From contig NZ_CABDWS010000005.1 of NCBI RefSeq assembly GCF_901447495.1, forward strand, positions 1 through 64,000: a stretch of 64,000 bases of DNA. The letters run 5' to 3'. Shown one piece after another: positions 1-64,000 of the stretch (within the stretch, counting starts at the first letter, position 1; every line of letters starts with the position of its first letter). The position numbers were made by a program, and so were the translations under genes. A model generated the notes under the pieces. It searched no databases, was not told where the DNA came from, and was given only the letters and a program-made list of their open reading frames with translations. This DNA is from Haloimpatiens lingqiaonensis. Its GTDB lineage: Bacteria > Bacillota > Clostridia > Clostridiales > Clostridiaceae.

Positions 1-1
1 T

Positions 2-70
2 AAATGTGGACTGAAAATAGACAGAGATAAAAACGCTTCAATTAATCTTGGTAACTATAAATTAGCATAA
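2..70 (+). pseudogene. C-terminal end of TnpB-like (OrfB) nuclease, cut by window start
   Basis: The open frame from base 2 reads KCGLKIDRDKNASINLG and six more residues to TAA. A Cys-Gly followed by DRDxNAxxN is the zinc-ribbon exit and RuvC-III motif that closes IS605 TnpB proteins, RNA-guided nucleases related to Cas12. Only 22 residues lie in the window, so whether the full protein is intact cannot be judged. It is listed here as a fragment. Confidence 0.7.
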
Positions 71-261
71 TATCACCTAAAAGATAATGCTAATATGTAC
101 CCTGCGTTGTGGGGGAATTCAAGTCCTTGGAGAGTTACACAAACTAGAGTAGAATAATTAATTATTCAAAATAGAACTCTATGAATAGGAAATGTTATTT
201 GGTAACGAATAACACAAGTAAAATTTATATATTTATAACTTTTTATAAGTTTTATACAACG
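71..261 (+). ncRNA. Candidate omega (right-end) RNA scaffold of the TnpB element
   Basis: TnpB proteins use a guide RNA transcribed across the 3' end of their own gene and the right end of the element. Here the tnpB stop is followed by a GC-richer block at 98-137, including CCCTGCGTTGTGGGGG, which can fold as a short hairpin. Then comes GGAATTCAAG, which resembles right-end segments of clostridial IS605 elements as I remember them. If the element ends near 261, the guide would be read from the activator gene starting at about 262. No transcript is shown; this is inference from position and family. Confidence 0.35.
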
Positions 262-1092
262 GTCTTTGCTCAAAGTATACATTATAACGGTATAAGAAGT
301 AACCAGCCCTTTATACCCATAAATTGTGCAGCAATTCCCAGTACTCTTTTGGAAGGAATGCTTTTTGGTACCACTAAGGGAAGTTTTACAGGAGCAGAAA
401 ATAAGAAAGGATTATTTCAATTAGCTCATAGAGGCACAATACTTTTAGATGAAGTTAACTCTATGGACACATATCTTCAATCTAAGCTTCTTAGGGTGCT
501 TCAAGATGGATATATAAGACCTATAGGTAGTAGTAAGGTTTTTGAAGTAGATGTTAGAGTAATAGCAACATTAAATAAGGAACCTAAGGAATTGATTAAA
601 CAGGGGAAACTACGAGAAGATTTTTATTATAGATTAAGTGTTATAAGAATAGATATACCTCCTTTAAGAAATAGAAAAGAAGATATAATAATTCTTACAA
701 ATTATTTTGTTCATTATTATAGTAAATTACTAGGAAAAGAGGTTCAAGGTGTAGATGAATTGGTGATGGAAAAATTCATAAATTATAATTGGCCAGGAAA
801 TGTGAGAGAACTAAAAAATATTATAGAATCTGCTATGAATATGAGTGATGAGGAAGAATTGCTTCATAAAGAATTTTTTGAGAATAAAATAATTAAGCAA
901 GAAAAGGACAATATGTTAAGTGCATATAGTAATTCAAATTTAAATTTGAATGATTATATAGAGGAAATTGAAAGAAAAATAATTAAGCAGGAGCTAGAAA
1001 ATCACCAGGGTAATATAACTAAGACTGCAGATAAATTGGGGATTTCTAGGCAGAATCTACAGTATAAAATTAAAAAATACAATATTATATAA
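262..1092 (+). pseudogene. Sigma-54-dependent transcriptional activator, 5'-truncated by IS insertion
   Basis: Homology starts at VFAQSIH, directly after where the Walker A motif (GxTGTGKE) of an enhancer-binding protein should be. Present are GSFTGA (the sigma-54 contact loop), Walker B ILLDEV, the arginine-finger region and a C-terminal Fis-type helix-turn-helix (ITKTADKLGISRQNLQYKI). Missing are the sensory N-terminus and the nucleotide-binding P-loop. The possible ATG at 181 has no ribosome binding site and lies in the IS part, so I do not treat it as a start. A terminator follows. Its place directly upstream of a sigma-54 promoter suggests it was the activator of the ornithine operon. 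The remaining fragment could not hydrolyse ATP. Confidence 0.8.
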
Positions 1093-1110
1093 AATAAAGT
1101 TATGAATTAG

Positions 1111-1167
1111 GTGGATTAAAATTTAGTAGAAATACATTTGGCTAAATTTTAATTCACTTTTATTTTT
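1111..1167 (+). terminator. Rho-independent terminator after the activator remnant
   Basis: A 16-bp stem (1111-1126 with 1142-1157, one G-T pair) with a 15-base loop is followed by TTTTATTTTTT. It separates the activator from the ornithine operon, so the operon must have its own promoter. Confidence 0.8.
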
Positions 1168-1283
1168 TATCTAATAGCTCTTTTGTTTTAAATGTTAGAC
1201 TTTAAGTTTCTATTTAAATTGTTTTTCTATATAATGTATTGAATTTTTAATATGAATTTCAAAAAAAGTGCCATAAATTCGGC

Positions 1284-1313
1284 AGCATACTGCAAAATAA
1301 TTTGCAGTATGCT
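1284..1313. promoter_or_regulatory. Perfect inverted repeat, likely upstream activator site
   Basis: AGCATACTGCAAA, spacer ATAA, TTTGCAGTATGCT: perfect 13-bp arms centred about 245 bp upstream of the sigma-54 -12 element. Fis-type helix-turn-helix activators bind such palindromes 80-250 bp upstream of sigma-54 promoters. No T-run follows on either strand, so a terminator is unlikely. It is the only strong palindrome in the 1168-1628 gap. Confidence 0.6.
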
Positions 1314-1541
1314 TGAAAAATATGTATTTTCAATTAATTCAGATAAATGCAATAATATTATGATGCAATATTTTTTGCGGTTATATAATTTATAGGGTGA
1401 TGAATAGATGAATTTTAAAAACTGAATTAAATATTAAGGAGGAAAATAAGATATAAACATTAAAAAAAGCTGAAAAACTCTTTAAAAACGGAAAATTACT
1501 TTAGGGTAATTTAAAATATACAGCTATATATTATAAATTTA

Positions 1542-1557
1542 TGGCATGGAATTTGCT
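1542..1557 (+). promoter_or_regulatory. Sigma-54 (-24/-12) promoter of the ornithine operon
   Basis: TGGCATGGAATTTGCT matches the consensus TGGCAC-N5-TTGCW in all but one position, with correct spacing of the GG and GC dinucleotides. It lies 71 bp before the ord start codon. There is no good sigma-A promoter nearby. It makes expression dependent on RpoN and an ATP-hydrolysing activator. Confidence 0.8.
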
Positions 1558-1628
1558 TATAATATTAATGAATAAATGTTGTGAAAAATGAATAATTTTA
1601 TAGAATAAAAATTAAGGGGGAGTAACAC

Positions 1629-2678
1629 ATGAGTAAAGTTAAAGTGATTTCTTGGGGACTTGGAGCTATGGGCAGTGGAATGGCAAAAATGCTTTTAGAA
1701 AAAAAAGATGTGGAAATTGTGGCAGCAGTGGATATGGCGCCATTTAAAATTGGAAGGGATTTAGGAGAAGTTTTGGACATAGGTAAAAAATTAAATGTAA
1801 ATGTAAGTGATGATTTTTCTAAAATAAAACACATTGAGGCGGATGTAGTAATTCTTGCTATAGATTCTTTTGTGAAAAACGTATTTCCTTGCATAAAACA
1901 AATAGTTGAAAGTAAAAAGAATTGTATAACTATTGCGGAAGAAATGGCCTATCCTTATGAAGAGCATAAAGAGCTAGCTGAGGAAATGGATAGATTAGCA
2001 AAAGAAAATGGAGTAACTATACTAGGTACAGGGGTAAATCCTGGTTTTGTACTTGATACTATGATAATTACATTATCTGCAGCTTGTAGAAAAGTACACT
2101 CTATAAGTGCTTCTAGAGTAAATGATTTATCTCCATTTGGACTTACAGTTATGAAAACACAAGGCGTAGGTACTACTCTACAGGAGTTTGAAGAGGGAAT
2201 TAAAAATGGAAGTATAGTTGGACATATAGGATTTAAACAATCTATACCTATGATAGCTAAGGCATTAGGTTTAGAGATAGATGAAATAGTAGAAACTAGA
2301 GAACCTATTATATCTAATACTTATAGGGAAACTCACTGCATAAAAGTAGAGCCAGGAATGGTTGCAGGATGTTGTCATGTTGCTTATGGCAAAAAGAATG
2401 GAAAAACTGTAATAACCCTTGAACATCCACAACAAATAAATCCTCAAAGTGAAGGAGTGGATACAGGTGATTACATTCATATTAAGGGAGATGCAGATTT
2501 AGATCTTTGTATAAAACCAGAAACTCCTGGTGGAATAGGAACTATGGCTATGGCAGTTAATACTATACCATTAGTTATTTCGAGTAAACCAGGTCTTAAG
2601 ACTATGATAGATTTGCCATTACCACATGCTATAGAAAATAGTTTTGTAGAGCAAATAAAATATTATAGAGGTGAATAG
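1629..2678 (+). CDS. ord: 2,4-diaminopentanoate dehydrogenase
   Basis: Oxidises and deaminates (2R,4S)-2,4-diaminopentanoate to 2-amino-4-oxopentanoate with NAD(P)+, the third step of oxidative ornithine fermentation. The 349-residue protein starts with a Rossmann motif (GLGAMGSGMAK, residues 10-20) and has GTGVNPGFVLDTM near residue 135, typical of this dihydrodipicolinate reductase-like family. The start is set by the AGGGGGAG site just before ATG. It is the first gene of the operon, directly behind the sigma-54 promoter, and ortA follows after 5 bases. The function is supported by the complete pathway downstream. Cytoplasmic, no signal peptide. Confidence 0.93.
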   Translation: MSKVKVISWGLGAMGSGMAKMLLEKKDVEIVAAVDMAPFKIGRDLGEVLDIGKKLNVNVSDDFSKIKHIEADVVILAIDSFVKNVFPCIKQIVESKKNCITIAEEMAYPYEEHKELAEEMDRLAKENGVTILGTGVNPGFVLDTMIITLSAACRKVHSISASRVNDLSPFGLTVMKTQGVGTTLQEFEEGIKNGSIVGHIGFKQSIPMIAKALGLEIDEIVETREPIISNTYRETHCIKVEPGMVAGCCHVAYGKKNGKTVITLEHPQQINPQSEGVDTGDYIHIKGDADLDLCIKPETPGGIGTMAMAVNTIPLVISSKPGLKTMIDLPLPHAIENSFVEQIKYYRGE

Positions 2679-2683
2679 AAACT

Positions 2684-2980
2684 ATGATAGAAAAGGGAAC
2701 TTGGGTAGAAATAACCAGAACAGTTTTAGAACCTAATGAAAGAGCGGATAATATACCGGAGGATACCAAAAACACTCCTTTAAAAATGTGGGTTAAGGGC
2801 TTTTGCAAAAAAGATTGTAATATAGGAGAAGAAGTGGAAATAGAAACACTAACTGGAAGATGCGAAAAAGGAATAGTTACAGAGTGTGAACCAAGATATG
2901 TCCATGATTTTGGTGATTATGTGAAAGAAGTTTCTCACATAGGAATTCAAGCAAAAAAAATACTAAATAGTTTAGAGTAA
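2684..2980 (+). CDS. ortA: 2-amino-4-oxopentanoate thiolase, alpha subunit
   Basis: Small 98-residue subunit of the thiolase that cleaves 2-amino-4-oxopentanoate with CoA into acetyl-CoA and alanine. It has a compact beta-rich sequence with a GTWVEI start and Cys residues in FCKKDCNIGEE. OrtA and OrtB occur only together in ornithine fermenters. It is five bases from ord and 12 from ortB, so translation is probably coupled. Identification rests on its size and on the pathway order ord-ortA-ortB. Confidence 0.9.
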   Translation: MIEKGTWVEITRTVLEPNERADNIPEDTKNTPLKMWVKGFCKKDCNIGEEVEIETLTGRCEKGIVTECEPRYVHDFGDYVKEVSHIGIQAKKILNSLE

Positions 2981-2992
2981 GAAGGTGAAATT

Positions 2993-4396
2993 TTGAGTAA
3001 ATATCATGAGCTTATGGAAAGAAAAAATGAAATAATGCTTAAATCTGTGAAAATAAATTATTCTAAATATGAAAAATCAAATATTGCATTTGATTATGAA
3101 GATATGATGAAGGATACAGGATATGAACTTCAGGATGTAATAAGAATACAGAAGGAGACAGGAGTAGGGAATACACCTCTATTAGAGTTAAGAAATTTAA
3201 CGGCTTTAGCAAGAAAAGTATCTAAAACTGGTGAGGCTGCTAGAATATTTTTAAAAGATGAAAGTGCTAATCCTTCTGGAAGTTTTAAAGATAGAAGAGC
3301 TGCTTTATCTGTATATGATGCAAAACGAAAAGGTTATAAGGGAGTGGTTTCTGCAACATCAGGAAATTATGGTGCTGCAGTGGCTTCTCAGGCAGCTATG
3401 AGAGGATTGAAATGCATAATTGTTCAGGAATGTTATGATTCTAAAAAAATAGGACAACCAGAGATTATTGAAAAGGGTAGAAAATGTGAATGTCTTGGGG
3501 CAGAGGTAATTCAATTAACAGTAGGACCAGAACTTTTTTATACATTTTTAAAGGTTTTGGAGAGCACTGGATATTATAATGCTTCATTGTATTCACCTAG
3601 TGGTATAGCAGGGGTTGAAAGTCTTGGATATGAAATATATAACCAGTGTATGGAGAGGTTTGGAAAAGAACCAGAAGGAGTAGTTGTAACACATGCTGGA
3701 GGAGGAAATTTAACTGGTACTGCAAGGGGACTTAAAAAAGCAGGTGCTATAAATACAAAGGTAATAGGAGCTTCTGTAGATTTAACAGGTCTTCACATGG
3801 CATCAGATAAAGATTTTAACAGAAAATCCTTCACCACTGGACACACTGGTTTTGGTATTCCTTTTATGACTTGGCCTGATAGATCAGATGTGCCAAGAAG
3901 TGCTGCAAGGCCACTAAGATATATGGATAGATATGTAACGGTAAATCAAGGACAGGTATTTTATATGACGGAACTACTTTCTCAAATAGAGGGTATTGAG
4001 AGAGGGCCTGCAGGCAACACATCTTTAGCAGCAGCTTTTGTTATAGCTCAAGAGATGAGAAATGATGAAATTTTGATTGTACAAGAAACCGAATACACAG
4101 GGGCAGGAAAACATATATTACCTCAGCTTACTTTTGCAAAGAAAAATGGAGTAGAAGTAAAATTAGGTGATCCACGAGAAGAGGTGCTTGGAAAAAATAT
4201 TATAATACCAGATCATCCATCAAAAATATTTATAAAGGAAAAACAATTAAATGATTATAAAAAATCTTTAATTAGAAACAATTTGAAAAGTTCTAAAGCG
4301 ACTGTTTTAAATGAAGAGGATATAGAGTTTTTATGTGAAGAAACAAAGCTTAATAAAAGAGAGGTTTTGGACATAATACAAAGTTTAGATAAATAA
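2993..4396 (+). CDS. ortB: 2-amino-4-oxopentanoate thiolase, beta subunit (PLP enzyme)
   Basis: Catalytic PLP subunit of the OrtAB thiolase, 467 residues, of the threonine synthase/tryptophan synthase beta fold. The PLP lysine is probably Lys99 in SGSFKDRR. SGNYGAAV (about 122) and HAGGGNLTG (about 235) are phosphate- and ring-binding loops. The start is TTG, placed by the GAAGGTG site in front. The product, acetyl-CoA plus alanine, feeds energy metabolism. It is followed by oraS after 27 bases. Confidence 0.92.
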   Translation: MSKYHELMERKNEIMLKSVKINYSKYEKSNIAFDYEDMMKDTGYELQDVIRIQKETGVGNTPLLELRNLTALARKVSKTGEAARIFLKDESANPSGSFKDRRAALSVYDAKRKGYKGVVSATSGNYGAAVASQAAMRGLKCIIVQECYDSKKIGQPEIIEKGRKCECLGAEVIQLTVGPELFYTFLKVLESTGYYNASLYSPSGIAGVESLGYEIYNQCMERFGKEPEGVVVTHAGGGNLTGTARGLKKAGAINTKVIGASVDLTGLHMASDKDFNRKSFTTGHTGFGIPFMTWPDRSDVPRSAARPLRYMDRYVTVNQGQVFYMTELLSQIEGIERGPAGNTSLAAAFVIAQEMRNDEILIVQETEYTGAGKHILPQLTFAKKNGVEVKLGDPREEVLGKNIIIPDHPSKIFIKEKQLNDYKKSLIRNNLKSSKATVLNEEDIEFLCEETKLNKREVLDIIQSLDK

Positions 4397-4423
4397 TCTA
4401 ACAAACTACAAGGGGGGCTATTT

Positions 4424-4792
4424 GTGAAAAGAGAAGATGATTTTGAAAAGAGAAGAGAGCATATTAAAGATTTAACCAATGAGGAACTTTACAATAGATT
4501 TTGGAGTTTAACAGAAGAAATAGTAAAACCTATGGTGGATTTGGCATATAATCATACATCTCCATCTATAGAGCGTTCAGTACTTTTAAGAATGGGGTTT
4601 ACGAGTATTGAAGCTTCTGAAATAGTTAAACAGGGAAGTAAATGGAAACTTTTAGGTAAAGGTATGGGGCACGTAGTTTTAAAATATGCAGATATAAAGA
4701 ATATAAATTATATGGAAGCAGGAAGAGAGCTGGCAGAAGGTAAAGGATGGGATAAAGTAAGTGCTTTGATAGGTGGTGCATTAAATGAGTAA
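4424..4792 (+). CDS. oraS: D-ornithine 4,5-aminomutase, small (S) subunit
   Basis: The 122-residue partner subunit of the adenosylcobalamin- and PLP-dependent aminomutase that moves the terminal amino group of D-ornithine to C4. Helical, charged N-terminus; no cofactor motif, as expected because both cofactors bind OraE. GTG start behind an AAGGGGGGC site. The 3' end overlaps oraE by 8 bases, a sign of coupled translation and fixed stoichiometry. Confidence 0.92.
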   Translation: MKREDDFEKRREHIKDLTNEELYNRFWSLTEEIVKPMVDLAYNHTSPSIERSVLLRMGFTSIEASEIVKQGSKWKLLGKGMGHVVLKYADIKNINYMEAGRELAEGKGWDKVSALIGGALNE

Positions 4793-6989
4793 TGAAAAAG
4801 AAAAACTTATAGAAAATGAAAAAATAAATGTGGAAGAAATATTAAAAGACTTAGATGAATACAAGCCAAAGAGAAGGGGATGGCATTGGAGAGAACCATA
4901 TAATGAGTTAGTAGGAGAATTTAAATATAGCGAAATATCAAAACCACTTAAGAAGAGTAAAGCTCTTCCAGCAGCTAGAGGGTTTAATAATATTGATCCT
5001 CAACCTATTCAAGTTATCACTTCAGAAATTGCATCAGGTAGATTTGAAGATGATATAAGAAGAATGAGAATGGCAGCATGGCATGGTGCAGACCATATAA
5101 TGGTTATAAGAACCGCAGGACAGAGTCACTACGATGGACTTATTGAGGGCACTCCAGAGGGAATAGGAGGAGTTCCTATTACCAGAAAAGAGGTAAGAGC
5201 TACTAGAAAAGCTTTAGACCTGATAGAAGAAGAAGTGGGAAGGGAGATAAATTTTCACTCCTATGTTTCAGGAGTAGCAGGTCCTGATATTGCAGTAATG
5301 TTTGCAGAAGAAGGAGTAAATGGGGCTCATCAAGATCCACAGTATAATGTTTTATATAGAAACATTAATATGATTAGATCTTTTGTAGATGCTGCAGTAG
5401 CTAAAAGAATAATGGCTTTTGCAGATATGCTTCAAATAGATGGAGCACATAATGCTAATGCTACAGCCATGAAAGGCTATAATGTATTGCCAGAGTTAAT
5501 GGTTCAACATGCTATAAATGCTAAGTATTCAGAAATGGTTGGTATGAAAAAAGAAAATATATCACTTTCTACAGTGCCTCCAACAGCACCACCAGCTCCT
5601 TGCTTAAAATTAGATCTACCTTATGCTGTGGCTCTTAGAAAAATATTTAAAGATTATAAGATGAGGGCTCAAATGAATACTAAGTATATGGAGTCTTGTA
5701 CTAGAGAAGCCACAGTGACTCATGTATTAAATATACTTATTTCTAAGCTAACTTCAGCGGATATACAAAGTACTATAACTCCAGATGAAGGAAGAAATGT
5801 TCCATGGCATTACAATAGCATACATGCAATTAATACAGCAAAACAAGCTTTATTAGGCATGGATGGATTAAAAGAAATGGTGGAGCTTAAAGATGAGGGA
5901 TATCTACCAAATAAGGTTAGAGAAATTACAGAAAGAGCTGTTTTGTTTTTAGAAGAAATAATTCAGGTAGGAGGATATTTCAAGGCAGTAGAAGAAGGTT
6001 TCTTTGTGGATTCAGGAATGTATCCTGAAAGAAATGGCGATGGTATAGCAAGAAAAATAGATAAGGGAGTAGCAACAGATACTGTTGTCCCTAGAGATAA
6101 GGATTATTTTGCTCCAGTTTGTGCACATTTTGGATATAATCATATACCAGAGGAATATAGTATAGATAAACCTTGCGAAGCTATAGAAGGTTGTACATTA
6201 TGTAAACATGAGAAAATACAGTATATAGATGAGTTAGATCCAAATGATAATGTATATAAAAGAATGGAAAAAGTTAAAGATGATGGAGCTATTAAGCCAG
6301 AAGTTGAATGGAAGAAAGATGGAATTGTAACTATTAATATGTTTATACCTGAAGATGAGAGAACCAGTGAAGCAGCAGCTTTGGAAATAGCTAAGAATAT
6401 GAATTTATTAGATCCAGAGGTAATACACAAACAAGTTTTACAGGATAGTGAAGGAACTTATGTAGAGGTTAAAGGAAAAGTTGGTTTTTCAATTAACAAA
6501 AGTGAATTAAAAGTTCCGGAAAAGAAGAAAATTTTAAGTGATGAAACTATGAGAGAATTTGTTAAGAACCATCCAGTAAGAATAGTGGCAGCTACTGTAG
6601 GAGAAGATGAACATTCTGTTGGACTTAGAGAAATTATTGATATAAAGCATGGAGGAATAGAAAAATACGGAATAGATTGTGTATATCTTGGAACTTCTTG
6701 TCCAGTAGAAAAGCTTATAGATGCAGCTATAGAAACTAAGGCACAAGCCATACTTGCTAGTACTATAATAACTCATAATGATGTGCATATAAAAAATATG
6801 CAAAAGTTAAATAATCTTTGTATAGAAAAAGGTGTTAGAGACAAGATTATATTAGTTTCTGGTGGAACTCAAGTAACTGATGAAATTGCTAAGGCTAATG
6901 GAATGGATGTGGGATTTGGAAGAGGTTCACATGGTAATGATGTAGCTTCTTTTATAGTAGAAACACTTCAAAAGAGATTAGAAGAGTAG
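4785..6989 (+). CDS. oraE: D-ornithine 4,5-aminomutase, large (E) subunit
   Basis: Catalytic 734-residue subunit. The C-terminal Rossmann-like domain holds the base-off B12 motif DEHSVG (Asp608-x-His610-x-x-Gly613), where His610 would ligate cobalt. Lys621 lies 11 residues later in IDIKHGG, the spacing reported between the cobalt-binding His and the PLP lysine in the Clostridium sticklandii enzyme. The N-terminal TIM-barrel part contains the substrate region. Start chosen at the ATG overlapping oraS. It makes (2R,4S)-2,4-diaminopentanoate for Ord. The mutL-like gene begins one base after the stop. Confidence 0.95.
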   Translation: MSNEKEKLIENEKINVEEILKDLDEYKPKRRGWHWREPYNELVGEFKYSEISKPLKKSKALPAARGFNNIDPQPIQVITSEIASGRFEDDIRRMRMAAWHGADHIMVIRTAGQSHYDGLIEGTPEGIGGVPITRKEVRATRKALDLIEEEVGREINFHSYVSGVAGPDIAVMFAEEGVNGAHQDPQYNVLYRNINMIRSFVDAAVAKRIMAFADMLQIDGAHNANATAMKGYNVLPELMVQHAINAKYSEMVGMKKENISLSTVPPTAPPAPCLKLDLPYAVALRKIFKDYKMRAQMNTKYMESCTREATVTHVLNILISKLTSADIQSTITPDEGRNVPWHYNSIHAINTAKQALLGMDGLKEMVELKDEGYLPNKVREITERAVLFLEEIIQVGGYFKAVEEGFFVDSGMYPERNGDGIARKIDKGVATDTVVPRDKDYFAPVCAHFGYNHIPEEYSIDKPCEAIEGCTLCKHEKIQYIDELDPNDNVYKRMEKVKDDGAIKPEVEWKKDGIVTINMFIPEDERTSEAAALEIAKNMNLLDPEVIHKQVLQDSEGTYVEVKGKVGFSINKSELKVPEKKKILSDETMREFVKNHPVRIVAATVGEDEHSVGLREIIDIKHGGIEKYGIDCVYLGTSCPVEKLIDAAIETKAQAILASTIITHNDVHIKNMQKLNNLCIEKGVRDKIILVSGGTQVTDEIAKANGMDVGFGRGSHGNDVASFIVETLQKRLEE

Positions 6990-6990
6990 G

Positions 6991-8331
6991 ATGAGCTTTA
7001 TGAAAATTGATTATTTAATTGCAGAAATAGGGAGCACTACCACTGTAGTCAGTGCTTTGGATTTTAATAGTGAAAAAATACTTGTAGCTCAAGGAAAAGC
7101 AAATACAACAGTGCTCCAAGGTGATGTAACATTAGGTCTTAGAAATGCCATAAAAGAAATAGAGGAATTTTTAGGTGAAAAAATTACTTGGAATAAAATG
7201 CTGGCAACTAGTAGTGCTGCAGGAGGACTTAAGATAACAGTTCATGGACTAGTTGAAGATATGACAGTTAAAGCAGCTAAGGAGGCTGCACTGGGGGCAG
7301 GGGGTATAATTAAAACTGTTACAGCAGGAAAACTATATAGAAGTGATATAAGAAAGCTTAAGGAATTAAGACCAAATTTAATAATGATAGCTGGCGGAAC
7401 TGATTATGGGGAGCGGGATACGGCTATTTATAATGCTGAAGTCATAAGCAAAGAAAATCTAGGTATACCTGTTATTTACTGTGGGAATATAGCTAATAGA
7501 GAAGATATAAAGGACATATTTAGCGAACAAGAAATTTATATTGTAGATAATGTATATCCTAGAATTGATGAATTAAATGTAGAACCAGCTAGAGAAGTTA
7601 TACAAAAGGCTTTCGAAAAAAATATAGTTAAGGCTCCTGGCATGGACAGAATAAAAGAAATGGTGGATGGAACTATAATGCCTACCCCAGGAGCTGTAAT
7701 GGAAAGTGCTAAATTATTATATGAATCCATTGGGGATGTTTTAGTTATTGATGTGGGAGGAGCTACTACTGATGTACATTCTGTTACAGAAGGCTCAAAA
7801 GAAATACAGGACATACTTTTAAGTCCAGAGCCTAAGGCGAAGAGAACTGTAGAAGGGGATTTGGGGGTATATATAAATAGTTCTAATATAATAGATATAT
7901 TACAGGAGATAGAAATGCAGGGATTAGATGCGGAATATATAAGAAATAACATAGAACCTATTCCTAGCACAGAAGAGCAAAAAAGATGTAGTGTTATATT
8001 GACTCAAAAGGCCGTTGATGTGGGATTGCAACGGCATGTGGGATATATTAAAAGAGTTTATGGAGCGGGAAAGAAATTTATAGCCTTTGGAAAAGACTTA
8101 TCTAAAATTAAGTATATAGTGGGAACTGGCGGAGCGCTTACAAGACTTCCAGGAGGAGAAAATATACTTAAAAGCTTAAGATATTGTAAAGAAGACTTAA
8201 CTATGTATCCTAGAAAAGAAGCTAAAGTATTAATTGATCATATGTATATAATGGCTTGTGCAGGAGTGCTTGCTAGGGAAAATAAAGAGTGTGCTTTAAG
8301 ACTTGTTAAAAAGAGTATTAACTTACAATAA
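6991..8331 (+). CDS. MutL/GlmL-like ATPase accompanying the aminomutase
   Basis: A 446-residue ASKHA-fold protein with the two phosphate loops EIGSTTTVV (near residue 12) and VIDVGGATTDVHSV (near 253), and an adenosine-type loop GTGGALTRLPGG near 376. The same family is found beside glutamate mutase (MutL, GlmL). A role as an ATP-dependent chaperone or reactivator of the B12 mutase has been proposed, but this is an inference from gene neighbourhood. It starts one base after oraE and is followed by orr. It is not the DNA mismatch repair protein of the same name. Confidence 0.85.
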   Translation: MSFMKIDYLIAEIGSTTTVVSALDFNSEKILVAQGKANTTVLQGDVTLGLRNAIKEIEEFLGEKITWNKMLATSSAAGGLKITVHGLVEDMTVKAAKEAALGAGGIIKTVTAGKLYRSDIRKLKELRPNLIMIAGGTDYGERDTAIYNAEVISKENLGIPVIYCGNIANREDIKDIFSEQEIYIVDNVYPRIDELNVEPAREVIQKAFEKNIVKAPGMDRIKEMVDGTIMPTPGAVMESAKLLYESIGDVLVIDVGGATTDVHSVTEGSKEIQDILLSPEPKAKRTVEGDLGVYINSSNIIDILQEIEMQGLDAEYIRNNIEPIPSTEEQKRCSVILTQKAVDVGLQRHVGYIKRVYGAGKKFIAFGKDLSKIKYIVGTGGALTRLPGGENILKSLRYCKEDLTMYPRKEAKVLIDHMYIMACAGVLARENKECALRLVKKSINLQ

Positions 8332-8345
8332 AAGAGGGGAGTTTT

Positions 8346-9416
8346 ATGGGAAAGAATTATCCTTGTATAGAAATAAATTTAAACAAAATAACCCATAATG
8401 CCAAAAAAATAGTAAACATATGCAGTGAAATAGGTATACATGTAGTTGGGGTAACTAAAGTGTTTTGTGCAGAAAGGCCTATTGTAGAAAGTGAAATTAA
8501 AGGTGGCGTGGAACTGGTAGGAGACTCAAGGTTAGAAAATTTAATTAAGATGAAAGATTTAAAATGTAGAAAGATGCTTTTGAGAATACCTATGGAGAGA
8601 AATAGTGCTAAGGTGGTTAAATACTCTGATATAAGTTTGAATTCTGAGTTTCGTACCATAAAGGCGTTATCTAGGGCGGCTAAAAAAATAAATAAAATAC
8701 ATGCGGTAATTTTAATGGTGGATGTGGGGGATTTAAGAGAAGGTGTTTTGGAAAAAGATGTGTTAAACACTGTTAAGGAAATAATAACTCTTCCAAATAT
8801 AAAATTATGTGGAATTGGGACTAATTTAACTTGTTATGGTGGTGTGATTCCTGATGAAAATAATTTAGGAAGGCTTGTAAAAATAAAAGATATGCTAAAA
8901 GAACAGTTGAATTTAAATTTGCCTATTATATCAGGAGGAAATTCTAGTAGTATTTATTTGGCGCTAAATAAGAAAATGCCAGAAGGAATAAATCAACTTA
9001 GAATAGGTGAAGCTATTGTTCTTGGAAGAGAAACAGCTTTTGGAGAGCACATAGAAGGATGTTATAGTGATTGCTTTATATTAAAAGGAGAAATAGTGGA
9101 AATAAAAGAAAAACCATCTATACCTGTAGGTAATATAGGAATGGATGCTTTTGGACACGTTCCTCATTTTGATGATAAAGGAATAAGAAAAAGAGCTATT
9201 GTAGCTATGGGAAGACAGGATATAAGTGTGGAGGGTACCTTCCCTATAGATAAAGATATTACAGTATTAGGTGGTAGTAGTGATCACTTGATTTTAGATG
9301 TAACGGATAGTAAGAACAGTTATAATGTTGGAGATGTATTAGAATTTAATGTAGATTATGGTTGTTTACTTCAAGCTATGACTTCTCCTTATATTAAAAA
9401 ATATTATATAGAATAA
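8346..9416 (+). CDS. orr: Ornithine racemase (PLP-dependent, alanine racemase fold)
   Basis: Converts L-ornithine to D-ornithine, the substrate of OraSE. The 356-residue protein has an N-terminal alanine racemase-type TIM barrel. The PLP lysine is probably Lys38 in VVGVTKVF, and the C-terminal beta domain contains VGNIGMDAFGHVP. Last gene of the operon, 14 bases after the mutL-like gene, with an AGAGGGGAG site before ATG. A terminator follows at 9497-9524. The assignment over generic alanine racemase rests on the operon. Confidence 0.88.
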   Translation: MGKNYPCIEINLNKITHNAKKIVNICSEIGIHVVGVTKVFCAERPIVESEIKGGVELVGDSRLENLIKMKDLKCRKMLLRIPMERNSAKVVKYSDISLNSEFRTIKALSRAAKKINKIHAVILMVDVGDLREGVLEKDVLNTVKEIITLPNIKLCGIGTNLTCYGGVIPDENNLGRLVKIKDMLKEQLNLNLPIISGGNSSSIYLALNKKMPEGINQLRIGEAIVLGRETAFGEHIEGCYSDCFILKGEIVEIKEKPSIPVGNIGMDAFGHVPHFDDKGIRKRAIVAMGRQDISVEGTFPIDKDITVLGGSSDHLILDVTDSKNSYNVGDVLEFNVDYGCLLQAMTSPYIKKYYIE

Positions 9417-9420
9417 TAAA

Positions 9421-9580
9421 AAAGGATTTAAGAGTGAAAAAGTAAGAACTAATAGATAAAAGGTAAGAACTAATAGATAAAAAGTAAGAGTTTCTTAAAA
9501 AAAATTCAGCAAGGCTGAATTTTTACCACAACTCTTACTTTTTACTTATCGATTACCTATCTGCAAATTTAAAATATTAG
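9421..9580. repeat. Partial copy of the MITE-like intergenic repeat, with 21-bp tandem repeat
   Basis: GTAAGAACTAATAGATAAAA occurs twice in tandem (9442-9461 and 9463-9482). The far end, TACCTATCTGCAAATTTAAAA, reads in reverse complement like the left inner part of the element at 10634 (AAATTTGCAGATAAGTAAT). GTAAGAGTT and AACTCTTAC form an outer inverted repeat around the terminator. I read it as a rearranged copy, in opposite orientation, of the same repeat family. Confidence 0.5.
9497..9524 (+). terminator. Terminator of the ornithine operon
   Basis: AAAATTCAGC, loop AAG, GCTGAATTTTT: a 10-bp stem with a T-run. It is nested in a larger inverted repeat (GTAAGAGTT at 9484 with AACTCTTAC at 9530). 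About 80 bases after orr. Confidence 0.7.
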
Positions 9581-9686
9581 TATATAGTTGCATGTGACGA
9601 ATATGTGATATTAATATTTATATGTTCAAATCAAGATTAATATCATATAATTAAATGTGTATTTTATTTTAAAAGGATGGTGTGCA

Positions 9687-10604
9687 GTGGGAAATTTAGG
9701 CGTTATAAATCAAGTACTAATTTTATTTTTAATTATTGCAGTAGGGTATATTGCTAGGAAAATAGGCATATTAAACAAAGAGATGAATAAGGGACTTTCA
9801 GATTTGTTACTTAAAATAACACTCCCTTTCATGATAGTTGCCTCTTTTAATTACAAGTTTTCTCCGGAGATGATGAAAAATATAAAAAGCATTTTTATAT
9901 ATTCATTAATTATACATATCCTATTGATTCCTTTGAGTAAACTTTTTTATATTAAATTTCCAAAGGATCAGGATAAAAAAGATATATTGAGATTTGTAAC
10001 AGTATTTTCAAATTGTGGTTTTATGGGATATCCAGTACTTCAAAGCATATATGGAAATGTTGGGGTTTTATATGCATCGGTATTTAATATACCTTTTACT
10101 GTATTTAGCTGGACTTTCGGAGTTATGCTTTTCACAAGAGATAAGGAGTCTAGAAGTTTAAAAAAAGTAATTACAAATCCTGGAATAATAGCGGTTTTTA
10201 TAGGTATAGCAATATTTTTATTTTCTATACAGTTACCTTATGCATTAATGAATACCTTAAATTTAGTAGGTTCTATTACAACACCAGTATCTATGCTAGT
10301 TATTGGCAGTATGTTAGCAGAGGTGAAATTTTCTGAGATATTTAAAGAAATATCTATATACTATGCATCTATAATAAGACTTTTAGTTATACCAATAGTT
10401 ATTTATTATTTTATGAGTTTTTGTGGAATTGATAAATTTTTAATAAATATAGCTGTAATAGTTGAAGCTATGCCTGCAGCAGCTATATGTTCTATATTTG
10501 CTGAAAGCTATGGAAAAAATCCTAAATATGCATCACAGAGTGTATTTATTACAACGTTAATTTCTACAGTTACAATACCACTTATAGTTATGCTTATTAA
10601 ATAA
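9687..10604 (+). CDS. AEC-family permease (auxin efflux carrier type)
   Basis: A 305-residue, very hydrophobic protein with about ten predicted membrane segments in two halves, typical of the AEC/BART transporter family. Members export or exchange organic acids (malate, malonate) or auxin in plants. The GTG start at 9687 is chosen because AAAGGATGG precedes it at the right distance; the in-frame ATG at 9657 has no such site. It lies after the ornithine operon but behind a terminator, so it is probably separately transcribed. Transport of an organic or amino acid linked to fermentation is possible, but the substrate is unknown. Confidence 0.75.
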   Translation: MGNLGVINQVLILFLIIAVGYIARKIGILNKEMNKGLSDLLLKITLPFMIVASFNYKFSPEMMKNIKSIFIYSLIIHILLIPLSKLFYIKFPKDQDKKDILRFVTVFSNCGFMGYPVLQSIYGNVGVLYASVFNIPFTVFSWTFGVMLFTRDKESRSLKKVITNPGIIAVFIGIAIFLFSIQLPYALMNTLNLVGSITTPVSMLVIGSMLAEVKFSEIFKEISIYYASIIRLLVIPIVIYYFMSFCGIDKFLINIAVIVEAMPAAAICSIFAESYGKNPKYASQSVFITTLISTVTIPLIVMLIK

Positions 10605-10633
10605 TCTATATTTTTTTCAACAATTATGTTAAT

Positions 10634-10893
10634 AATTCAACTTTCGCAGTTATAAAATTTGCAGATAAGTAATGGATATTAGCTAAGAAGTAAGAGTTAA
10701 GGATAAAACTCTAGGTGTTTTTTATAATTAATAGTTCTTACTTTTTCACTATTACCTATTACTTTTTACCTTGTATAGTGTAGGACTTAAAATTTATATG
10801 CAAAAGTTGAGTTAGTAACTAGTACCTAGCACCTAGTACCTACTACTTACCTTGTATAGTGTAGGACTTAAAATTTATATGCGAAAGTTGAGT
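10634..10893. repeat. MITE-like repeat, copy A, with a duplicated right end
   Basis: The left end AATTCAACTTTCGCAG (10634-10649) is the inverse of the right end ATGCGAAAGTTGAGT (10879-10893). The right end is present twice as a 47-bp direct repeat (10766-10812 and 10847-10893, differing by a single A/G), and a degenerate third end lies at 10925-10940. The interior has pyrimidine-rich runs of TACCTA/TACTT type. There is no coding capacity. The same ends occur at 13631-13751. This fills most of the 10605-11166 gap. Confidence 0.7.
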
Positions 10894-10945
10894 AATTAAT
10901 TTATAAGTAAGAGATATTGAAAGCTATATGCGAAAGTTAATAATT

Positions 10946-10992
10946 AATTCTAAGCTTTATGATAATTTTAAGACGAGGCTTAGAATTTTTTT
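10946..10992 (+). terminator. Terminator, probably of the AEC permease transcript
   Basis: AATTCTAAGC (10946-10955) pairs with GCTTAGAATT (10978-10987), followed by a T-run. It sits beyond the repeat block, which suggests the repeats were inserted between the permease and its terminator. Confidence 0.6.
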
Positions 10993-11040
10993 ATAGAAAT
11001 ATTCTATTAGAAAATAAATGTTTAAAGAAATCTTCTATAT

Positions 11041-11070
11041 TTGAGAAGTGAATGCAAGATATGTTAAAAT
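11041..11070 (+). promoter_or_regulatory. Probable sigma-A promoter of the flavin reductase-like gene
   Basis: TTGAGA and TAAAAT separated by 18 bases, roughly 100 bp upstream of the start codon at 11167 and downstream of the terminator. Fair match only. Confidence 0.4.
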
Positions 11071-11166
11071 ATAATATAGAAAATATAAATAATAAACCCT
11101 CACTTAAGATTGAACAAGTGGAGTATAGGTAAGTGTATAATAAAAAATTATAAAGGGAGCGATATT

Positions 11167-11697
11167 ATGGAGAGTAATTATACTTTAAATTTGGAGGAAG
11201 CCTTAAAAAAATTACAACATAAGGGTGCATTTTTAACAGTTAGGGATAGGGACGAAAATACAAATACTATGACTATAGGATGGGGAAACATAGGCTATGA
11301 ATGGGGAAGACCTGTGTTTATAGTACTTGTGAGAGAGTCAAGACATACTCATAAATTGTTAGAGAATGCTGAAGATTTTACTGTATCTATACCTATGGAT
11401 GACAGCATGAAAAAGTCTATGGGATTCTGTGGAAGTAAATCAGGAAGAGATTATGATAAATTTAAAGAATGCAATTTAATTATGAAAGAGAGTAATAAGG
11501 TTAAATCTCCTTCTATAGAAAATTGTGGAATGATATATGAATGTAAAATAATTTATAAACATAAAATGGACATTAATTTATTAGATGAAGATATAAAAAG
11601 CAAATGGTATAAGGAAGAAGATAGTAAATGGTATACACCAGGAGATGTTCATACTATTTATTATGGAGAAATATTAGATTGCTATAATAATAAATAA
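11167..11697 (+). CDS. Flavin reductase-like (FMN-binding split barrel) protein
   Basis: A 176-residue protein. NTMTIGWGNIGYEWGRPVFIVLVR at residues 34-57 is the FMN-binding split-barrel signature of the flavoredoxin/flavin reductase family, followed by TVSIP and a Cys-containing GFCGSKSGRD segment. Flavoredoxins transfer electrons from NAD(P)H or ferredoxin. The physiological partner cannot be told. Start at ATG 11167 behind AAAGGGAGCG, which excludes 19 upstream in-frame residues. Monocistronic; no neighbour explains it. Confidence 0.75.
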   Translation: MESNYTLNLEEALKKLQHKGAFLTVRDRDENTNTMTIGWGNIGYEWGRPVFIVLVRESRHTHKLLENAEDFTVSIPMDDSMKKSMGFCGSKSGRDYDKFKECNLIMKESNKVKSPSIENCGMIYECKIIYKHKMDINLLDEDIKSKWYKEEDSKWYTPGDVHTIYYGEILDCYNNK

Positions 11698-11767
11698 AAA
11701 GTTCATGTTCTAAAAGCATATTTACACTTATAGAATAATATGGGAGTAATGCTAAGGAGAGGTATGG

Positions 11768-12592
11768 TTGAGCGATAAAATAGCAATACCTTTTTATTTA
11801 AACCAAAATGCCATAAATGATATATATACTATAATTATAAAAAAATATGTGAACATAAAAAGTATAACTAGAAAAAAGCAGTGTATAGTAAAATTAACTA
11901 CGCCTTTAAGTAATGTTATGGAAGGTAAGTATGTAGAAGGGGATTTATCTATACAGGTACTAAATGAATATTCAAGAGAAAGAATAGATGAAAGAGTCTC
12001 TATACTAATAGAAACCTTTATTAGTGTTTTAGATGCATTAGAAGATAATGGAATGCTTAAGCATGTGAATAATGCAAAGGATTTAGAAAGTGTAGAAAAT
12101 AATGATTATATATTGATTAATTCTAAAATTAATAAAACATCTGCAGTTCATAATATAGAAGAAATGATAAATATTATGGAGGCAGAAAAAATAATAAGGG
12201 GACAGGATGATTCGCAAAAGGATAAATTTTTAAAAGCCATTAAGGATCAGATGAATTATATTAAAGAGAATAAAAGTATTAAATATTTATCAGAAGATTT
12301 TCTTGGAACTAATGTAAAATTTATATTACCATTGAAAACAGAGTATATACGAGGTAATATTGAGCATTTAATGAACAGTGAATTGTTTGTATTTGCAAAG
12401 GTAATAAATTTTTGCAGTAGTAAAGCAGAAAAAGAAAGAGCTTTGAGAATTGGTGGAAGTTTTGATTGTTTAGAGGATATGTTAAATGATGCAGACTATA
12501 AAGGATTTATGAAAAATACTAAAAAAGATCAGCTAAGGGATATAGAAGAATATAATTTTATAGAAACAATACCAATAGCTATATATATATAA
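11768..12592 (+). CDS. Conserved protein of unknown function, 274 aa
   Basis: I do not recognise it with certainty. TTG start behind AAGGAGAGGT. Soluble and acidic, mixed alpha/beta. The opening IPFYLNQNAINDIY, the segment SNVMEGKYVEGDL and the late ELFVFAKVINFCS remind me of the DUF6414-type layout, but this is from memory and unsure. No membrane segment, no Cys cluster, no nuclease motif. Located in the repeat-rich accessory patch between the ornithine operon and rarA. The 304 bases after it hold only a weak inverted repeat (TTAGGT/ACCTAA, 12651-12698) and the promoter of the next gene. Confidence 0.6.
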   Translation: MSDKIAIPFYLNQNAINDIYTIIIKKYVNIKSITRKKQCIVKLTTPLSNVMEGKYVEGDLSIQVLNEYSRERIDERVSILIETFISVLDALEDNGMLKHVNNAKDLESVENNDYILINSKINKTSAVHNIEEMINIMEAEKIIRGQDDSQKDKFLKAIKDQMNYIKENKSIKYLSEDFLGTNVKFILPLKTEYIRGNIEHLMNSELFVFAKVINFCSSKAEKERALRIGGSFDCLEDMLNDADYKGFMKNTKKDQLRDIEEYNFIETIPIAIYI

Positions 12593-12766
12593 TTCAATTT
12601 TTGTATATAAATTTTAATGAGCAATTATCAATGAAGGTTGAAATTCTTAGGTAATTTCTTTAATTCATATTTTCCGTTTTCAAAAACTCACCTAAAGAAG
12701 TTTTATCCTTTATTTTGAATTTTCAATTTTACATTTTAAATTACCACTTGCGTATATACACAAGTA

Positions 12767-12795
12767 TTGAATAAACTATTAATATATGGTATAAT
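12767..12795 (+). promoter_or_regulatory. Sigma-A promoter of the zinc-ribbon gene
   Basis: TTGAAT and TATAAT with a 17-base spacer, about 100 bp before the start codon. This leaves a long untranslated leader. Confidence 0.65.
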
Positions 12796-12833
12796 AAGTA
12801 AAAAATAGTGATTTAACTTTTTTAAGAAAATTT

Positions 12834-12890
12834 ACTCCTAGATTTGGAGAGAAACATGTTCTTAAATCGTTAAATCCAGGTTTAGGAGGT
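12834..12890 (+). promoter_or_regulatory. Leader with two competing stems around the Shine-Dalgarno site
   Basis: CCTAGATTT (12837-12845) can pair with AAATCCAGG (12872-12880, one mismatch). Alternatively CTCCTA (12835-12840) can pair with TAGGAG (12883-12888), which contains the Shine-Dalgarno sequence. The two stems share the same left strand and exclude each other. This is the layout of a translational switch, for example a temperature-dependent one. Inferred from pairing only. Confidence 0.35.
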
Positions 12891-12896
12891 TTTTTT

Positions 12897-13055
12897 ATGG
12901 CAGATAAAACTTTAGTTTGCAAAGATTGTGGTAAGGAATTTGTCTTTACAGAGGGTGAGCAAGAATTTTACAAAGAAAAAGGCTTTGAAAATGAACCAAA
13001 AAGATGCCCAGAGTGTAGAAGACAAAGAAAACAACAAAACAGAGCAAGAGATTAA
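12897..13055 (+). CDS. Zinc-ribbon miniprotein, 52 aa
   Basis: Short gene with a strong TAGGAGG site. MADKTLVCKDCGKEF and CPECRRQRK give two CxxC knuckles (Cys8, Cys11, Cys37, Cys40) and a basic tail. This is the small zinc-ribbon family common in Firmicutes and chloroplast-related genomes, of unknown function, possibly RNA or ribosome associated. Monocistronic with a long leader. Confidence 0.8.
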   Translation: MADKTLVCKDCGKEFVFTEGEQEFYKEKGFENEPKRCPECRRQRKQQNRARD

Positions 13056-13209
13056 TTTGAATTATATAAACTTTAATTAATGTTTATTTAAATATAATTT
13101 TATAGATATAAAATAGGCAGTTCAATGGAATTGGTTATTTTATATCTTTTTTTTATTTTGTTAAAAAAATATGATTGATGGTATAATATACTATGTAGGA
13201 GGCGATGTT

Positions 13210-13632
13210 TTGAAAAGTTGTGTTGTATGTGGCAAGGCTGGAGAAAGACATCACATTGTATTTAAAAATTCAGGAGGATTTGATTTTCCTTTAAATTTTA
13301 TATATTTATGTTCGGAGCATCATAGAGGGAAAAATGGGCCTCATAAAAATAGAATTGTAGATTTGAACTATAAAATCAGTATGCAAAATGAATTGTTTAA
13401 TAGGTTAAGTGAAGAATATTATGCTATAAATGATATTGTAAAGATTTTAGAAATAAATCCAAGGCAAGCTAAAGTACTGGTAAATGATTTGGCAAAGTAT
13501 AATAAGGGGTATAAAACTGAAGATGTGATAAAAAAGCTCATGGGTGGCAAATTTTATTACGGATTTATGATAGATGAGAACTATAAGGAATGGTGGAACA
13601 TACCAGAAGAAGAGATATTTTTAAATAAATAA
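13210..13632 (+). CDS. HNH-type zinc nuclease-like protein, 140 aa
   Basis: CVVCGKAGERHHIVF at the N-terminus, followed by CSEHHRG, gives the Cys-x2-Cys / HH / Cys-x2-H pattern of HNH endonucleases with a ββα-metal fold. The C-terminal half is helical with WWNIPEEE at the end. TTG start at 13210, seven bases after AGGAGG; an earlier in-frame ATG (13171) has no site. No toxin, methylase or phage gene is adjacent, so a role in defence, repair or mobility cannot be assigned. Confidence 0.7.
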   Translation: MKSCVVCGKAGERHHIVFKNSGGFDFPLNFIYLCSEHHRGKNGPHKNRIVDLNYKISMQNELFNRLSEEYYAINDIVKILEINPRQAKVLVNDLAKYNKGYKTEDVIKKLMGGKFYYGFMIDENYKEWWNIPEEEIFLNK

Positions 13633-13751
13633 TTCAACTTTCGCAGTTATAAAATAAAAATATAAAACTTACAGTCAAGTAATACTTAGTTAGGTACTAG
13701 CACCTTATTTATTATAGTGTAGAGCTTAAAATCTATATGCAAAAGTTGAGT
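13631..13751. repeat. MITE-like repeat, copy B (121 bp)
   Basis: Starts AATTCAACTTTCGCAG and ends ATGCAAAAGTTGAGT: imperfect terminal inverted repeats matching those of copy A at 10634. The subterminal TATAGTGTAGAGCTTAAAAT resembles TATAGTGTAGGACTTAAAAT of copy A. TAAATAA flanks both sides and could be a target duplication, although the region is AT-rich. The left end overlaps the stop codon of the HNH gene. Confidence 0.7.
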
Positions 13752-13774
13752 AAATAACATAAAGGAGCATTATA

Positions 13775-14356
13775 ATGAAAGTAATTTGTATTGGAGATAG
13801 TTTAACTTATGGATTTGGAGTAATGAAAAGACATACGTGGATGGAAATATTAAAAGAGAAACTAAAAATAGATTTTGTAAATAGGGGAATAAATGGAGAT
13901 ACTACTGCGGGAATGTTAGCCAGATCCTATGAAGATATTATTTTAAATTATCCAGATAAAGTTATAATAATGGGTGGTACTAATGATTTTATTTCAGGTT
14001 ATAATTTAAAAAATGTTCAGGAAAATATAAACCTTTTAGCTAAGGAAGCTAAGGAACACGGTATAGAACCTATAATAGGTATACAAATACCTACAGAACC
14101 TAATATGGCAAGAGCTAAATGGACTAAAGAAGTGGATTATGAAAATGTGAATAGTAAGATAATGAATTATAGAGAGAAAATAATAGAAGATTGTAAATTA
14201 AATGGATATAAATATATAGATTTTTATAAGGCGTTTGTAGAAAAAATAATAGAGAATAAAGACTATAGATATTATACAGATGGAATACATCCTAATTATG
14301 AAGGACACAAAATAATGGCTGTAAGTGCTGAAAAGTTATTTACTATTAACTACTGA
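13775..14356 (+). CDS. SGNH/GDSL-type hydrolase
   Basis: A 193-residue esterase of the SGNH fold. Block I is IGDSLTYGFG with Ser9 as nucleophile, the oxyanion residues lie in NRGINGDTTAG and GGTNDF, and the Asp/His pair is in DGIHPNYEGHK (about residue 169). No signal peptide, so an intracellular lipase or acyl-esterase similar to TesA/YxiM-like enzymes. AAAGGAG before ATG. Starts 23 bases after repeat copy B. Substrate unknown. Confidence 0.85.
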   Translation: MKVICIGDSLTYGFGVMKRHTWMEILKEKLKIDFVNRGINGDTTAGMLARSYEDIILNYPDKVIIMGGTNDFISGYNLKNVQENINLLAKEAKEHGIEPIIGIQIPTEPNMARAKWTKEVDYENVNSKIMNYREKIIEDCKLNGYKYIDFYKAFVEKIIENKDYRYYTDGIHPNYEGHKIMAVSAEKLFTINY

Positions 14357-14401
14357 TCCTTAGTCTTTAATACTAAAAATATTCTTATATAAACTTAATT
14401 T

Positions 14402-14455
14402 AAGCAAGAAGTCCCACTTAAGTATTAGTAAGTGGATAGATTTCGTGAAGTGCTT
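14402..14455. repeat. Hairpin resembling an IS605-type end remnant
   Basis: AAGCA...TGCTT encloses CCACTT AAGTATTAG TAAGTGG. It lies alone in the GDSL-rarA gap. The CCACTT/AAGTGG hairpin also occurs in the folded element at 55665-55742. It may be a relic of an IS200/IS605-related element or a local regulatory hairpin. Confidence 0.35.
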
Positions 14456-14515
14456 GAAAAAATCATAATTATCTAAAATAGTATGAAAATATATGAGGAC
14501 TTTGGAGGGATTTTT

Positions 14516-15787
14516 TTGAAACCTTTAGCAGATAGTATACGACCAAATTCTATAGAAGAGGTGGTAGGACAAGAACATCTTTTGGGCAAAGGCAAAATTT
14601 TAAATAAGATGCTTTCCACAGGAAAGATTACTAATAGCATATTTTATGGACCACCGGGAGTGGGGAAAACCACTGTAGCAAATTTGATGGCAAAAGCATC
14701 TAATAAAAGCTTTTATAAATTAAATGCTACCAATGCTTCTTTAAAGGATATTAAGGATATTGTAGATGAACTTGATAGTTTAATGAATTTAAATGGAGTT
14801 ATATTGTACTTAGATGAAATACAAAATTTCAATAAAAAACAGCAGCAATCTTTATTAGAATTTATGGAAAATGGCAAAATAACATTAATAGCCAGCACTA
14901 CGGAGAATCCATTTCATTATGTGTATAAGGCTATTTTAAGTAGGTCTGCAGTTTTTGAATTCAAGCCTATAGGACATGAACACATAGAAATTGCATTAGA
15001 AAGGGCCTTAGAATTAGCTAAAAAGGATTTTAAAAATATAAACATAAAAGCTGATAAAAAAATATTATCTTACATAGCCACCTTAAGTGATGGAGACTTG
15101 CGAAGGGCTATAAATATTTTGGAATTATGTATAAATACAACGGATATAAATGACCAAGGCATACTAAATATAGATGAGGAAGTGGTTAAAAATTGTTGTG
15201 CAGCTAAAATATTAAATTATGACGGAAATGGTGAAAGTCATTACGATATTTTAAGTGCATTTCAAAAATCCATAAGGGGAAGCCATGTGGATGCTTCACT
15301 GCATTATTTGGCTAGATTAATAAAAGTAGGAGACTTAATATCTATATGCAGAAGGTTATTGGTTATAGCAGCAGAAGACATTGGACTTGCATATCCTAAT
15401 GCTATAACTATAGTAAAATCCTGTACTGATGCTGCTATGCAATTGGGTTTTCCAGAGGCTAAAATACCTCTTGCTGAAGCAGTAATACTTTTGGCTACGG
15501 CACCAAAATCTAATTCGGCGTTGGTAGCTATAGATAGGGCATTGGAGGATTTGGAGAAAAGTTATATTAGTGAAATACCATCTAATATAAGAGATGGACA
15601 CTATAAAGGGGCTGAAAGTTTAGGTAGAATGCAAAATTATAAATATCCTCATGATTATCCAAATAGCTATATACAGCAGCAATACATGCCTAGTAGTATT
15701 GAAGGTAATACATACTATGAACCAGGTAACAATAAATTAGAAAGAAATGCAAAAGAATATTGGGATAAAATAAAAGGTAAGATTTAA
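14516..15787 (+). CDS. rarA: Replication-associated recombination protein A (AAA+ ATPase)
   Basis: RarA/MgsA (WRNIP1 homologue) acts at stalled replication forks. Walker A GPPGVGKTTVAN (about residue 43), Walker B ILYLDEIQNF, sensor 1 IASTTENP, and the long C-terminal tetramerisation part ending in DYPNSYIQQQYMP. The usual family start (xKPLADxxRP) is matched by the TTG at 14516, six bases after GGAGGG; an upstream in-frame ATG would add 11 unusual residues. 423 residues, normal for the family. The terminator stem overlaps its last codons. Confidence 0.93.
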   Translation: MKPLADSIRPNSIEEVVGQEHLLGKGKILNKMLSTGKITNSIFYGPPGVGKTTVANLMAKASNKSFYKLNATNASLKDIKDIVDELDSLMNLNGVILYLDEIQNFNKKQQQSLLEFMENGKITLIASTTENPFHYVYKAILSRSAVFEFKPIGHEHIEIALERALELAKKDFKNINIKADKKILSYIATLSDGDLRRAINILELCINTTDINDQGILNIDEEVVKNCCAAKILNYDGNGESHYDILSAFQKSIRGSHVDASLHYLARLIKVGDLISICRRLLVIAAEDIGLAYPNAITIVKSCTDAAMQLGFPEAKIPLAEAVILLATAPKSNSALVAIDRALEDLEKSYISEIPSNIRDGHYKGAESLGRMQNYKYPHDYPNSYIQQQYMPSSIEGNTYYEPGNNKLERNAKEYWDKIKGKI

Positions 15788-15804
15788 TCTTACCTTTTAT
15801 ATTT
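15774..15804 (+). terminator. Terminator overlapping the rarA stop codon
   Basis: AAAGGTAAGAT TTA ATCTTACCTTT followed by TATATTTT. The stem spans the last codons of rarA. Confidence 0.7.
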
Positions 15805-15809
15805 TAATG

Positions 15810-15838
15810 TTGACAAGAATGGTCGGGTTTGATATTAT
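15810..15838 (+). promoter_or_regulatory. Sigma-A promoter of the iscR-nifS-iscU-mnmA operon
   Basis: TTGACA and TATTAT with a 17-base spacer, immediately after the rarA terminator. GAGTGAAAGACTC at 15854-15866 is a small palindrome in the leader and could be the Rrf2-type operator for autoregulation; this last point is a guess. Confidence 0.7.
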
Positions 15839-15884
15839 TTATTTAGAAAGTTGAGTGAAAGACTCGGCATTAAGAGGTGATTGA

Positions 15885-16304
15885 ATGAAATTATCTACTA
15901 AAGGTAGATATGGGGTGAAGGCTATGGTGGATTTAGCCATAAATTATGGAAAAAATCCTGTATCTATAAAGTCTATTTCAGAAAGACAGGATATATCTGA
16001 ATATTATTTAGAACAGTTATTTTCACCTTTAAGAAAGGCAAAGCTTATAAAAAGTATTAGAGGTGCACAGGGTGGATATGTTTTAAATAAAGAACCAAAA
16101 GATATAACCATATTTGATATAATGGAAGTTTTAGAGGGACCAGTAGAAATATCTGGTTGCCTTGAAGGAAATAAATGCAATAATATAGAGTGTTGTGCCA
16201 CTAGGCTTTTGTGGAAAAAGATAAAGGAAAGCATAGATGGTGTAACGAGATCAGTAACGCTACAAGACATTGTAGATGACTATAAAAGAATGAATGAAAA
16301 GTAG
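15885..16304 (+). CDS. iscR: Rrf2-family Fe-S regulator, IscR-like
   Basis: 139 residues: N-terminal winged helix (MKLSTKGRYGVKAM to about 65) and the cluster-binding loop with Cys92, Cys98 and Cys104, plus an extra Cys103. This is the same Cys spacing as IscR of proteobacteria, where a [2Fe-2S] cluster tunes repression of Fe-S biogenesis genes. CymR-type Rrf2 proteins lack these cysteines, so IscR is favoured. First gene of the operon, 12 bases before nifS, so it probably autoregulates it. Confidence 0.87.
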   Translation: MKLSTKGRYGVKAMVDLAINYGKNPVSIKSISERQDISEYYLEQLFSPLRKAKLIKSIRGAQGGYVLNKEPKDITIFDIMEVLEGPVEISGCLEGNKCNNIECCATRLLWKKIKESIDGVTRSVTLQDIVDDYKRMNEK

Positions 16305-16316
16305 GGAGTGATATAA

Positions 16317-17507
16317 ATGGAAAACAATAAAAGAATTTATATGGATTATGCAGCTACTACATATACAAAACCAGAGGTTTTGGAAGAAATGATTCCTTAT
16401 TTCACACAAGAATTTGGAAATCCTTCATCCATATATTCATTATCAAGGGGAACAAAGAAAGCTATAGATTTAGCTAGAGAAAGAGTAGCTAAAGTTATAA
16501 ATTGTGAGCCAGCTGAAGTGTTTTTTACTGGTGGAGGTTCAGAAGCTGATAACTGGGCTTTAAAAGGAATTGCTTTTGCAAATAAGCATAGAGGAAATCA
16601 TATAATAACTACTAAAATAGAACACCACGCTATACTTCATGCCTGTGAGTTTTTAGAGAGAAATGGTTTTGAAGTAACTTATCTTCCAGTGGATGAAGAG
16701 GGCAAAATCAGTATAGAAGACTTAAAAAATGCTATAACTGATAAAACTATATTAGTTTCAATAATGTATGCAAATAACGAAATAGGAACTATACAGCCAA
16801 TAAAGGAAATAGGAGAAATCTGCAGAGAAAAAAGAATATTCTTTCATACAGATGCAGTGCAAGCGGTAGGACATGAAAAAATAGATGTTAAGGATATGAA
16901 GATAGATTTATTATCCATGGCAGCACATAAATTTTATGGACCTAAAGGTGTGGGAGTTTTATATATAAGAAAAGGTATAAGAATAGATAACTTAGTTCAT
17001 GGTGGTGGACAGGAAAGAGGAAGAAGAGCAGGAACTGAAAATATAGCTGGTATAGTTGGACTTGGAAAAGCTATAGAATTAGCAAATGAAAATCTAGAAA
17101 AAGAACATGAAAGACTTTCTAAGTTAAGAGATAAATTAATTAATGGACTTTTACAGGTTCCATACACTAGATTAAATGGGCCAACAGGAAAAGATAGACT
17201 TGCAGGAAATGTGAATGTATGTTTTAGATTTATAGAAGGTGAATCAATACTTCTTCTTTTAGATGCTAAAGGAATATGTGCTTCTAGTGGAAGTGCTTGT
17301 ACATCAGGTTCTTTAGATCCTTCACATGTGCTTCTTGCTATAGGACTTCCTCATGAGATAGCTCATGGTTCGTTAAGATTAACATTAGGTGATAGAACCA
17401 CAGAAGAAGATGTAGACTATGTGTTAGAGGTAGTGCCTAGTGTAGTTCAAAGATTAAGAGAAATGTCACCATTATGGGATGATTTTTTAAAGAAAGGGGA
17501 TAAATAA
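16317..17507 (+). CDS. Cysteine desulfurase NifS/IscS type
   Basis: A 396-residue PLP enzyme that takes sulfur from cysteine for Fe-S clusters and tRNA thiolation. MDYAATTYTKPEVL start, PLP lysine Lys205 in AAHKFYGPKG, catalytic Cys328 on the mobile loop SSGSACTSGSLDPSHVL, which places it in group I (IscS/NifS). Followed two bases later by iscU and then mnmA, which use its persulfide. Confidence 0.95.
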   Translation: MENNKRIYMDYAATTYTKPEVLEEMIPYFTQEFGNPSSIYSLSRGTKKAIDLARERVAKVINCEPAEVFFTGGGSEADNWALKGIAFANKHRGNHIITTKIEHHAILHACEFLERNGFEVTYLPVDEEGKISIEDLKNAITDKTILVSIMYANNEIGTIQPIKEIGEICREKRIFFHTDAVQAVGHEKIDVKDMKIDLLSMAAHKFYGPKGVGVLYIRKGIRIDNLVHGGGQERGRRAGTENIAGIVGLGKAIELANENLEKEHERLSKLRDKLINGLLQVPYTRLNGPTGKDRLAGNVNVCFRFIEGESILLLLDAKGICASSGSACTSGSLDPSHVLLAIGLPHEIAHGSLRLTLGDRTTEEDVDYVLEVVPSVVQRLREMSPLWDDFLKKGDK

Positions 17508-17509
17508 TT

Positions 17510-17938
17510 ATGATATACAGCGAAAAAGTAATGGATCATTTTACAAATCCAAGAAATGTTGGAGAAATACAAGATGCCAATGGGGTGGGAGAAGTTGGTA
17601 ACCCTAAATGTGGTGATATAATGAAAATTTATTTAAAAGTTGAAGATAATATAATTAAAGATGTTAAGTTTAAAACTTTCGGATGTGGTTCTGCCATAGC
17701 TTCATCTAGTATGGCTACAGAACTTATAAAGGGAAAAACAGTAGAAGAAGCTTGGGAATTAACTAATAAGGCAGTGGCTGAAGCTTTAGATGGACTTCCA
17801 CCAGTAAAAATGCACTGTTCAGTTTTAGCAGAACAGGCTATACATAAAGCTATAAATGATTATAGAAAAGGTGAAGGTTTAGAGCTTTGGGATTATGAAG
17901 AAAAAGATGCCCATGAGCATGAACATGGAGAAGAGTAA
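17510..17938 (+). CDS. iscU: IscU/NifU N-terminal-type Fe-S scaffold
   Basis: 142-residue scaffold with the three conserved cysteines Cys34 (PKCGD), Cys59 (FGCGSAIASS) and Cys103 (HCSV), on which clusters are assembled. The tail is rich in His and Glu (HEHEHGEE). Immediately behind nifS. A second, closely similar copy lies after mnmA at 19091, with cysteines at identical positions but no His tail. Confidence 0.93.
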   Translation: MIYSEKVMDHFTNPRNVGEIQDANGVGEVGNPKCGDIMKIYLKVEDNIIKDVKFKTFGCGSAIASSSMATELIKGKTVEEAWELTNKAVAEALDGLPPVKMHCSVLAEQAIHKAINDYRKGEGLELWDYEEKDAHEHEHGEE

Positions 17939-17956
17939 AATAAAGGTGATAAAATT

Positions 17957-19033
17957 ATGAAGAAAAAAGTTATTATAGGTATGAGCGGCGGAGTGGATAG
18001 CTCCGTAGCTGCATATCTTTTAAAAGAACAGGGTTATGATGTAATAGGCATAATGATGCGTTTAGCCCCAGATACTAAAGAATATGAAGAATGTGAAACT
18101 AGCTGTTGTAGTTTATCAGCGGTGGAGGATGCTAGGAAGGTTGCAGATAATTTAGAAATTCCATTTTATGTAATGAATTTCAAAAGAGAATTTGAGGATA
18201 TGGTTATTAAGCCTTTTGTAGATGAATATGAAAAGGGCAGTACACCAAATCCATGCATAGCATGTAATAAGCACATTAAATTTCAAGCTTTTTTAAGAAA
18301 AGCAAGGGCTATAGGAGCAGATTATATTGCCACAGGACATTATGCTAGAATAGAAAAAGAAGGAGATAGATATCTTCTTAAAAAGGCATGTGATCCTAAA
18401 AAGGATCAAAGTTATGTATTATATAACTTAACGCAAGAACAGTTAGCACATACTCTAATGCCCTGTTCTAAATATACAAAAGAAGAAATAAGGGCTATAG
18501 CAGAGAAAATAGGACTAAAAGTGCATAACAAAAAAGATAGCCAAGAAATATGTTTCATACCAGATAATAATCATGGAAAATTTATAGAAAATTATACTAA
18601 TAGAATTAGTAAACAAGGTGATTTTATAGATAAATCAGGAAATATATTGGGAAGGCATAAAGGAATAATACACTACACCATAGGACAAAGAAAAGGTTTA
18701 GGAGTTGCCCTAGGTAGACCTGTATTTGTAACAGATATAAATCCTACTACTAATGAAGTTACATTAGGAGATGAAGAGGACATATTTAAAACGGAGCTTT
18801 TAGCTGGAGATATGAATTTTATTCCTTTTGATTCCTTGGAAAAGCCTATGGAAGTAGAAGCTAAGATAAGGTATTCTTCAAAGCCTGCAAAAGCTATACT
18901 AATTCCAGAAAAAGAAGGAAAAGTAAGAGTTGTTTTTGATGAGAAGCAAAGGGCTATTACTAAAGGGCAATCAGTAGTATTTTATCAAGGTGATTTAGTA
19001 ATTGGTGGTGGAATAATCAGAAAAATACTATAG
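17957..19033 (+). CDS. mnmA: tRNA-specific 2-thiouridylase MnmA
   Basis: Thiolates U34 of Lys, Glu and Gln tRNAs with sulfur from the desulfurase. PP-loop [15 protein letters not shown] (residues 8-22), catalytic cysteines in [12 protein letters not shown] and SQEICFIPD, the C-terminal barrel with [16 protein letters not shown]. 358 residues, full length. 18 bases after iscU in the same transcript. Confidence 0.96.
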
Positions 19034-19090
19034 ACTTTAGCAAAGACAATACTTATCATAGGGAACTTTATAGTTTGGGAGATGTGTAAT

Positions 19091-19507
19091 ATGATGTATA
19101 GTGACAAAGTTTTAGAACATTTTTATGCTCCTAGAAATGTTGGGGTACTACCTAATGCAGATGCTATAGGGGAATATGGAGATCCAAAATGTGGAGATGT
19201 AATGAAATTTTATTTCATCATAGAGAATAATATAATAAAAGATGTTAAATTTAAAGCTTTTGGATGTGGTTCTGCAATAGCAGCAGCTAGTATAGCTACA
19301 GAACTTATAAAGGGTAAAACCTTAGAGGAAGCATGGAACATAACTAACAAATCTGTTATTGAGGCATTAGAAGGTTTGCCACCTTCAAAGATTCATTGTT
19401 CAGTATTGGCAGAACAAACTATACACAAAGCTATAAATAATTATAGGCAAGCCGAAGGGTTAGAAATTTGGCAAGATAAATATGGCAGTGAAGAAAGTGA
19501 AGAATAA
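19091..19507 (+). CDS. Second IscU-type Fe-S scaffold
   Basis: 138 residues, with Cys34, Cys59 and Cys103 in the same positions as the iscU at 17510; most of the core (DVKFKxFGCGSAIA, ATELIKGKT) is identical. I place the start at ATG 19091 because GGGAG ends next to the earlier ATG at 19082. About 57 bases after mnmA, so probably still part of the operon. It lacks the His-rich tail of the first copy. A tandem paralogue with possible division of labour. Confidence 0.88.
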   Translation: MMYSDKVLEHFYAPRNVGVLPNADAIGEYGDPKCGDVMKFYFIIENNIIKDVKFKAFGCGSAIAAASIATELIKGKTLEEAWNITNKSVIEALEGLPPSKIHCSVLAEQTIHKAINNYRQAEGLEIWQDKYGSEESEE

Positions 19508-19509
19508 TA

Positions 19510-19538
19510 TTGACATATATTATATTTTTTTTTATAAT
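19510..19538 (+). promoter_or_regulatory. Sigma-A promoter of alaS
   Basis: TTGACA and TATAAT with a 17-base spacer, directly upstream of the T-box leader: near-consensus. Confidence 0.8.
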
Positions 19539-19544
19539 TTGATT

Positions 19545-19766
19545 TAAGTAACTAAAAGAATATATGGCGATGATAAGAATGAGTAAACATTAATTTGGCA
19601 TTCAGAGAGAAAGTGGTTGGTGAAAACTTTTTGCAGATTATGTTGAAGCTATCTTTGAGCTATGATTTTATGAGAGACACAGTATGGTGTATTGTACTGT
19701 GTAATTAGGGTGGTAACGCGGAATGATTTTCGTCCCTTTAGGGATGGAAGTCATTTTATTTTTTTA
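19545..19766 (+). promoter_or_regulatory. T-box leader (tRNA-Ala sensing) with terminator
   Basis: Contains the T-box AGGGTGGTAACGCGG (19707-19721) and stem I features CAGAGAGAAAG and TTGGTGAAAA. A specifier GCU (Ala) lies at 19648-19650 in TTGAAGCTATC. A terminator (AATGATTTTCGTCCC / GGGATGGAAGTCATT, 19722-19755) with a T-run follows, and the T-box sequence forms the competing antiterminator. Uncharged tRNA-Ala favours read-through into alaS. It fills the 318-base gap before the gene. Confidence 0.93.
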
Positions 19767-19825
19767 TGTTTTTAAGATGAATTAGTAAGATAATATAATT
19801 AAAGTTAAAAATAGGAGGAAATCGT

Positions 19826-22459
19826 ATGAACAATATAGGATTAAACGAAATAAGAGAAGCTTATTTAAGTTTTTTTGAAAGTAAGCAACATTTGAGATTA
19901 AAAAGTTTTTCATTGGTACCTGAAAATGATAAGAGTTTACTTCTTATAAATGCAGGTATGGCACCACTGAAACCATATTTTACAGGACTTAAAACTCCAC
20001 CAAATAAAAGAGTGACTACTTGTCAAAAATGCATAAGAACCGGAGATATTGAAAATGTAGGAAAAACATCAAGACACGCAACCTTCTTCGAGATGCTAGG
20101 AAACTTTTCTTTTGGTGATTATTTTAAAGAAGAAATTATTCCTTGGGCATGGGAATTTGTTACAGAGGTTTTGAAAATATCAAAGGATAAGCTATATGTA
20201 ACTATATACTTAGATGATGATGAAGCATACGAAATTTGGAGTACAAAAACAGATATAGACCCTAAGAGAATATTTAGATTAGGAAAAGAAGATAATTTTT
20301 GGGAAATAGGTCAAGGACCTTGCGGACCATCATCAGAAATACATTTTGATAGAGGTACTGGAGAGATAAAAAATGCAGAGGAATTTGTAAAGGCATCAGA
20401 AGAGGATAGAGTTGTAGAGTTCTGGAATTTGGTTTTCACACAATTTGATAAAGATGAAGAAGGAAATTACAATAGATTATCTCATCCGAATATTGATACA
20501 GGTATGGGGCTTGAAAGAATTGCAACTATAATGCAAGGTGTTGACAATATATTTGAAATAGATACTATGAAGAATATATTAGACAATGTATGTGCACTAT
20601 CTAAAGTTCAATACGGTAAAGACAAAGAAAAAGATGTATCCTTAAGAATAATAACTGATCATGTGAGAAGCGTTACTTTTATGATAAGTGATGGTATTCT
20701 TCCATCCAATGAAGGAAGAGGATACGTATTAAGAAGACTTTTAAGAAGGGCAGCAAGGCATGGAAGACTTCTTGGCATAAAGGATATATTCTTATATAAA
20801 CTTTGCGATATAGTAATAAAGAATTCATCAGGTGCATACCCTGAGTTAAAAGAGAAAGAAGAATATATAAAGAAAGTAATTAAATTAGAAGAAGAAAGAT
20901 TTTCTGAGACAATAGATTCAGGTATGGATATATTAAGAGCTTATATTGAGGAAACAAAAGAAAAAGGTAAAAAAATATTGAGTGGTGATAAGGGATTTAA
21001 ATTATATGATACCTATGGGTTTCCAGTGGAACTTACAGAGGAAATACTTCAGGATGAAGGCATGAAACTGGATTTAGAAGGTTTTTCAAAGGAAATGACA
21101 GAGCAAAGGGAAAGAGCAAGAAATGCCAGAGAAAAATCAAATTACATGGGAGCAGATGATGGAATAATTAATAAAATACCATCAGAAATAGAAACTAAAT
21201 TTAATGGATATAATAATTTAGAATTAACTTCAAAGGTTAAGTTAATAATAGGGGAAGAAGAATTTTTAAATAGCTTAACTGCCGATGGAATAGTAATTAC
21301 AGAAGAGACTCCTTTCTATGCAGAAATGGGAGGACAAATTGGAGATAAAGGTATAATATTTAATTCAAAATTTAAGGGTGAAGTAGTAGATTGTAAGAAA
21401 AATATATCTGGTAAGATAATGCACTTTGTAAAGATTATTTCAGGTGAATTAAATGTTGAGGATGAAGTTACTCTTAAAGTTCATGAAGAATTAAGGAAAA
21501 ATGTATGTAGAAATCATACAGCAACTCATATGCTTCATGAGGCATTAAGAGAGGTGCTAGGAGAACATGTTCATCAATCAGGATCATATGTGGATGAAGG
21601 GCGATTCAGATTTGACTTTACCCATTTTTCAGCTCTTACGGAAGAGGAAATAAAAAAGGTAGAGAATTTAGTTAATGAAAAAATAATGAAAGCAATGAGT
21701 GTAAATACGGAAGTAATGAATTTAGATGAGGCTAAAGAAAAAGGAGCTACGGCATTATTTGATGATAAATATTCAGAAGAAGTAAGAGTTGTTTCTGTAG
21801 GAGATTTCAGTCAAGAGTTATGTGGTGGTACTCATGTATCTAATACTGGAGAAATTGGATTGTTTAAAATATTATCTGAGACAGGCGTTGCATCTGGTAT
21901 AAGAAGAATAGAGGGTATTACTTCATTTAAAGCTATAGAATTTGTGGAAGAAAAGAATAATACAATAAAAGTTATAGCTTCAATGTTTAAGTGCTCAGAA
22001 AAGGATATTTTAAGTAGAATAGAAAATCAAATATCAGAACTTAAAGAAAAAGAAAAAGAGTTAAATGCTTTAAAAAGCAAATTAGCAGGAAGTGCTAAAG
22101 GTGACATAGTAAATTCAGCAGTAGTTATTAATGGAGTTAAAGTTGCATCAGCTGTTTTAAAAGATGTGGATGCTAATGCTTTAAGAGATTTAGCAGAAGA
22201 AATAAGAACTGCTATTGAAGATGGAGTAGTGGTTTTAGGGTCTACATTAGATAATAAAGTACAATTTGTAGCTATGGCGTCTAAAAGTGTATTGAATAAA
22301 GGTGTTCACTGTGGTAACATAATTAAACAAGTAGCTAAAATAGCTGGAGGCGGTGGCGGAGGAAGACCAGATATGGCACAAGCTGGTGGAAAACTTCCAG
22401 AAAAAGTTGAAGAAGCTATTGGAAAGGTAAAAGATATAATAGAAGAATCTGTTAAATAG
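19826..22459 (+). CDS. alaS: Alanyl-tRNA synthetase
   Basis: 877 residues, full length. Class II catalytic core with [14 protein letters not shown] (motif 2 region) and GMGLERI (motif 3), editing domain zinc sites HTATHMLHE (about 567) and [13 protein letters not shown] (about 667), and C-terminal Ala-tRNA-recognising domain with [15 protein letters not shown] (about 845). Regulated by the T-box in front. AGGAGG before ATG. Followed by ireB and yqgF. Confidence 0.98.
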
Positions 22460-22548
22460 TATACTTTTTGATGGATTTGTTTTATAATGATATTAAGTTT
22501 AGATAATATAATTTATTCATAATGAACCATGAAGAAGAGGTGAGTTAT

Positions 22549-22803
22549 ATGGGAATTGATGAAAGAACTTTGCAATTTGACTTCCCTAAAGACAATGAGG
22601 AATTAACAAAAAATATTTTAAATGAAGTATATAAATCTTTATTAGAAAAAGGATATAATCCAGTAAATCAATTAGTGGGTTATCTAATATCTGGAGACCC
22701 TACTTATATAACTAATTATAATGGAGCTAGAGCCCTTATTAGAAAGTTAGAAAGAGATGAGATACTAGAAGAAGTACTAAAAGCTTATCTGGATATAAAA
22801 TAA
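22549..22803 (+). CDS. ireB: IreB-family regulatory phosphoprotein (UPF0297)
   Basis: 84 residues, starting [12 protein letters not shown] and containing [19 protein letters not shown], which are family hallmarks. IreB is a substrate of the PASTA Ser/Thr kinase in enterococci and affects cephalosporin tolerance. Start at 22549 by the AAGAGGTGA site, trimming nine residues from the longest frame. It lies in the conserved Firmicutes order alaS-ireB-yqgF-DUF1292. Confidence 0.92.
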
Positions 22804-22830
22804 AAATGCCTTCAAAGGCATTTTTATTTT
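22802..22830 (+). terminator. Terminator after ireB
   Basis: AAAAATGCC TTCAAA GGCATTTTTATTTT: short stem with T-run. yqgF starts 30 bases later, so some read-through is likely. Confidence 0.65.
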
Positions 22831-22859
22831 AACATTACATATACTAGAAGGAGAATAGA

Positions 22860-23270
22860 ATGCGAATACTAGGCTTAGATATAGGAGATAGAACCATAGG
22901 AGTGGCTGTAAGTGATCCTTTAGGATGGATAGCTGGAGGAGTTACTACCATAAGAAGAAAAAACGAAGAATATGATTTGCAAGAGTTAGATAAAATATGT
23001 AGAGAGTATGAAGTGGAACTTATAGTATCAGGATTACCTAAAAATATGAATGGAACCTTAGGACCACAAAGTGAAAAAGTTCTTGAGTTTTGTGAAAAGA
23101 TAAAAGAAAAAACAAACTTGCCAATAAAAATGTGGGATGAGCGATTGACTACTGTAGCTGCACATAAAGCTATGATAGAGGGTGACTTATCTAGGGCTAA
23201 AAGAAAAAAAATAGTTGATAAAATAGCTGCTATTTATATTTTACAAGGATATTTAGACAGTATAAGATAA
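22860..23270 (+). CDS. yqgF: RNase H-fold nuclease YqgF/RuvX
   Basis: 136 residues with [16 protein letters not shown] at the N-terminus, the first acidic active-site residue (Asp6), MWDERLTT and [10 protein letters not shown]. This is the essential pre-16S rRNA nuclease family, formerly annotated as a Holliday junction resolvase. AAGGAG before ATG. Conserved neighbour of ireB and DUF1292. Confidence 0.93.
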
Positions 23271-23296
23271 ATATAAATATGGAAGGATGATTAATA

Positions 23297-23557
23297 ATGG
23301 ATAATAACGTAGAAAAAATAACACTAAAAGATGAAGAAGGAAGAGACATAGAGTTTACTGTTATAACTAAATTAGATATTGAGAGTGATGAATATGTAAT
23401 AGTTTCACCATCAGAGGATGAAGAAGAGGAAGCTATAGCATTAAAGATACAAAAGGATGAAAGTGGAGAAGAAGTGTTAGTTACTATAGATGATGAGGAA
23501 GAATTTGCAAGAGTGGCAGAAGCTTACGAATTAATATTCAGTGATGAAGAAATGTAG
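23297..23557 (+). CDS. DUF1292 family acidic protein
   Basis: 86 residues, strongly acidic (SPSEDEEEEAIALKI). Conserved in Firmicutes behind yqgF; function unknown. Small soluble beta-rich protein, 26 bases after yqgF with GGAAGGATG before ATG. Confidence 0.85.
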   Translation: MDNNVEKITLKDEEGRDIEFTVITKLDIESDEYVIVSPSEDEEEEAIALKIQKDESGEEVLVTIDDEEEFARVAEAYELIFSDEEM

Positions 23558-23606
23558 TAAAAAAGTTTAATAAGTGATAAATTATATTAATTAATAATAT
23601 TATCAA

Positions 23607-23649
23607 TTGACAATACCGATTTTAGATATTAAACTTATTATAAATAATA
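23607..23649 (+). promoter_or_regulatory. fur promoter with AT palindrome
   Basis: TTGACA (23607) and TAAACT (23630) with a 17-base spacer. Directly downstream, TATTAT-AA-ATAATA (23636-23649) is a perfect palindrome in the style of Fur/PerR boxes. Autoregulation by the following gene is plausible. Confidence 0.45.
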
Positions 23650-23671
23650 TTTATGTAAGAGAGGTATTAAG

Positions 23672-24130
23672 ATGGGTGAGATATTTCCGGAATTTATGGA
23701 AAAGTTAAAAATTGATTTAAAAAATAAGGGTTATAAGTTAACTCCTCAAAGAAGAGCAGTAGTTTCTATTATTATAGATAACGAGGGAAAACATTTAACA
23801 GCTGAGGAAATTTACGATTTGGTAAAAGAACAATGCCCTGAAATAGGCCTTGCCACAGTATACAGAACTGTACAGTTATTGGAGCAGTTAGGTGTTATAA
23901 GTAAATTAGAATTAGATGATGGATGTGCTAGATATGAGCTTGTTCATGAAGATGAAAATCATAAACATCATCATTTAATATGCACTAAATGTGGAAAGGT
24001 AACTGAAGTAAAGGATGATTTATTAGAGGATTTAGAAGGTAAAATTGAAGAAACATATAAATTTAAAATATATGACCATAGCTTAAAATTTTATGGATTA
24101 TGTAGAAACTGCATTGATAATGATAAATAA
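23672..24130 (+). CDS. fur: Ferric uptake regulator family protein, Fur-like
   Basis: 152 residues: winged helix (YKLTPQRRAVVSIII, IGLATVYRTVQLLEQLG), regulatory His cluster HKHHH near residue 95, and two CxxC zinc knuckles CTKC and CRNC. IGLATVYRT and the DHSLKFYGLCRNC end are closer to Bacillus Fur than to PerR or Zur, so Fur is preferred; PerR is the main alternative. Has its own promoter. Represses iron uptake genes elsewhere. Confidence 0.85.
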   Translation: MGEIFPEFMEKLKIDLKNKGYKLTPQRRAVVSIIIDNEGKHLTAEEIYDLVKEQCPEIGLATVYRTVQLLEQLGVISKLELDDGCARYELVHEDENHKHHHLICTKCGKVTEVKDDLLEDLEGKIEETYKFKIYDHSLKFYGLCRNCIDNDK

Positions 24131-24168
24131 ATATTAATATATAAAATTATGAAAAGGAGGGTAGTACT

Positions 24169-25836
24169 TTGCGAAGAGAAAGTGATAAAATAAAAGTTAT
24201 CCCATTAGGGGGAATGAATGAAATCGGAAAAAACTTAACAGCAATCGAATACAAAAATGAAATAATTGTAATAGATTGTGGTTTGCAGTTTCCAGATGAT
24301 GAGATGTTTGGTATTGATTTAGTTATACCAGATGTAACTTACTTAATAAAGAATAAAGACAAAGTAAAGGGTATATTTTTAACCCATGGTCATGAAGACC
24401 ACATAGGAGCTCTTCCATATGTACTTAAACAATTAAATGTACCGGTATACGGAACAAAGCTTACTATAGCTATAGTAGAAACTAAATTAAAGGAACACGG
24501 GTTATTAAGTTCCGTTGAACTTAGAAGGGTTCAACCGAAAGATGTGGTAAAACTAGACTTAATATCCATAGAATTTATTAGAACAAGTCACAGCATACCA
24601 GATGCTGTAGCTATAGCTATTCACACTCCACTAGGAGTAATACTTCATACAGGAGACTTTAAGATAGATTATACTCCTATTGATGGTGGGGTAGCAGATT
24701 TAGGTAGATTTGCGGAATTAGGTAAAAAAGGCGTAATTGCTATGCTAGCTGATAGTACTAATGTGGAAAGACCAGGATATACCATGTCAGAAAGTACCGT
24801 AGGAGAAGCCTTTACCAATATTTTTTCTACAGCAAAAGGAAGAATAATTGTGGCTACCTTTGCATCTAATGTGCACAGAATTCAACAAATAATTTCTGCT
24901 TCTTATAAGTATGGAAGAAAGGTTGCAGTTTCTGGAAGAAGTATGGAGAATATAGTTACGGTAGCTAGTGAACTAGGATATTTAGATTATATTGATGAAA
25001 TTTTAATAAATATAGATGATATAAAAAGATATCCTGATGATAAAATAACTATAATAACAACTGGTAGTCAAGGGGAGCCTATGTCTGCTCTTTCTAGAAT
25101 GGCTTCTTCAGAACATAGAAAAGTAGAAATTATGAAAGGTGACATGGTTATAATATCTGCAACACCTATACCAGGAAATGAGAAATTAGTTTCTAAGGTT
25201 ATAAATCAACTGTTTAAAAAGGGTGCGGAAGTGATATATGAAAAATTAGCTGATGTGCATGTATCTGGACACGCATGTCAAGAAGAATTAAAGTTAATGC
25301 ATACTTTAGTAAAACCTAAGAATTTTATACCTGCTCATGGTGAATACAGACACTTAAAGCAACATGCTGAATTGGCTATTAAACTAGGAATGCCAGAAGA
25401 AAATATAGTAATAGCACAAAATGGTGATATTGTAGAAATAACAAAATCAGCCATAAGAAAAAATGGAACAGTAATATCAGGTCAGGTATTTGTAGATGGA
25501 TTAGGTGTAGGAGATGTTGGAAATATAGTGTTGAGAGATAGAAAGCATCTTTCACAGGACGGTATTTTAACAGTTGTAGTTACCATAGAAAAGGAATCAG
25601 GTGCTGTAATAGCTGGTCCGGATATAATATCTCGTGGTTTTGTCTATGTTCGTGAGTCAGAGGATCTAATGGAAGAAGCTAAGAAAATTGTGAGGAATGA
25701 GTTAAATGAATGTGAAAAAAATCATATAACAGAATGGGCTACAATTAAATCCAAAATAAAGGATTCCTTAAGATTATTCTTATATGAGAAGACAAAAAGA
25801 AAACCTATGATATTACCTATAATAATGGAAATATAG
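24169..25836 (+). CDS. rnj: Ribonuclease J
   Basis: 555-residue metallo-beta-lactamase/beta-CASP nuclease for mRNA decay and rRNA maturation (5'-3' exonuclease and endonuclease). Zinc ligands in LTHGHEDHIG (about residue 73), HTGDFKID, and HGEYRHL near 392; beta-CASP motif SGHACQEEL. TTG start behind GGAGGGTAG. Followed by ylbF after 22 bases. Confidence 0.95.
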   Translation: MRRESDKIKVIPLGGMNEIGKNLTAIEYKNEIIVIDCGLQFPDDEMFGIDLVIPDVTYLIKNKDKVKGIFLTHGHEDHIGALPYVLKQLNVPVYGTKLTIAIVETKLKEHGLLSSVELRRVQPKDVVKLDLISIEFIRTSHSIPDAVAIAIHTPLGVILHTGDFKIDYTPIDGGVADLGRFAELGKKGVIAMLADSTNVERPGYTMSESTVGEAFTNIFSTAKGRIIVATFASNVHRIQQIISASYKYGRKVAVSGRSMENIVTVASELGYLDYIDEILINIDDIKRYPDDKITIITTGSQGEPMSALSRMASSEHRKVEIMKGDMVIISATPIPGNEKLVSKVINQLFKKGAEVIYEKLADVHVSGHACQEELKLMHTLVKPKNFIPAHGEYRHLKQHAELAIKLGMPEENIVIAQNGDIVEITKSAIRKNGTVISGQVFVDGLGVGDVGNIVLRDRKHLSQDGILTVVVTIEKESGAVIAGPDIISRGFVYVRESEDLMEEAKKIVRNELNECEKNHITEWATIKSKIKDSLRLFLYEKTKRKPMILPIIMEI

Positions 25837-25858
25837 GTTATTGTGGGGGTGTTAAAAA

Positions 25859-26209
25859 ATGAATATATATGACAAAGCACATGAATTTGCAAATTATCTT
25901 AAAGATTGTGATGAAGTAGTTAATTTTAGAGAAGCTTCAAAAAAAATTAAAGAAAATGAAGAAAATAAAAAAATGTTAAATCACTTGAGAAGTATTCAAT
26001 TTAAAGCTTATTCAGAGCAGATGGAAAAAGGAGAAATATCAGCCGAGACAAAGCAGGAATTAGAAGGCTTAGGTGCTATTATATCAATGAATCCCGCTAT
26101 AGGTGAATATGTCCAATATGAATACAAATTTGGACTTTTGTGGGAAGATATATTGAAAATATTAAATGATGCTGTAGGCATAGAAATGGATTTTCCACAA
26201 AATAAATAA
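25859..26209 (+). CDS. YlbF/YmcA family regulator
   Basis: 116-residue helical protein of the Com_YlbF family. In Bacillus, YlbF, YmcA and YaaT form a complex with two Fe-S clusters that guides RNase Y and affects Spo0A phosphorylation. Placement right after the RNase J gene fits an RNA-decay link. Only one family member is in the window. Confidence 0.85.
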   Translation: MNIYDKAHEFANYLKDCDEVVNFREASKKIKENEENKKMLNHLRSIQFKAYSEQMEKGEISAETKQELEGLGAIISMNPAIGEYVQYEYKFGLLWEDILKILNDAVGIEMDFPQNK

Positions 26210-26272
26210 AATATGTTAGTTGACTTTTTAAGTCTAAAATATTAGAATATAATTTGATGCGTTATATTATGT

Positions 26273-26304
26273 AAAATTGGATACTAAATTGTATCCAATT
26301 TTTT
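26273..26304 (+). terminator. Terminator between ylbF and typA
   Basis: AAAATTGGATAC TAAATT GTATCCAATTTTTT: 12-bp stem with T-run. Ends the rnj-ylbF unit. Confidence 0.8.
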
Positions 26305-26350
26305 AATGTTAAAAATGGAAAAAAGTTGTAATATATTGGAGGAATTGCTA

Positions 26351-28180
26351 ATGAACATATTTACTAGAAATGATATAAGGAATATAGCTATAATCGCCCA
26401 TGTTGACCATGGTAAAACTACAATAGTAGATGCACTATTAAAACAAAGTAATGTATTTAGAGTTAATGAAAAAGTTGAAGAAAGAGTAATGGATTCTAAC
26501 GAATTAGAAAAAGAGAGAGGAATAACTATATTAGCTAAAAATACCGCAGTAATGCATAATGGTATTAAGATTAATATAATTGACACTCCAGGACATGCGG
26601 ATTTCGGGGGAGAAGTTGAGCGTGTTTTAAAAATGGTAGATAGTGTACTTTTGGTTGTAGATGCTTATGAGGGACCAATGCCTCAAACTAAGTTTGTGTT
26701 GAAAAAGGCTTTAGAGCTAAATTTAAAACCAATTGTAGTAATAAATAAAATTGATAAAAAAGATGCTAGAGCGGAGGAAGTAATTGACGAAGTTTTTGAT
26801 CTTTTTGTTGAATTAGGGGCAGATGATGAACAACTTGACTTCCCTATAGTTTATTGTTCTGCAAAAGCAGGTATAGCAAAAAGAGAACTAGATGAAGATG
26901 GGGAAAGTATGGAACCATTATTTGATACAATAGTGAAGAATGTTAAATCACCAGAAGGTTATTTAGACAAGCCACTTCAAATGTTGGTAACTACTATAGA
27001 TTACAATGAATATGTAGGTAAAATAGCTATTGGAAAGATAGAAAGAGGAAATATTAGAAAGAACCAACAGGTAGCTTTAGTTAGAAAAGATGGAAAAATA
27101 GAAAATGTTAAAGTAGCTAATTTATATGTATATAATGGATTAAATAGGCAAGAAGTAGAAGAAGCTTTATTAGGAGATATAGTTGCTGTATCAGGAATAC
27201 CAGATATAAATATAGGAGAAACTATAGCAGATAGTAGCAATCCAGAAGCTCTTCCTTTTGTAGATATTGATGAACCTACTTTAACAATGAATTTTATGGT
27301 TAACAATTCACCATTTGCAGGTAAAGAAGGTGAATATGTAACTTCTAGACATTTAAGAGATAGACTTATGAAAGAATTGGAGACTAATGTAAGCTTAAAA
27401 GTTGAAGAAACAGATTCACCAGATTGCTTCAAAGTTAGTGGAAGAGGAGAACTTCACTTATCTATATTAATAGAAACTATGAGAAGAGAAGGATATGAAT
27501 TCCAAGTATCAAAACCTAGTGTAATATTTAAAGAGAAAAATGGAAAAAAACAAGAGCCTATTGAGTATTTAACTATTGATGTTCCAGAGGAATTTATGGG
27601 TGTTGTTATGGAAAAGCTAGGACCAAGAAAAGCTGAGCTTGTTAATATGACTTCTGCTGTAAATGGATATACAAGATTAGAATTCAAAATACCAGCAAGA
27701 GGATTAATAGGATTTAGAAATGAATTTATGACTGATACAAAAGGTAACGGTATAATGAACCATGTTTTCTATGTATATGACGACTTTAAAGGTGAAATTC
27801 CAGGAAGAAGTAGAGGTTCACTAGTAGCTTTTGAGCAAGGTGAAGCAGTAACTTATGGATTATTTAATGCTCAAGAAAGAGGAACGTTATTCATACCTGC
27901 GGCAACAGATGTATATGAAGGAATGATAGTAGGTGAGTGTTCTAGAGCAGAAGATATAGATGTAAATGTATGTAAAAAGAAACATCTTTCAAATACAAGA
28001 TCTTCAGGTTCTGATGATGCGTTAAGATTAACAACACCTAGAGCCATGAGTCTTGAAGAGTGTCTTGAATTTATAGCAGGAGATGAACTAGTTGAAATTA
28101 CTCCTAAAACTATTAGAATGAGAAAAAGAGTATTACCTAGTGCAGAGAGAAAGAGAATGGTAGCTAGAAATAGAAATTAA
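26351..28180 (+). CDS. typA: Ribosome-associated GTPase TypA/BipA
   Basis: 609-residue translational GTPase that aids 50S assembly at low temperature. G1 AHVDHGKTTIVDALL, switch II DTPGHADFGGEV, G4 NKIDKKDA, and the family C-terminus SLEECLEFI...ETPKTIRMRKR-like ending. Start at ATG 26351, nine bases after GGAGG; the longer frame from 26306 begins inside the upstream terminator. Single gene or leading mltG. Confidence 0.95.
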   Translation: MNIFTRNDIRNIAIIAHVDHGKTTIVDALLKQSNVFRVNEKVEERVMDSNELEKERGITILAKNTAVMHNGIKINIIDTPGHADFGGEVERVLKMVDSVLLVVDAYEGPMPQTKFVLKKALELNLKPIVVINKIDKKDARAEEVIDEVFDLFVELGADDEQLDFPIVYCSAKAGIAKRELDEDGESMEPLFDTIVKNVKSPEGYLDKPLQMLVTTIDYNEYVGKIAIGKIERGNIRKNQQVALVRKDGKIENVKVANLYVYNGLNRQEVEEALLGDIVAVSGIPDINIGETIADSSNPEALPFVDIDEPTLTMNFMVNNSPFAGKEGEYVTSRHLRDRLMKELETNVSLKVEETDSPDCFKVSGRGELHLSILIETMRREGYEFQVSKPSVIFKEKNGKKQEPIEYLTIDVPEEFMGVVMEKLGPRKAELVNMTSAVNGYTRLEFKIPARGLIGFRNEFMTDTKGNGIMNHVFYVYDDFKGEIPGRSRGSLVAFEQGEAVTYGLFNAQERGTLFIPAATDVYEGMIVGECSRAEDIDVNVCKKKHLSNTRSSGSDDALRLTTPRAMSLEECLEFIAGDELVEITPKTIRMRKRVLPSAERKRMVARNRN

Positions 28181-28203
28181 AGTTTAAAATGGGGTGTGAT
28201 TAG

Positions 28204-29205
28204 GTGAAAAAGAAGGTAGTAATTCTATTATTGTCTATAATTATTTTACTTACGGCTTCAATTTCTATTATAACTAAAAAGGTTAAATCACCATTTAAAG
28301 TTAAGGAAAATTATTTAGTAAATGTGGAAAATGGTGATACCTTTTATAAGGTATTAAATAAATTAAGTGATAAAGATCTTATTTTTAATGCTAATTTTAT
28401 AAAAATATATGTAAAAGGCAAAAAAATAGATTTAACCACAAAACCAGGTAAATACTTAGTGAATAAAAATACATCTTTAGAAGAATTTATATATATGTTA
28501 AACAAGGGGAATAAAGAGCTAGAAGTACAGGTAACTATACCAGAAGGATATACAGTAGAGCAAATTGCAAAGCTTCTAGATGATAAAAAATTAGTAAAAA
28601 AAGATGAGTTTTTAAAAAAATGTAATGAATATAAATTACCAGAGTACATAAAAGTAGAAAAAAATATCAAATATCCTTTGGAAGGATATTTGTTTCCTGA
28701 CACTTATCAATTTAAGAAAGATACAAGTGCTGAAAAAATAATAGATACTATGGTAAAAAGAATGGAAAAAGTATTAGAAGAGATAAAAAATGAAACGGGA
28801 ATTGAAATAAAAGATGTACAGCAGAAAGTAATAATGGCGTCACTAATTGAAAAAGAGGCTAGGGTTGACAGTGATAGGAGTAAAATTGCTTCTGTTATAG
28901 AAAATAGGCTAAAAAAGGATATGAAGCTTCAAATTGATGCCACCGTATTATACGCCCTTGGTAAACACAAAGAGGTGGTAACTATTAAAGATACTAAAAT
29001 AGAATCACCTTATAATACATATTATGTAAAGGGATTGCCAGTAGGACCTATATGTAGTCCTGGAAAAGAATCCTTAGTGGCAACAGTAAAACCTGAGAAG
29101 ACTGATTATTTATTTTATCTATATAAAAAAGATGCTTCAAAAGAGCATTACTTTACAAATAACTATGAAGATTTTAAAAATGCAATGAATAAATATGGAT
29201 ATTAA
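28204..29205 (+). CDS. mltG: Endolytic murein transglycosylase MltG
   Basis: 333 residues: N-terminal membrane anchor (about residues 4-23), LysM-like region, YceG catalytic domain. The catalytic Glu is in ASLIEKEARVDSDR, followed by DATVLYALG and LPVGPICSPG. Cuts nascent glycan strands and sets their length. GTG start. First of the mltG-trmR-U32-udk group known from Bacillus (yrrL-yrrM-yrrN-yrrO-udk). Confidence 0.93.
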   Translation: MKKKVVILLLSIIILLTASISIITKKVKSPFKVKENYLVNVENGDTFYKVLNKLSDKDLIFNANFIKIYVKGKKIDLTTKPGKYLVNKNTSLEEFIYMLNKGNKELEVQVTIPEGYTVEQIAKLLDDKKLVKKDEFLKKCNEYKLPEYIKVEKNIKYPLEGYLFPDTYQFKKDTSAEKIIDTMVKRMEKVLEEIKNETGIEIKDVQQKVIMASLIEKEARVDSDRSKIASVIENRLKKDMKLQIDATVLYALGKHKEVVTIKDTKIESPYNTYYVKGLPVGPICSPGKESLVATVKPEKTDYLFYLYKKDASKEHYFTNNYEDFKNAMNKYGY

Positions 29206-29240
29206 TAAAATAGAACTAGGTATTATTTGGAGGAATTTAC

Positions 29241-29894
29241 ATGAGTGGTATTACTTATGATTATATTGAAAACTATTTAAGAGAAATTATTCCAAACAGG
29301 GAAGGAATACTTAGTGAACTAGAGGCATTTGCTATGGAAAACTCTGTTCCTATTGTTCAGAATGAAACTGCTCAATTTTTAGAGCTTATGATTAAACTTA
29401 AAAAGCCTAAAAGAATTCTAGAGCTAGGAACTGCAATAGGATATTCTTCGATTTTAATGTGTTTAAGTTCTAGTGAGAATGTGCACATAGATACAATTGA
29501 ACGGGATGAAAAAATGATTAATTTAGCTAAAATTAATATTGTAAAGTCTGGATTTGAAGAGAATATTAACTTAATACAGGGAGAATGTCTTGAAGCACTA
29601 GAAGGCTTAAATGGAAAATATGATTTAATATTTATGGATGCTGGAAAAGGACATTATAATCACTTTTTACCTCATTGTTTAAGATTATTAGAAAAAGATG
29701 GTTTAATAGTAGCTGACAATGTACTTTTTAGGGGTATGGTAGCTACAGATGAATTAGTAAAACGTAGAAAGATAACCATAGTTAAGAGAATGAGAGAGTA
29801 TTTACAAATGGTAAATGGAGAAGAACTTTTAACATCTGTAATACCTATGGGTGATGGAATAGCAATTACAGTAAGGAGGGAGAAGAATGAATAA
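29241..29894 (+). CDS. trmR: Class I O-methyltransferase, TrmR (tRNA 5-hydroxyuridine) type
   Basis: 217-residue SAM methyltransferase with ILELGTAIGYSSI (motif I, about residue 55), the metal/substrate motif FMDAGKGHY and ADNVLFRG. In Bacillus the protein at this place methylates 5-hydroxyuridine at tRNA position 34. The U32 gene that supplies the hydroxyl group overlaps it by 8 bases, which supports this role over a generic catechol methyltransferase. Confidence 0.85.
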   Translation: MSGITYDYIENYLREIIPNREGILSELEAFAMENSVPIVQNETAQFLELMIKLKKPKRILELGTAIGYSSILMCLSSSENVHIDTIERDEKMINLAKINIVKSGFEENINLIQGECLEALEGLNGKYDLIFMDAGKGHYNHFLPHCLRLLEKDGLIVADNVLFRGMVATDELVKRRKITIVKRMREYLQMVNGEELLTSVIPMGDGIAITVRREKNE

Positions 29895-31113
29895 ACCTGA
29901 AATTTTAGCTCCGGCGGGTAATTTAGAAAAACTTAAGGCAGCCATAGACTTTGGAGCAGATGCAGTATACCTAGGAGGAAGTAAGTTAAATTTAAGAGCT
30001 TTTGCTGACAATTTTTCCAATGATCAGTTAAAAGAAGGAATAAAATATGCACATGATAGAGGAAAAAAAGTTTATGTAACTTTAAATGTTTTTCCTCATA
30101 ACGAAGATTTAGATGGATTAGAGGATTATTTAAAAGAACTTTATAATATAAAGGTTGATGCTATAATAGTTTCAGATCCTGGGATAATAATGACAGCTAG
30201 AGAAGTAGTTCCAGACTTGGAATTACATTTAAGCACGCAAGCTAATAATGTAAATTGGAAGTCTGCTTTGTTTTGGTACAAACAAGGTGTTAAAAGAATA
30301 GTATTAGCTAGAGAATTATCTTTAGAGGAAATAAAAGAAATTAAGAACAAAGTTCCAGAGGGATGCGAAATAGAGATATTTATTCATGGATCTATGTGCA
30401 TGGCATATTCAGGAAGATGCTTGCTTTCAAATTATTTAACTGGTAGAGATTCAAATAGAGGTCAGTGTGCTCAGCCATGTAGATATAAATATTATTTAAT
30501 GGAAGAAATGAGACCAGGAGAATATTATGAGATAAAAGAAGACCAAAAGGGCACATATATAATGAATTCTAAAGATATGTGTATGATAGAGTATATACCG
30601 GAATTAGTTAGCTTAGGAGCTAGTTCTTTAAAGATAGAAGGAAGAATGAAGAGTGCTTTTTATGTAGCTTCTGTAGTGAAGGCTTACAGGCAGGCAGTGG
30701 ATGAATATTTTAAAGACCCATCTAATTACAAGTTTGATGAAAAGTGGATGGAGATACTTATGAAACCTAGTCATAGGAAGTATTATACAGGATTCTATTT
30801 TAATGATGAAAATAAACAAGAATATGAATCATCTTCTTATATAAGAGATTATGATATAGTAGGTGTAGTTAGAGAATATAATCAGGAAACTGGGTTGGCA
30901 GTCATAGAGCAAAGAAATAAATGCTATGATGGCGATAAGGTTGAAATTTTAAAACCTCATGGAGATAATGAAGAAATAATATTAGAGGATATGAGAGATA
31001 TAAAAGGCAATAAAATTGAATCTGCTCCTTCTGCACAGATGCTTTTTACTGTTAGGATGGACAGGAATATAGAGAAAAATTCTATGATTATAAAAGCTAA
31101 GGAGGAGAAGTGA
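29887..31113 (+). CDS. U32-family protein, TrhP type (tRNA uridine hydroxylation)
   Basis: 408 residues. [27 protein letters not shown] at the start and the Cys-rich block [17 protein letters not shown]...[10 protein letters not shown] mark the U32 family and its Fe-S ligands. These proteins, long called collagenase-like peptidases, act with prephenate-derived chemistry to make 5-hydroxyuridine in tRNA. Bacillus has two genes (yrrN, yrrO) here; this genome shows one, matching the longer YrrO. Confidence 0.88.
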
Positions 31114-31733
31114 TGAATCGCCCAGTTTTAATTGGAATTTCTGGAGGAACAGGCTCGGGAAAAAGTACTATTGCTCAGGAGATCTATAGAAAGTTTGGAG
31201 AAGAATGCATAGCTATGATAGAGCAGGATTCTTATTATAAAGATCAAACTAATTTGTCTATGGAAGAAAGAGTTAAGACTAACTATGATCATCCAGATGC
31301 CTTTGATACTACTTTATTAATAAATCAATTGAGATATTTAATAGAAGGAAAAAATATAGAAAAACCTATATATGATTTTTCACTTCATACTAGAAAAGAA
31401 GAAAGTATAAAAGTAGAACCTAGGGATATAATTATTGTAGAAGGTATATTAGTATTTCAAGATGAAGAACTTAGAAATATGATGGATATAAAAATTTATG
31501 TAGACACAGATGCGGATGTTAGAATAATTAGAAGATTGGTAAGAGACATAAATGAAAGAGGAAGAACTGTGCAATCAGTTATTGATCAATATTTAAATGT
31601 GGTAAGACCTATGCACATGCAGTTTACGGAACCTACTAAAAGGTATGCAGATATAATAATACCTGAAGGCGGTCATAATAAAGTAGCAATTGATATTATT
31701 ACTGCAAAAGTAAAACAATTATTAAATAAATAA
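31113..31733 (+). CDS. udk: Uridine kinase
   Basis: 206 residues. P-loop [32 protein letters not shown] and the lid [13 protein letters not shown] are standard for uridine/cytidine kinase. ATG at 31113, seven bases after GGAGG, shares one base with the stop of the preceding gene. Pyrimidine salvage. Confidence 0.95.
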
Positions 31734-31734
31734 A

Positions 31735-31774
31735 AAAAATCAGTTTTGTAATTTTTACAAAACTGATTTTTTTT
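31735..31774 (+). terminator. Terminator after udk
   Basis: AAATCAGTTTTGTAA TTT TTACAAAACTGATTT followed by T-run; perfect stem, ends the mltG-udk unit. Confidence 0.9.
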
Positions 31775-31795
31775 ATAATATAAATATGTACATGC

Positions 31796-31822
31796 ACTTT
31801 TCTCCAAATAGTTCATATTATA
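31796..31822 (+). promoter_or_regulatory. Candidate sigma-K/sigma-E promoter of sigK
   Basis: AC, 16 bases, CATATTATA fits the sigma-K pattern AC-N16/17-CATANNNTA, 42 bases before the sigK start. Positive autoregulation of sigK is known in Bacillus. AT-rich context makes chance matches possible. Confidence 0.4.
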
Positions 31823-31856
31823 GTAATAAGCACTGTTAGGAGGAATTTTACTGTAT

Positions 31857-32546
31857 ATGAGTAATTTAATAGAAATGTTAAGTAGCGTTACTTTTCTTAT
31901 AGCTTATGTTACTAATAATACCTTTCCAAAACCACTAAGTCAAAAGGAAGAAAAATACTATTTAGAGAAACTAAAGGAAGGAGATGCATTAGCAAAAAAT
32001 ATATTAGTTGAAAGAAATTTAAGATTAGTGGCCCACATTGTAAAAAAATATTCTTATCCAAATAAAGAAGTGGATGATTTGATATCTATAGGTACTATAG
32101 GACTTATAAAAGCAATAGATTCATTTGATAGTAGTAAGGGAACTAGATTAGCTACCTATGCAGCTAGATGCATAGAAAACGAGATATTAATGCTTATAAG
32201 AAACAATAAAAAAACTAAATCTGAGGTATATCTTCAAGATCCAATAGGGGTGGATAAGGAAGGAAATGAAATATCTCTCATGGATGTATTAAGTAGCGAC
32301 GAGGATTCAATAGTAGAGATAGTTCAAAGTAAAATACAAATTAAAAAATTATATAGTAAAATTGAAGAAGTATTGCAGGGAAGGGAAAAGTTTATAATAA
32401 AGATGCGTTATGGGTTAGAGGATGGTAAGCCTAAAACCCAGAGAGAAATTGCAAGGCAGTTAGGTATATCACGTTCTTATGTGTCTAGACTAGAAAAAAG
32501 AGCATTAAGAAAATTATATAAAGAGTTAAAATACTATAATAATTAG
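31857..32546 (+). CDS. sigK: Sporulation sigma factor sigma-K precursor
   Basis: 229 residues. The N-terminal hydrophobic pro-segment MSNLIEMLSSVTFLIAYV with cleavage region around TNNTFPKPLS resembles Bacillus pro-sigma-K. Region 2 follows ([29 protein letters not shown]), and region 4 ends in REIARQLGISRSYVSRLEKRA. The gene is continuous: no skin-type prophage interrupts it in this strain. Drives late mother-cell genes, and also early ones in clostridia. Confidence 0.92.
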   Translation: MSNLIEMLSSVTFLIAYVTNNTFPKPLSQKEEKYYLEKLKEGDALAKNILVERNLRLVAHIVKKYSYPNKEVDDLISIGTIGLIKAIDSFDSSKGTRLATYAARCIENEILMLIRNNKKTKSEVYLQDPIGVDKEGNEISLMDVLSSDEDSIVEIVQSKIQIKKLYSKIEEVLQGREKFIIKMRYGLEDGKPKTQREIARQLGISRSYVSRLEKRALRKLYKELKYYNN

Positions 32547-32743
32547 ATAAATGAAGTAAAATTATAAATAAAATAAAAAAAATTATAAAAAAATGTACCA
32601 AATAGACGAATATAGTATATAATGATAAAGAGAAAAGTATGGTTAAATTTGCTTTTTATATTAAAAAATACTTTATATAGAAGGAATAAGTTAATGTAAT
32701 GAAAAACTTAGTGATAAATAATTAATCAACGGAGGTATGTAAA

Positions 32744-33799
32744 TTGAAGACATTAAATGACTTATTAAAAATAACTGTAAAGAACAACTCATCAGATTTA
32801 CATTTGACCGTGGGGATTCCGCCTACTATGAGAGTTAATGGGAATTTAGTTATGTTAGAATGTGAAAAATTAAATGGAAAAGAAACAGAGGATTTTGCAA
32901 AAGAAATTTTAGGTGATTTATATGAGGAATACTTAAAAAAAGGCGAAATGGATACATCTTATTCAATTTCAGGAGTTGGAAGGTTTAGAGTAAATATATA
33001 TAAGCAAAGGGGAAGCACTGCTATTGCTATAAGAGTTGTGGGTTTAAAAATTCCAAGTTTAGATGAACTTCAGATGCCTGATGTAATTCGTGAAATGACT
33101 AGTAAGCAGAGAGGATTAGTATTAGTAACAGGGCCAACGGGTAGTGGAAAGAGTACTACATTAGCTGCTATGGTAAATGAAATTAATAATACTAGATCAG
33201 CTCATATAGTAACCTTAGAGGAGCCTATTGAGTTCTTACATAAACACAATAAATCTATTATAAATCAAAGGGAAATAGGAAAAGATACTTTAGACTATAG
33301 AAACGCACTTAGGGCAGTTTTAAGAGAAGATCCAGATGTAATATTAGTAGGTGAAATGAGGGATTTAGAAACTATATCCATTGCTCTTACGGCAGCAGAA
33401 ACAGGACATTTAGTGCTATCTACTTTACATACTATAGGAGCTGCTAAAACCATTGACAGAATAATTGATGTTTTTCCACCTCATCAGCAACAACAAATTA
33501 AAGTTCAATTATCAGCAGTGATACAGGGAATAATTTCCCAACAATTAGTACCTAAAATTGATGAAAGTGAAAGGATTGCAGCTTTAGAAATAATGGTAGC
33601 AACTCCTGCAATACAAAATTTAATAAGAGAAGGAAAGACATATCAGATACAGTCATCTATGCAAACTGGGGCAAAATATGGCATGAAAACTATGGATATG
33701 TCCTTAGTACAGTTATATAAAAATAAAAAAATAAGTTATGAAACGGCTTTGACATACTCTGCAGATAAGGAAATATTAATAAGAATGCTTTCCATGTAA
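32744..33799 (+). CDS. pilT: Type IV pilus retraction ATPase PilT
   Basis: 351-residue hexameric ATPase: Walker A VTGPTGSGKSTTLAAMV (about residue 126), Asp box, Walker B VILVGEMRDLETI, His box GHLVLSTLHT. TTG start behind GGAGG. No other pil gene is adjacent; the pilus operons must be elsewhere. Nothing in the 197 bases before it except AT-rich sequence with no clear promoter. Confidence 0.93.
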   Translation: MKTLNDLLKITVKNNSSDLHLTVGIPPTMRVNGNLVMLECEKLNGKETEDFAKEILGDLYEEYLKKGEMDTSYSISGVGRFRVNIYKQRGSTAIAIRVVGLKIPSLDELQMPDVIREMTSKQRGLVLVTGPTGSGKSTTLAAMVNEINNTRSAHIVTLEEPIEFLHKHNKSIINQREIGKDTLDYRNALRAVLREDPDVILVGEMRDLETISIALTAAETGHLVLSTLHTIGAAKTIDRIIDVFPPHQQQQIKVQLSAVIQGIISQQLVPKIDESERIAALEIMVATPAIQNLIREGKTYQIQSSMQTGAKYGMKTMDMSLVQLYKNKKISYETALTYSADKEILIRMLSM

Positions 33800-33802
33800 T
33801 GA

Positions 33803-33826
33803 AGACCTGAAAGGGTCTTTTTTTAT
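33803..33826 (+). terminator. Terminator after pilT
   Basis: AGACC TGAAAG GGTCT followed by seven T. Confidence 0.75.
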
Positions 33827-33969
33827 TAAAATGTATCGTAGTCTAAGAATTTAAGAGAGAAAGTTCCTAATTTGTTTCTAGAAGAGATGTTTTTATTTTT
33901 TTTGCTATTGTGGGAATGATTTGGTGATTTGGATTTTGGTGAATTTTTTGTACTTTTTCGGGAATCCAT
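33826..33969 (-). CDS. Small basic Ser/Lys/Asn-rich protein, 47 aa
   Basis: Reads MDSRKSTKNSPKSKSPN, then a Lys/Asn/Ser-rich middle, and ends LGTFSLKFLDYDTF. ATG is preceded on the minus strand by AAAGGAGGATATTT, an ideal ribosome binding site, in a gap with no + strand gene. Not recognised. Low-complexity, basic, without membrane segment; could be a spore-core or coat miniprotein or a DNA/RNA-binding peptide. It is convergent with pilT. Confidence 0.55.
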   Translation of the reverse strand: MDSRKSTKNSPKSKSPNHSHNSKKNKNISSRNKLGTFSLKFLDYDTF

Positions 33970-34054
33970 AAATATCCTCCTTTATAATTATTGTATATAT
34001 ATCTATATTATATAGTATACTACTATAAAGGAAGGAGTTCAACGTAATTGTTTC

Positions 34055-34062
34055 ATTGTATG
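34055..34062 (-). promoter_or_regulatory. Candidate sigma-E -10 box for the 47-aa gene
   Basis: CATACAAT on the minus strand fits the sigma-E -10 consensus CATACANT and lies about 85 bases before the start codon. No convincing -35 element is seen. The rest of the 33970-34195 gap is AT-rich with nothing else recognisable. Confidence 0.3.
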
Positions 34063-34195
34063 CAAAATTCAAAATATTTTAATATTTTATTAATAATTAA
34101 TAAGAATTAATATATTTTAAGTGAATTGTTAAAAATACTATAGTAATTAAAGAGGATTTGTGCTAAAATATCTTTTGAATTAGGGGGGATTTCTT

Positions 34196-35473
34196 GTGAT
34201 TATTTTTAAATGGATCATAAGCGCATTATCAAAAACTTTTACAGAAGTTGTATTTATAATCTCCATGTATTATTTATGTATATCATTTTTTGGAATTTGG
34301 AGAAAGAAAGATAGTAAAGAGGTACAACCTGAAAAGAGATTTGCACTAATAGTAGCAGCGCATAATGAAGAAGTCGTTATTGAAGATATTGTTTTAAGTT
34401 TGAGAATGCTGGATTATCCAAATGAATTGTATGATATTTTTGTTATAGCAGATAATTGTGAAGATAAAACAGCTTCAAGAGCAAGAAAAGCAGGTGCATT
34501 AGTATTTGAAAGATTTGACGATGAAAAAAGAGGAAAAGGTTATGCATTGGAGTGGATTTTTAATATAATATTCAAAAAAATGGATAAAAAATACGATGCA
34601 GTAGCGGTATTTGATGCAGACAATCTTGCTTCTAAAAATTTTTTAAAGGAAATGAATAAAAAATTATGCGAAGGTTTTAAGGTAGTACAAGGATATTTAG
34701 ATAGTAAAAACCCAAAGGATACTTGGATAACAGGTAGTTATTCCATATCATTTTGGGCAGCAAACAGAATGTTCCAGCTTTCAAGGAGCAATTTAGGATT
34801 ATCTAATCAGCTAGGTGGTACAGGATTCTGTATAGATACCGAAGTATTGAAGGAACTTGGATGGGGTGCAACTTGTCTAACAGAAGATTTGGAGTTCTCA
34901 TGTAAGTTAGTGTTAAATGGCTATAAGGTTGGTTGGGCTCATGATGCTATAATATATGATGAAAAACCTTTGACATTGAAACAGTCTTGGAGTCAGCGAA
35001 GAAGATGGATGCAAGGTTTTGCTGATGTATCTAGTAGATATTTCTTTAAATTAATGAAAAGATTCATTAAAAAGCTTGATTTAAAGGCTCTTGATTGTGC
35101 TTTGTATAGTATACAGCCAATAGTTATAATCTTAGTTGGAATATCTATGTTAATATCTGGTGCAAAATATTTTATGAATGCTTATGACATAATAGCTAAT
35201 TTTGATACGGTTGTATATTCAGTAAATATAAATATGATTACTATAGCCGCAGTACTTTTAGGTATATTACAGTTTATATATACACCTTTTATTCTTATTT
35301 TAGATAAAAAACTAGAACCTAAAATATTTTGGTATTATATAATATATCCAATATATACCATAACGTGGCTTCCAATATCTATTCAAGGAATCGTTAAGAA
35401 AAATGATAAGGAATGGTCACATACATTACATACTAGGAGTATAAAAATAACTGATTTAGAAAAGGTTAATTAA
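34196..35473 (+). CDS. Membrane glycosyltransferase, family 2
   Basis: 425 residues. N-terminal membrane segment (about 8-30), GT-A domain with FALIVAAHNEE, FDADN (DxD, about residue 140) and the processive-type motif QRRRWMQG (about 268), then three to four C-terminal membrane segments. This layout is like cellulose/hyaluronan-synthase-type or N-acetylglucosaminyl transferases (IcaA-like). GTG start behind AGGGGGG. Stands alone with its own terminator. The polymer or lipid product is unknown. Confidence 0.85.
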   Translation: MIIFKWIISALSKTFTEVVFIISMYYLCISFFGIWRKKDSKEVQPEKRFALIVAAHNEEVVIEDIVLSLRMLDYPNELYDIFVIADNCEDKTASRARKAGALVFERFDDEKRGKGYALEWIFNIIFKKMDKKYDAVAVFDADNLASKNFLKEMNKKLCEGFKVVQGYLDSKNPKDTWITGSYSISFWAANRMFQLSRSNLGLSNQLGGTGFCIDTEVLKELGWGATCLTEDLEFSCKLVLNGYKVGWAHDAIIYDEKPLTLKQSWSQRRRWMQGFADVSSRYFFKLMKRFIKKLDLKALDCALYSIQPIVIILVGISMLISGAKYFMNAYDIIANFDTVVYSVNINMITIAAVLLGILQFIYTPFILILDKKLEPKIFWYYIIYPIYTITWLPISIQGIVKKNDKEWSHTLHTRSIKITDLEKVN

Positions 35474-35503
35474 AAAAGAGAAAACTTAGTTTTCTCTTTT
35501 TTT
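35472..35503 (+). terminator. Terminator after the glycosyltransferase
   Basis: AAAAAGAGAAAAC TTA GTTTTCTCTTTTTTT: perfect stem and T-run. Confidence 0.85.
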
Positions 35504-35699
35504 ATTGTTTTAATGAGATAACTTATTAAATTAAATCTAATTGAATTTTTATTAAAAGTAATTAACATTCATATTTTTTATGATATAATTTAAATTATAT
35601 AGGGATATGAAGAAAAAGTATGCTGTTTTAAAAGGAAAAATACTTTTTGTGTTGAATATATTAGTTTAAGATGGTCTCTTAAGGAGGGAAAAGACATAA

Positions 35700-36971
35700 A
35701 TGAATGATTACTTAGTTGGAATTGATATAGGATTCTCTAAAGTATGTGCTGCAGTAGGCAAATTAGACAAGTATGGTCAAATTAATATAATAGGGGTAGC
35801 TTCAGCTAAAAATAGTGGATTAAAACGTTCTATAGTAGTTGATATAGACGAAACTGCTAATTCTATAAAGGAATGTATAGAGCAATTGCAAAGAATGATA
35901 GATATTAGAATAAAGGATGCATATGTATCTTTGGCTGGAGAAGTTTGTGAGCTTATTTATAACAAGGGTGTTGTAGCTGTTTCTTCTGATGAGAGAGAAA
36001 TTCAGAAAAAAGATGTGGATAGAGCTATAGAATCTGCTAAACTTATAAATATACCCTCCGATAAGGAAATAGTAGGTATAATACCACTACAGTACATAGT
36101 AGATGGATATGAAAGTATAAAAGATCCTATTGGAATGAATGGGTTTAGATTAGAAGTTGAAAGTCAAATCATTACAACTAATACCACTGTAATAAATAAT
36201 TTAATAAAAAGTATTAATAGAGCAGGAATAAATATATCTGGATTGGTATTACAACCACTAGCATTATGGCAGGCAGTTTGTGATGAAGAAGCTGGACAAC
36301 TTAAAAATGTTATAGTTGATGTAGGTGCAGAGAACACTCGTATTTCAATATTTAAAAAGGGTGTTTTAATAAAAACAGAGGTAGTTCCTCTTGGTGGAAA
36401 TAATATAACCAATGATATTTCTATATGTTTAAAAATTCCTTATTTAGATGCAGAAGAACTTAAGCTTAAATATGGAAATTTGAATGTAAATGGAAATGAA
36501 GAAAATAAAAAGTTGAAAATTAATTCTCAATATGGAAGTAATATTGAGGTTGATTATGTAATATTAAATCAAATAATGAAGGCAAGAGTAGAAGAAATTT
36601 TGCTATTTGTCAAGAAAAAGCTTATGGATACAGATGTTTATAATGAAATAAGCGATATTGTTTTAGTAGGTGGTGGTATTTCATTATTTTATGGAATTGA
36701 AAAATTGGGGAGAGAAGTGTTTGGTAAAAATATAAGAATAGGAACTGTTGATTTTACCGGTGCGGACAATCCTATGTATACTGCAGCTGTAGGAATAGTA
36801 AAAGATGTAGGATACAGTTTAAGAGAAGCAAAAAATATGCAAGAAGAAAATAATGTTTTTGAAGGAAAAGTTTCTGATAGAACAAGAATTAAAAAAGACG
36901 AAGATTCATTTGAAAATGGTAATAAAAAATTTTTAACAAAAATACGTGATTTTTTAACGGATTTCTTTTAA
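35700..36971 (+). CDS. ftsA: Cell division protein FtsA
   Basis: 423-residue actin-like membrane tether of FtsZ. LVGIDIGFSKVCAAVG phosphate 1 loop, VDVGAENTRISIF phosphate 2, LVGGGISLFYGI adenosine loop, the 1C domain between, and a C-terminal amphipathic helix (KFLTKIRDFLTDFF) that binds the membrane. AAGGAGGG precedes the ATG. Directly followed by ftsZ. Confidence 0.9.
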   Translation: MNDYLVGIDIGFSKVCAAVGKLDKYGQINIIGVASAKNSGLKRSIVVDIDETANSIKECIEQLQRMIDIRIKDAYVSLAGEVCELIYNKGVVAVSSDEREIQKKDVDRAIESAKLINIPSDKEIVGIIPLQYIVDGYESIKDPIGMNGFRLEVESQIITTNTTVINNLIKSINRAGINISGLVLQPLALWQAVCDEEAGQLKNVIVDVGAENTRISIFKKGVLIKTEVVPLGGNNITNDISICLKIPYLDAEELKLKYGNLNVNGNEENKKLKINSQYGSNIEVDYVILNQIMKARVEEILLFVKKKLMDTDVYNEISDIVLVGGGISLFYGIEKLGREVFGKNIRIGTVDFTGADNPMYTAAVGIVKDVGYSLREAKNMQEENNVFEGKVSDRTRIKKDEDSFENGNKKFLTKIRDFLTDFF

Positions 36972-36986
36972 TGAGGAGGTATTATT

Positions 36987-38102
36987 GTGCTAGATTTTGA
37001 TGTAGATGTTCAGCAATTTGCTCAAATAAAGGTAATAGGTTGTGGCGGCGGAGGAAACAATGCGGTCAACAGAATGATAGTAGAAGGATTAAGAAATGTT
37101 GAATTTATAGCTATAAATACAGACAAGCAGGCTTTAATGTTATCTCAAGCTTCGCAAAAGATTCAGATAGGCGATAAATTAACAAAAGGGCTTGGAGCTG
37201 GTGCTAATCCTGAAATTGGACAAAAGGCAGCAGAGGAAAGTAAAGATGAAATTTCTCAAGCTATTAAAGGCGCAGATATGGTATTTATAACAGCTGGTAT
37301 GGGCGGCGGCACAGGTACTGGTGCAGCTCCGGTAGTTGCGGAAATAGCTAAATCAATGGGTATATTGACTGTTGGAGTAGTAACAAAACCATTTCCTTTT
37401 GAGGGAAGAAAGAGAATGATTCATGCAGAAATGGGAATTAAAAATTTAAAAGATAGAGTTGATACACTTGTTACTATACCAAACGAAAGATTATTAACAA
37501 TGGTTGATAAAAAGACTTCTTTAATGGATTCTTTTAAATTAGCGGATGATGTATTAAAACAAGGTGTACAAGGTATATCTGATTTAATAACTATACCTGG
37601 ACTTGTAAATTTGGACTTTGCAGATGTTAGGACTATTATGTTAGACAGGGGACTTGCTCACATGGGAGTTGGTAGAGGAACTGGAGATAACAGAGCTCAG
37701 GAAGCTGCAAAGCAAGCTATATCTAGTCCTTTACTAGAAACTTCTATAGTAGGTGCCACTGGAGTTTTATTAAACATAACTGGCGGTGGAGATTTAGGAT
37801 TGTTAGAGATAAATGAAGCTGCAGGAATAGTTCAAGAAGCAGCAGATCCAGAAGCTAATATAATTTTTGGTGCTGTTATTGATGAAAATTTAAAAGATGA
37901 ATTAAGAATTACTGTAATTGCAACAGGATTTGAGCAAGAAAAAATTAATGCTCAAAATAGTTTTTCCGCTGAAAAGGACTTTGGCATTTTTTCTCCAAAT
38001 GGAAGAAACAATGCTAAAACAGCTACAGATGAGGTAGCTTCAGATAAAAACTGTCCCAATGATGATTTAGAAATACCTACTTTTTTAAGAAGAAATAGAT
38101 AA
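36987..38102 (+). CDS. ftsZ: Cell division protein FtsZ
   Basis: 371-residue tubulin-like GTPase of the Z ring. [15 protein letters not shown], the tubulin signature [10 protein letters not shown] (about residue 104), the synergy loop [11 protein letters not shown], and the C-terminal peptide LEIPTFLRR that binds FtsA and SepF. GTG start behind GAGGAGG, 15 bases after ftsA. Confidence 0.98.
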
Positions 38103-38126
38103 AAGTAATAGCTAAATATTCAAGTG

Positions 38127-38155
38127 AAAAAGTGTCTTAGGACACTTTTTTTATT
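38127..38155 (+). terminator. Terminator after ftsZ
   Basis: AAAAAGTGTC TTA GGACACTTTTTTT: 10-bp stem with T-run. Confidence 0.88.
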
Positions 38156-38275
38156 TTATAAACAAATTTAGTATTTTGTTTTTATACTCAAATATATACG
38201 AGTTATGTTTATATTTATATAAAAATAATTTTATATAGGGAAAATAGTATAATAAAAAAAATATTCTATGTTATA

Positions 38276-38308
38276 AAATGACAAAATTTTAATATATAAA
38301 CATATATA
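38276..38308 (+). promoter_or_regulatory. Candidate Spo0A-controlled promoter of spoIIGA-sigE
   Basis: ATGACAAAATT (38278-38288) contains GACAAAA, part of the inverse 0A box TTCGACAAAA. TATAAT follows at 38305-38310. In Bacillus the spoIIG operon is activated by Spo0A at a sigma-A promoter with unusual spacing. Weak evidence from sequence alone. Confidence 0.3.
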
Positions 38309-38329
38309 ATATGTTTAGGGGTGTTAAAT

Positions 38330-39136
38330 TTGATTGTATATGTAGATGTTATTTTTATAGAAAATTTAATAGTAAATTTATTTTTTTTATATATAACAGC
38401 ATCCACAGTTAAAACAAAAATATATTTTAGAAGATTAATTATTGCTTCTTCAATTGGAGCTTTTTATGTAGTTATTATTTTATATTTAAAATCCAATTTT
38501 TTGAGCTTTTTACCCTTTAAAATATTTATAGCCCTATTAATGATAGTAATAGCTTATGGGGCTAAGTCAATTAGGTTTATTTTAAAAGCATTAGTAATTT
38601 TTATTGCCTATTCTATGCTTTTAGCAGGAATATGTTTATTTTTTCAAATGAACAATAAAGAATTATGTAATTTTAATGGAATATTTTTAGATGATTTTTC
38701 TTATAAAAAGTTAATTTTATCTTCTATGATAATATATATTTTTATAAATAGAATAATTGCATATGTTAAAGATAGAAAAATAATTAAAAACCTCATATAC
38801 AATGTAGAGATAGTTACTGATAGATATAATAAATTAATAAAAGCTTTTCTAGATACAGGAAATGAACTTAGAGAACCTGTTACAAACTTACCAGTTATAG
38901 TGGTAGAAAAGAATCAGATTCCATATGTGGAAAATAACAAAGACAAACTCTATATATCCTATAAATTTGTAAATGGTGAGTGTGGTAGAATGGAGGCATT
39001 TAAACCCGTATACATAAATATTTATAGGGAAGGTTTTAAAGAAGAAAAAAAGCAAGTTATTATTGCTTTATGTGATAATAAATTAAGTAAAGATAATGAC
39101 TACAATGCGTTACTATCAAGGGGAATATTTGAGTGA
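38330..39136 (+). CDS. spoIIGA: Sporulation sigma-E processing peptidase SpoIIGA
   Basis: 268 residues: five membrane segments in the N-terminal half, then an aspartic-protease-like domain with the active site FLDTGNELREPVT (about residue 183) and a late LLSRGIFE. It cleaves pro-sigma-E in the mother cell on a signal from the forespore. TTG start at 38330, six bases after AGGGGTG, which gives the typical short MIVYVDV start. sigE follows after 12 bases. Confidence 0.93.
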   Translation: MIVYVDVIFIENLIVNLFFLYITASTVKTKIYFRRLIIASSIGAFYVVIILYLKSNFLSFLPFKIFIALLMIVIAYGAKSIRFILKALVIFIAYSMLLAGICLFFQMNNKELCNFNGIFLDDFSYKKLILSSMIIYIFINRIIAYVKDRKIIKNLIYNVEIVTDRYNKLIKAFLDTGNELREPVTNLPVIVVEKNQIPYVENNKDKLYISYKFVNGECGRMEAFKPVYINIYREGFKEEKKQVIIALCDNKLSKDNDYNALLSRGIFE

Positions 39137-39148
39137 TGGGGGGATATT

Positions 39149-39856
39149 ATGTTCAAAATAAAAGTACTACTAAATCATTTATTAAGCAAGTTTAAAATAT
39201 TTATAAAAAAGGTATATTACATAGGAGGAAGTGATGCCCTTCCTCCTCCTCTTACTAAAGAAGAAGAAGAGGAACTTGTAAACAAATTAATGTTAGGAGA
39301 TGAAAGTGTTAGAAGTACATTAATCGAGAGAAATTTACGATTGGTTGTATATATTGCACGAAAATTTGAAAATACAGGAATAAGTATTGAGGATTTGATA
39401 TCTGTAGGAACTATAGGACTTATAAAAGCAGTAAATACTTTTGATCCAAGAAAAAATATAAAATTAGCTACCTATGCATCTAGATGCATAGAAAATGAAA
39501 TATTAATGTATTTAAGACGTAACAGCAAGGTGAAAGCTGAAATATCCTTCTATGAGCCTTTAAATATTGATTGGGATGGTAATGAGCTGCTTCTTTCTGA
39601 TATATTAGGATCAGATAGTGATGAAGTATATGAACTTATTGAAGAGGAAATTGATAAACAATTACTTCTTTTAGCTATGAAAAAATTAAATACCCGAGAA
39701 AAAGAAATAGTAAAAATGAGATTCGGGTTAAATGGAAAGAAGGAGAGAACGCAAAAGGAAGTTGCAGATTCCCTTGGTATATCTCAATCTTATATATCTA
39801 GATTGGAAAAAAGGATAATTAAAAAATTAAAAAAAGAGATTAGTAGAATGTTATAG
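39149..39856 (+). CDS. sigE: Sporulation sigma factor sigma-E precursor
   Basis: 235 residues. The basic/hydrophobic pro-segment (1-26) ends before [13 protein letters not shown], the processing region of Bacillus pro-sigma-E. Regions 2 ([29 protein letters not shown]) and 4 ([21 protein letters not shown]) follow. Early mother-cell sigma factor. Between spoIIGA and sigG, the classical order. Confidence 0.97.
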
Positions 39857-39930
39857 TTTGTCTATTAGTATAAAAATCGCCCACAAAGGAAATAATTAAA
39901 ATGCGAGTATAACAAAGGGGCGAGAATATT

Positions 39931-40704
39931 ATGATGGTAAACAAAGTAGAAATATGTGGAGTAAACACAGCAAAATTACCTATACTTAAGGAAGAAGAAA
40001 TGAAACAAATGCTTATTAAAATGAAGGATGGTGATAATGAATTTAGAGAAAAGTTTATAAAGGGAAATTTACGTTTAGTACTCAGTGTTATACAAAGGTT
40101 TAATAATAGAGGAGAAAATGCAGATGATTTATTCCAAGTTGGTTGTATAGGCCTTATAAAGGCCATAGATAACTTTGATTTAAATCAAAATGTTAAGTTT
40201 TCAACCTATGCTGTTCCTATGATAATTGGAGAAATAAGAAGGTATTTGAGAGATAATAATTCAATAAGAGTAAGCAGATCATTAAGGGATATAGCTTATA
40301 AGGCACTACAGGTAAGGGATAGATTGATTGCTCATAATAATAAGGAACCTACCATATCAGAAATAGCTAAGGAATTGGAAATGCCAAGAGAAGAAGTAGT
40401 ATTTGCCTTAGATGCTATTCAAGATCCAGTGTCACTGTTTGAACCTATATACCATGATGGTGGAGATGCAATATACGTTATGGATCAAATAAGTGATAAT
40501 AAAAATTACGATGAAAATTGGCTAGAAGATATATCTATAAAAGAAGCTATGAAAAAATTGAATGGAAGAGAAAAACTTATATTGTCACTTAGGTTTTTTC
40601 AAGGAAGAACGCAAATGGAAGTAGCAGAGGAAATAGGTATTTCTCAAGCACAAGTTTCAAGGCTGGAAAAAACAGCTCTTAAACATATGAGAAAATACAT
40701 ATAA
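39931..40704 (+). CDS. sigG: Sporulation sigma factor sigma-G
   Basis: 257 residues, no pro-segment. Starts with KVEICGVNTAKLP, a conserved N-terminal motif of sigma-G that is linked to SpoIIAB/Gin binding. Contains region 2 (NLRLVLSVIQRFNNRGENADDLFQVG), region 3 and region 4 (MEVAEEIGISQAQVSRLEKTAL). Late forespore sigma factor. ATG at 39931 or 39934 behind AAGGGGCG. Terminator at 40711. Confidence 0.96.
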   Translation: MMVNKVEICGVNTAKLPILKEEEMKQMLIKMKDGDNEFREKFIKGNLRLVLSVIQRFNNRGENADDLFQVGCIGLIKAIDNFDLNQNVKFSTYAVPMIIGEIRRYLRDNNSIRVSRSLRDIAYKALQVRDRLIAHNNKEPTISEIAKELEMPREEVVFALDAIQDPVSLFEPIYHDGGDAIYVMDQISDNKNYDENWLEDISIKEAMKKLNGREKLILSLRFFQGRTQMEVAEEIGISQAQVSRLEKTALKHMRKYI

Positions 40705-40710
40705 ATTTAT

Positions 40711-40735
40711 GGGTAGATAAAAATCTACCCTTTTT
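40711..40735 (+). terminator. Terminator after sigG
   Basis: GGGTAGAT AAAA ATCTACCC followed by TTTTT. Confidence 0.88.
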
Positions 40736-40803
40736 ATTTATGACATATTTTAATAAATATTTCATAGATATTTATTAAAATAAACTTTTGGGGAGGGAAA
40801 TAT

Positions 40804-41055
40804 ATGTTTTCTATGAATAATTTAAAAATGATGGAGATAATAGATATAGATTCTGGAGCTAAACTTGGATTTATAAAGGATTTTAAAATAGATACAGAGG
40901 ACTATAAAGTTATATCCATAATATTGCCAGGAGAAAAAGGAACATGGTTTAGTAAAAATGAAGATTTAGAAATCCCTTGGGAATATATAAAAAAGATAGG
41001 TGTAGATGTAATATTGATACAGAGCCCTAAAGGACTATTAATAGATGAACAGTAG
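40804..41055 (+). CDS. YlmC/YmxH family sporulation protein
   Basis: 83-residue PRC-barrel protein (IIDIDSGAKLGFIKDF). Family members are conserved in endospore formers near sigG or ylmC loci; their exact role is unknown. GGGGAGGG before ATG. Separate from sigG by a terminator. Confidence 0.88.
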   Translation: MFSMNNLKMMEIIDIDSGAKLGFIKDFKIDTEDYKVISIILPGEKGTWFSKNEDLEIPWEYIKKIGVDVILIQSPKGLLIDEQ

Positions 41056-41115
41056 AATTTTTAATAAAATAGTGTATAATATAGTTATTATAATATTATA
41101 AGGAGGGCGTGTATA

Positions 41116-41571
41116 GTGAAGTGTCCGTATTGTGGATATGAAGAGAGCAAGGTTGTAGATTCTAGATCCACCGATGATAATACAGCTATAAGAAGAAGAA
41201 GAGAATGTTTAAGTTGCAGTAAAAGATACACTACTTATGAAAAAATAGAAGATATCCCAATTTTAGTAGTAAAAAAAGATTCTAGCAGGGAATATTTTGA
41301 TAAAACTAAAATAGTAGCGGGACTTATTAAAGCATGTCAAAAAAGACCGGTGTCAAGAGCTCAAATAGAAGAAATAGCAGATGAAGTAGAAAAGGTTTTA
41401 AGCAATCAGATGATTACAGAAGTTAAGTCAGATTTAATCGGAGAAATTATTATGAAAAAATTAAAAGATGTAGATGAAGTAGCCTATGTTAGATTTGCAT
41501 CTGTATATAGACAATTTAAGGATATTAATACTTTTATGGAAGAAATAAAGAGCTTAATGTACAACAAATAA
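41116..41571 (+). CDS. nrdR: Transcriptional repressor NrdR
   Basis: 151 residues. N-terminal zinc ribbon CPYCGYEESKVVDSR...CLSCSKRYTTYE and an ATP-cone domain (ILVVKKDSSREYFDKTKI onward). Senses dNTP/ATP and represses ribonucleotide reductase genes, which are not in this window. GTG start behind AAGGAGGGC. Confidence 0.96.
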   Translation: MKCPYCGYEESKVVDSRSTDDNTAIRRRRECLSCSKRYTTYEKIEDIPILVVKKDSSREYFDKTKIVAGLIKACQKRPVSRAQIEEIADEVEKVLSNQMITEVKSDLIGEIIMKKLKDVDEVAYVRFASVYRQFKDINTFMEEIKSLMYNK

Positions 41572-41632
41572 AATCTATTTTAAATTAAATGAATTTTATT
41601 AGGACGAATATAAAACTTTTATGAGGTGTTAA

Positions 41633-42340
41633 ATGTTAATTAAAAATATAGGACAGTATAAATTTATAGGGGAAGAATCTGAAGATTTACTTTTATACTT
41701 TTCTACAGCTAATGGAGAATTAAATTTCAATAAAAATACTAGTGAAGGAATAAAAAATCTTAAAAATATTAAAGAATGGTTTAATGCAGATAATGTAGGC
41801 TATTTAAATCAGACTCATAGTAATATAATAGTTAACTATGACGGTAAAATACATGAGGGAGATGCTATCATCACAAATAGCAAATTGGTAGCTATAGGTG
41901 TTTTTACAGCAGATTGTGTTCCAATAGTTATGTTTGATAAAAATAAAAAGGTTATTGCTGCAGTGCATAGTGGTTGGAAAGGCACTTATAACTTTATAGT
42001 AAGTAAAGTTATAAAAAATATGATGGACAAGTATTCCATAAAAAGTGAGGATATAATAGTTTATGTGGGACCACATATAGGTAAATGCTGTTATAAGGTG
42101 GGAGAGGATTTATTAAATAATTTTAAAAATGTAGATATTTATGGAGAAGATGTTACACACATAGACAAATTAGATTTAACAGCATGTATTAAAAAACAGT
42201 GTTTAAATTCCTATATACTTGAAGAAAATATACATATATTAGATTTATGCACCTTTTGTGATGAGAAAAATCAATGGTTTTCCTATAGAAAAAGTAAAAC
42301 CTCTAATAGAATGTTTTCATTTATAATGTTAAAAAAATAG
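41633..42340 (+). CDS. pgeF: Peptidoglycan editing factor / purine nucleoside phosphorylase PgeF
   Basis: 235-residue member of the YfiH/YlmD family (formerly polyphenol oxidase). LNQTHSN, TADCVPIVMFD, AAVHSGWKGTYN and VGPHIGKCCYKVG supply the His/Cys zinc and substrate residues. Members phosphorolyse purine nucleosides, deaminate adenosine, or correct L-Ser incorporated in the muropeptide. 12 bases before the response regulator, so possibly cotranscribed. Confidence 0.88.
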   Translation: MLIKNIGQYKFIGEESEDLLLYFSTANGELNFNKNTSEGIKNLKNIKEWFNADNVGYLNQTHSNIIVNYDGKIHEGDAIITNSKLVAIGVFTADCVPIVMFDKNKKVIAAVHSGWKGTYNFIVSKVIKNMMDKYSIKSEDIIVYVGPHIGKCCYKVGEDLLNNFKNVDIYGEDVTHIDKLDLTACIKKQCLNSYILEENIHILDLCTFCDEKNQWFSYRKSKTSNRMFSFIMLKK

Positions 42341-42352
42341 GGGGGAATAAAC

Positions 42353-43045
42353 GTGGAGGAAAAAATATTAGTAGTAGATGATGAAGAACATATAAGGGAA
42401 TTAATAAAATTCAACTTAGAAAAGAATGGATATAAGGTTGAATGTGCTGTGGATGGTAATGAGGCCTTAGAGTATGTAAAAAATAATATACCTAAATTAA
42501 TATTACTTGATTTAATGCTTCCAGGTATTGACGGGTATGATGTGTGTAAAAAAATAAGGGGAGATAAAAATACATCAAATATTCCTATAATAATGATTAC
42601 AGCAAAAGGAGAGGAAATAGATAAGATACTTGGGTTAGAATTAGGGGCAGACGATTATATAACAAAGCCTTTTTCTGTTAGGGAGTTAATTGCTAGAGTA
42701 AAAGCTATACTTAGAAGAGTAAATTCAAAAGATGATGGTAAGGTATATTCTTTTGGCAGTATATTTGTGGATTTTCAAAAACATTTAGTTTTAAAAAATG
42801 GAGATGAAATAGATTTAACATTAAAGGAATTTGAATTACTACAAATTCTTATAGAAAATGAAGGGAAAGTAATGACTAGGGAAATTCTTTTAGATAAAAT
42901 TTGGGGATATGAATACATAGGAGAGACTAGAACTGTAGATGTACATATTAGGCATCTTAGAAAAAAGGTAGAGGAAGATGATAAAAATCCTAGATATATT
43001 CAAACAATACGGGGAATAGGATATAGATTTAATTTAGGAGAATAG
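42353..43045 (+). CDS. phoP: PhoP/PhoB-like response regulator
   Basis: 230 residues: receiver domain with phospho-acceptor Asp53 (LLDLMLPG), acidic pocket DDEE, Lys104 region YITKPF, and an OmpR-type winged helix (TVDVHIRHLRKKV, IQTIRGIGYRF). GTG start behind GGGGGG. Paired with the kinase two bases downstream and next to a Pho-box promoter and pst genes, so phosphate control is very likely. Confidence 0.9.
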   Translation: MEEKILVVDDEEHIRELIKFNLEKNGYKVECAVDGNEALEYVKNNIPKLILLDLMLPGIDGYDVCKKIRGDKNTSNIPIIMITAKGEEIDKILGLELGADDYITKPFSVRELIARVKAILRRVNSKDDGKVYSFGSIFVDFQKHLVLKNGDEIDLTLKEFELLQILIENEGKVMTREILLDKIWGYEYIGETRTVDVHIRHLRKKVEEDDKNPRYIQTIRGIGYRFNLGE

Positions 43046-43047
43046 AT

Positions 43048-44757
43048 ATGAAGAAAAAAATGATGCTTTACTTATGTGCTTCTATTGTTACTACCTTAAT
43101 TGTGGTAACTATGTTATTTATGTCTATTGCTAATCTTCAATATGAAACCAATATAAGAAAACAGTTAAATAGCAATAACTTGATGATAAAAAATTTAATA
43201 GAGACTAATAATGTAAGAGATCAAAGGACTTTTTTTCAGGAAACTTTTAAAGATACACATAATAGAATTACCTACATAGATGCACAAGGAAATATTATAT
43301 ATGATTCTAAGGTAACTGAAAAATTAGAAAATCATAAAGAAAGAAAAGAAGTAAAGAGTGCTATGGAAAAAGGACAGGGAAGTGACCTTAGAATTAGTAA
43401 CACTACAAAGGAAAAGACTTTATATGTGGCTACTAAACTTAAAAATGGAAATATAATAAGGAGTGCCATGTCTTTTCAAGTTATACAGGAATTTGATGAA
43501 AATTATCTAAATTACTATTTTTTAATACTAGTATTAGTATTTTTAGTTGTCATAGTCTTTGCTAATAGGCTTTCCTATATAATAATAAAGCCAGTAAAGG
43601 ATTTAGAAATTACCACATCTAGAATAGCAAAGGGCGAATTAGATAGAAGAGTTAATGCAAATTCAAAGGATGAAATAGGACAATTGGGGAAAAGCTTTAA
43701 TAAAATGGCGGATAAGCTTCAAGAGACAATTAATGACTCGGTAGATAAACAAACAAGGCTAGAAGCTATATTAAAGAGTATGGATAGTGGAGTAATAGCT
43801 ATAGATAGAACCTTTAAAATAATAATGATTAATCCTTACGCAGAGAAGATTTTTGGTGTATCTGGTAACGTGGTAGGCAAAAACATTTTAGAAGGCATAA
43901 AGAATAATCATATAGAAAAAATATTTAAAAGTAGTAATGACGACTATTTTGAAATAAAGACTATATGTCCTTGTGAAAGAATTTTAAGAATAAAAACTGC
44001 TGATGTAGTAAATAGAAATGAATATATAGGTAAAGTTGCAGTGCTTCAAGATATAACTGATATAAAGAAATTGGAGAATGTTAGAAGTGAATTTGTAGCT
44101 AATGTATCCCATGAGCTCAAGACGCCTTTAACTTCTATAAAAGGATTTGCGGAAACTTTAAAGGAAGTAGAAGATTCAGATACAAGAGAAAAATTTTTAA
44201 ATATAATAAATGATGAAGCAGAAAGATTAACAAGGCTTATAAGTGATATAATGGCTCTTTCTGATATAGAAAAGGCAAGAGAAGTTACTAAAGAACCTAT
44301 GGACGTAAATAAAATAATAATGGATATATATAATTTGATGAAGAATACTGCCAAAGATAAAGGTATAGAAATTTACATTGAAGGAGAAAAAATTCCAATT
44401 ATATATGGAAATGTAGATAAATTTAAACAAATGATAATAAACTTAGTTGATAATTCCATAAAATACTCTGAAAAAGGTGGCAAGGTTTATATAATAACTG
44501 AAAAAGGTAAATATAACATAAAAATATGTGTTAAAGATACAGGAGTGGGTATTTCACAAGAGCATATTCCACGACTCTTTGAAAGATTTTATAGAGTTGA
44601 CAAGGCTAGGTCTAGAAGTGCAGGAGGTACTGGACTGGGATTAGCCATTGTAAAACATATAGTATTAAGTATGAATGGCAATATAGATGTGGAAAGTGTA
44701 GTTGGTAAGGGAAGTAAATTTACAGTTACACTGCCGTATAATCACAATGACAAATAA
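43048..44757 (+). CDS. phoR: PhoR-like sensor histidine kinase
   Basis: 569 residues in the order: membrane helix (about 5-27), extracytoplasmic sensor domain, second membrane helix (about 155-173), HAMP, PAS (about 235-340), HisKA with phospho-His355 in NVSHELKTPLTS, and HATPase with NLVDNSIKYS, DTGVGIS and GGTGLGLAIVKH. The same architecture as PhoR of Bacillus. Ends in a terminator before pstS. Confidence 0.92.
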   Translation: MKKKMMLYLCASIVTTLIVVTMLFMSIANLQYETNIRKQLNSNNLMIKNLIETNNVRDQRTFFQETFKDTHNRITYIDAQGNIIYDSKVTEKLENHKERKEVKSAMEKGQGSDLRISNTTKEKTLYVATKLKNGNIIRSAMSFQVIQEFDENYLNYYFLILVLVFLVVIVFANRLSYIIIKPVKDLEITTSRIAKGELDRRVNANSKDEIGQLGKSFNKMADKLQETINDSVDKQTRLEAILKSMDSGVIAIDRTFKIIMINPYAEKIFGVSGNVVGKNILEGIKNNHIEKIFKSSNDDYFEIKTICPCERILRIKTADVVNRNEYIGKVAVLQDITDIKKLENVRSEFVANVSHELKTPLTSIKGFAETLKEVEDSDTREKFLNIINDEAERLTRLISDIMALSDIEKAREVTKEPMDVNKIIMDIYNLMKNTAKDKGIEIYIEGEKIPIIYGNVDKFKQMIINLVDNSIKYSEKGGKVYIITEKGKYNIKICVKDTGVGISQEHIPRLFERFYRVDKARSRSAGGTGLGLAIVKHIVLSMNGNIDVESVVGKGSKFTVTLPYNHNDK

Positions 44758-44767
44758 AATCTATATA

Positions 44768-44813
44768 AACAAAGAATTGTTTAATTATGATATGAACAGT
44801 TCTTTGTTTTTTT
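44768..44813 (+). terminator. Terminator after phoR
   Basis: AACAAAGAA and TTCTTTGTT arms with a long loop, followed by TTTTTTT. Separates the regulator pair from the pst operon. Confidence 0.7.
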
Positions 44814-44834
44814 GTAGGTAATTTTATTAGAATG

Positions 44835-44881
44835 TTAACTTTAATTAACTTTCAATAAACTTTAATTAACATTGATATAAT
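44835..44881 (+). promoter_or_regulatory. Pho box and promoter of the pst operon
   Basis: Four TTAAC-like direct repeats (44835, 44845, 44856 as TAAAC, 44866) at 10-11 base spacing, each followed by TTT or ATT, as in the tandem TTAACA repeats bound by PhoP dimers. They end five bases before a perfect -10 TATAAT (44876-44881), in the place of a -35 element. PhoP-activated transcription under phosphate starvation is the natural reading. Confidence 0.75.
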
Positions 44882-44992
44882 AATTACTTAACTTTAAAGG
44901 AATAATATAAATAGTGTAAGGAAAATGTATTGTGTAGTTTTAAAAATTTAGTAAAATTACAAACTACATAAATTACACAAGGAGGCATATGA

Positions 44993-45877
44993 ATGAATAT
45001 TAAAAGATCAAAAGGAATATTATTACTTTTAACGGTTCTTATGACAATGACGATTTTTGTAGGGTGTGGAAAAGGAAAACAAAATACCAAGGTGGAAAAC
45101 ACACAAATACAAGGAAGTATAACAACATTGGGTTCTTCAGCACTTCAACCATTAGTAGAACAGGCGGCAATAGAATTTTCATCTAAAAATCCAAAAGCTA
45201 AAATAAATGTACAAGGTGGAGGCAGCGGAGCTGGTATAAATCAAGTAGCCTCTGGAAATGTAGAAATAGGCAATTCTGATGTTATAGCAGAAAATAAGAT
45301 TAAAGATGAAAAAATGGCAAAAGAATTAGTGGATCATAAAGTATGTGCTATAGGCTTTGCTATGGTAGTAAGTAAGGATATAAATATAAAATCTCTTACT
45401 AGTGAACAGATTACAGATATATTTACAGGTAAGATTAATAATTGGAAACAGGTAGGTGGAGAAGATAAGCAAATAAATATAATTAATAGAGGTAAATCCT
45501 CTGGAACTAGAGCTACTTTTATAGATACTATAATGGATGGGCAATCAGAAAAGGAAGGCTTAGGTACAACACAAGATTCCAGTGGAAATGTAAGAGCTGC
45601 TATTAAGCAAACTGAAGGAGCTATAAGTTATTTGGCCTTATCTTATATAAGCGAAGATGTAAAAAAAGATTTGAATACACTAAGCATAGATGGAGTGGAG
45701 CCTAAAGAAGAAAATATAATAAGTGGTAAATATCCATTTTGGTCTTATGAGCATATGTATACCAAGGGAGAACCTAAAGGATTGACGAAGGCATTTTTAG
45801 ATTATATGGTAAGTAAAGAAAATAATGATTTAATAAAGAAAATGGGATATATACCTATGGATGAAATGCAAAAATAA
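44993..45877 (+). CDS. pstS: Phosphate-binding lipoprotein PstS
   Basis: 294 residues with lipobox FVGC (Cys25). Phosphate-binding loops LGSSALQPLVEQ, QGGGSGAGINQV, GNSDV and RGKSSGTR. Delivers phosphate to PstCA. First gene of the Pho-box operon; AAGGAGG before ATG. A 125-base gap before pstC contains an AT hairpin (AAACTCTATT...AATAGAGTTTT, 45907-45951) that may trim expression of downstream genes. Confidence 0.95.
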   Translation: MNIKRSKGILLLLTVLMTMTIFVGCGKGKQNTKVENTQIQGSITTLGSSALQPLVEQAAIEFSSKNPKAKINVQGGGSGAGINQVASGNVEIGNSDVIAENKIKDEKMAKELVDHKVCAIGFAMVVSKDINIKSLTSEQITDIFTGKINNWKQVGGEDKQINIINRGKSSGTRATFIDTIMDGQSEKEGLGTTQDSSGNVRAAIKQTEGAISYLALSYISEDVKKDLNTLSIDGVEPKEENIISGKYPFWSYEHMYTKGEPKGLTKAFLDYMVSKENNDLIKKMGYIPMDEMQK

Positions 45878-45906
45878 TTTAATAGTAATTGAAATTAATG
45901 AAATTA

Positions 45907-45955
45907 AAACTCTATTAAAATTAAAACTCTATTTAAATATAGAGTTTTAATTTTA
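45907..45955 (+). terminator. Hairpin between pstS and pstC
   Basis: AAAACTCTATT and AATATAGAGTTTT arms around repeated AAAATTAAAACTCTATT, followed by AATTTT. A weak terminator or mRNA-stabilising stem that would keep PstS in excess over the permease, common in binding-protein operons. Confidence 0.45.
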
Positions 45956-46019
45956 AAAAATTGAATTATATTTAATTATTCTATATTTTAAATTATTAGG
46001 TTAGTTGAGGTATGTAGAT

Positions 46020-46919
46020 ATGAAAAATAAAATAAATATAAATAATTTTAAAAATGAATATATAGGAAAAGGCTTTGTAACCTTTTGTGGAATTTTAATA
46101 GTAGTATTAACTTTATCTATAATATTTTTTATAGGAAGTAAGGGAATTAGAATCTTCACAGTACATCATTATCCTATTAAAGATTTTTTATTTTCATCTA
46201 AGTGGATGCCAGATGCGGATATTCCTCAGTTTGGAACAGCTATATTTATAATGGGTTCAATAATAGTGTCTATAGGAGCTGTGATTTTAAGTACTCCAGT
46301 AGGTTTGGCAGTAGCGGTATTTATGAAGCATATATCTCCTTCCTTTGGTAAAAAGGTATTACAGCCAGTTATGGAATTGTTTGTTGGAATACCTTCAGTA
46401 GTATATGGATGGGTAGGCATTAGTTTACTTATTCCTTTTATAAAGAATACTTTTGGTGGAATAGGATTTAGTATTTTGGCTGGGGTAATAGTACTTAGTA
46501 TAATGATTTTACCAACAATAACTAGTATAGCCTATGATTCGTTAAATGCAGTGCCTATAGAGTATTTAGAAGCATCTTATGGATTAGGGGCAACCAGATG
46601 GCAAACAATAACCAAAGCTATAATTCCTGCTTGTAAGAATGGAATAATGACAGGAATAGTATTAGGACTTGCTAGAGCTTTTGGGGAAGCATTAGCTGTA
46701 CAAATGGTAATAGGTAATGCTATTAAAATGCCTAATGGAATTTTAAATCCAACCAGCACACTTACAAGTATACTAACCATGGATATGGCAAATACTCTAT
46801 CTGGAACTGCATGGAATGATGCATTATGGAGTTTAGCACTATTACTACTTTTTATTTCCTTTATATTTATATTAATTACTAAATTTATAAGTAGAAGAGG
46901 TGAGAATGGTGAACGCTAA
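46020..46919 (+). CDS. pstC: Phosphate ABC transporter permease PstC
   Basis: 299 residues with six membrane segments and the EAA loop YGLGATRWQTITKAIIPA (about residue 190). Start at ATG 46020, eight bases after GAGGT; the longer frame begins inside that site. Overlaps pstA slightly. Confidence 0.93.
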   Translation: MKNKININNFKNEYIGKGFVTFCGILIVVLTLSIIFFIGSKGIRIFTVHHYPIKDFLFSSKWMPDADIPQFGTAIFIMGSIIVSIGAVILSTPVGLAVAVFMKHISPSFGKKVLQPVMELFVGIPSVVYGWVGISLLIPFIKNTFGGIGFSILAGVIVLSIMILPTITSIAYDSLNAVPIEYLEASYGLGATRWQTITKAIIPACKNGIMTGIVLGLARAFGEALAVQMVIGNAIKMPNGILNPTSTLTSILTMDMANTLSGTAWNDALWSLALLLLFISFIFILITKFISRRGENGER

Positions 46920-47796
46920 GGTTAAAGATAGATTATGGACAGGAATATTGTATTTTATGTCTGCTGTAATAGTTTTAATATTGGCAGGTTTAGTGGGTTA
47001 TATATTTTACAAAGGTAATGGATTTTTAAAATGGAATTTTTTATTTGGAAAGGAAAAGAGAGTAGGAGCAGGAGGCGGCATAGGAATACAGTTGTTTAAT
47101 TCTTTTTATATGTTAATTATAGCTCTTTTGATAAGTGTTCCTTTGGGTGTAGGAGCAGGGATATATTTAGCTGAGTATAGCAGAGAGGGAAGATTTTTAA
47201 ATGTAATAAGAGTAAGCATAGAAACTATGGCATCATTGCCATCTATAGTAGTTGGATTATTTGGACTTTTGGTGTTTGTAAATTTGACAAATTGGGGATT
47301 TACACTTTTTTCTGGAGCATTAGCCGTATCTATATTAAATTTGCCTGCACTTACAAGAGTTAGTGAAAATGCTATAAAATCAGTATCTAAGGGAGTTAAA
47401 GAAGGAAGTTTAGCGTTAGGTGCAACTAAATTCCAAACCATTTGGAAAATAGTTTTGCCTGCAGCATTACCTCAAATATTTACAGGGATTATTCTTGCAT
47501 CTGGTAGAATATTTGGAGAAGCAGCAGCACTTTTATATACCTCTGGTATGAGTGCACCACCTTTAGATTTTTCATTAGGTAATATTTTTACATCAAATTC
47601 TCCATTTAATATTTTTAGACCTGCAGAAACTCTTTCAGTTCATATTTGGAAATTGAATTCAGAAGGAATGATTTCAGATGCCGCAGAGATAGCTAGTAAG
47701 GCATCAGCAGTTCTCATATTAATGGTATTAATTTTCAATGTTTTAGCAAGAGTATTAGGAAAAGTTATAGAAAGGATTTATACAGGAACTAAGTAG
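46906..47796 (+). CDS. pstA: Phosphate ABC transporter permease PstA
   Basis: 296 residues, six membrane segments, EAA loop [19 protein letters not shown]. Starts within the last codons of pstC; GTG 46900, ATG 46906 and GTG 46909 are all in frame and the ribosome site GAGGTGA favours 46906. Translation is coupled with pstC. Confidence 0.93.
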
Positions 47797-47806
47797 GAGG
47801 GATTTT

Positions 47807-48559
47807 ATGTATATTATAGAAACTAATAATTTAGAGCTTTTTTATGGAAAACACCAAGCTTTAAAAAATATAAATTTAAAATTTGAAAAGAATTCTGTTA
47901 CTGCATTAATAGGGCCTTCTGGTTGTGGTAAATCTACCTTTATTAGAACAATTAATAGAATGAATGACTTAATAGATGGAGTTAAAATAAATGGTGAAAT
48001 TATATATGAAAATAAGAATATATATTCTGAGTATTGGGATGTGATTGAATTAAGAAAAAAAGTGGGTATGGTATTTCAAAAACCCAATCCATTTCCCATG
48101 AGTATTTATGACAATGTAGCTTATGGACCTAGAATACATGGAGTAAAGGATAAAAGCAAATTAGATAACATTGTAGAGAAAAGCTTAAAAGTAGCTGCAC
48201 TTTGGGATGAGGTTAAGGATAGATTGGGAAAAAATGCATTAAGTCTATCTGGAGGTCAGCAACAGCGATTGTGTATAGCTAGAACACTAGCAGTAGAGCC
48301 ACAAGTTATATTAATGGATGAACCAACCTCTGCTTTAGATCCTATATCTACATTAAAGGTGGAAGAATTAATGGCTGATTTGAAAGAAAAATATTCAGTT
48401 ATAATAGTAACACATAATATGCAGCAAGCCGGAAGAATATCAGATAATACAGTATTTTTTCTAAATGGAGAGATAGTTGAATTTGGAAAGACAGAAGATA
48501 TATTCTATAGACCTAGAGATAAAAGAACAGAAGATTATATAACTGGTAGATTTGGATAA
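47807..48559 (+). CDS. pstB: Phosphate ABC transporter ATPase PstB
   Basis: 250 residues. Walker [17 protein letters not shown], the PstB-specific [18 protein letters not shown] at the Q loop, signature [16 protein letters not shown], Walker [12 protein letters not shown]. Ten bases after pstA. Confidence 0.97.
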
Positions 48560-48598
48560 AATATTATTATATATATTTAATAAGGAGAGGTGTGTTTT

Positions 48599-49255
48599 AT
48601 GGTAAGAGAGGTCTTTAAAGCTAAATTACAAGAACTTCATAAGGAGCTTTTAAGTATGGGTAATGTAGCGGAAAAACAAATTTCATTAAGTATAGAAGCA
48701 CTTATAAATCATAATGGAGATTTGGCAAATAAAATAATTAAAGATGATGATATAGTTGATAATATGCAAAAGGAAATAGAGGATAGGTGTATAAAACTAA
48801 TTGCCATGCAGCAGCCTTTAGCTTCAGACTTAAGATATATATTTACTACCAGTAAAATAGTTACGGATTTAGAAAGAATAGCAGATCATGCGGTAGATAT
48901 AGCGAAAATAACAGGTATATTAAAGGATGAGGTTTATATAAAGGAGCTTATTGATATACCAAGAATGGCGGAAATAGTAGAGCATATGCTAAAAGAGTCA
49001 TTGGATTCATATATTGAGGCTGATGTTAGTAAGGCTTATAATGTTTGTAAAATGGATGATAAGGTAGATGCCATATATAGACAGGTTTTTAGTGAGCTTT
49101 TGATAATAATGATGAAGGATATAAAGACTATTAACCAAGCTACTCAATTTTTGTTTATATGCAAATATTTAGAAAGAATAGCAGATCATATAACTAATAT
49201 ATGTGAATGGACTATATATTTAGTTACAGGAGAGCAGGTGGATTTAAATGAATAA
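48599..49255 (+). CDS. phoU: Phosphate signalling protein PhoU
   Basis: 218 residues, two three-helix PhoU repeats with metal-site residues DLERIADHAVDIA (about 94) and YLERIADHITNI (about 196). Links PstB state to the PhoR kinase. Start at ATG 48599 behind AAGGAGAGG. Confidence 0.95.
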   Translation: MVREVFKAKLQELHKELLSMGNVAEKQISLSIEALINHNGDLANKIIKDDDIVDNMQKEIEDRCIKLIAMQQPLASDLRYIFTTSKIVTDLERIADHAVDIAKITGILKDEVYIKELIDIPRMAEIVEHMLKESLDSYIEADVSKAYNVCKMDDKVDAIYRQVFSELLIIMMKDIKTINQATQFLFICKYLERIADHITNICEWTIYLVTGEQVDLNE

Positions 49256-49299
49256 TTAAATGTAAATTGCAAAAACTATTATAAAAAGTACGGAAGGTA

Positions 49300-50073
49300 A
49301 TGGATATGAGAAAACATTTATGTATTGTAATAAGTTTTTGCATTTTATCATTTGTAGCCTGTAGTTCATCAAAAACCGTGAAAAATAGTAGTAAAAATGC
49401 CACAATCATTTGTACAGAATCCACTTATAATATGGCAGCTGACTTAGTAGAAAGCTATAATGCTAACAGTGAGGAGGATTTACAAATTAAATTAGTGGAT
49501 AATATTTCAAATATAAAAGAAGAGAAAAACAATAAATGCGCAATAATAGCTTATGAAAATAAAAAATTAAAGAAATTTAATGAGGCACCTCTTGGTATTG
49601 ATGGGGTAGCCATAGGTATACATAAGGAAAAAGGTATAGAGAATTTAACTTACGAAAATTTAAATAAAATACTTAATGGAACTATAGATGATTGGAAGGA
49701 TATTAGTAATAAAGAGGGGAAAATAAAAATTCTAGCCTTTAAGGAAATAGATAATTTTTTAAAATTGGAAAACAAAAATAAAATACAGTATATAGACAAG
49801 GAAAAAATATTAAAAAGCACAATGGATAAAGATACCATAGCTTTAATACCTAAAATGGAGCTATATAAAGAATTTGAGTATGTTAAATTAGATAATATTG
49901 AATTAAATGATAATAATATTAAAAATGGATTATATAAAATAACTATTCCAGTAAATATTTATTATAATTCTAAAAATAAGGAAGCTTTAGCGGGTTTTAT
50001 GAGGTATTTAAAAAGTGATAACGGCAAGAAAATTATAAAAAAATACTATACATGCATAGATGAAAACTCCTAA
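49300..50073 (+). CDS. Degenerate PstS-like lipoprotein
   Basis: 257 residues with lipobox FVAC (Cys21). LGIDGVAIGIHKEKGIENLTYENLNKILNG-like text followed by WKD is the middle PstS motif (compare SLTSEQITDIFTG in pstS). The first phosphate loops GGGSGAG and the SGTR loop are not present. It closes the pst operon. It may bind something other than phosphate, or act as a sensor or membrane partner. ATG 49300 or 49306 behind GGAAGG. Confidence 0.7.
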   Translation: MDMRKHLCIVISFCILSFVACSSSKTVKNSSKNATIICTESTYNMAADLVESYNANSEEDLQIKLVDNISNIKEEKNNKCAIIAYENKKLKKFNEAPLGIDGVAIGIHKEKGIENLTYENLNKILNGTIDDWKDISNKEGKIKILAFKEIDNFLKLENKNKIQYIDKEKILKSTMDKDTIALIPKMELYKEFEYVKLDNIELNDNNIKNGLYKITIPVNIYYNSKNKEALAGFMRYLKSDNGKKIIKKYYTCIDENS

Positions 50074-50087
50074 TAAAGGAGTTTTTA
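50063..50087 (+). terminator. Terminator of the pst operon
   Basis: AAAACTCC TAATAAA GGAGTTTTT, overlapping the last codons of the PstS-like gene. Confidence 0.8.
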
Positions 50088-50135
50088 TTGTTAAGTGATT
50101 TGTATGTAAATACTTAATATGTTTAAACTAAAACA

Positions 50136-50164
50136 TTGACGAAGAATATTAATTAATGTATTAT
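50136..50164 (+). promoter_or_regulatory. Sigma-A promoter of the DUF512-der-gpsA operon
   Basis: TTGACG and TATTAT with a 17-base spacer, about 48 bases before the start codon. Confidence 0.65.
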
Positions 50165-50211
50165 AACATAATAGATATTATTAACCTTTTTGAGGAGGAA
50201 TTTTAAAATCA

Positions 50212-51549
50212 ATGGAAAAAAACCAAATATTAAGGGTTCAACCAGGTGGCATAGCAGAAGAAGTGGGTATAGAACCAAATGATAAATTGATAAGTATAAA
50301 TGGAAATCCCGTTAAAGATATAATTGACTATAAGTTTTTAGTTACAGATGAATTTGTAACAATAGAAGTAGAAAAAGAAAATGGAGAAGTGTGGGAAATA
50401 GAAATAGAAAAAGCCTATGATGAAGATTTGGGTATAGAGTTTAAGGATTTTATTTTAGATAAACCTAGAAGTTGCCACAATAAATGTGTTTTTTGTTTTA
50501 TAGACCAACTTCCAAGTGGTATGAGAAAAACTCTATATTTTAAGGACGATGATTCTAGATTATCATTCTTTCAAGGTAATTTTGTAACTTTAACTAATAT
50601 GAGTAATGAAGAAATAGATAGAATAATAAAATATAAAATAAGTCCTATAAATGTTTCTGTGCATGCAACTAATCCTGAGTTAAGAGCCAAAATGCTTAAC
50701 AATAGATTTGCAGGAAGGTTATATGAAATAATGCAGAAAATGGCTAATGCACAAATAGAAATGAACTGTCAAATTGTTTCTTGTCCTGGTATAAATAATG
50801 GAGAAGAACTTGTAAGAACAGTAGGTGATTTATATAAATTATATCCGTGGGTTAAAAGTGTTGCGGTAGTGCCAGTGGGCGTAACGAAGTATAGAGAAGG
50901 ACTACACCCACTGGAGACTTATTCACAAAATACTGCTAAGGAAGAGATCTTAAATATAGAAAAAATACAACAAAAGTATATAGCAGAAATAGATAATCCT
51001 TTTGTAAGATTATCTGATGAATTTTATGTAATGGCTGGATTAGATGTACCAGAAGAAAACTTCTACGGGGAATATTCTCAATTAGAAGATGGCATAGGAA
51101 TGATAAGATTATTTAGAGAAAATATAAAAAGAAATTTACATAAAATAAACAAAAATCACAAAGGAAGTTTCACTATAATTACTGGTAAATCTGCATATGA
51201 AGAGATTTTAATTGCTACTGAAAAAATAATGGAAAATAACAATAATATAAAAATAAATGTAAAAAAAATAATTAATCATTTCTTTGGTGAAACTATAACG
51301 GTAGCTGGTTTGCTAACAGGTAGTGATATTATAGAACAAACTAAGCATGAGGAATTAGGCGAATATTTAATAATATCTAACAATATTCTTAGGAAAGGAT
51401 ATGAATTAGAACAGAATTCTGATAAAGTATTATTGGATGATATGACCATTGAAGGTCTGGAAAAGGCTCTTAAAAGAAAAATATTAATTTGTGATTACAC
51501 AGGAGAAGATTTAATAGACATAATAAATAATCACAGCAAGGAGGAATAA
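50212..51549 (+). CDS. DUF512 protein with PDZ and radical-SAM-like Cys motif
   Basis: 445 residues: PDZ-like domain (1-60, [21 protein letters not shown]) and then a Cys88-x3-Cys92-x2-Cys95 motif ([15 protein letters not shown]), the cluster site of radical SAM enzymes. [10 protein letters not shown] fits the barrel of such enzymes. The C-terminal DUF512 domain follows. The family almost always sits before der in clostridia, and its substrate is unknown to me. GAGGAGG before ATG. Confidence 0.85.
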
Positions 51550-51551
51550 AT

Positions 51552-52868
51552 ATGTCAAAGCCAATAGTTGCAATAGTAGGAAGACCAAATGTGGGTAAAT
51601 CCACTTTATTTAATAAATTGGCCGGTGAAAGAATATCAATAGTGGATGATAAGCCGGGAGTTACAAGAGATAGAATATATGCACAATCTGAGTGGTTAAA
51701 CAATAAGTTTACTATAATAGATACAGGTGGAATAGAACCTGAAAGAGATGACATAATAGTTAAACAAATGAGAAGACAGGCTCAAATAGCTATAGAAACC
51801 TGCGATGTTATAATGTTTGTTGTTGATGGAAAAGAAGGTCTTACGGCGGCAGATTATGAAGTAGCTCAAATGCTTAGAAAAAGTAAAAAACCGGTGGTTT
51901 TAGTAGTTAATAAAATAGATAAGGTAATGGATGAAGACAATAAATACGAATTTTATAATTTAGGATTGGGTGAGCCTAATGCTATATCAGCTTCTCAAGC
52001 ACTAGGATTAGGAGATATGCTTGACCAAGTAATAGCCCATTTCCCAAAACTAGAGGATGAAGAAGAGGAAGATGAATTCATAAGAATAGCTTTTGTAGGA
52101 AGACCAAATGTAGGTAAATCTTCACTTATAAATAGAATATTAGGTGAGGATAGAAATATTGTAAGTGATATTCCTGGAACAACTAGGGATTCAGTAGATA
52201 GTTACATAGAGACAGAAGAAGGAAAGTTTATACTAGTTGATACAGCTGGTATAAGAAGAAAGAGTAAAGTTAAAGAAGAAATAGAAAGATACAGTGTTAT
52301 AAGATCCTTAACAGCAGTAGAAAAGGCAGATATCTGCGTTCTTATGATAGATGCAGAAGAGGGAGTTAGTGATCAAGACGAAAAAATTATAGGTTATGCT
52401 CATGAAATGAATAAAGCTATAATGGTAGTTGTTAACAAATGGGACTTAATTGAAAAAGATGATAAAACATTAAATAAATTTAAATTAGATTTTCAAACCA
52501 ATCTTTCTTTTATGCCTTATGCACCGTATTTGTTTATATCAGCTAAAACAGGACAAAGATCACATAAGGTTTTAAGTATGTGTAAAGAGTGCTATAATAA
52601 TTATTGTAAGAGAATATCTACAGGAGTTTTAAATGAAGTTGTGAATAGAGCAGTATTAATGCAAGAACCTCCTGTGGTAGGATCAAAGAGATTAAAAATT
52701 TATTATGCAACTCAGGTTGGTATTAAACCACCTACATTTGTGTTCTTTGTAAATGATGTTAGTACGTTGCATTTTTCATACCAAAGATATTTAGAAAATC
52801 AATTAAGAGAAAGTTTTGAGTTTAAAGGTACTGGTATAAAGCTTATATTTAGAGAAAGGAAGGAGTAG
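51552..52868 (+). CDS. der: Ribosome biogenesis GTPase Der (EngA)
   Basis: 438 residues, two tandem G domains ([14 protein letters not shown] at 9 with [21 protein letters not shown] at about 184 with DTAGIRR and NKWD) and a C-terminal KH-like domain. 50S assembly. Two bases after DUF512 and one before gpsA. Confidence 0.98.
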
Positions 52869-52869
52869 A

Positions 52870-53862
52870 ATGGAAAACATCACTTTCTTAGGAGGGGGAA
52901 GTTTTGGAACAGCATTATCTGTTATGTTAGGCAAAAAAGGATCTTCTATTACCCTATGGGATAGAAAAACTAGTGTAGTAGAGGATATTAATATAAAAAA
53001 AGAAAATATTAAGTATTTGCCTAATATTATAATACCTTCAAATGTATTAGCAACTACTGAATTAGATAAAGCTATAGAAAATAGTAAATATATAGTGTTA
53101 GCTGTTCCTTCACATGCAGTTAGAACCTTATGCAGAGACATAAAAGAGTTTATAACTAAGGATAAAGTGATAATAAGCATAGCAAAGGGTATAGATGAAG
53201 AAAGTGGAGATAGACTATCTCAAGTTATAAAAAGTGAATTAAATACAGAATCTATAGTTATATTATCAGGTCCAAGTCATGCTGAAGAAGTAGCTTTAGA
53301 TATACCCACCACTGTAGTAGTTAGTTCAGAAAATATGGATATTGCTAAAGAAGTACAGGATTTATTTATGACTAATAAATTTAGAGTGTACACAAATGAG
53401 GACTTAATAGGTGTTGAAGTAGGCGGGGCAGTAAAAAATATAATAGCTTTGGCTGCTGGAATTTCTGATGGTATTGGTTATGGCGATAATACTAAGGCAG
53501 CACTTATGACAAGAGGAATGAGCGAAATAGTTAAAATAGGAACTAAGCTAGGTGGTAAAAAAGAAACTTTTTATGGACTTGCAGGTATGGGTGATTTGAT
53601 AGTTACTTGTACTAGTATGCACAGTAGAAACAGAAGAGCTGGAATACTAATAGGTAAAGGGTTAACTACGGAAGAAGCTTGCAGGGAAGTTGGAATGGTG
53701 GTAGAGGGAGTAAAAGCATGTAAGGCCTTTTATAAACTAAGTTGCAAATTAGAAGTTAATATGCCTATCACAGAAATACTGTATAAAGTTTTATTCCAAG
53801 ATAAAGATGCCAAATATGGTGTATATGAATTAATGACTAGAGATAAAAAAAATGAAATATAG
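52870..53862 (+). CDS. gpsA: Glycerol-3-phosphate dehydrogenase [NAD(P)+]
   Basis: 330 residues. [16 protein letters not shown]-binding loop, [11 protein letters not shown], catalytic lysine in [13 protein letters not shown], and [10 protein letters not shown]. Makes sn-glycerol-3-phosphate for phospholipids. Directly behind der; plsY, often between them in Firmicutes, is absent. Confidence 0.96.
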
Positions 53863-53865
53863 ATA

Positions 53866-53912
53866 AAAAAGCTTACATTAGATAAAAAAATATCTAATGT
53901 AAGCTTTTTTGT
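53866..53912 (+). terminator. Terminator after gpsA
   Basis: AAAAAGCTTACATTAGATA, loop AAAAAA, TATCTAATGTAAGCTTTTTT: long perfect stem. Confidence 0.92.
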
Positions 53913-53975
53913 AATATTTTAAATATTGAGTAATATATATATATTGTTAATATGTAAATAATGGGAGGGTATAAC

Positions 53976-55454
53976 TTGGAAAACTTCGATATATATAATG
54001 ATATTGCTGAAAGAACCCAAGGGGATATATACGTGGGAGTAGTAGGACCTGTGAGAACGGGTAAATCTACTTTTATTAAGAGGTTTATGGAATTAATGGT
54101 TTTGCCTAATATAACCAATCCCCATAAAAAGGGTAGAGCAAAAGATGAGCTCCCTCAAAGTGGTTCGGGAAAATCTATTCATACAATGGAGCCTAAATTT
54201 GTGCCTAATGAAGCAGTGGATATAAACATAAATGACAATACCAAATTTAAAGTGAGAATGGTAGATTGTGTAGGGTATATAGTAGATGGAGCATTAGGTT
54301 ATATGGAGAATGAAACCCCTAAGATGGTCACTACTCCATGGTATGATTATGAAATACCTTTTGAGGAAGCAGCAGAAATAGGAACCAAAAAAGTTATAAA
54401 TGAACATTCTACCATAGGATTGGTGGTAACTACCGATGGATCTATTACAGATATAACTAGAGATGAATACGTTAAGGCAGAAGAAAGGGTAATTAATGAA
54501 CTAAAATCTATAAACAAGCCTTTTATAGTTATTTTAAATACCAAAAAACCTTATGAGCCTGAAACTATAGAATTGAGAAAGTCATTGGAAGTAAAATATG
54601 ACGTGCCTGTTCAAATAGTAGATGTATTAAACATGAAAGATGAAGATATAAAAAATATATTAGAAAGAGTACTAAAAGAATTCCCTGTAAAAGAAATAAA
54701 TGTGGATATGCCGGAATGGATAGAAAAATTACAACCTAGTCATTGGTTGAAAGTAAACTTCATAAATCTAGTTAGAGACATGTGTAAGAACATATATAAA
54801 ATTAGAGATATTAGAAAGTCTTTACTAGATTTTAGCAAAATTGAATTTTTAGATAGCTCCAATTTAATGGAAATAAATATGGGAGAAGGTACAGCTAGAT
54901 TAGAATTAAAACCTAAAGGAGATATTTTTTATAAAGTATTAGGAGAAAAGTGTAATAGGGATATAAAAAACGAAAATGAACTATTAGATATAATGGATGA
55001 CTTGTATACAGCAAAAATAGAATACGATAAAGTAGCTGAAGCGCTTAAAGATGTAAAAGAAACAGGATATGGATTGGTTGCTCCTCAGTTAGATGAAATG
55101 AAATTAGAAGAACCAGAAATTGTTCAACAGGGTGGTAGATATGGAGTTAAATTAAAGGCTAGTGCACCATCCTTACACTTAATAAAAGCTAATATAAATA
55201 CAGAAATTTCTCCAATAATGGGTACTGAAAAACAAAGTGAGGAATTGGTTAAATCTATTTTAGAACAATTTGAAAGTGATCCTTCAAAGATATGGCAAAG
55301 TAATATGTTTGGCAGATCAATAGAAGTTTTGGTTAAGGATGGACTTCAGAAAAAATTATATAAAATGCCAGAGGATGTACAGGTGAAATTACAAAAGACT
55401 TTAGAAAAAATAATAAATGAAGGAAATGGTAATTTAATTTGTATAATATTATAA
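53976..55454 (+). CDS. spoIVA: Stage IV sporulation protein A (coat morphogenetic ATPase)
   Basis: 492 residues, the usual length. N-terminal ATPase with Walker A GPVRTGKSTFIKRF (about residue 25) and the TRAFAC-like middle (VVTTDGSITD), then a long C-terminal assembly domain ending NGNLICIIL. Polymerises on the forespore as the basement layer of the spore coat; a sigma-E gene in Bacillus. TTG start at 53976, six bases after GGGAGGG; the longer frame begins within that site. Confidence 0.96.
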   Translation: MENFDIYNDIAERTQGDIYVGVVGPVRTGKSTFIKRFMELMVLPNITNPHKKGRAKDELPQSGSGKSIHTMEPKFVPNEAVDININDNTKFKVRMVDCVGYIVDGALGYMENETPKMVTTPWYDYEIPFEEAAEIGTKKVINEHSTIGLVVTTDGSITDITRDEYVKAEERVINELKSINKPFIVILNTKKPYEPETIELRKSLEVKYDVPVQIVDVLNMKDEDIKNILERVLKEFPVKEINVDMPEWIEKLQPSHWLKVNFINLVRDMCKNIYKIRDIRKSLLDFSKIEFLDSSNLMEINMGEGTARLELKPKGDIFYKVLGEKCNRDIKNENELLDIMDDLYTAKIEYDKVAEALKDVKETGYGLVAPQLDEMKLEEPEIVQQGGRYGVKLKASAPSLHLIKANINTEISPIMGTEKQSEELVKSILEQFESDPSKIWQSNMFGRSIEVLVKDGLQKKLYKMPEDVQVKLQKTLEKIINEGNGNLICIIL

Positions 55455-55463
55455 AAATAATAA

Positions 55464-55496
55464 ACAGGCTGATTTAAATCAGCCTGTAATTTTTTA
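55464..55496 (+). terminator. Terminator after spoIVA
   Basis: ACAGGCTGATTT AAATCAGCCTGT followed by AATTTTTT. Also faces the end of the small minus-strand gene. Confidence 0.85.
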
Positions 55497-55497
55497 G

Positions 55498-55581
55498 TTA
55501 AAAGCAACAACAACATATAATTAAAATAAATATTATAAACCATATGCATATGCAAGAACAACTATATCCAAACCAGAACAT
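55498..55581 (-). CDS. Cys-rich hydrophobic peptide, 27 aa
   Basis: On the minus strand, AAGGAAAGGAGATCTTAAT precedes ATG by a normal distance. The product begins MFWFGYSCSCICIWF, continues as a single membrane-spanning stretch of Ile/Leu/Phe, and ends CCCCF. Seven Cys in 27 residues. Size and form recall tiny spore peptides of the YjcZ or CotJ-neighbour kind, but I find no true motif. It lies convergent with spoIVA and downstream of the folded repeat. Confidence 0.5.
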   Translation of the reverse strand: MFWFGYSCSCICIWFIIFILIICCCCF

Positions 55582-55614
55582 ATTAAGATCTCCTTTCCTT
55601 AATTTTTATAAACA

Positions 55615-55742
55615 GATCTCTAACCTTCAGATGGAGTTTTTACTCCAACTGAAGGTTAGAGATCGTTATCCAGGGACGTAGCTGCCGTTATCTTCCACTT
55701 TGTTAGAAGTGGGAGTGTTACGGCAGGTAGTCATCGGATAAA
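55615..55742. repeat. Strongly folded repeat element or structured RNA
   Basis: Hairpin 1 (55615-55664): 16-bp perfect outer stem GATCTCTAACCTTCAG / CTGAAGGTTAGAGATC, small internal loop, GGAGT TTTT ACTCC. Fold 2 (55665-55742): TTATCC/GGATAA closes CTGCCGT/ACGGCAG, which encloses TCCACTT TGTTAG AAGTGGGA. It is much more GC-rich and structured than the surroundings. No coding capacity; stands between two minus-strand genes. Either a dispersed REP/IS605-derived element or an untranslated RNA structure. Confidence 0.6.
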
Positions 55743-55796
55743 ATAAGGAGAGAAAGGTTTCCTCAATACTATTCTATTGTAAATATAACTATTTTG

Positions 55797-56654
55797 TTAC
55801 TCAGAAACTTTTGTACTAACTTTATTTGTGTTTTCTTTTTCTTCTAGAAGAGTTTTTATTTTAGAATTATAAGTGTCTATAATAGAATTAATTTTTGAAT
55901 TATAATCTTTTTCTAATTTTAAAATTTCTTTATCTTTTTCAATACTAAATTTATCTTTTAGGTTTTCTATAGTTTTTTCATTGTCATTTTTAATTAGTTC
56001 TATAGTTTTCTCTAATGAAGATATTTGGTAATCTTTTTTTAACAGTTCTTCTCTATTGTCTGTAGATAGTTTTTCTAAAGAAGACTTTAAGCTTTCATTA
56101 TCTTTTTCTAATTTTTTTATATATTCATTAGCTTTTATATATTCTTCTGAATCCTTCTTAAATTCATTTATCTTTTGAGAAAAATCATATAGCTTTTGGT
56201 TATATTCTTTTATAAGTAGCTTATTACTATTATTCATATCCTCTAGAGATGAATTTTTATCTTCCATTTCTTTCATAGAAGATTTTATAAGTTCCAATTC
56301 CTTAACTAATTTGTTGTTTTTATCTTGAGAACACTTAAGTTCTTCTTTTAAAGAAAAAATTTTTTCCTCTTGAATTTTTAATTGTTCTTCATATAGTTCA
56401 TTATTTGAATTTTTTATATTATCTATTCTATGAGCTAAATTTAGATATATATTGTTTATTCTTGAAGTTAAATATTGTAGTTCTGTTATGTCTTGAGCTA
56501 TTTCTGGTGTGGATTTTTTGGTGGTTTCCAATTCATAAATATTAACCATATTTTGCATAAAATCCTTGCCTTGCATGCCAGAGTCTTTAATTATTTTAGT
56601 TAATTTTTGCTTTAAATCTTCTGTTACTTTTACTCCAAATGTCACATCAGCCAT
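55797..56654 (-). CDS. Coiled-coil protein with RHH-like N-terminus
   Basis: 285 residues. The first 45 (MADVTFGVKVTEDLKQKL, then IIKDSGMQGKDFMQNMV) look like a ribbon-helix-helix or similar DNA-binding head; residues 60-275 are an almost unbroken Lys/Glu/Asn coiled coil. The layout recalls KfrA-like DNA-binding coiled-coil proteins, but no direct match is known to me. Site AAGAGGTGA before ATG. One of only three minus-strand genes in the window. Confidence 0.7.
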   Translation of the reverse strand: MADVTFGVKVTEDLKQKLTKIIKDSGMQGKDFMQNMVNIYELETTKKSTPEIAQDITELQYLTSRINNIYLNLAHRIDNIKNSNNELYEEQLKIQEEKIFSLKEELKCSQDKNNKLVKELELIKSSMKEMEDKNSSLEDMNNSNKLLIKEYNQKLYDFSQKINEFKKDSEEYIKANEYIKKLEKDNESLKSSLEKLSTDNREELLKKDYQISSLEKTIELIKNDNEKTIENLKDKFSIEKDKEILKLEKDYNSKINSIIDTYNSKIKTLLEEKENTNKVSTKVSE

Positions 56655-56786
56655 TATAAATCACCTCTTAAGTTTATTGCTAATTGTATGTATATTTAAT
56701 AATTATAGCATAGTCATTAATGAATAATAACTAAATTATTTCAAATAATAATAATAGATAATAATATAATGTTAGGAGTGATATAT

Positions 56787-56969
56787 ATGGATTTAAGTAC
56801 AAAGGATATATTAAAGAAGAAAATATTAGATGCTCAAGAAAATGTAAGAGATTATCAAATGCATTCTTATGATGTAGATGATAAAGATGTGGCGTGTCTT
56901 TTTAAAGAATTTGCTGAAGAGTCTGCAATGCAGGCAAAAAGAATGCAAGAGGTATTAACTAAATTTTAA
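56787..56969 (+). CDS. Small helical protein, 60 aa
   Basis: Start at ATG 56787, behind TAGGAGTGAT. MDLSTKDILKKKILDAQ and DVDDKDVACLFKEFAEESAMQA form two amphipathic helices, similar in feel to half of a rubrerythrin/ferritin-like bundle. No metal motif is complete. Function unknown; divergent from the coiled-coil gene. Confidence 0.65.
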   Translation: MDLSTKDILKKKILDAQENVRDYQMHSYDVDDKDVACLFKEFAEESAMQAKRMQEVLTKF

Positions 56970-57050
56970 AATTAAAACAATGGATTTTGTAACCATTTTA
57001 TCAAATCTAAAGTAAAATATAGTAAAGGAAAAAATGAAGGAGATGGAAAT

Positions 57051-57287
57051 GTGAATAGATTTAAGAACTATGGATTATGGCTTTCTATCTTTGCCTTTGT
57101 TCCTTTACTTTTAGAAAGTTTTGGGTTAAAGGTGCTTCCTAAAAATTATAGTGAAATAGTAAATTCATTTTTAGGAATATTAGTTATAGCGGGAATATTA
57201 AATAATCCTATCACTCAAAACAAAGGATATCTTGACGATGAGATAGATGATAATGAGGAAAAAAAGGATGACCTAAATAAAGAATAA
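57051..57287 (+). CDS. Holin-like protein (phi-LC3/LL-H type)
   Basis: 78 residues: two membrane segments (about 8-25 and 37-52) with NYGLWLSIFAFVPLLLE and GILVIAGILNNP, then a charged tail DDEIDDNEEKKDD. This is the shape of small phage holins. No endolysin or phage gene is nearby. GTG start behind GAAGGAGATGG. Domesticated holin-like proteins are known in clostridia. Confidence 0.75.
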   Translation: MNRFKNYGLWLSIFAFVPLLLESFGLKVLPKNYSEIVNSFLGILVIAGILNNPITQNKGYLDDEIDDNEEKKDDLNKE

Positions 57288-57298
57288 AATTAATATTT

Positions 57299-57332
57299 AA
57301 GAGCTAAGTTTAATTTAACTTGGCTTTTTTTT
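57299..57332 (+). terminator. Terminator after the holin-like gene
   Basis: GAGCTAAGTT TAATTT AACTTGGCTTTTTTTT: stem with one G-T pair and T-run. Confidence 0.75.
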
Positions 57333-57431
57333 ATTTTATAGTGTATTTATGATAAAAATATTGTAAAATAAATTTGTATAGAAGGAATTCTTTCAGAATT
57401 CAATTTACAATATATTTGGGGGGGAAACATT

Positions 57432-58415
57432 ATGAAAAAGGTAGCAGTAGTATTTAATGGAGGAACTATTTCAATGAAAGTGGATCCTAGAATTCAAGCA
57501 GCAGTTCCAACTTTAAGTGGAGATGAGATTCTTCATATGGTTACAGGTATAGAGGAACATGCTGAAATTGAATCTTCAACTTTTTCAAGCTTACCAGGAC
57601 CACACATGACACCAGAAAAAATGATGGAACTGTCAAAGTATGTAAGAAAACTATTAAAAAGAGAAGAAATATGCGGTGTAGTTGTAACTCATGGTACAGA
57701 TACTTTAGAAGAAACAGCATATTTTTTAGATTTAACTATTAAAAGTGAAAAGCCTGTGGTAGTTACAGGATCTATGAGAAATAGTTCAGAACTTGGATAT
57801 GATGGGCCGGCTAATTTAGCGGCATCTATTTGTACTGTAATAAGTCAAGAAGCTAAAAATAAGGGAGTTATGGTATGTTTAAATGACGAGCTTCATTGTG
57901 CCAGTGAAGTTACCAAATCACATACAATGCATTTAAATACATTTCAAACTCCAGAATTTGGACCAATAGGCATTATAGATAGCAATAGAGCAATATTTTA
58001 TAGAGATGCATTAAAAAAGCAGCATATAAATACAGATGAAATAGAGCCTAATGTAGATTTAATTAAAGCTGTAGCAGGTATGGATGGTAAGCTTATAGAT
58101 TTCTGTGTAGAAAGAGGATGCAAAGGATTAGTAGTGGAAGGTATGGGAAGAGGTAATATTCCACCTAAAATGGCTGAAGCTGTGGAAAGAGCTATTAAAA
58201 AGGGTGTAGCTGTGGTATTAGTTTCTAGATGCTTTAAAGGAAGAGTCATGGATTCTTATGGTTATCCTGGTGGAGGTAAAATGCTTAGAAATATGGGGGT
58301 TATATTTGGAGACGACTTGCCAGGACAAAAGGCTAGAATAAAGTTAATATTAGCTCTAGGAAAAACTAGTAATATAGAAGAAGTTAGAGAATTATTTGAA
58401 AAAGACCTATACTAA
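57432..58415 (+). CDS. ansA: L-asparaginase
   Basis: 327 residues, cytoplasmic type I/II asparaginase fold. First catalytic Thr in FNGGTISMK (Thr12), second in VTHGTDTLEETA (Thr91, Asp92), and VTGSMR. Hydrolyses asparagine to aspartate and ammonia, in line with amino-acid fermentation. GGGGGG before ATG. No signal peptide. Confidence 0.94.
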   Translation: MKKVAVVFNGGTISMKVDPRIQAAVPTLSGDEILHMVTGIEEHAEIESSTFSSLPGPHMTPEKMMELSKYVRKLLKREEICGVVVTHGTDTLEETAYFLDLTIKSEKPVVVTGSMRNSSELGYDGPANLAASICTVISQEAKNKGVMVCLNDELHCASEVTKSHTMHLNTFQTPEFGPIGIIDSNRAIFYRDALKKQHINTDEIEPNVDLIKAVAGMDGKLIDFCVERGCKGLVVEGMGRGNIPPKMAEAVERAIKKGVAVVLVSRCFKGRVMDSYGYPGGGKMLRNMGVIFGDDLPGQKARIKLILALGKTSNIEEVRELFEKDLY

Positions 58416-58459
58416 AACGAATTATTTATTAAAAAAATAAAAAAATATTCGTATTTGTA

Positions 58460-58488
58460 TTGACTTGAAAAATATAAGGTGGTATGAT
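58460..58488 (+). promoter_or_regulatory. Sigma-A promoter upstream of the purine riboswitch
   Basis: TTGACT and TATGAT with a 17-base spacer, 33 bases before the aptamer. Confidence 0.8.
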
Positions 58489-58520
58489 GTTTTTGTAAAG
58501 TTAATGTAAATAAATTAATT

Positions 58521-58668
58521 ATAACTCATATAATTCTGATAATATGGATCAGAAGTTTCTACCAGATGCCGTAAATATCTGACTATGGGACAATCAACTA
58601 AAGTTACTTTATTTTTACATAAAAGTAGCCTCTTAAGGATTGCTCATATCTTTAAGAAGCTACTTTTT
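58521..58668 (+). promoter_or_regulatory. Purine (guanine-type) riboswitch with terminator
   Basis: Aptamer 58521-58590: CTCATATAAT, loop 2 ATAATATGG, GTTTCTACC and GACTATGG are the conserved three-way junction. The C in GACTATG (U in adenine riboswitches) indicates guanine/hypoxanthine. The expression platform ends with a terminator (AAGTAGCCTCTTAAGG / CTTTAAGAAGCTACTT, 58622-58665) plus T-run. Purine binding should switch off the permease. Confidence 0.93.
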
Positions 58669-58710
58669 TATTTTGTATTTATAAATTAAAATTATTTAGG
58701 GGGTACAACA

Positions 58711-60051
58711 ATGGAACAGTTTTTTAAACTAAAAGAAAATGGCACTGACGTAAAAAAAGAAGTCATAGCCGGCATAACTACATTTTTAACTATGGCATAT
58801 ATAATTGCTGTAAATCCAGGGATACTTAGTGCTACAGGTATGCCAATGGGAGCACTTGTAACAGCTACATGTTTATCAGCTGGTGTTACTACTATTTTAA
58901 TGGGTTTATATGCAAACTTACCCTTTGCTTTGGCTTCAGGTATGGGATTAAATGCTTTCTTTGCCTATACAGTATGTGGAATCATGGGTGTTGATTGGAC
59001 TGTAGCTTTAACAGCAGTATTCCTAGAAGGTATTATTTTTATTATCTTATCCTTAACAAAAGTTAGAGAAGCAGTGGTTAATGCTATTCCAAATACTTTG
59101 AAGATTGCGGTTACTGGTGGTATAGGATTATTCATAGCATTTATAGGATTTGTTAATGCTGGAATAGTTATAAAAAATCCTGCTACCTTTGTTTCAATAG
59201 GTAATTTTACAAGCCCTACAGTATTAATAGCTGTAATAGGAATAATAGTAATAGTGGCACTTTCAAGTAAGAATGTTAAAGGGTCCATACTATGGGGCAT
59301 ATTAGTGAGTTCTATTTGTGCATGGATATATGCAGCACTTCAACCCAATGCAGCAGCTTATTATGGAATATCATCTTTCCCAAAGAAAATATTTGCCTTT
59401 GAATCTTTAAGTGGTATAGCATTTAAGCTAGATTTTAATGGTATAAATACTTTATCTTTTGCTACAATAATGTTGACTTTCTTATTTGTTGATTTTTTCG
59501 ATACTGTTGGAACTTTAGTAGGTGTTGCATCAAAAGTTGGTATGGTAGATAAAGAAGGAAAGGTACCAAGAGCAGGAAAAGCTTTATTAGTAGATTCTAT
59601 AGGAACTACTTTTGGTGCTTTATTAGGTACATCTACTGTAACTACTTATGTAGAAAGTTCAGCAGGAGTTGCAGAAGGAGGAAGAACAGGCCTTACTTCT
59701 GTAGTAACAGGAATATTATTTTTACTAGCAATGTTTTTGTCTCCTTTATTCATAGCAATACCAGCTTGTGCTACAGCACCTGCTTTGATAGTAGTAGGAT
59801 TCTTTATGGTGGAAAATATTGTTAAAATAAACTTTTCAGATTTTACAGAAGGAATTCCAGCATTTTTAACTATAGCATTAATGCCATTAACCTATAGCAT
59901 AGGAGATGGATTGACCATTGGAGTGTTAGCTTATGTAATATTAAACATTATAAATAATATATTTAATAAGAAAAATAAGAAAAAAATATCTATTGTTATG
60001 TATATTCTTGCTATACTATTTATAGCTAAATTAATAGCTACTGGAATATAG
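58711..60051 (+). CDS. Purine permease, NCS2/AzgA type (guanine/hypoxanthine)
   Basis: 446 residues with about 12-14 membrane segments. Begins MEQFFKLKENGTDVKKEVIAGITTFLTMAYI, like PbuG/PbuO and AzgA-type proteins. DFFDTVGTLVGV and STVTTYVESSAG are family binding loops. The guanine-type riboswitch supports guanine/hypoxanthine uptake rather than xanthine or adenine. Start behind AGGGGG. Confidence 0.9.
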   Translation: MEQFFKLKENGTDVKKEVIAGITTFLTMAYIIAVNPGILSATGMPMGALVTATCLSAGVTTILMGLYANLPFALASGMGLNAFFAYTVCGIMGVDWTVALTAVFLEGIIFIILSLTKVREAVVNAIPNTLKIAVTGGIGLFIAFIGFVNAGIVIKNPATFVSIGNFTSPTVLIAVIGIIVIVALSSKNVKGSILWGILVSSICAWIYAALQPNAAAYYGISSFPKKIFAFESLSGIAFKLDFNGINTLSFATIMLTFLFVDFFDTVGTLVGVASKVGMVDKEGKVPRAGKALLVDSIGTTFGALLGTSTVTTYVESSAGVAEGGRTGLTSVVTGILFLLAMFLSPLFIAIPACATAPALIVVGFFMVENIVKINFSDFTEGIPAFLTIALMPLTYSIGDGLTIGVLAYVILNIINNIFNKKNKKKISIVMYILAILFIAKLIATGI

Positions 60052-60097
60052 AAATATAATAATGAATTGAATTATGTTTAGTTGATAAAAATTATAG

Positions 60098-60135
60098 TCA
60101 CTACTAAAATTTATTTTTGGTAGTGGCTTATTTAT
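60098..60135 (+). terminator. Terminator after the purine permease
   Basis: GTCACTACTAAAA and TTTTTGGTAGTGGC arms, followed by TTATTTATTT. Fair. Confidence 0.55.
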
Positions 60136-60222
60136 TTATAAATATATAGATTCCATAGTATGTAACAGTTATTTGTGTATATGAATAAAATAATAAAAAG
60201 TTATATATATGGAGGATTAAAA

Positions 60223-61374
60223 ATGAAAATAAATAATAGATTGTATAGGATAGGAAACTATGAATTTAAAGCCATAGGTGATTTGAAAAGGGAACTTATT
60301 GAAAGAGGAAAGGAAATAATCGATTTATCTATTGGAGATCCTAATTTACCTCTGCATGAAAATATAGTCAATTCCTTAATGAAAAATATTAAAAAGGAAG
60401 GATGTAATAAATATCCTCCTTATGATGGAGAACAGGAACTAAAAAAGGCAGTTATAAAGTATTATAAGGAAGTATATGGCGTTAACTTAAATATGGATGA
60501 AGTGGTTATACTAATTGGGTCAAAAGAAGGCATAAGTAAAATAATTCCTGCAGTTTGTGATACCGGGGATAGCATGATAATAACGGATCCGGCATATCCA
60601 GCATATTTAAATAATGCTCATTTGTGGGGAGTAGTACCGGAGATAGTTCCGCTGAAAAGAGAGTTTGATTATTTACCAGACATAAAGTCCATTCCTAAAA
60701 ATATAATAAGCAAAAGTAAGCTTTTTATGATAAATTATCCTAATAATCCTACAGGAGCATTAGCAAATGAGTTTTTTTATAAGGAATTAGTAAATATATG
60801 TTATAATAATAATATTGTATTGTGTAATGATAATGCATATGGAGAAATAATTAGACTAGGAGAAAAAAATATAAGTTTGTTGCAATTTGATAAAGAAAAG
60901 CAATGCATCGAATTTGGTACTATGTCAAAAACTTATAATATGACAGGATTTAGAATAGCTTATGTGGTTGGGAATTCTAAAGTTTTAAAGGAACTTTTAA
61001 AGGTTAAAGCTATTATGGACTCAGGACAATATATACCAATACAGTTGGCTGCAGTAGAGGCTTTAAAAATAGAAAGAGAATATATATATAGCATGAGAAA
61101 AATTTACGATATAAGAAGGGAAACTGCTAAAAAAATACTTAAATTATACCAAATAGAATATTACGATGGTAATGGTGCTTTTTATATATGGTGCAAAACT
61201 CCTAAAAGCTACTCTACTCATGAATTTTGCAAAGAACTTATGTATAAATGCAATTTAATAGTGACACCAGGTTATGTTTTTGGAAATTTAGGTTATGATT
61301 ATTTTAGAATAGCACTAACTGAAGAAAAAGAAATTATAGAAAAAGGGTTAAAAAACCTAAAAAAAATGAAATAA
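60223..61374 (+). CDS. Class I/II aminotransferase (DapL-like)
   Basis: 383-residue PLP aminotransferase. SIGDPNLPLHENIV, INYPNNPTGALA, DNAYGEI, and PLP lysine in TMSKTYNMTGFRIAY (about residue 231). Sequence style is near LL-diaminopimelate and alanine/aspartate aminotransferases of group DapL, but substrate cannot be fixed here. Start at ATG 60223, after TGGAGGA; the longer frame adds 16 unlikely residues. Monocistronic. Confidence 0.85.
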   Translation: MKINNRLYRIGNYEFKAIGDLKRELIERGKEIIDLSIGDPNLPLHENIVNSLMKNIKKEGCNKYPPYDGEQELKKAVIKYYKEVYGVNLNMDEVVILIGSKEGISKIIPAVCDTGDSMIITDPAYPAYLNNAHLWGVVPEIVPLKREFDYLPDIKSIPKNIISKSKLFMINYPNNPTGALANEFFYKELVNICYNNNIVLCNDNAYGEIIRLGEKNISLLQFDKEKQCIEFGTMSKTYNMTGFRIAYVVGNSKVLKELLKVKAIMDSGQYIPIQLAAVEALKIEREYIYSMRKIYDIRRETAKKILKLYQIEYYDGNGAFYIWCKTPKSYSTHEFCKELMYKCNLIVTPGYVFGNLGYDYFRIALTEEKEIIEKGLKNLKKMK

Positions 61375-61396
61375 ATGTACGTATTTAATTTTTTAC

Positions 61397-61426
61397 TTGA
61401 AATTCAAGGTTATATTTATGTATAAT
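61397..61426 (+). promoter_or_regulatory. Sigma-A promoter of the yicC-remA-gmk-rpoZ-coaBC operon
   Basis: TTGAAA and TATAAT with an 18-base spacer, 40 bases before the yicC start. Confidence 0.6.
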
Positions 61427-61465
61427 AATTAGTATGAATTGATTAAGACCGGAAGGATGAATAAT

Positions 61466-62344
61466 ATGATAAAGAGTATGACTGGTTTTGGGAGGGCTAC
61501 TTCTCAAGGAGAAAAAAGAAGTTTTGATGTGGAAATAAAAACAGTTAATCACAGGTATCTAGATATAAATATTAGACTTCCTAAAAGCTTACTTTCACTA
61601 GAAGAGAACATAAGAAAGCTTATAAGTGAAAAATTAAAAAGAGGTAAGGTTGATTTATTTATAACTCAAAATATACTACAAAAGGAAGATTTGGAAGCTA
61701 AGTTTAATAAAAAATTAGCCGATAGTTATGTAAGATGTTTAGAAGAGATAAGAGGAACATACAGTGTTAGAGATGATATATCTGTATCTTTAATTGCTAA
61801 ATTTCCGGATGTTATATCTCTAGAGTATAAAGAAGAAGATTTAGAAGAAATATGGAACTGTTTAAAAAAACCATTAGAAAAAGCATTAGAACTTCTTGTG
61901 GAAATGAGAAAGAGGGAAGGAAATAAATTAAAGGAAGATATAATTTCTAGATGCCAAAATATAAAGGATATGGTTGATGCTGTGGCACAGAGGGCTCCAC
62001 AAATACCTATAGAGTATAAAGAAAAACTTCAAAATAGATTAAAAGATTTAATGGATGAGCATTCTATAGATGAAGGAAGATTGGCTATGGAAGTGGCTAT
62101 TTTTGCTGACAAAGCATGTATAGATGAAGAAATAGTTAGATTAAATAGTCACATAGAACAGCTAAAAGTTACTTTAGATTTAGAAGAGTCTGTGGGAAGA
62201 AAATTAGATTTTATTGTGCAAGAAATGAACAGAGAAGCAAATACAATAGGTTCTAAAGCTAATGACCTGGAAATATGCAATTTTGTATTAAATATGAAAA
62301 GTGAAATAGAAAAAATAAGAGAACAAATTCAAAATGTAGAATAA
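61466..62344 (+). CDS. YicC/YloC-family endoribonuclease
   Basis: 292 residues. Begins [13 protein letters not shown] and ends with the GSKANDLEI...[16 protein letters not shown] tail of the YicC family (YicC_N and DUF1732), recently shown to act as an RNA-cutting enzyme that promotes sRNA decay. Start at the second ATG (61466), as GGAAGG abuts the first. First in the conserved yicC-remA-gmk-rpoZ-coaBC order. Confidence 0.92.
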
Positions 62345-62361
62345 ATTTGAGGAGGATTCAA

Positions 62362-62634
62362 ATGAATATAAAACTAATAAACATAGGATTTGGAAATATA
62401 GTTTCAGCAAATAGATTGGTGGCTATCGTAAGCCCAGAATCAGCTCCAATCAAAAGAATAATACAAGAAGCTAGAGACAGAGGGATGCTTATAGACGCCA
62501 CATACGGAAGAAGAACAAGAGCTGTAATAATAACAGACAGCGATCATGTAATATTATCAGCAGTTCAACCAGAAACCGTTGCACATAGATTGTCATCTAA
62601 AGAAGATGAAAATATAGAAGAGGTTGAGGAATAA
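62362..62634 (+). CDS. remA: RemA-family regulator (DUF370)
   Basis: 90 residues, [20 protein letters not shown] through [13 protein letters not shown] and [18 protein letters not shown], the hallmark of RemA, a ring-shaped DNA-binding activator of matrix genes in Bacillus. ATG 62362 behind GAGGAGG. Shares one base with gmk. Confidence 0.93.
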
Positions 62635-63248
62635 TGGATTCAAAAGGTCTTTTAATAGTTATTTCCGGGCCTTCTGGTACTGGAAAGGGTACTATTTGCA
62701 AGGAAGTTTTGAAGAGAAATGATTTTTGGTTATCAGTTTCTGCCACTACAAGATCTCCAAGAAAAGGAGAACAACACGGAAAAGAATATTACTTTTTAAC
62801 TAAGGAAGAGTTTGAAGCTAAAATTGAGGAAAGAGATTTCTTAGAATATGCTCATGTATATAATAATTATTATGGAACACCTAAATCTAATGTTATAGAA
62901 AAACTAGAAAAGGGGAAAGATGTAATATTAGAGATAGATATACAAGGTGCTATAAATGTAAAGAAAGCCTATAGTGAAGCAATACTTATATTCATATTAC
63001 CACCATCTTATGAAGAACTTAAAAACAGGATAGTTAACAGAGGTACAGAAACTGAAGAATCGCTAAAAACTAGATTAGAATCAGCAAATAGGGAGATAGA
63101 GTGTTCAAAGGAATACGATTATGTAGTGGTGAACGATACTGTTGATGCAGCTGTAAGAAGAGTGGAAAGCATAATATTAGCTGAAAAATGCAAATTGAAA
63201 AAAATGCAATCATTAATTTATGATAAATTTTTAATTAAAAACCAATAA
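62634..63248 (+). CDS. gmk: Guanylate kinase
   Basis: 204 residues. P-loop ISGPSGTGKGTICKEV, GMP-binding TTRSPRKGEQHGKEYYFL, lid NRGTETEESLKTRL. Converts GMP to GDP. Overlaps remA, followed by rpoZ after 12 bases. Confidence 0.97.
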   Translation: MDSKGLLIVISGPSGTGKGTICKEVLKRNDFWLSVSATTRSPRKGEQHGKEYYFLTKEEFEAKIEERDFLEYAHVYNNYYGTPKSNVIEKLEKGKDVILEIDIQGAINVKKAYSEAILIFILPPSYEELKNRIVNRGTETEESLKTRLESANREIECSKEYDYVVVNDTVDAAVRRVESIILAEKCKLKKMQSLIYDKFLIKNQ

Positions 63249-63260
63249 GGAGTGATTCGA

Positions 63261-63488
63261 ATGAGTAAAAAAGGGATATCAATGATAAATCCACCTTTAA
63301 TAGATTTATTACAAAAGGTTGATAATAGATATTCATTAATCATAGTGGCAGCTAGAAGAGCAAGACAAATAATAGATGGAGATAAACCTTTATTAGATAC
63401 AGATTCTAATAAGCCTGTAACTATTGCTATCAATGAAATAAATAATGATATGATAACAGTAGAAGAAGGGAAAGAAGGAATAAAGTAA
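63261..63488 (+). CDS. rpoZ: RNA polymerase omega subunit
   Basis: 75 residues, PLIDLLQKVDNRYSLIIVAARRARQI, the core omega fold that clamps the beta' C-terminus. Start at ATG 63261 behind AAGGAGTG. Conserved neighbour of gmk and coaBC. Confidence 0.95.
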   Translation: MSKKGISMINPPLIDLLQKVDNRYSLIIVAARRARQIIDGDKPLLDTDSNKPVTIAINEINNDMITVEEGKEGIK

Positions 63489-64000
63489 ATGAGCAGTAAA
63501 AAAACTGTGGTGCTAGGAGTAACAGGAGGAATAGCTGTATATAAAGCGTTAGATGTAGTAAGCAAGCTTAGAAAAAAGGATATTGAAGTACATGTTATAA
63601 TGACTAAATCTGCCTGCGAATTTGTTAATCCCCTAAGTTTTCAAGCTTTAAGTGGAAATATGGTAATAAGTAATATGTTTGAAGAACCTAAGCAGTGGGA
63701 AATACAACATATATCCTTAGCAAAAAAAGCAGATCTAATTGCAATAGTACCGGCTACAGCAAATATTATAGGGAAGGTTGCAAATGGCATAGCAGATGAT
63801 ATGCTATCAACTACTATAATGGCTACACAGGCTCCAGTAGTTTTTGCTTCTGCCATGAATACTAATATGTACAATAATCCAATTGTACAGAATAATATTA
63901 ATAAATTAAAAGAGTTTGGTTATAAATTTATTGAACCACAAAGTGGAAGGCTTGCATGTGGTGATGTAGGAGAAGGAAAATTAGCAGATACAGAATTAAT
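63489..64000 (+). CDS. coaBC: Phosphopantothenoylcysteine decarboxylase/synthetase, 5' part
   Basis: 170 codons visible, cut by the window end. GVTGGIAVYKALDVVSKL flavin-binding start, active-site His in IQHISLAKKAD, SAMNTNMYNNP near 115 (the PxMNxxMW motif, with S-A and Tyr variants), and GRLACGDVGEGKLAD with the decarboxylase Cys. Makes 4'-phosphopantetheine for CoA. Starts directly after the rpoZ stop. Confidence 0.95.
   Translation, partial: MSSKKTVVLGVTGGIAVYKALDVVSKLRKKDIEVHVIMTKSACEFVNPLSFQALSGNMVISNMFEEPKQWEIQHISLAKKADLIAIVPATANIIGKVANGIADDMLSTTIMATQAPVVFASAMNTNMYNNPIVQNNINKLKEFGYKFIEPQSGRLACGDVGEGKLADTEL

What the first reader, a model, noticed from the sequence alone, without database searches (positions are those of the whole stretch)
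1..1092. An IS200/IS605-type element has split the likely activator of the ornithine operon
Bases 2-70 encode a TnpB C-terminus. From about 262 an activator frame begins abruptly at VFAQSIH, exactly after where Walker A should be, while the rest of the AAA+ and Fis domains is intact. The promoter this protein should serve, directly downstream, is well preserved. The operon would then be silent, driven by another activator, or the split is recent or reversible by excision.
Basis: partly seen in the sequence, partly recalled or inferred. Interest (0 to 1): 0.7.

Follow-up and report, generated by a model that had tools for sequence, protein, structure and literature searches.

The report
Self-splicing transposon interrupts ornithine regulator gene
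The regulator gene for ornithine breakdown is interrupted in the DNA by a mobile element that also carries a self-splicing RNA intron, so the cell very probably still makes the intact regulator by cutting the element out of the messenger RNA.

Summary
Window bases 1-262 are the right end of a mobile element, and base 263 re-enters a sigma-54 activator just after its Walker A motif. The window begins at a contig end. The missing first half, with Walker A intact, lies at the end of contig C50 of the same draft genome. Joining the two flanks gives a complete 455-aa activator, OrdR. Uninterrupted orthologues sit in front of ord in related species.

The interpretation needs correcting. The element is not a plain IS200/IS605 insertion. 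It is an IS607-type (group B) IStron: a group I intron at the left end, a TnpB gene, and a RAGATH-18 TnpB guide RNA at the right end. It is inserted after GAGG and ends in CGG. Related copies sit inside cooS, dapB and a dppB-type permease gene here, and in many genes of other clostridia, with splice-exact junctions. OrdR is therefore probably made by RNA splicing, and the ord operon is probably not silent. Splicing itself was not tested.

This copy also carries a 137-bp repeat in the P1 loop of its intron; predicted folding keeps the P1 helix. It is a new member of a known kind, of moderate interest.

The parts
1..262 (+). Right end of the IStron, cut at its left by the contig end; ends ...CAACGG (base 262)
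   Evidence: Two other copies in the genome match to 262 and diverge after it; four copies in G001 end at the same base
2..70 (+). C-terminus and stop of TnpB
   Evidence: 100% identical to residues 355-376 of the G001 TnpB, which matches Cas12f1-like_TNB and OrfB_IS605
124..192 (+). RAGATH-18 RNA (RF03064), core of the guide RNA of IS607-type TnpBs
   Evidence: 65.9 bits against a gathering score of 44.9; role from PMC11061315
263..1092 (+). Second exon of ordR: rest of AAA+ domain, lid and Fis-type HTH. First exon is on contig C50 (L030 1063 down to 526, minus strand)
   Evidence: Joined flanks give a 455-aa protein; Pfam domains; orthologues and synteny
1284..1313 (.). Palindrome AGCATACTGCAAA-N4-TTTGCAGTATGCT, probable OrdR binding site (UAS)
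   Evidence: 13-bp arms, 100% complementary; similar TGCAAA...TTTGCA palindromes before ord in relatives
1542..1556 (+). Sigma-54 (-24/-12) promoter of ord, TGGCATGGAATTTGC
   Evidence: Pattern match; same pattern before ord in relatives
1629..2678 (+). ord, 2,4-diaminopentanoate dehydrogenase, first gene of the operon served by OrdR
   Evidence: DAP_DH_C, 339 bits
2684..9416 (+). Rest of the ornithine operon as the ORFs read: ortA, ortB, then probable oraS, oraE, a MutL-like ORF and the probable ornithine racemase
   Evidence: ORFs; OrtA and PALP domains; later gene names by operon order known from PMC6615313, not tested individually

Best explanation
A group B (IS607-type) IStron sits in ordR just after the Walker A GKE codons (site GTAAAGAGG^TCTTTG). 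Shown by sequence: the two halves of ordR on C50 and C5, the element's ends, the group I intron core at the left end, the TnpB C-terminus and guide-RNA motif at the right end, and the in-frame rejoining. Inferred: in the transcript the intron pairs its internal guide (GCCUCC) with the end of exon 1 (GAGG plus the element's first U), cuts there and after the terminal CGG, and joins the exons, giving a normal 455-aa PAS-AAA+-Fis OrdR. OrdR then binds the TGCAAA palindrome and activates the sigma-54 promoter of ord. TnpB with its guide RNA (RAGATH-18 scaffold, guide read from the right flank) presumably cuts empty sites and so helps keep the element.
For: Left half of ordR ends at a group I intron; joined flanks give a complete 455-aa activator. 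Uninterrupted orthologues with the same neighbours, flank alignments abutting within a few bases. GAGG target, CGG end and first U as in group B IStrons. RAGATH-18 at the right end. A short related copy matches the whole group I model at 92 bits. P1 pairing kept in all seven copies folded, this one included. In nine complete copies elsewhere the joined site restores a long frame in six and a ribosome-binding site plus start codon in two. A permease gene in this genome also rejoins exactly. Conserved UAS and promoter before ord.
Against: No RNA data. The interior of this copy is not assembled, so a lesion there cannot be excluded, and the C50-C5 link rests on frame and synteny, not on a read. 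This copy carries a 137-bp repeat in the P1 loop. Exon 1 here ends AGAGG, one pair shorter than GGAGG, though AGAGG is the second commonest flank in the family (7 of 28).
Confidence: 0.87

Rival explanations
1. The element is an IStron, but this copy no longer splices (repeat in P1, or a lesion in the unassembled interior), so OrdR is lost and ord is silent or weakly expressed.
For: The 137-bp repeat lies inside the intron's P1 domain in this copy and not in the six others aligned. The interior is not seen.
Against: The repeat is self-folding, sits in the apical loop and leaves P1 and its extension paired; the rest of the left-end core is nearly identical to the other copies. Both gene halves stay open and equally conserved.
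Confidence: 0.1
2. Plain IS200/IS605-type disruption of the activator, with the operon silent or reversible only by DNA excision.
For: TnpB is shared by IS200/IS605 and IS607 elements, and the gene is interrupted at the DNA level.
Against: Group I intron at the left end, GAGG target and CGG end instead of a T-rich pentanucleotide target, RAGATH-18 RNA, and systematic splice-exact placement in genes.
Confidence: 0.02
3. The frame from ATG 181 is translated as a 303-aa truncated activator starting inside the element.
For: The frame is open from ATG 181 through the boundary; the same element frame is also in phase with dapB on C4.
Against: It lacks Walker A, which sigma-54 activators need for ATP hydrolysis (established knowledge). 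At the permease site the same frame meets a stop just after the boundary, so it is not a general feature.
Confidence: 0.01

Closest known systems
Group B IStrons (BcISt1, CbISt1-4, CsISt1; Tourasse 2014, PMC4227781)
   Different: A separate element: the nearest full-length match found in the plasmid collection is 70.9% identical, and no phage record covers 80% of it. No tnpA in any full-length copy seen. The ordR copy carries an extra repeat in P1.
CdISt1 (group A IStron of Clostridioides difficile)
   Same: Group I intron joined to a TnpB-bearing element that splices from mRNA.
   Different: CdISt1 targets TTGAT-like sites, ends in TCAG and is IS200/IS605-based (PMC4227781).
IS607-type TnpB with RAGATH-18 guide RNA (PMC11061315)
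   Same: TnpB gene followed by a RAGATH-18 RNA; AG/GG-rich sequence next to the left end (TAM AGGAG or GAGGG there; GGAGG or AGAGG here).
   Different: About 70 nt lie between RAGATH-18 and the element end here, against about 29 nt of joint region there. Cleavage not tested here.
OrdR, predicted sigma-54 activator of ord-ort-ora-orr (Nie 2019, PMC6615313)
   Same: Position directly before ord, sigma-54 promoter, palindromic UAS, activator domain layout.
   Different: The gene is interrupted by an intron-bearing element in this genome.

Membership tests
Group B IStron | Group I intron at the 5' part of the element | tested here: met
   RF00028: 53 bits in this copy, cut by the contig end; 92 bits over the whole model in a related copy
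Group B IStron | Insertion after a GG-ending site, CGG at the 3' end, first U part of the element | tested here: met
   GAGG|TAACTAAC left, CAACGG|TCTTTG right; only this division keeps the ordR frame
Group B IStron | P1 pairing of guide with exon, internal loop directly after the U-G pair | tested here: met
   Predicted in all seven copies folded; guide GCCTCC kept in 26 of 28 loci
Group B IStron | IS607-type serine recombinase ORF A | tested here: not met
   No ORF over 150 aa besides TnpB in the complete copies of relatives; published group B members also lack it, so it is not required. Interior of this copy not assembled.
Group B IStron | Intron class IA2 (P7.1, P7.2, P9.0-P9.2) | not tested
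   The Rfam model shows the core but does not resolve the subclass
Group B IStron | Self-splicing activity | not testable with these tools
   Needs RT-PCR or in vitro transcription
IS200/IS605 element or group A IStron | T-rich pentanucleotide target (TTGAT, ATTAT, TTTAT), 3' end TCAG | tested here: not met
   Target GAGG, end CGG
OrdR | Sigma-54 activator encoded next to ord, with UAS and -24/-12 promoter before ord | tested here: met
   Domains; sites in the window and relatives; name from PMC6615313
OrdR | Activates ord in response to ornithine | not testable with these tools
   Needs expression experiments

The most novel reading that the evidence does not exclude
Splicing of the IStron in ordR, with its extra repeat in the P1 loop, has become a conditional switch that sets how much OrdR, and so ornithine catabolism, the cell makes.
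Probability: 0.05. Interest if true: 0.7.

Novelty: new member of a known kind. Interest (0 to 1): 0.36.

Why it matters
It shows how a gene that looks broken at a contig edge can be an intact gene carrying an intron-bearing transposon. Annotation of ordR and, in the same genome, cooS, dapB and a permease gene would otherwise be wrong. It also gives a compact, many-copy clostridial IStron family whose usual target, GGAGG, is both a Shine-Dalgarno sequence and the exon end that the intron recognises, so whether the host gene tolerates it depends directly on splicing.

Tried and rejected
Plain IS200/IS605 disruption: rejected because of the group I intron at the left end and the GAGG/CGG boundaries. 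Splicing after the first U, as in ordinary group I introns: rejected because it would shift the ordR frame by one; this agrees with the published exception for group B. Chimeric assembly: unlikely, because the breaks fall in a repeated element and the two flanks rejoin in frame, at the right length and with conserved neighbours. The element interior, the left half of dapB and the right half of cooS were not found in the assembly. A search of the paper library for work on the relation between intron splicing and TnpB guide RNA found nothing on IStrons after 2014; what I recall of such work is not used as evidence. dN/dS of the two halves is only weak support, since much of the divergence may predate the insertion.

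Full report
Observation. The window is bases 1-64000 of contig C5 of a 184-contig draft, so its first base is an assembly break. Bases 2-70 are a TnpB C-terminus. Two further copies of the first 262 bases, one of them partial, lie at contig ends C116 and C4; all agree up to base 262 and diverge after it, so 262 is the element's right end.

The other half. A search of the same genome for group I introns (RF00028) gave five places, three of them at contig ends (C50, C130, C134). Reading outward from these, C50 carries ...SPVLIYGETGCGKE and then the element. Joining C50 up to GAGG with window 263-1092 gives one 455-aa protein with PAS, Sigma54_activat, AAA lid and HTH_8 domains and with Walker A restored. 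In the sister species G001 the orthologue (85% identical) is uninterrupted. The gene upstream (thrE-like) and ord downstream are the same, and the alignments of the two flanks abut within a few bases; G002 agrees. About forty genomes of the family have an uninterrupted close homologue, and in most of the loci examined an ord-like frame follows it. At this site G001 reads GAAG where this genome reads GAGG.

The element. Left end: GAGG|TAACTAACAGTTACAAATAAG. Right end: CAACGG|. These are the marks of group B IStrons as defined by Tourasse et al. [quoted passage not shown] The left end holds the group I intron: 53 bits in this copy, cut off by the contig end, and 92 bits over the complete model in a short related copy. 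The right end holds a RAGATH-18 RNA (65.9 bits), the core of the guide RNA of IS607-type TnpBs (PMC11061315). Full-length relatives in G001 are 2008 and 2026 bp with TnpB as the only long ORF; two others of 897 and 927 bp have no long ORF.

Why splicing is likely. (a) The intron's guide GCCUCC pairs with exon GAGG plus the element's first U, followed by the internal loop described for group B, in all seven copies folded. (b) In 28 loci found by exact pattern (25 from genomes, 3 from viral contigs) the third exon base from the junction is A or G, the bases that can pair with the guide's U, in every case; 26 keep the guide, and in the two where it was not found the flank is atypical. (c) In nine of these loci with both ends, joining the flanks restores a long frame in six (252 to 1443 aa) and in two places GGAGG before a start codon, those of csrA and a ferredoxin; one is unclear. 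(d) In this genome a dppB-type permease gene also rejoins (C134 + C116), and cooS and dapB carry the element too. (e) Both halves of ordR are equally conserved against G001 (dN 0.079 and 0.076, dS 1.19 and 1.13). This last point is weak, since much of that divergence may predate the insertion.

A complication. The ordR copy has a 137-bp two-hairpin repeat, present in about 40 other places in the genome, inserted in the apical loop of P1. The predicted fold keeps P1 and its extension. I judge that splicing survives, but this is the main reason to test this very copy.

The regulatory context. The protein fits the OrdR of Nie et al. (PMC6615313). A TGCAAA...TTTGCA palindrome and a sigma-54 promoter precede ord here and in many relatives; in G001 the palindrome differs from this one at matching positions of both arms. 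This is consistent with a working OrdR.

Limits. There is no RNA evidence and no read across the element, and the interior of this copy is not assembled. Shown: the split, the element ends, the intron core, the in-frame join, the synteny. Inferred: splicing of this copy, OrdR activity, TnpB function.

Noticed in passing
L034 (G000:C1:53500-59500), about 3310-3830, minus strand: A group I intron (RF00028, 82.7 bits) lies directly after a complete flagellin ORF, and beyond the intron the flagellin C-terminal coding end is repeated with changes (QANNQPQGVLQLLR before, QANQQPQGVLQLLR after). Spliced and unspliced messages might both encode full-length flagellin.
   Followed up: partly
L030 340-476; window 55607-55743; L033 2370-2506: A 137-bp two-hairpin repeat occurs about 40 times or more in this genome and some 19 times in G001 but not in G002. 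It forms tandem arrays that share TTTAT and sits inside two different IStron types. No significant Rfam match.
   Followed up: partly
L033 (G000:C8:7500-13500) 1968-4433: A second IStron type, 2466 bp, with a 462-aa TnpB-like ORF, inserted after AG and ending in CAG (like CsISt1), interrupts a dihydropyrimidinase gene; the joined flanks give a 464-aa frame.
   Followed up: partly
L070 about 2626 and L072 about 3474 (G001, Clostridium sp. KNHs214): Copies of the window's IStron sit directly after the Shine-Dalgarno sequence of csrA (after fliW) and of a ferredoxin gene, so splicing would rebuild the ribosome-binding site rather than a reading frame.
   Followed up: partly
G000 C130 (L031) and C4 (L021): cooS (CO dehydrogenase) and dapB also carry the element in this genome; the other half of each was not found in the assembly.
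   Followed up: partly
G000 C23:2-100 and C45:2-100: Two more contigs begin inside a different TnpB C-terminus, suggesting further unassembled TnpB elements.
   Followed up: no
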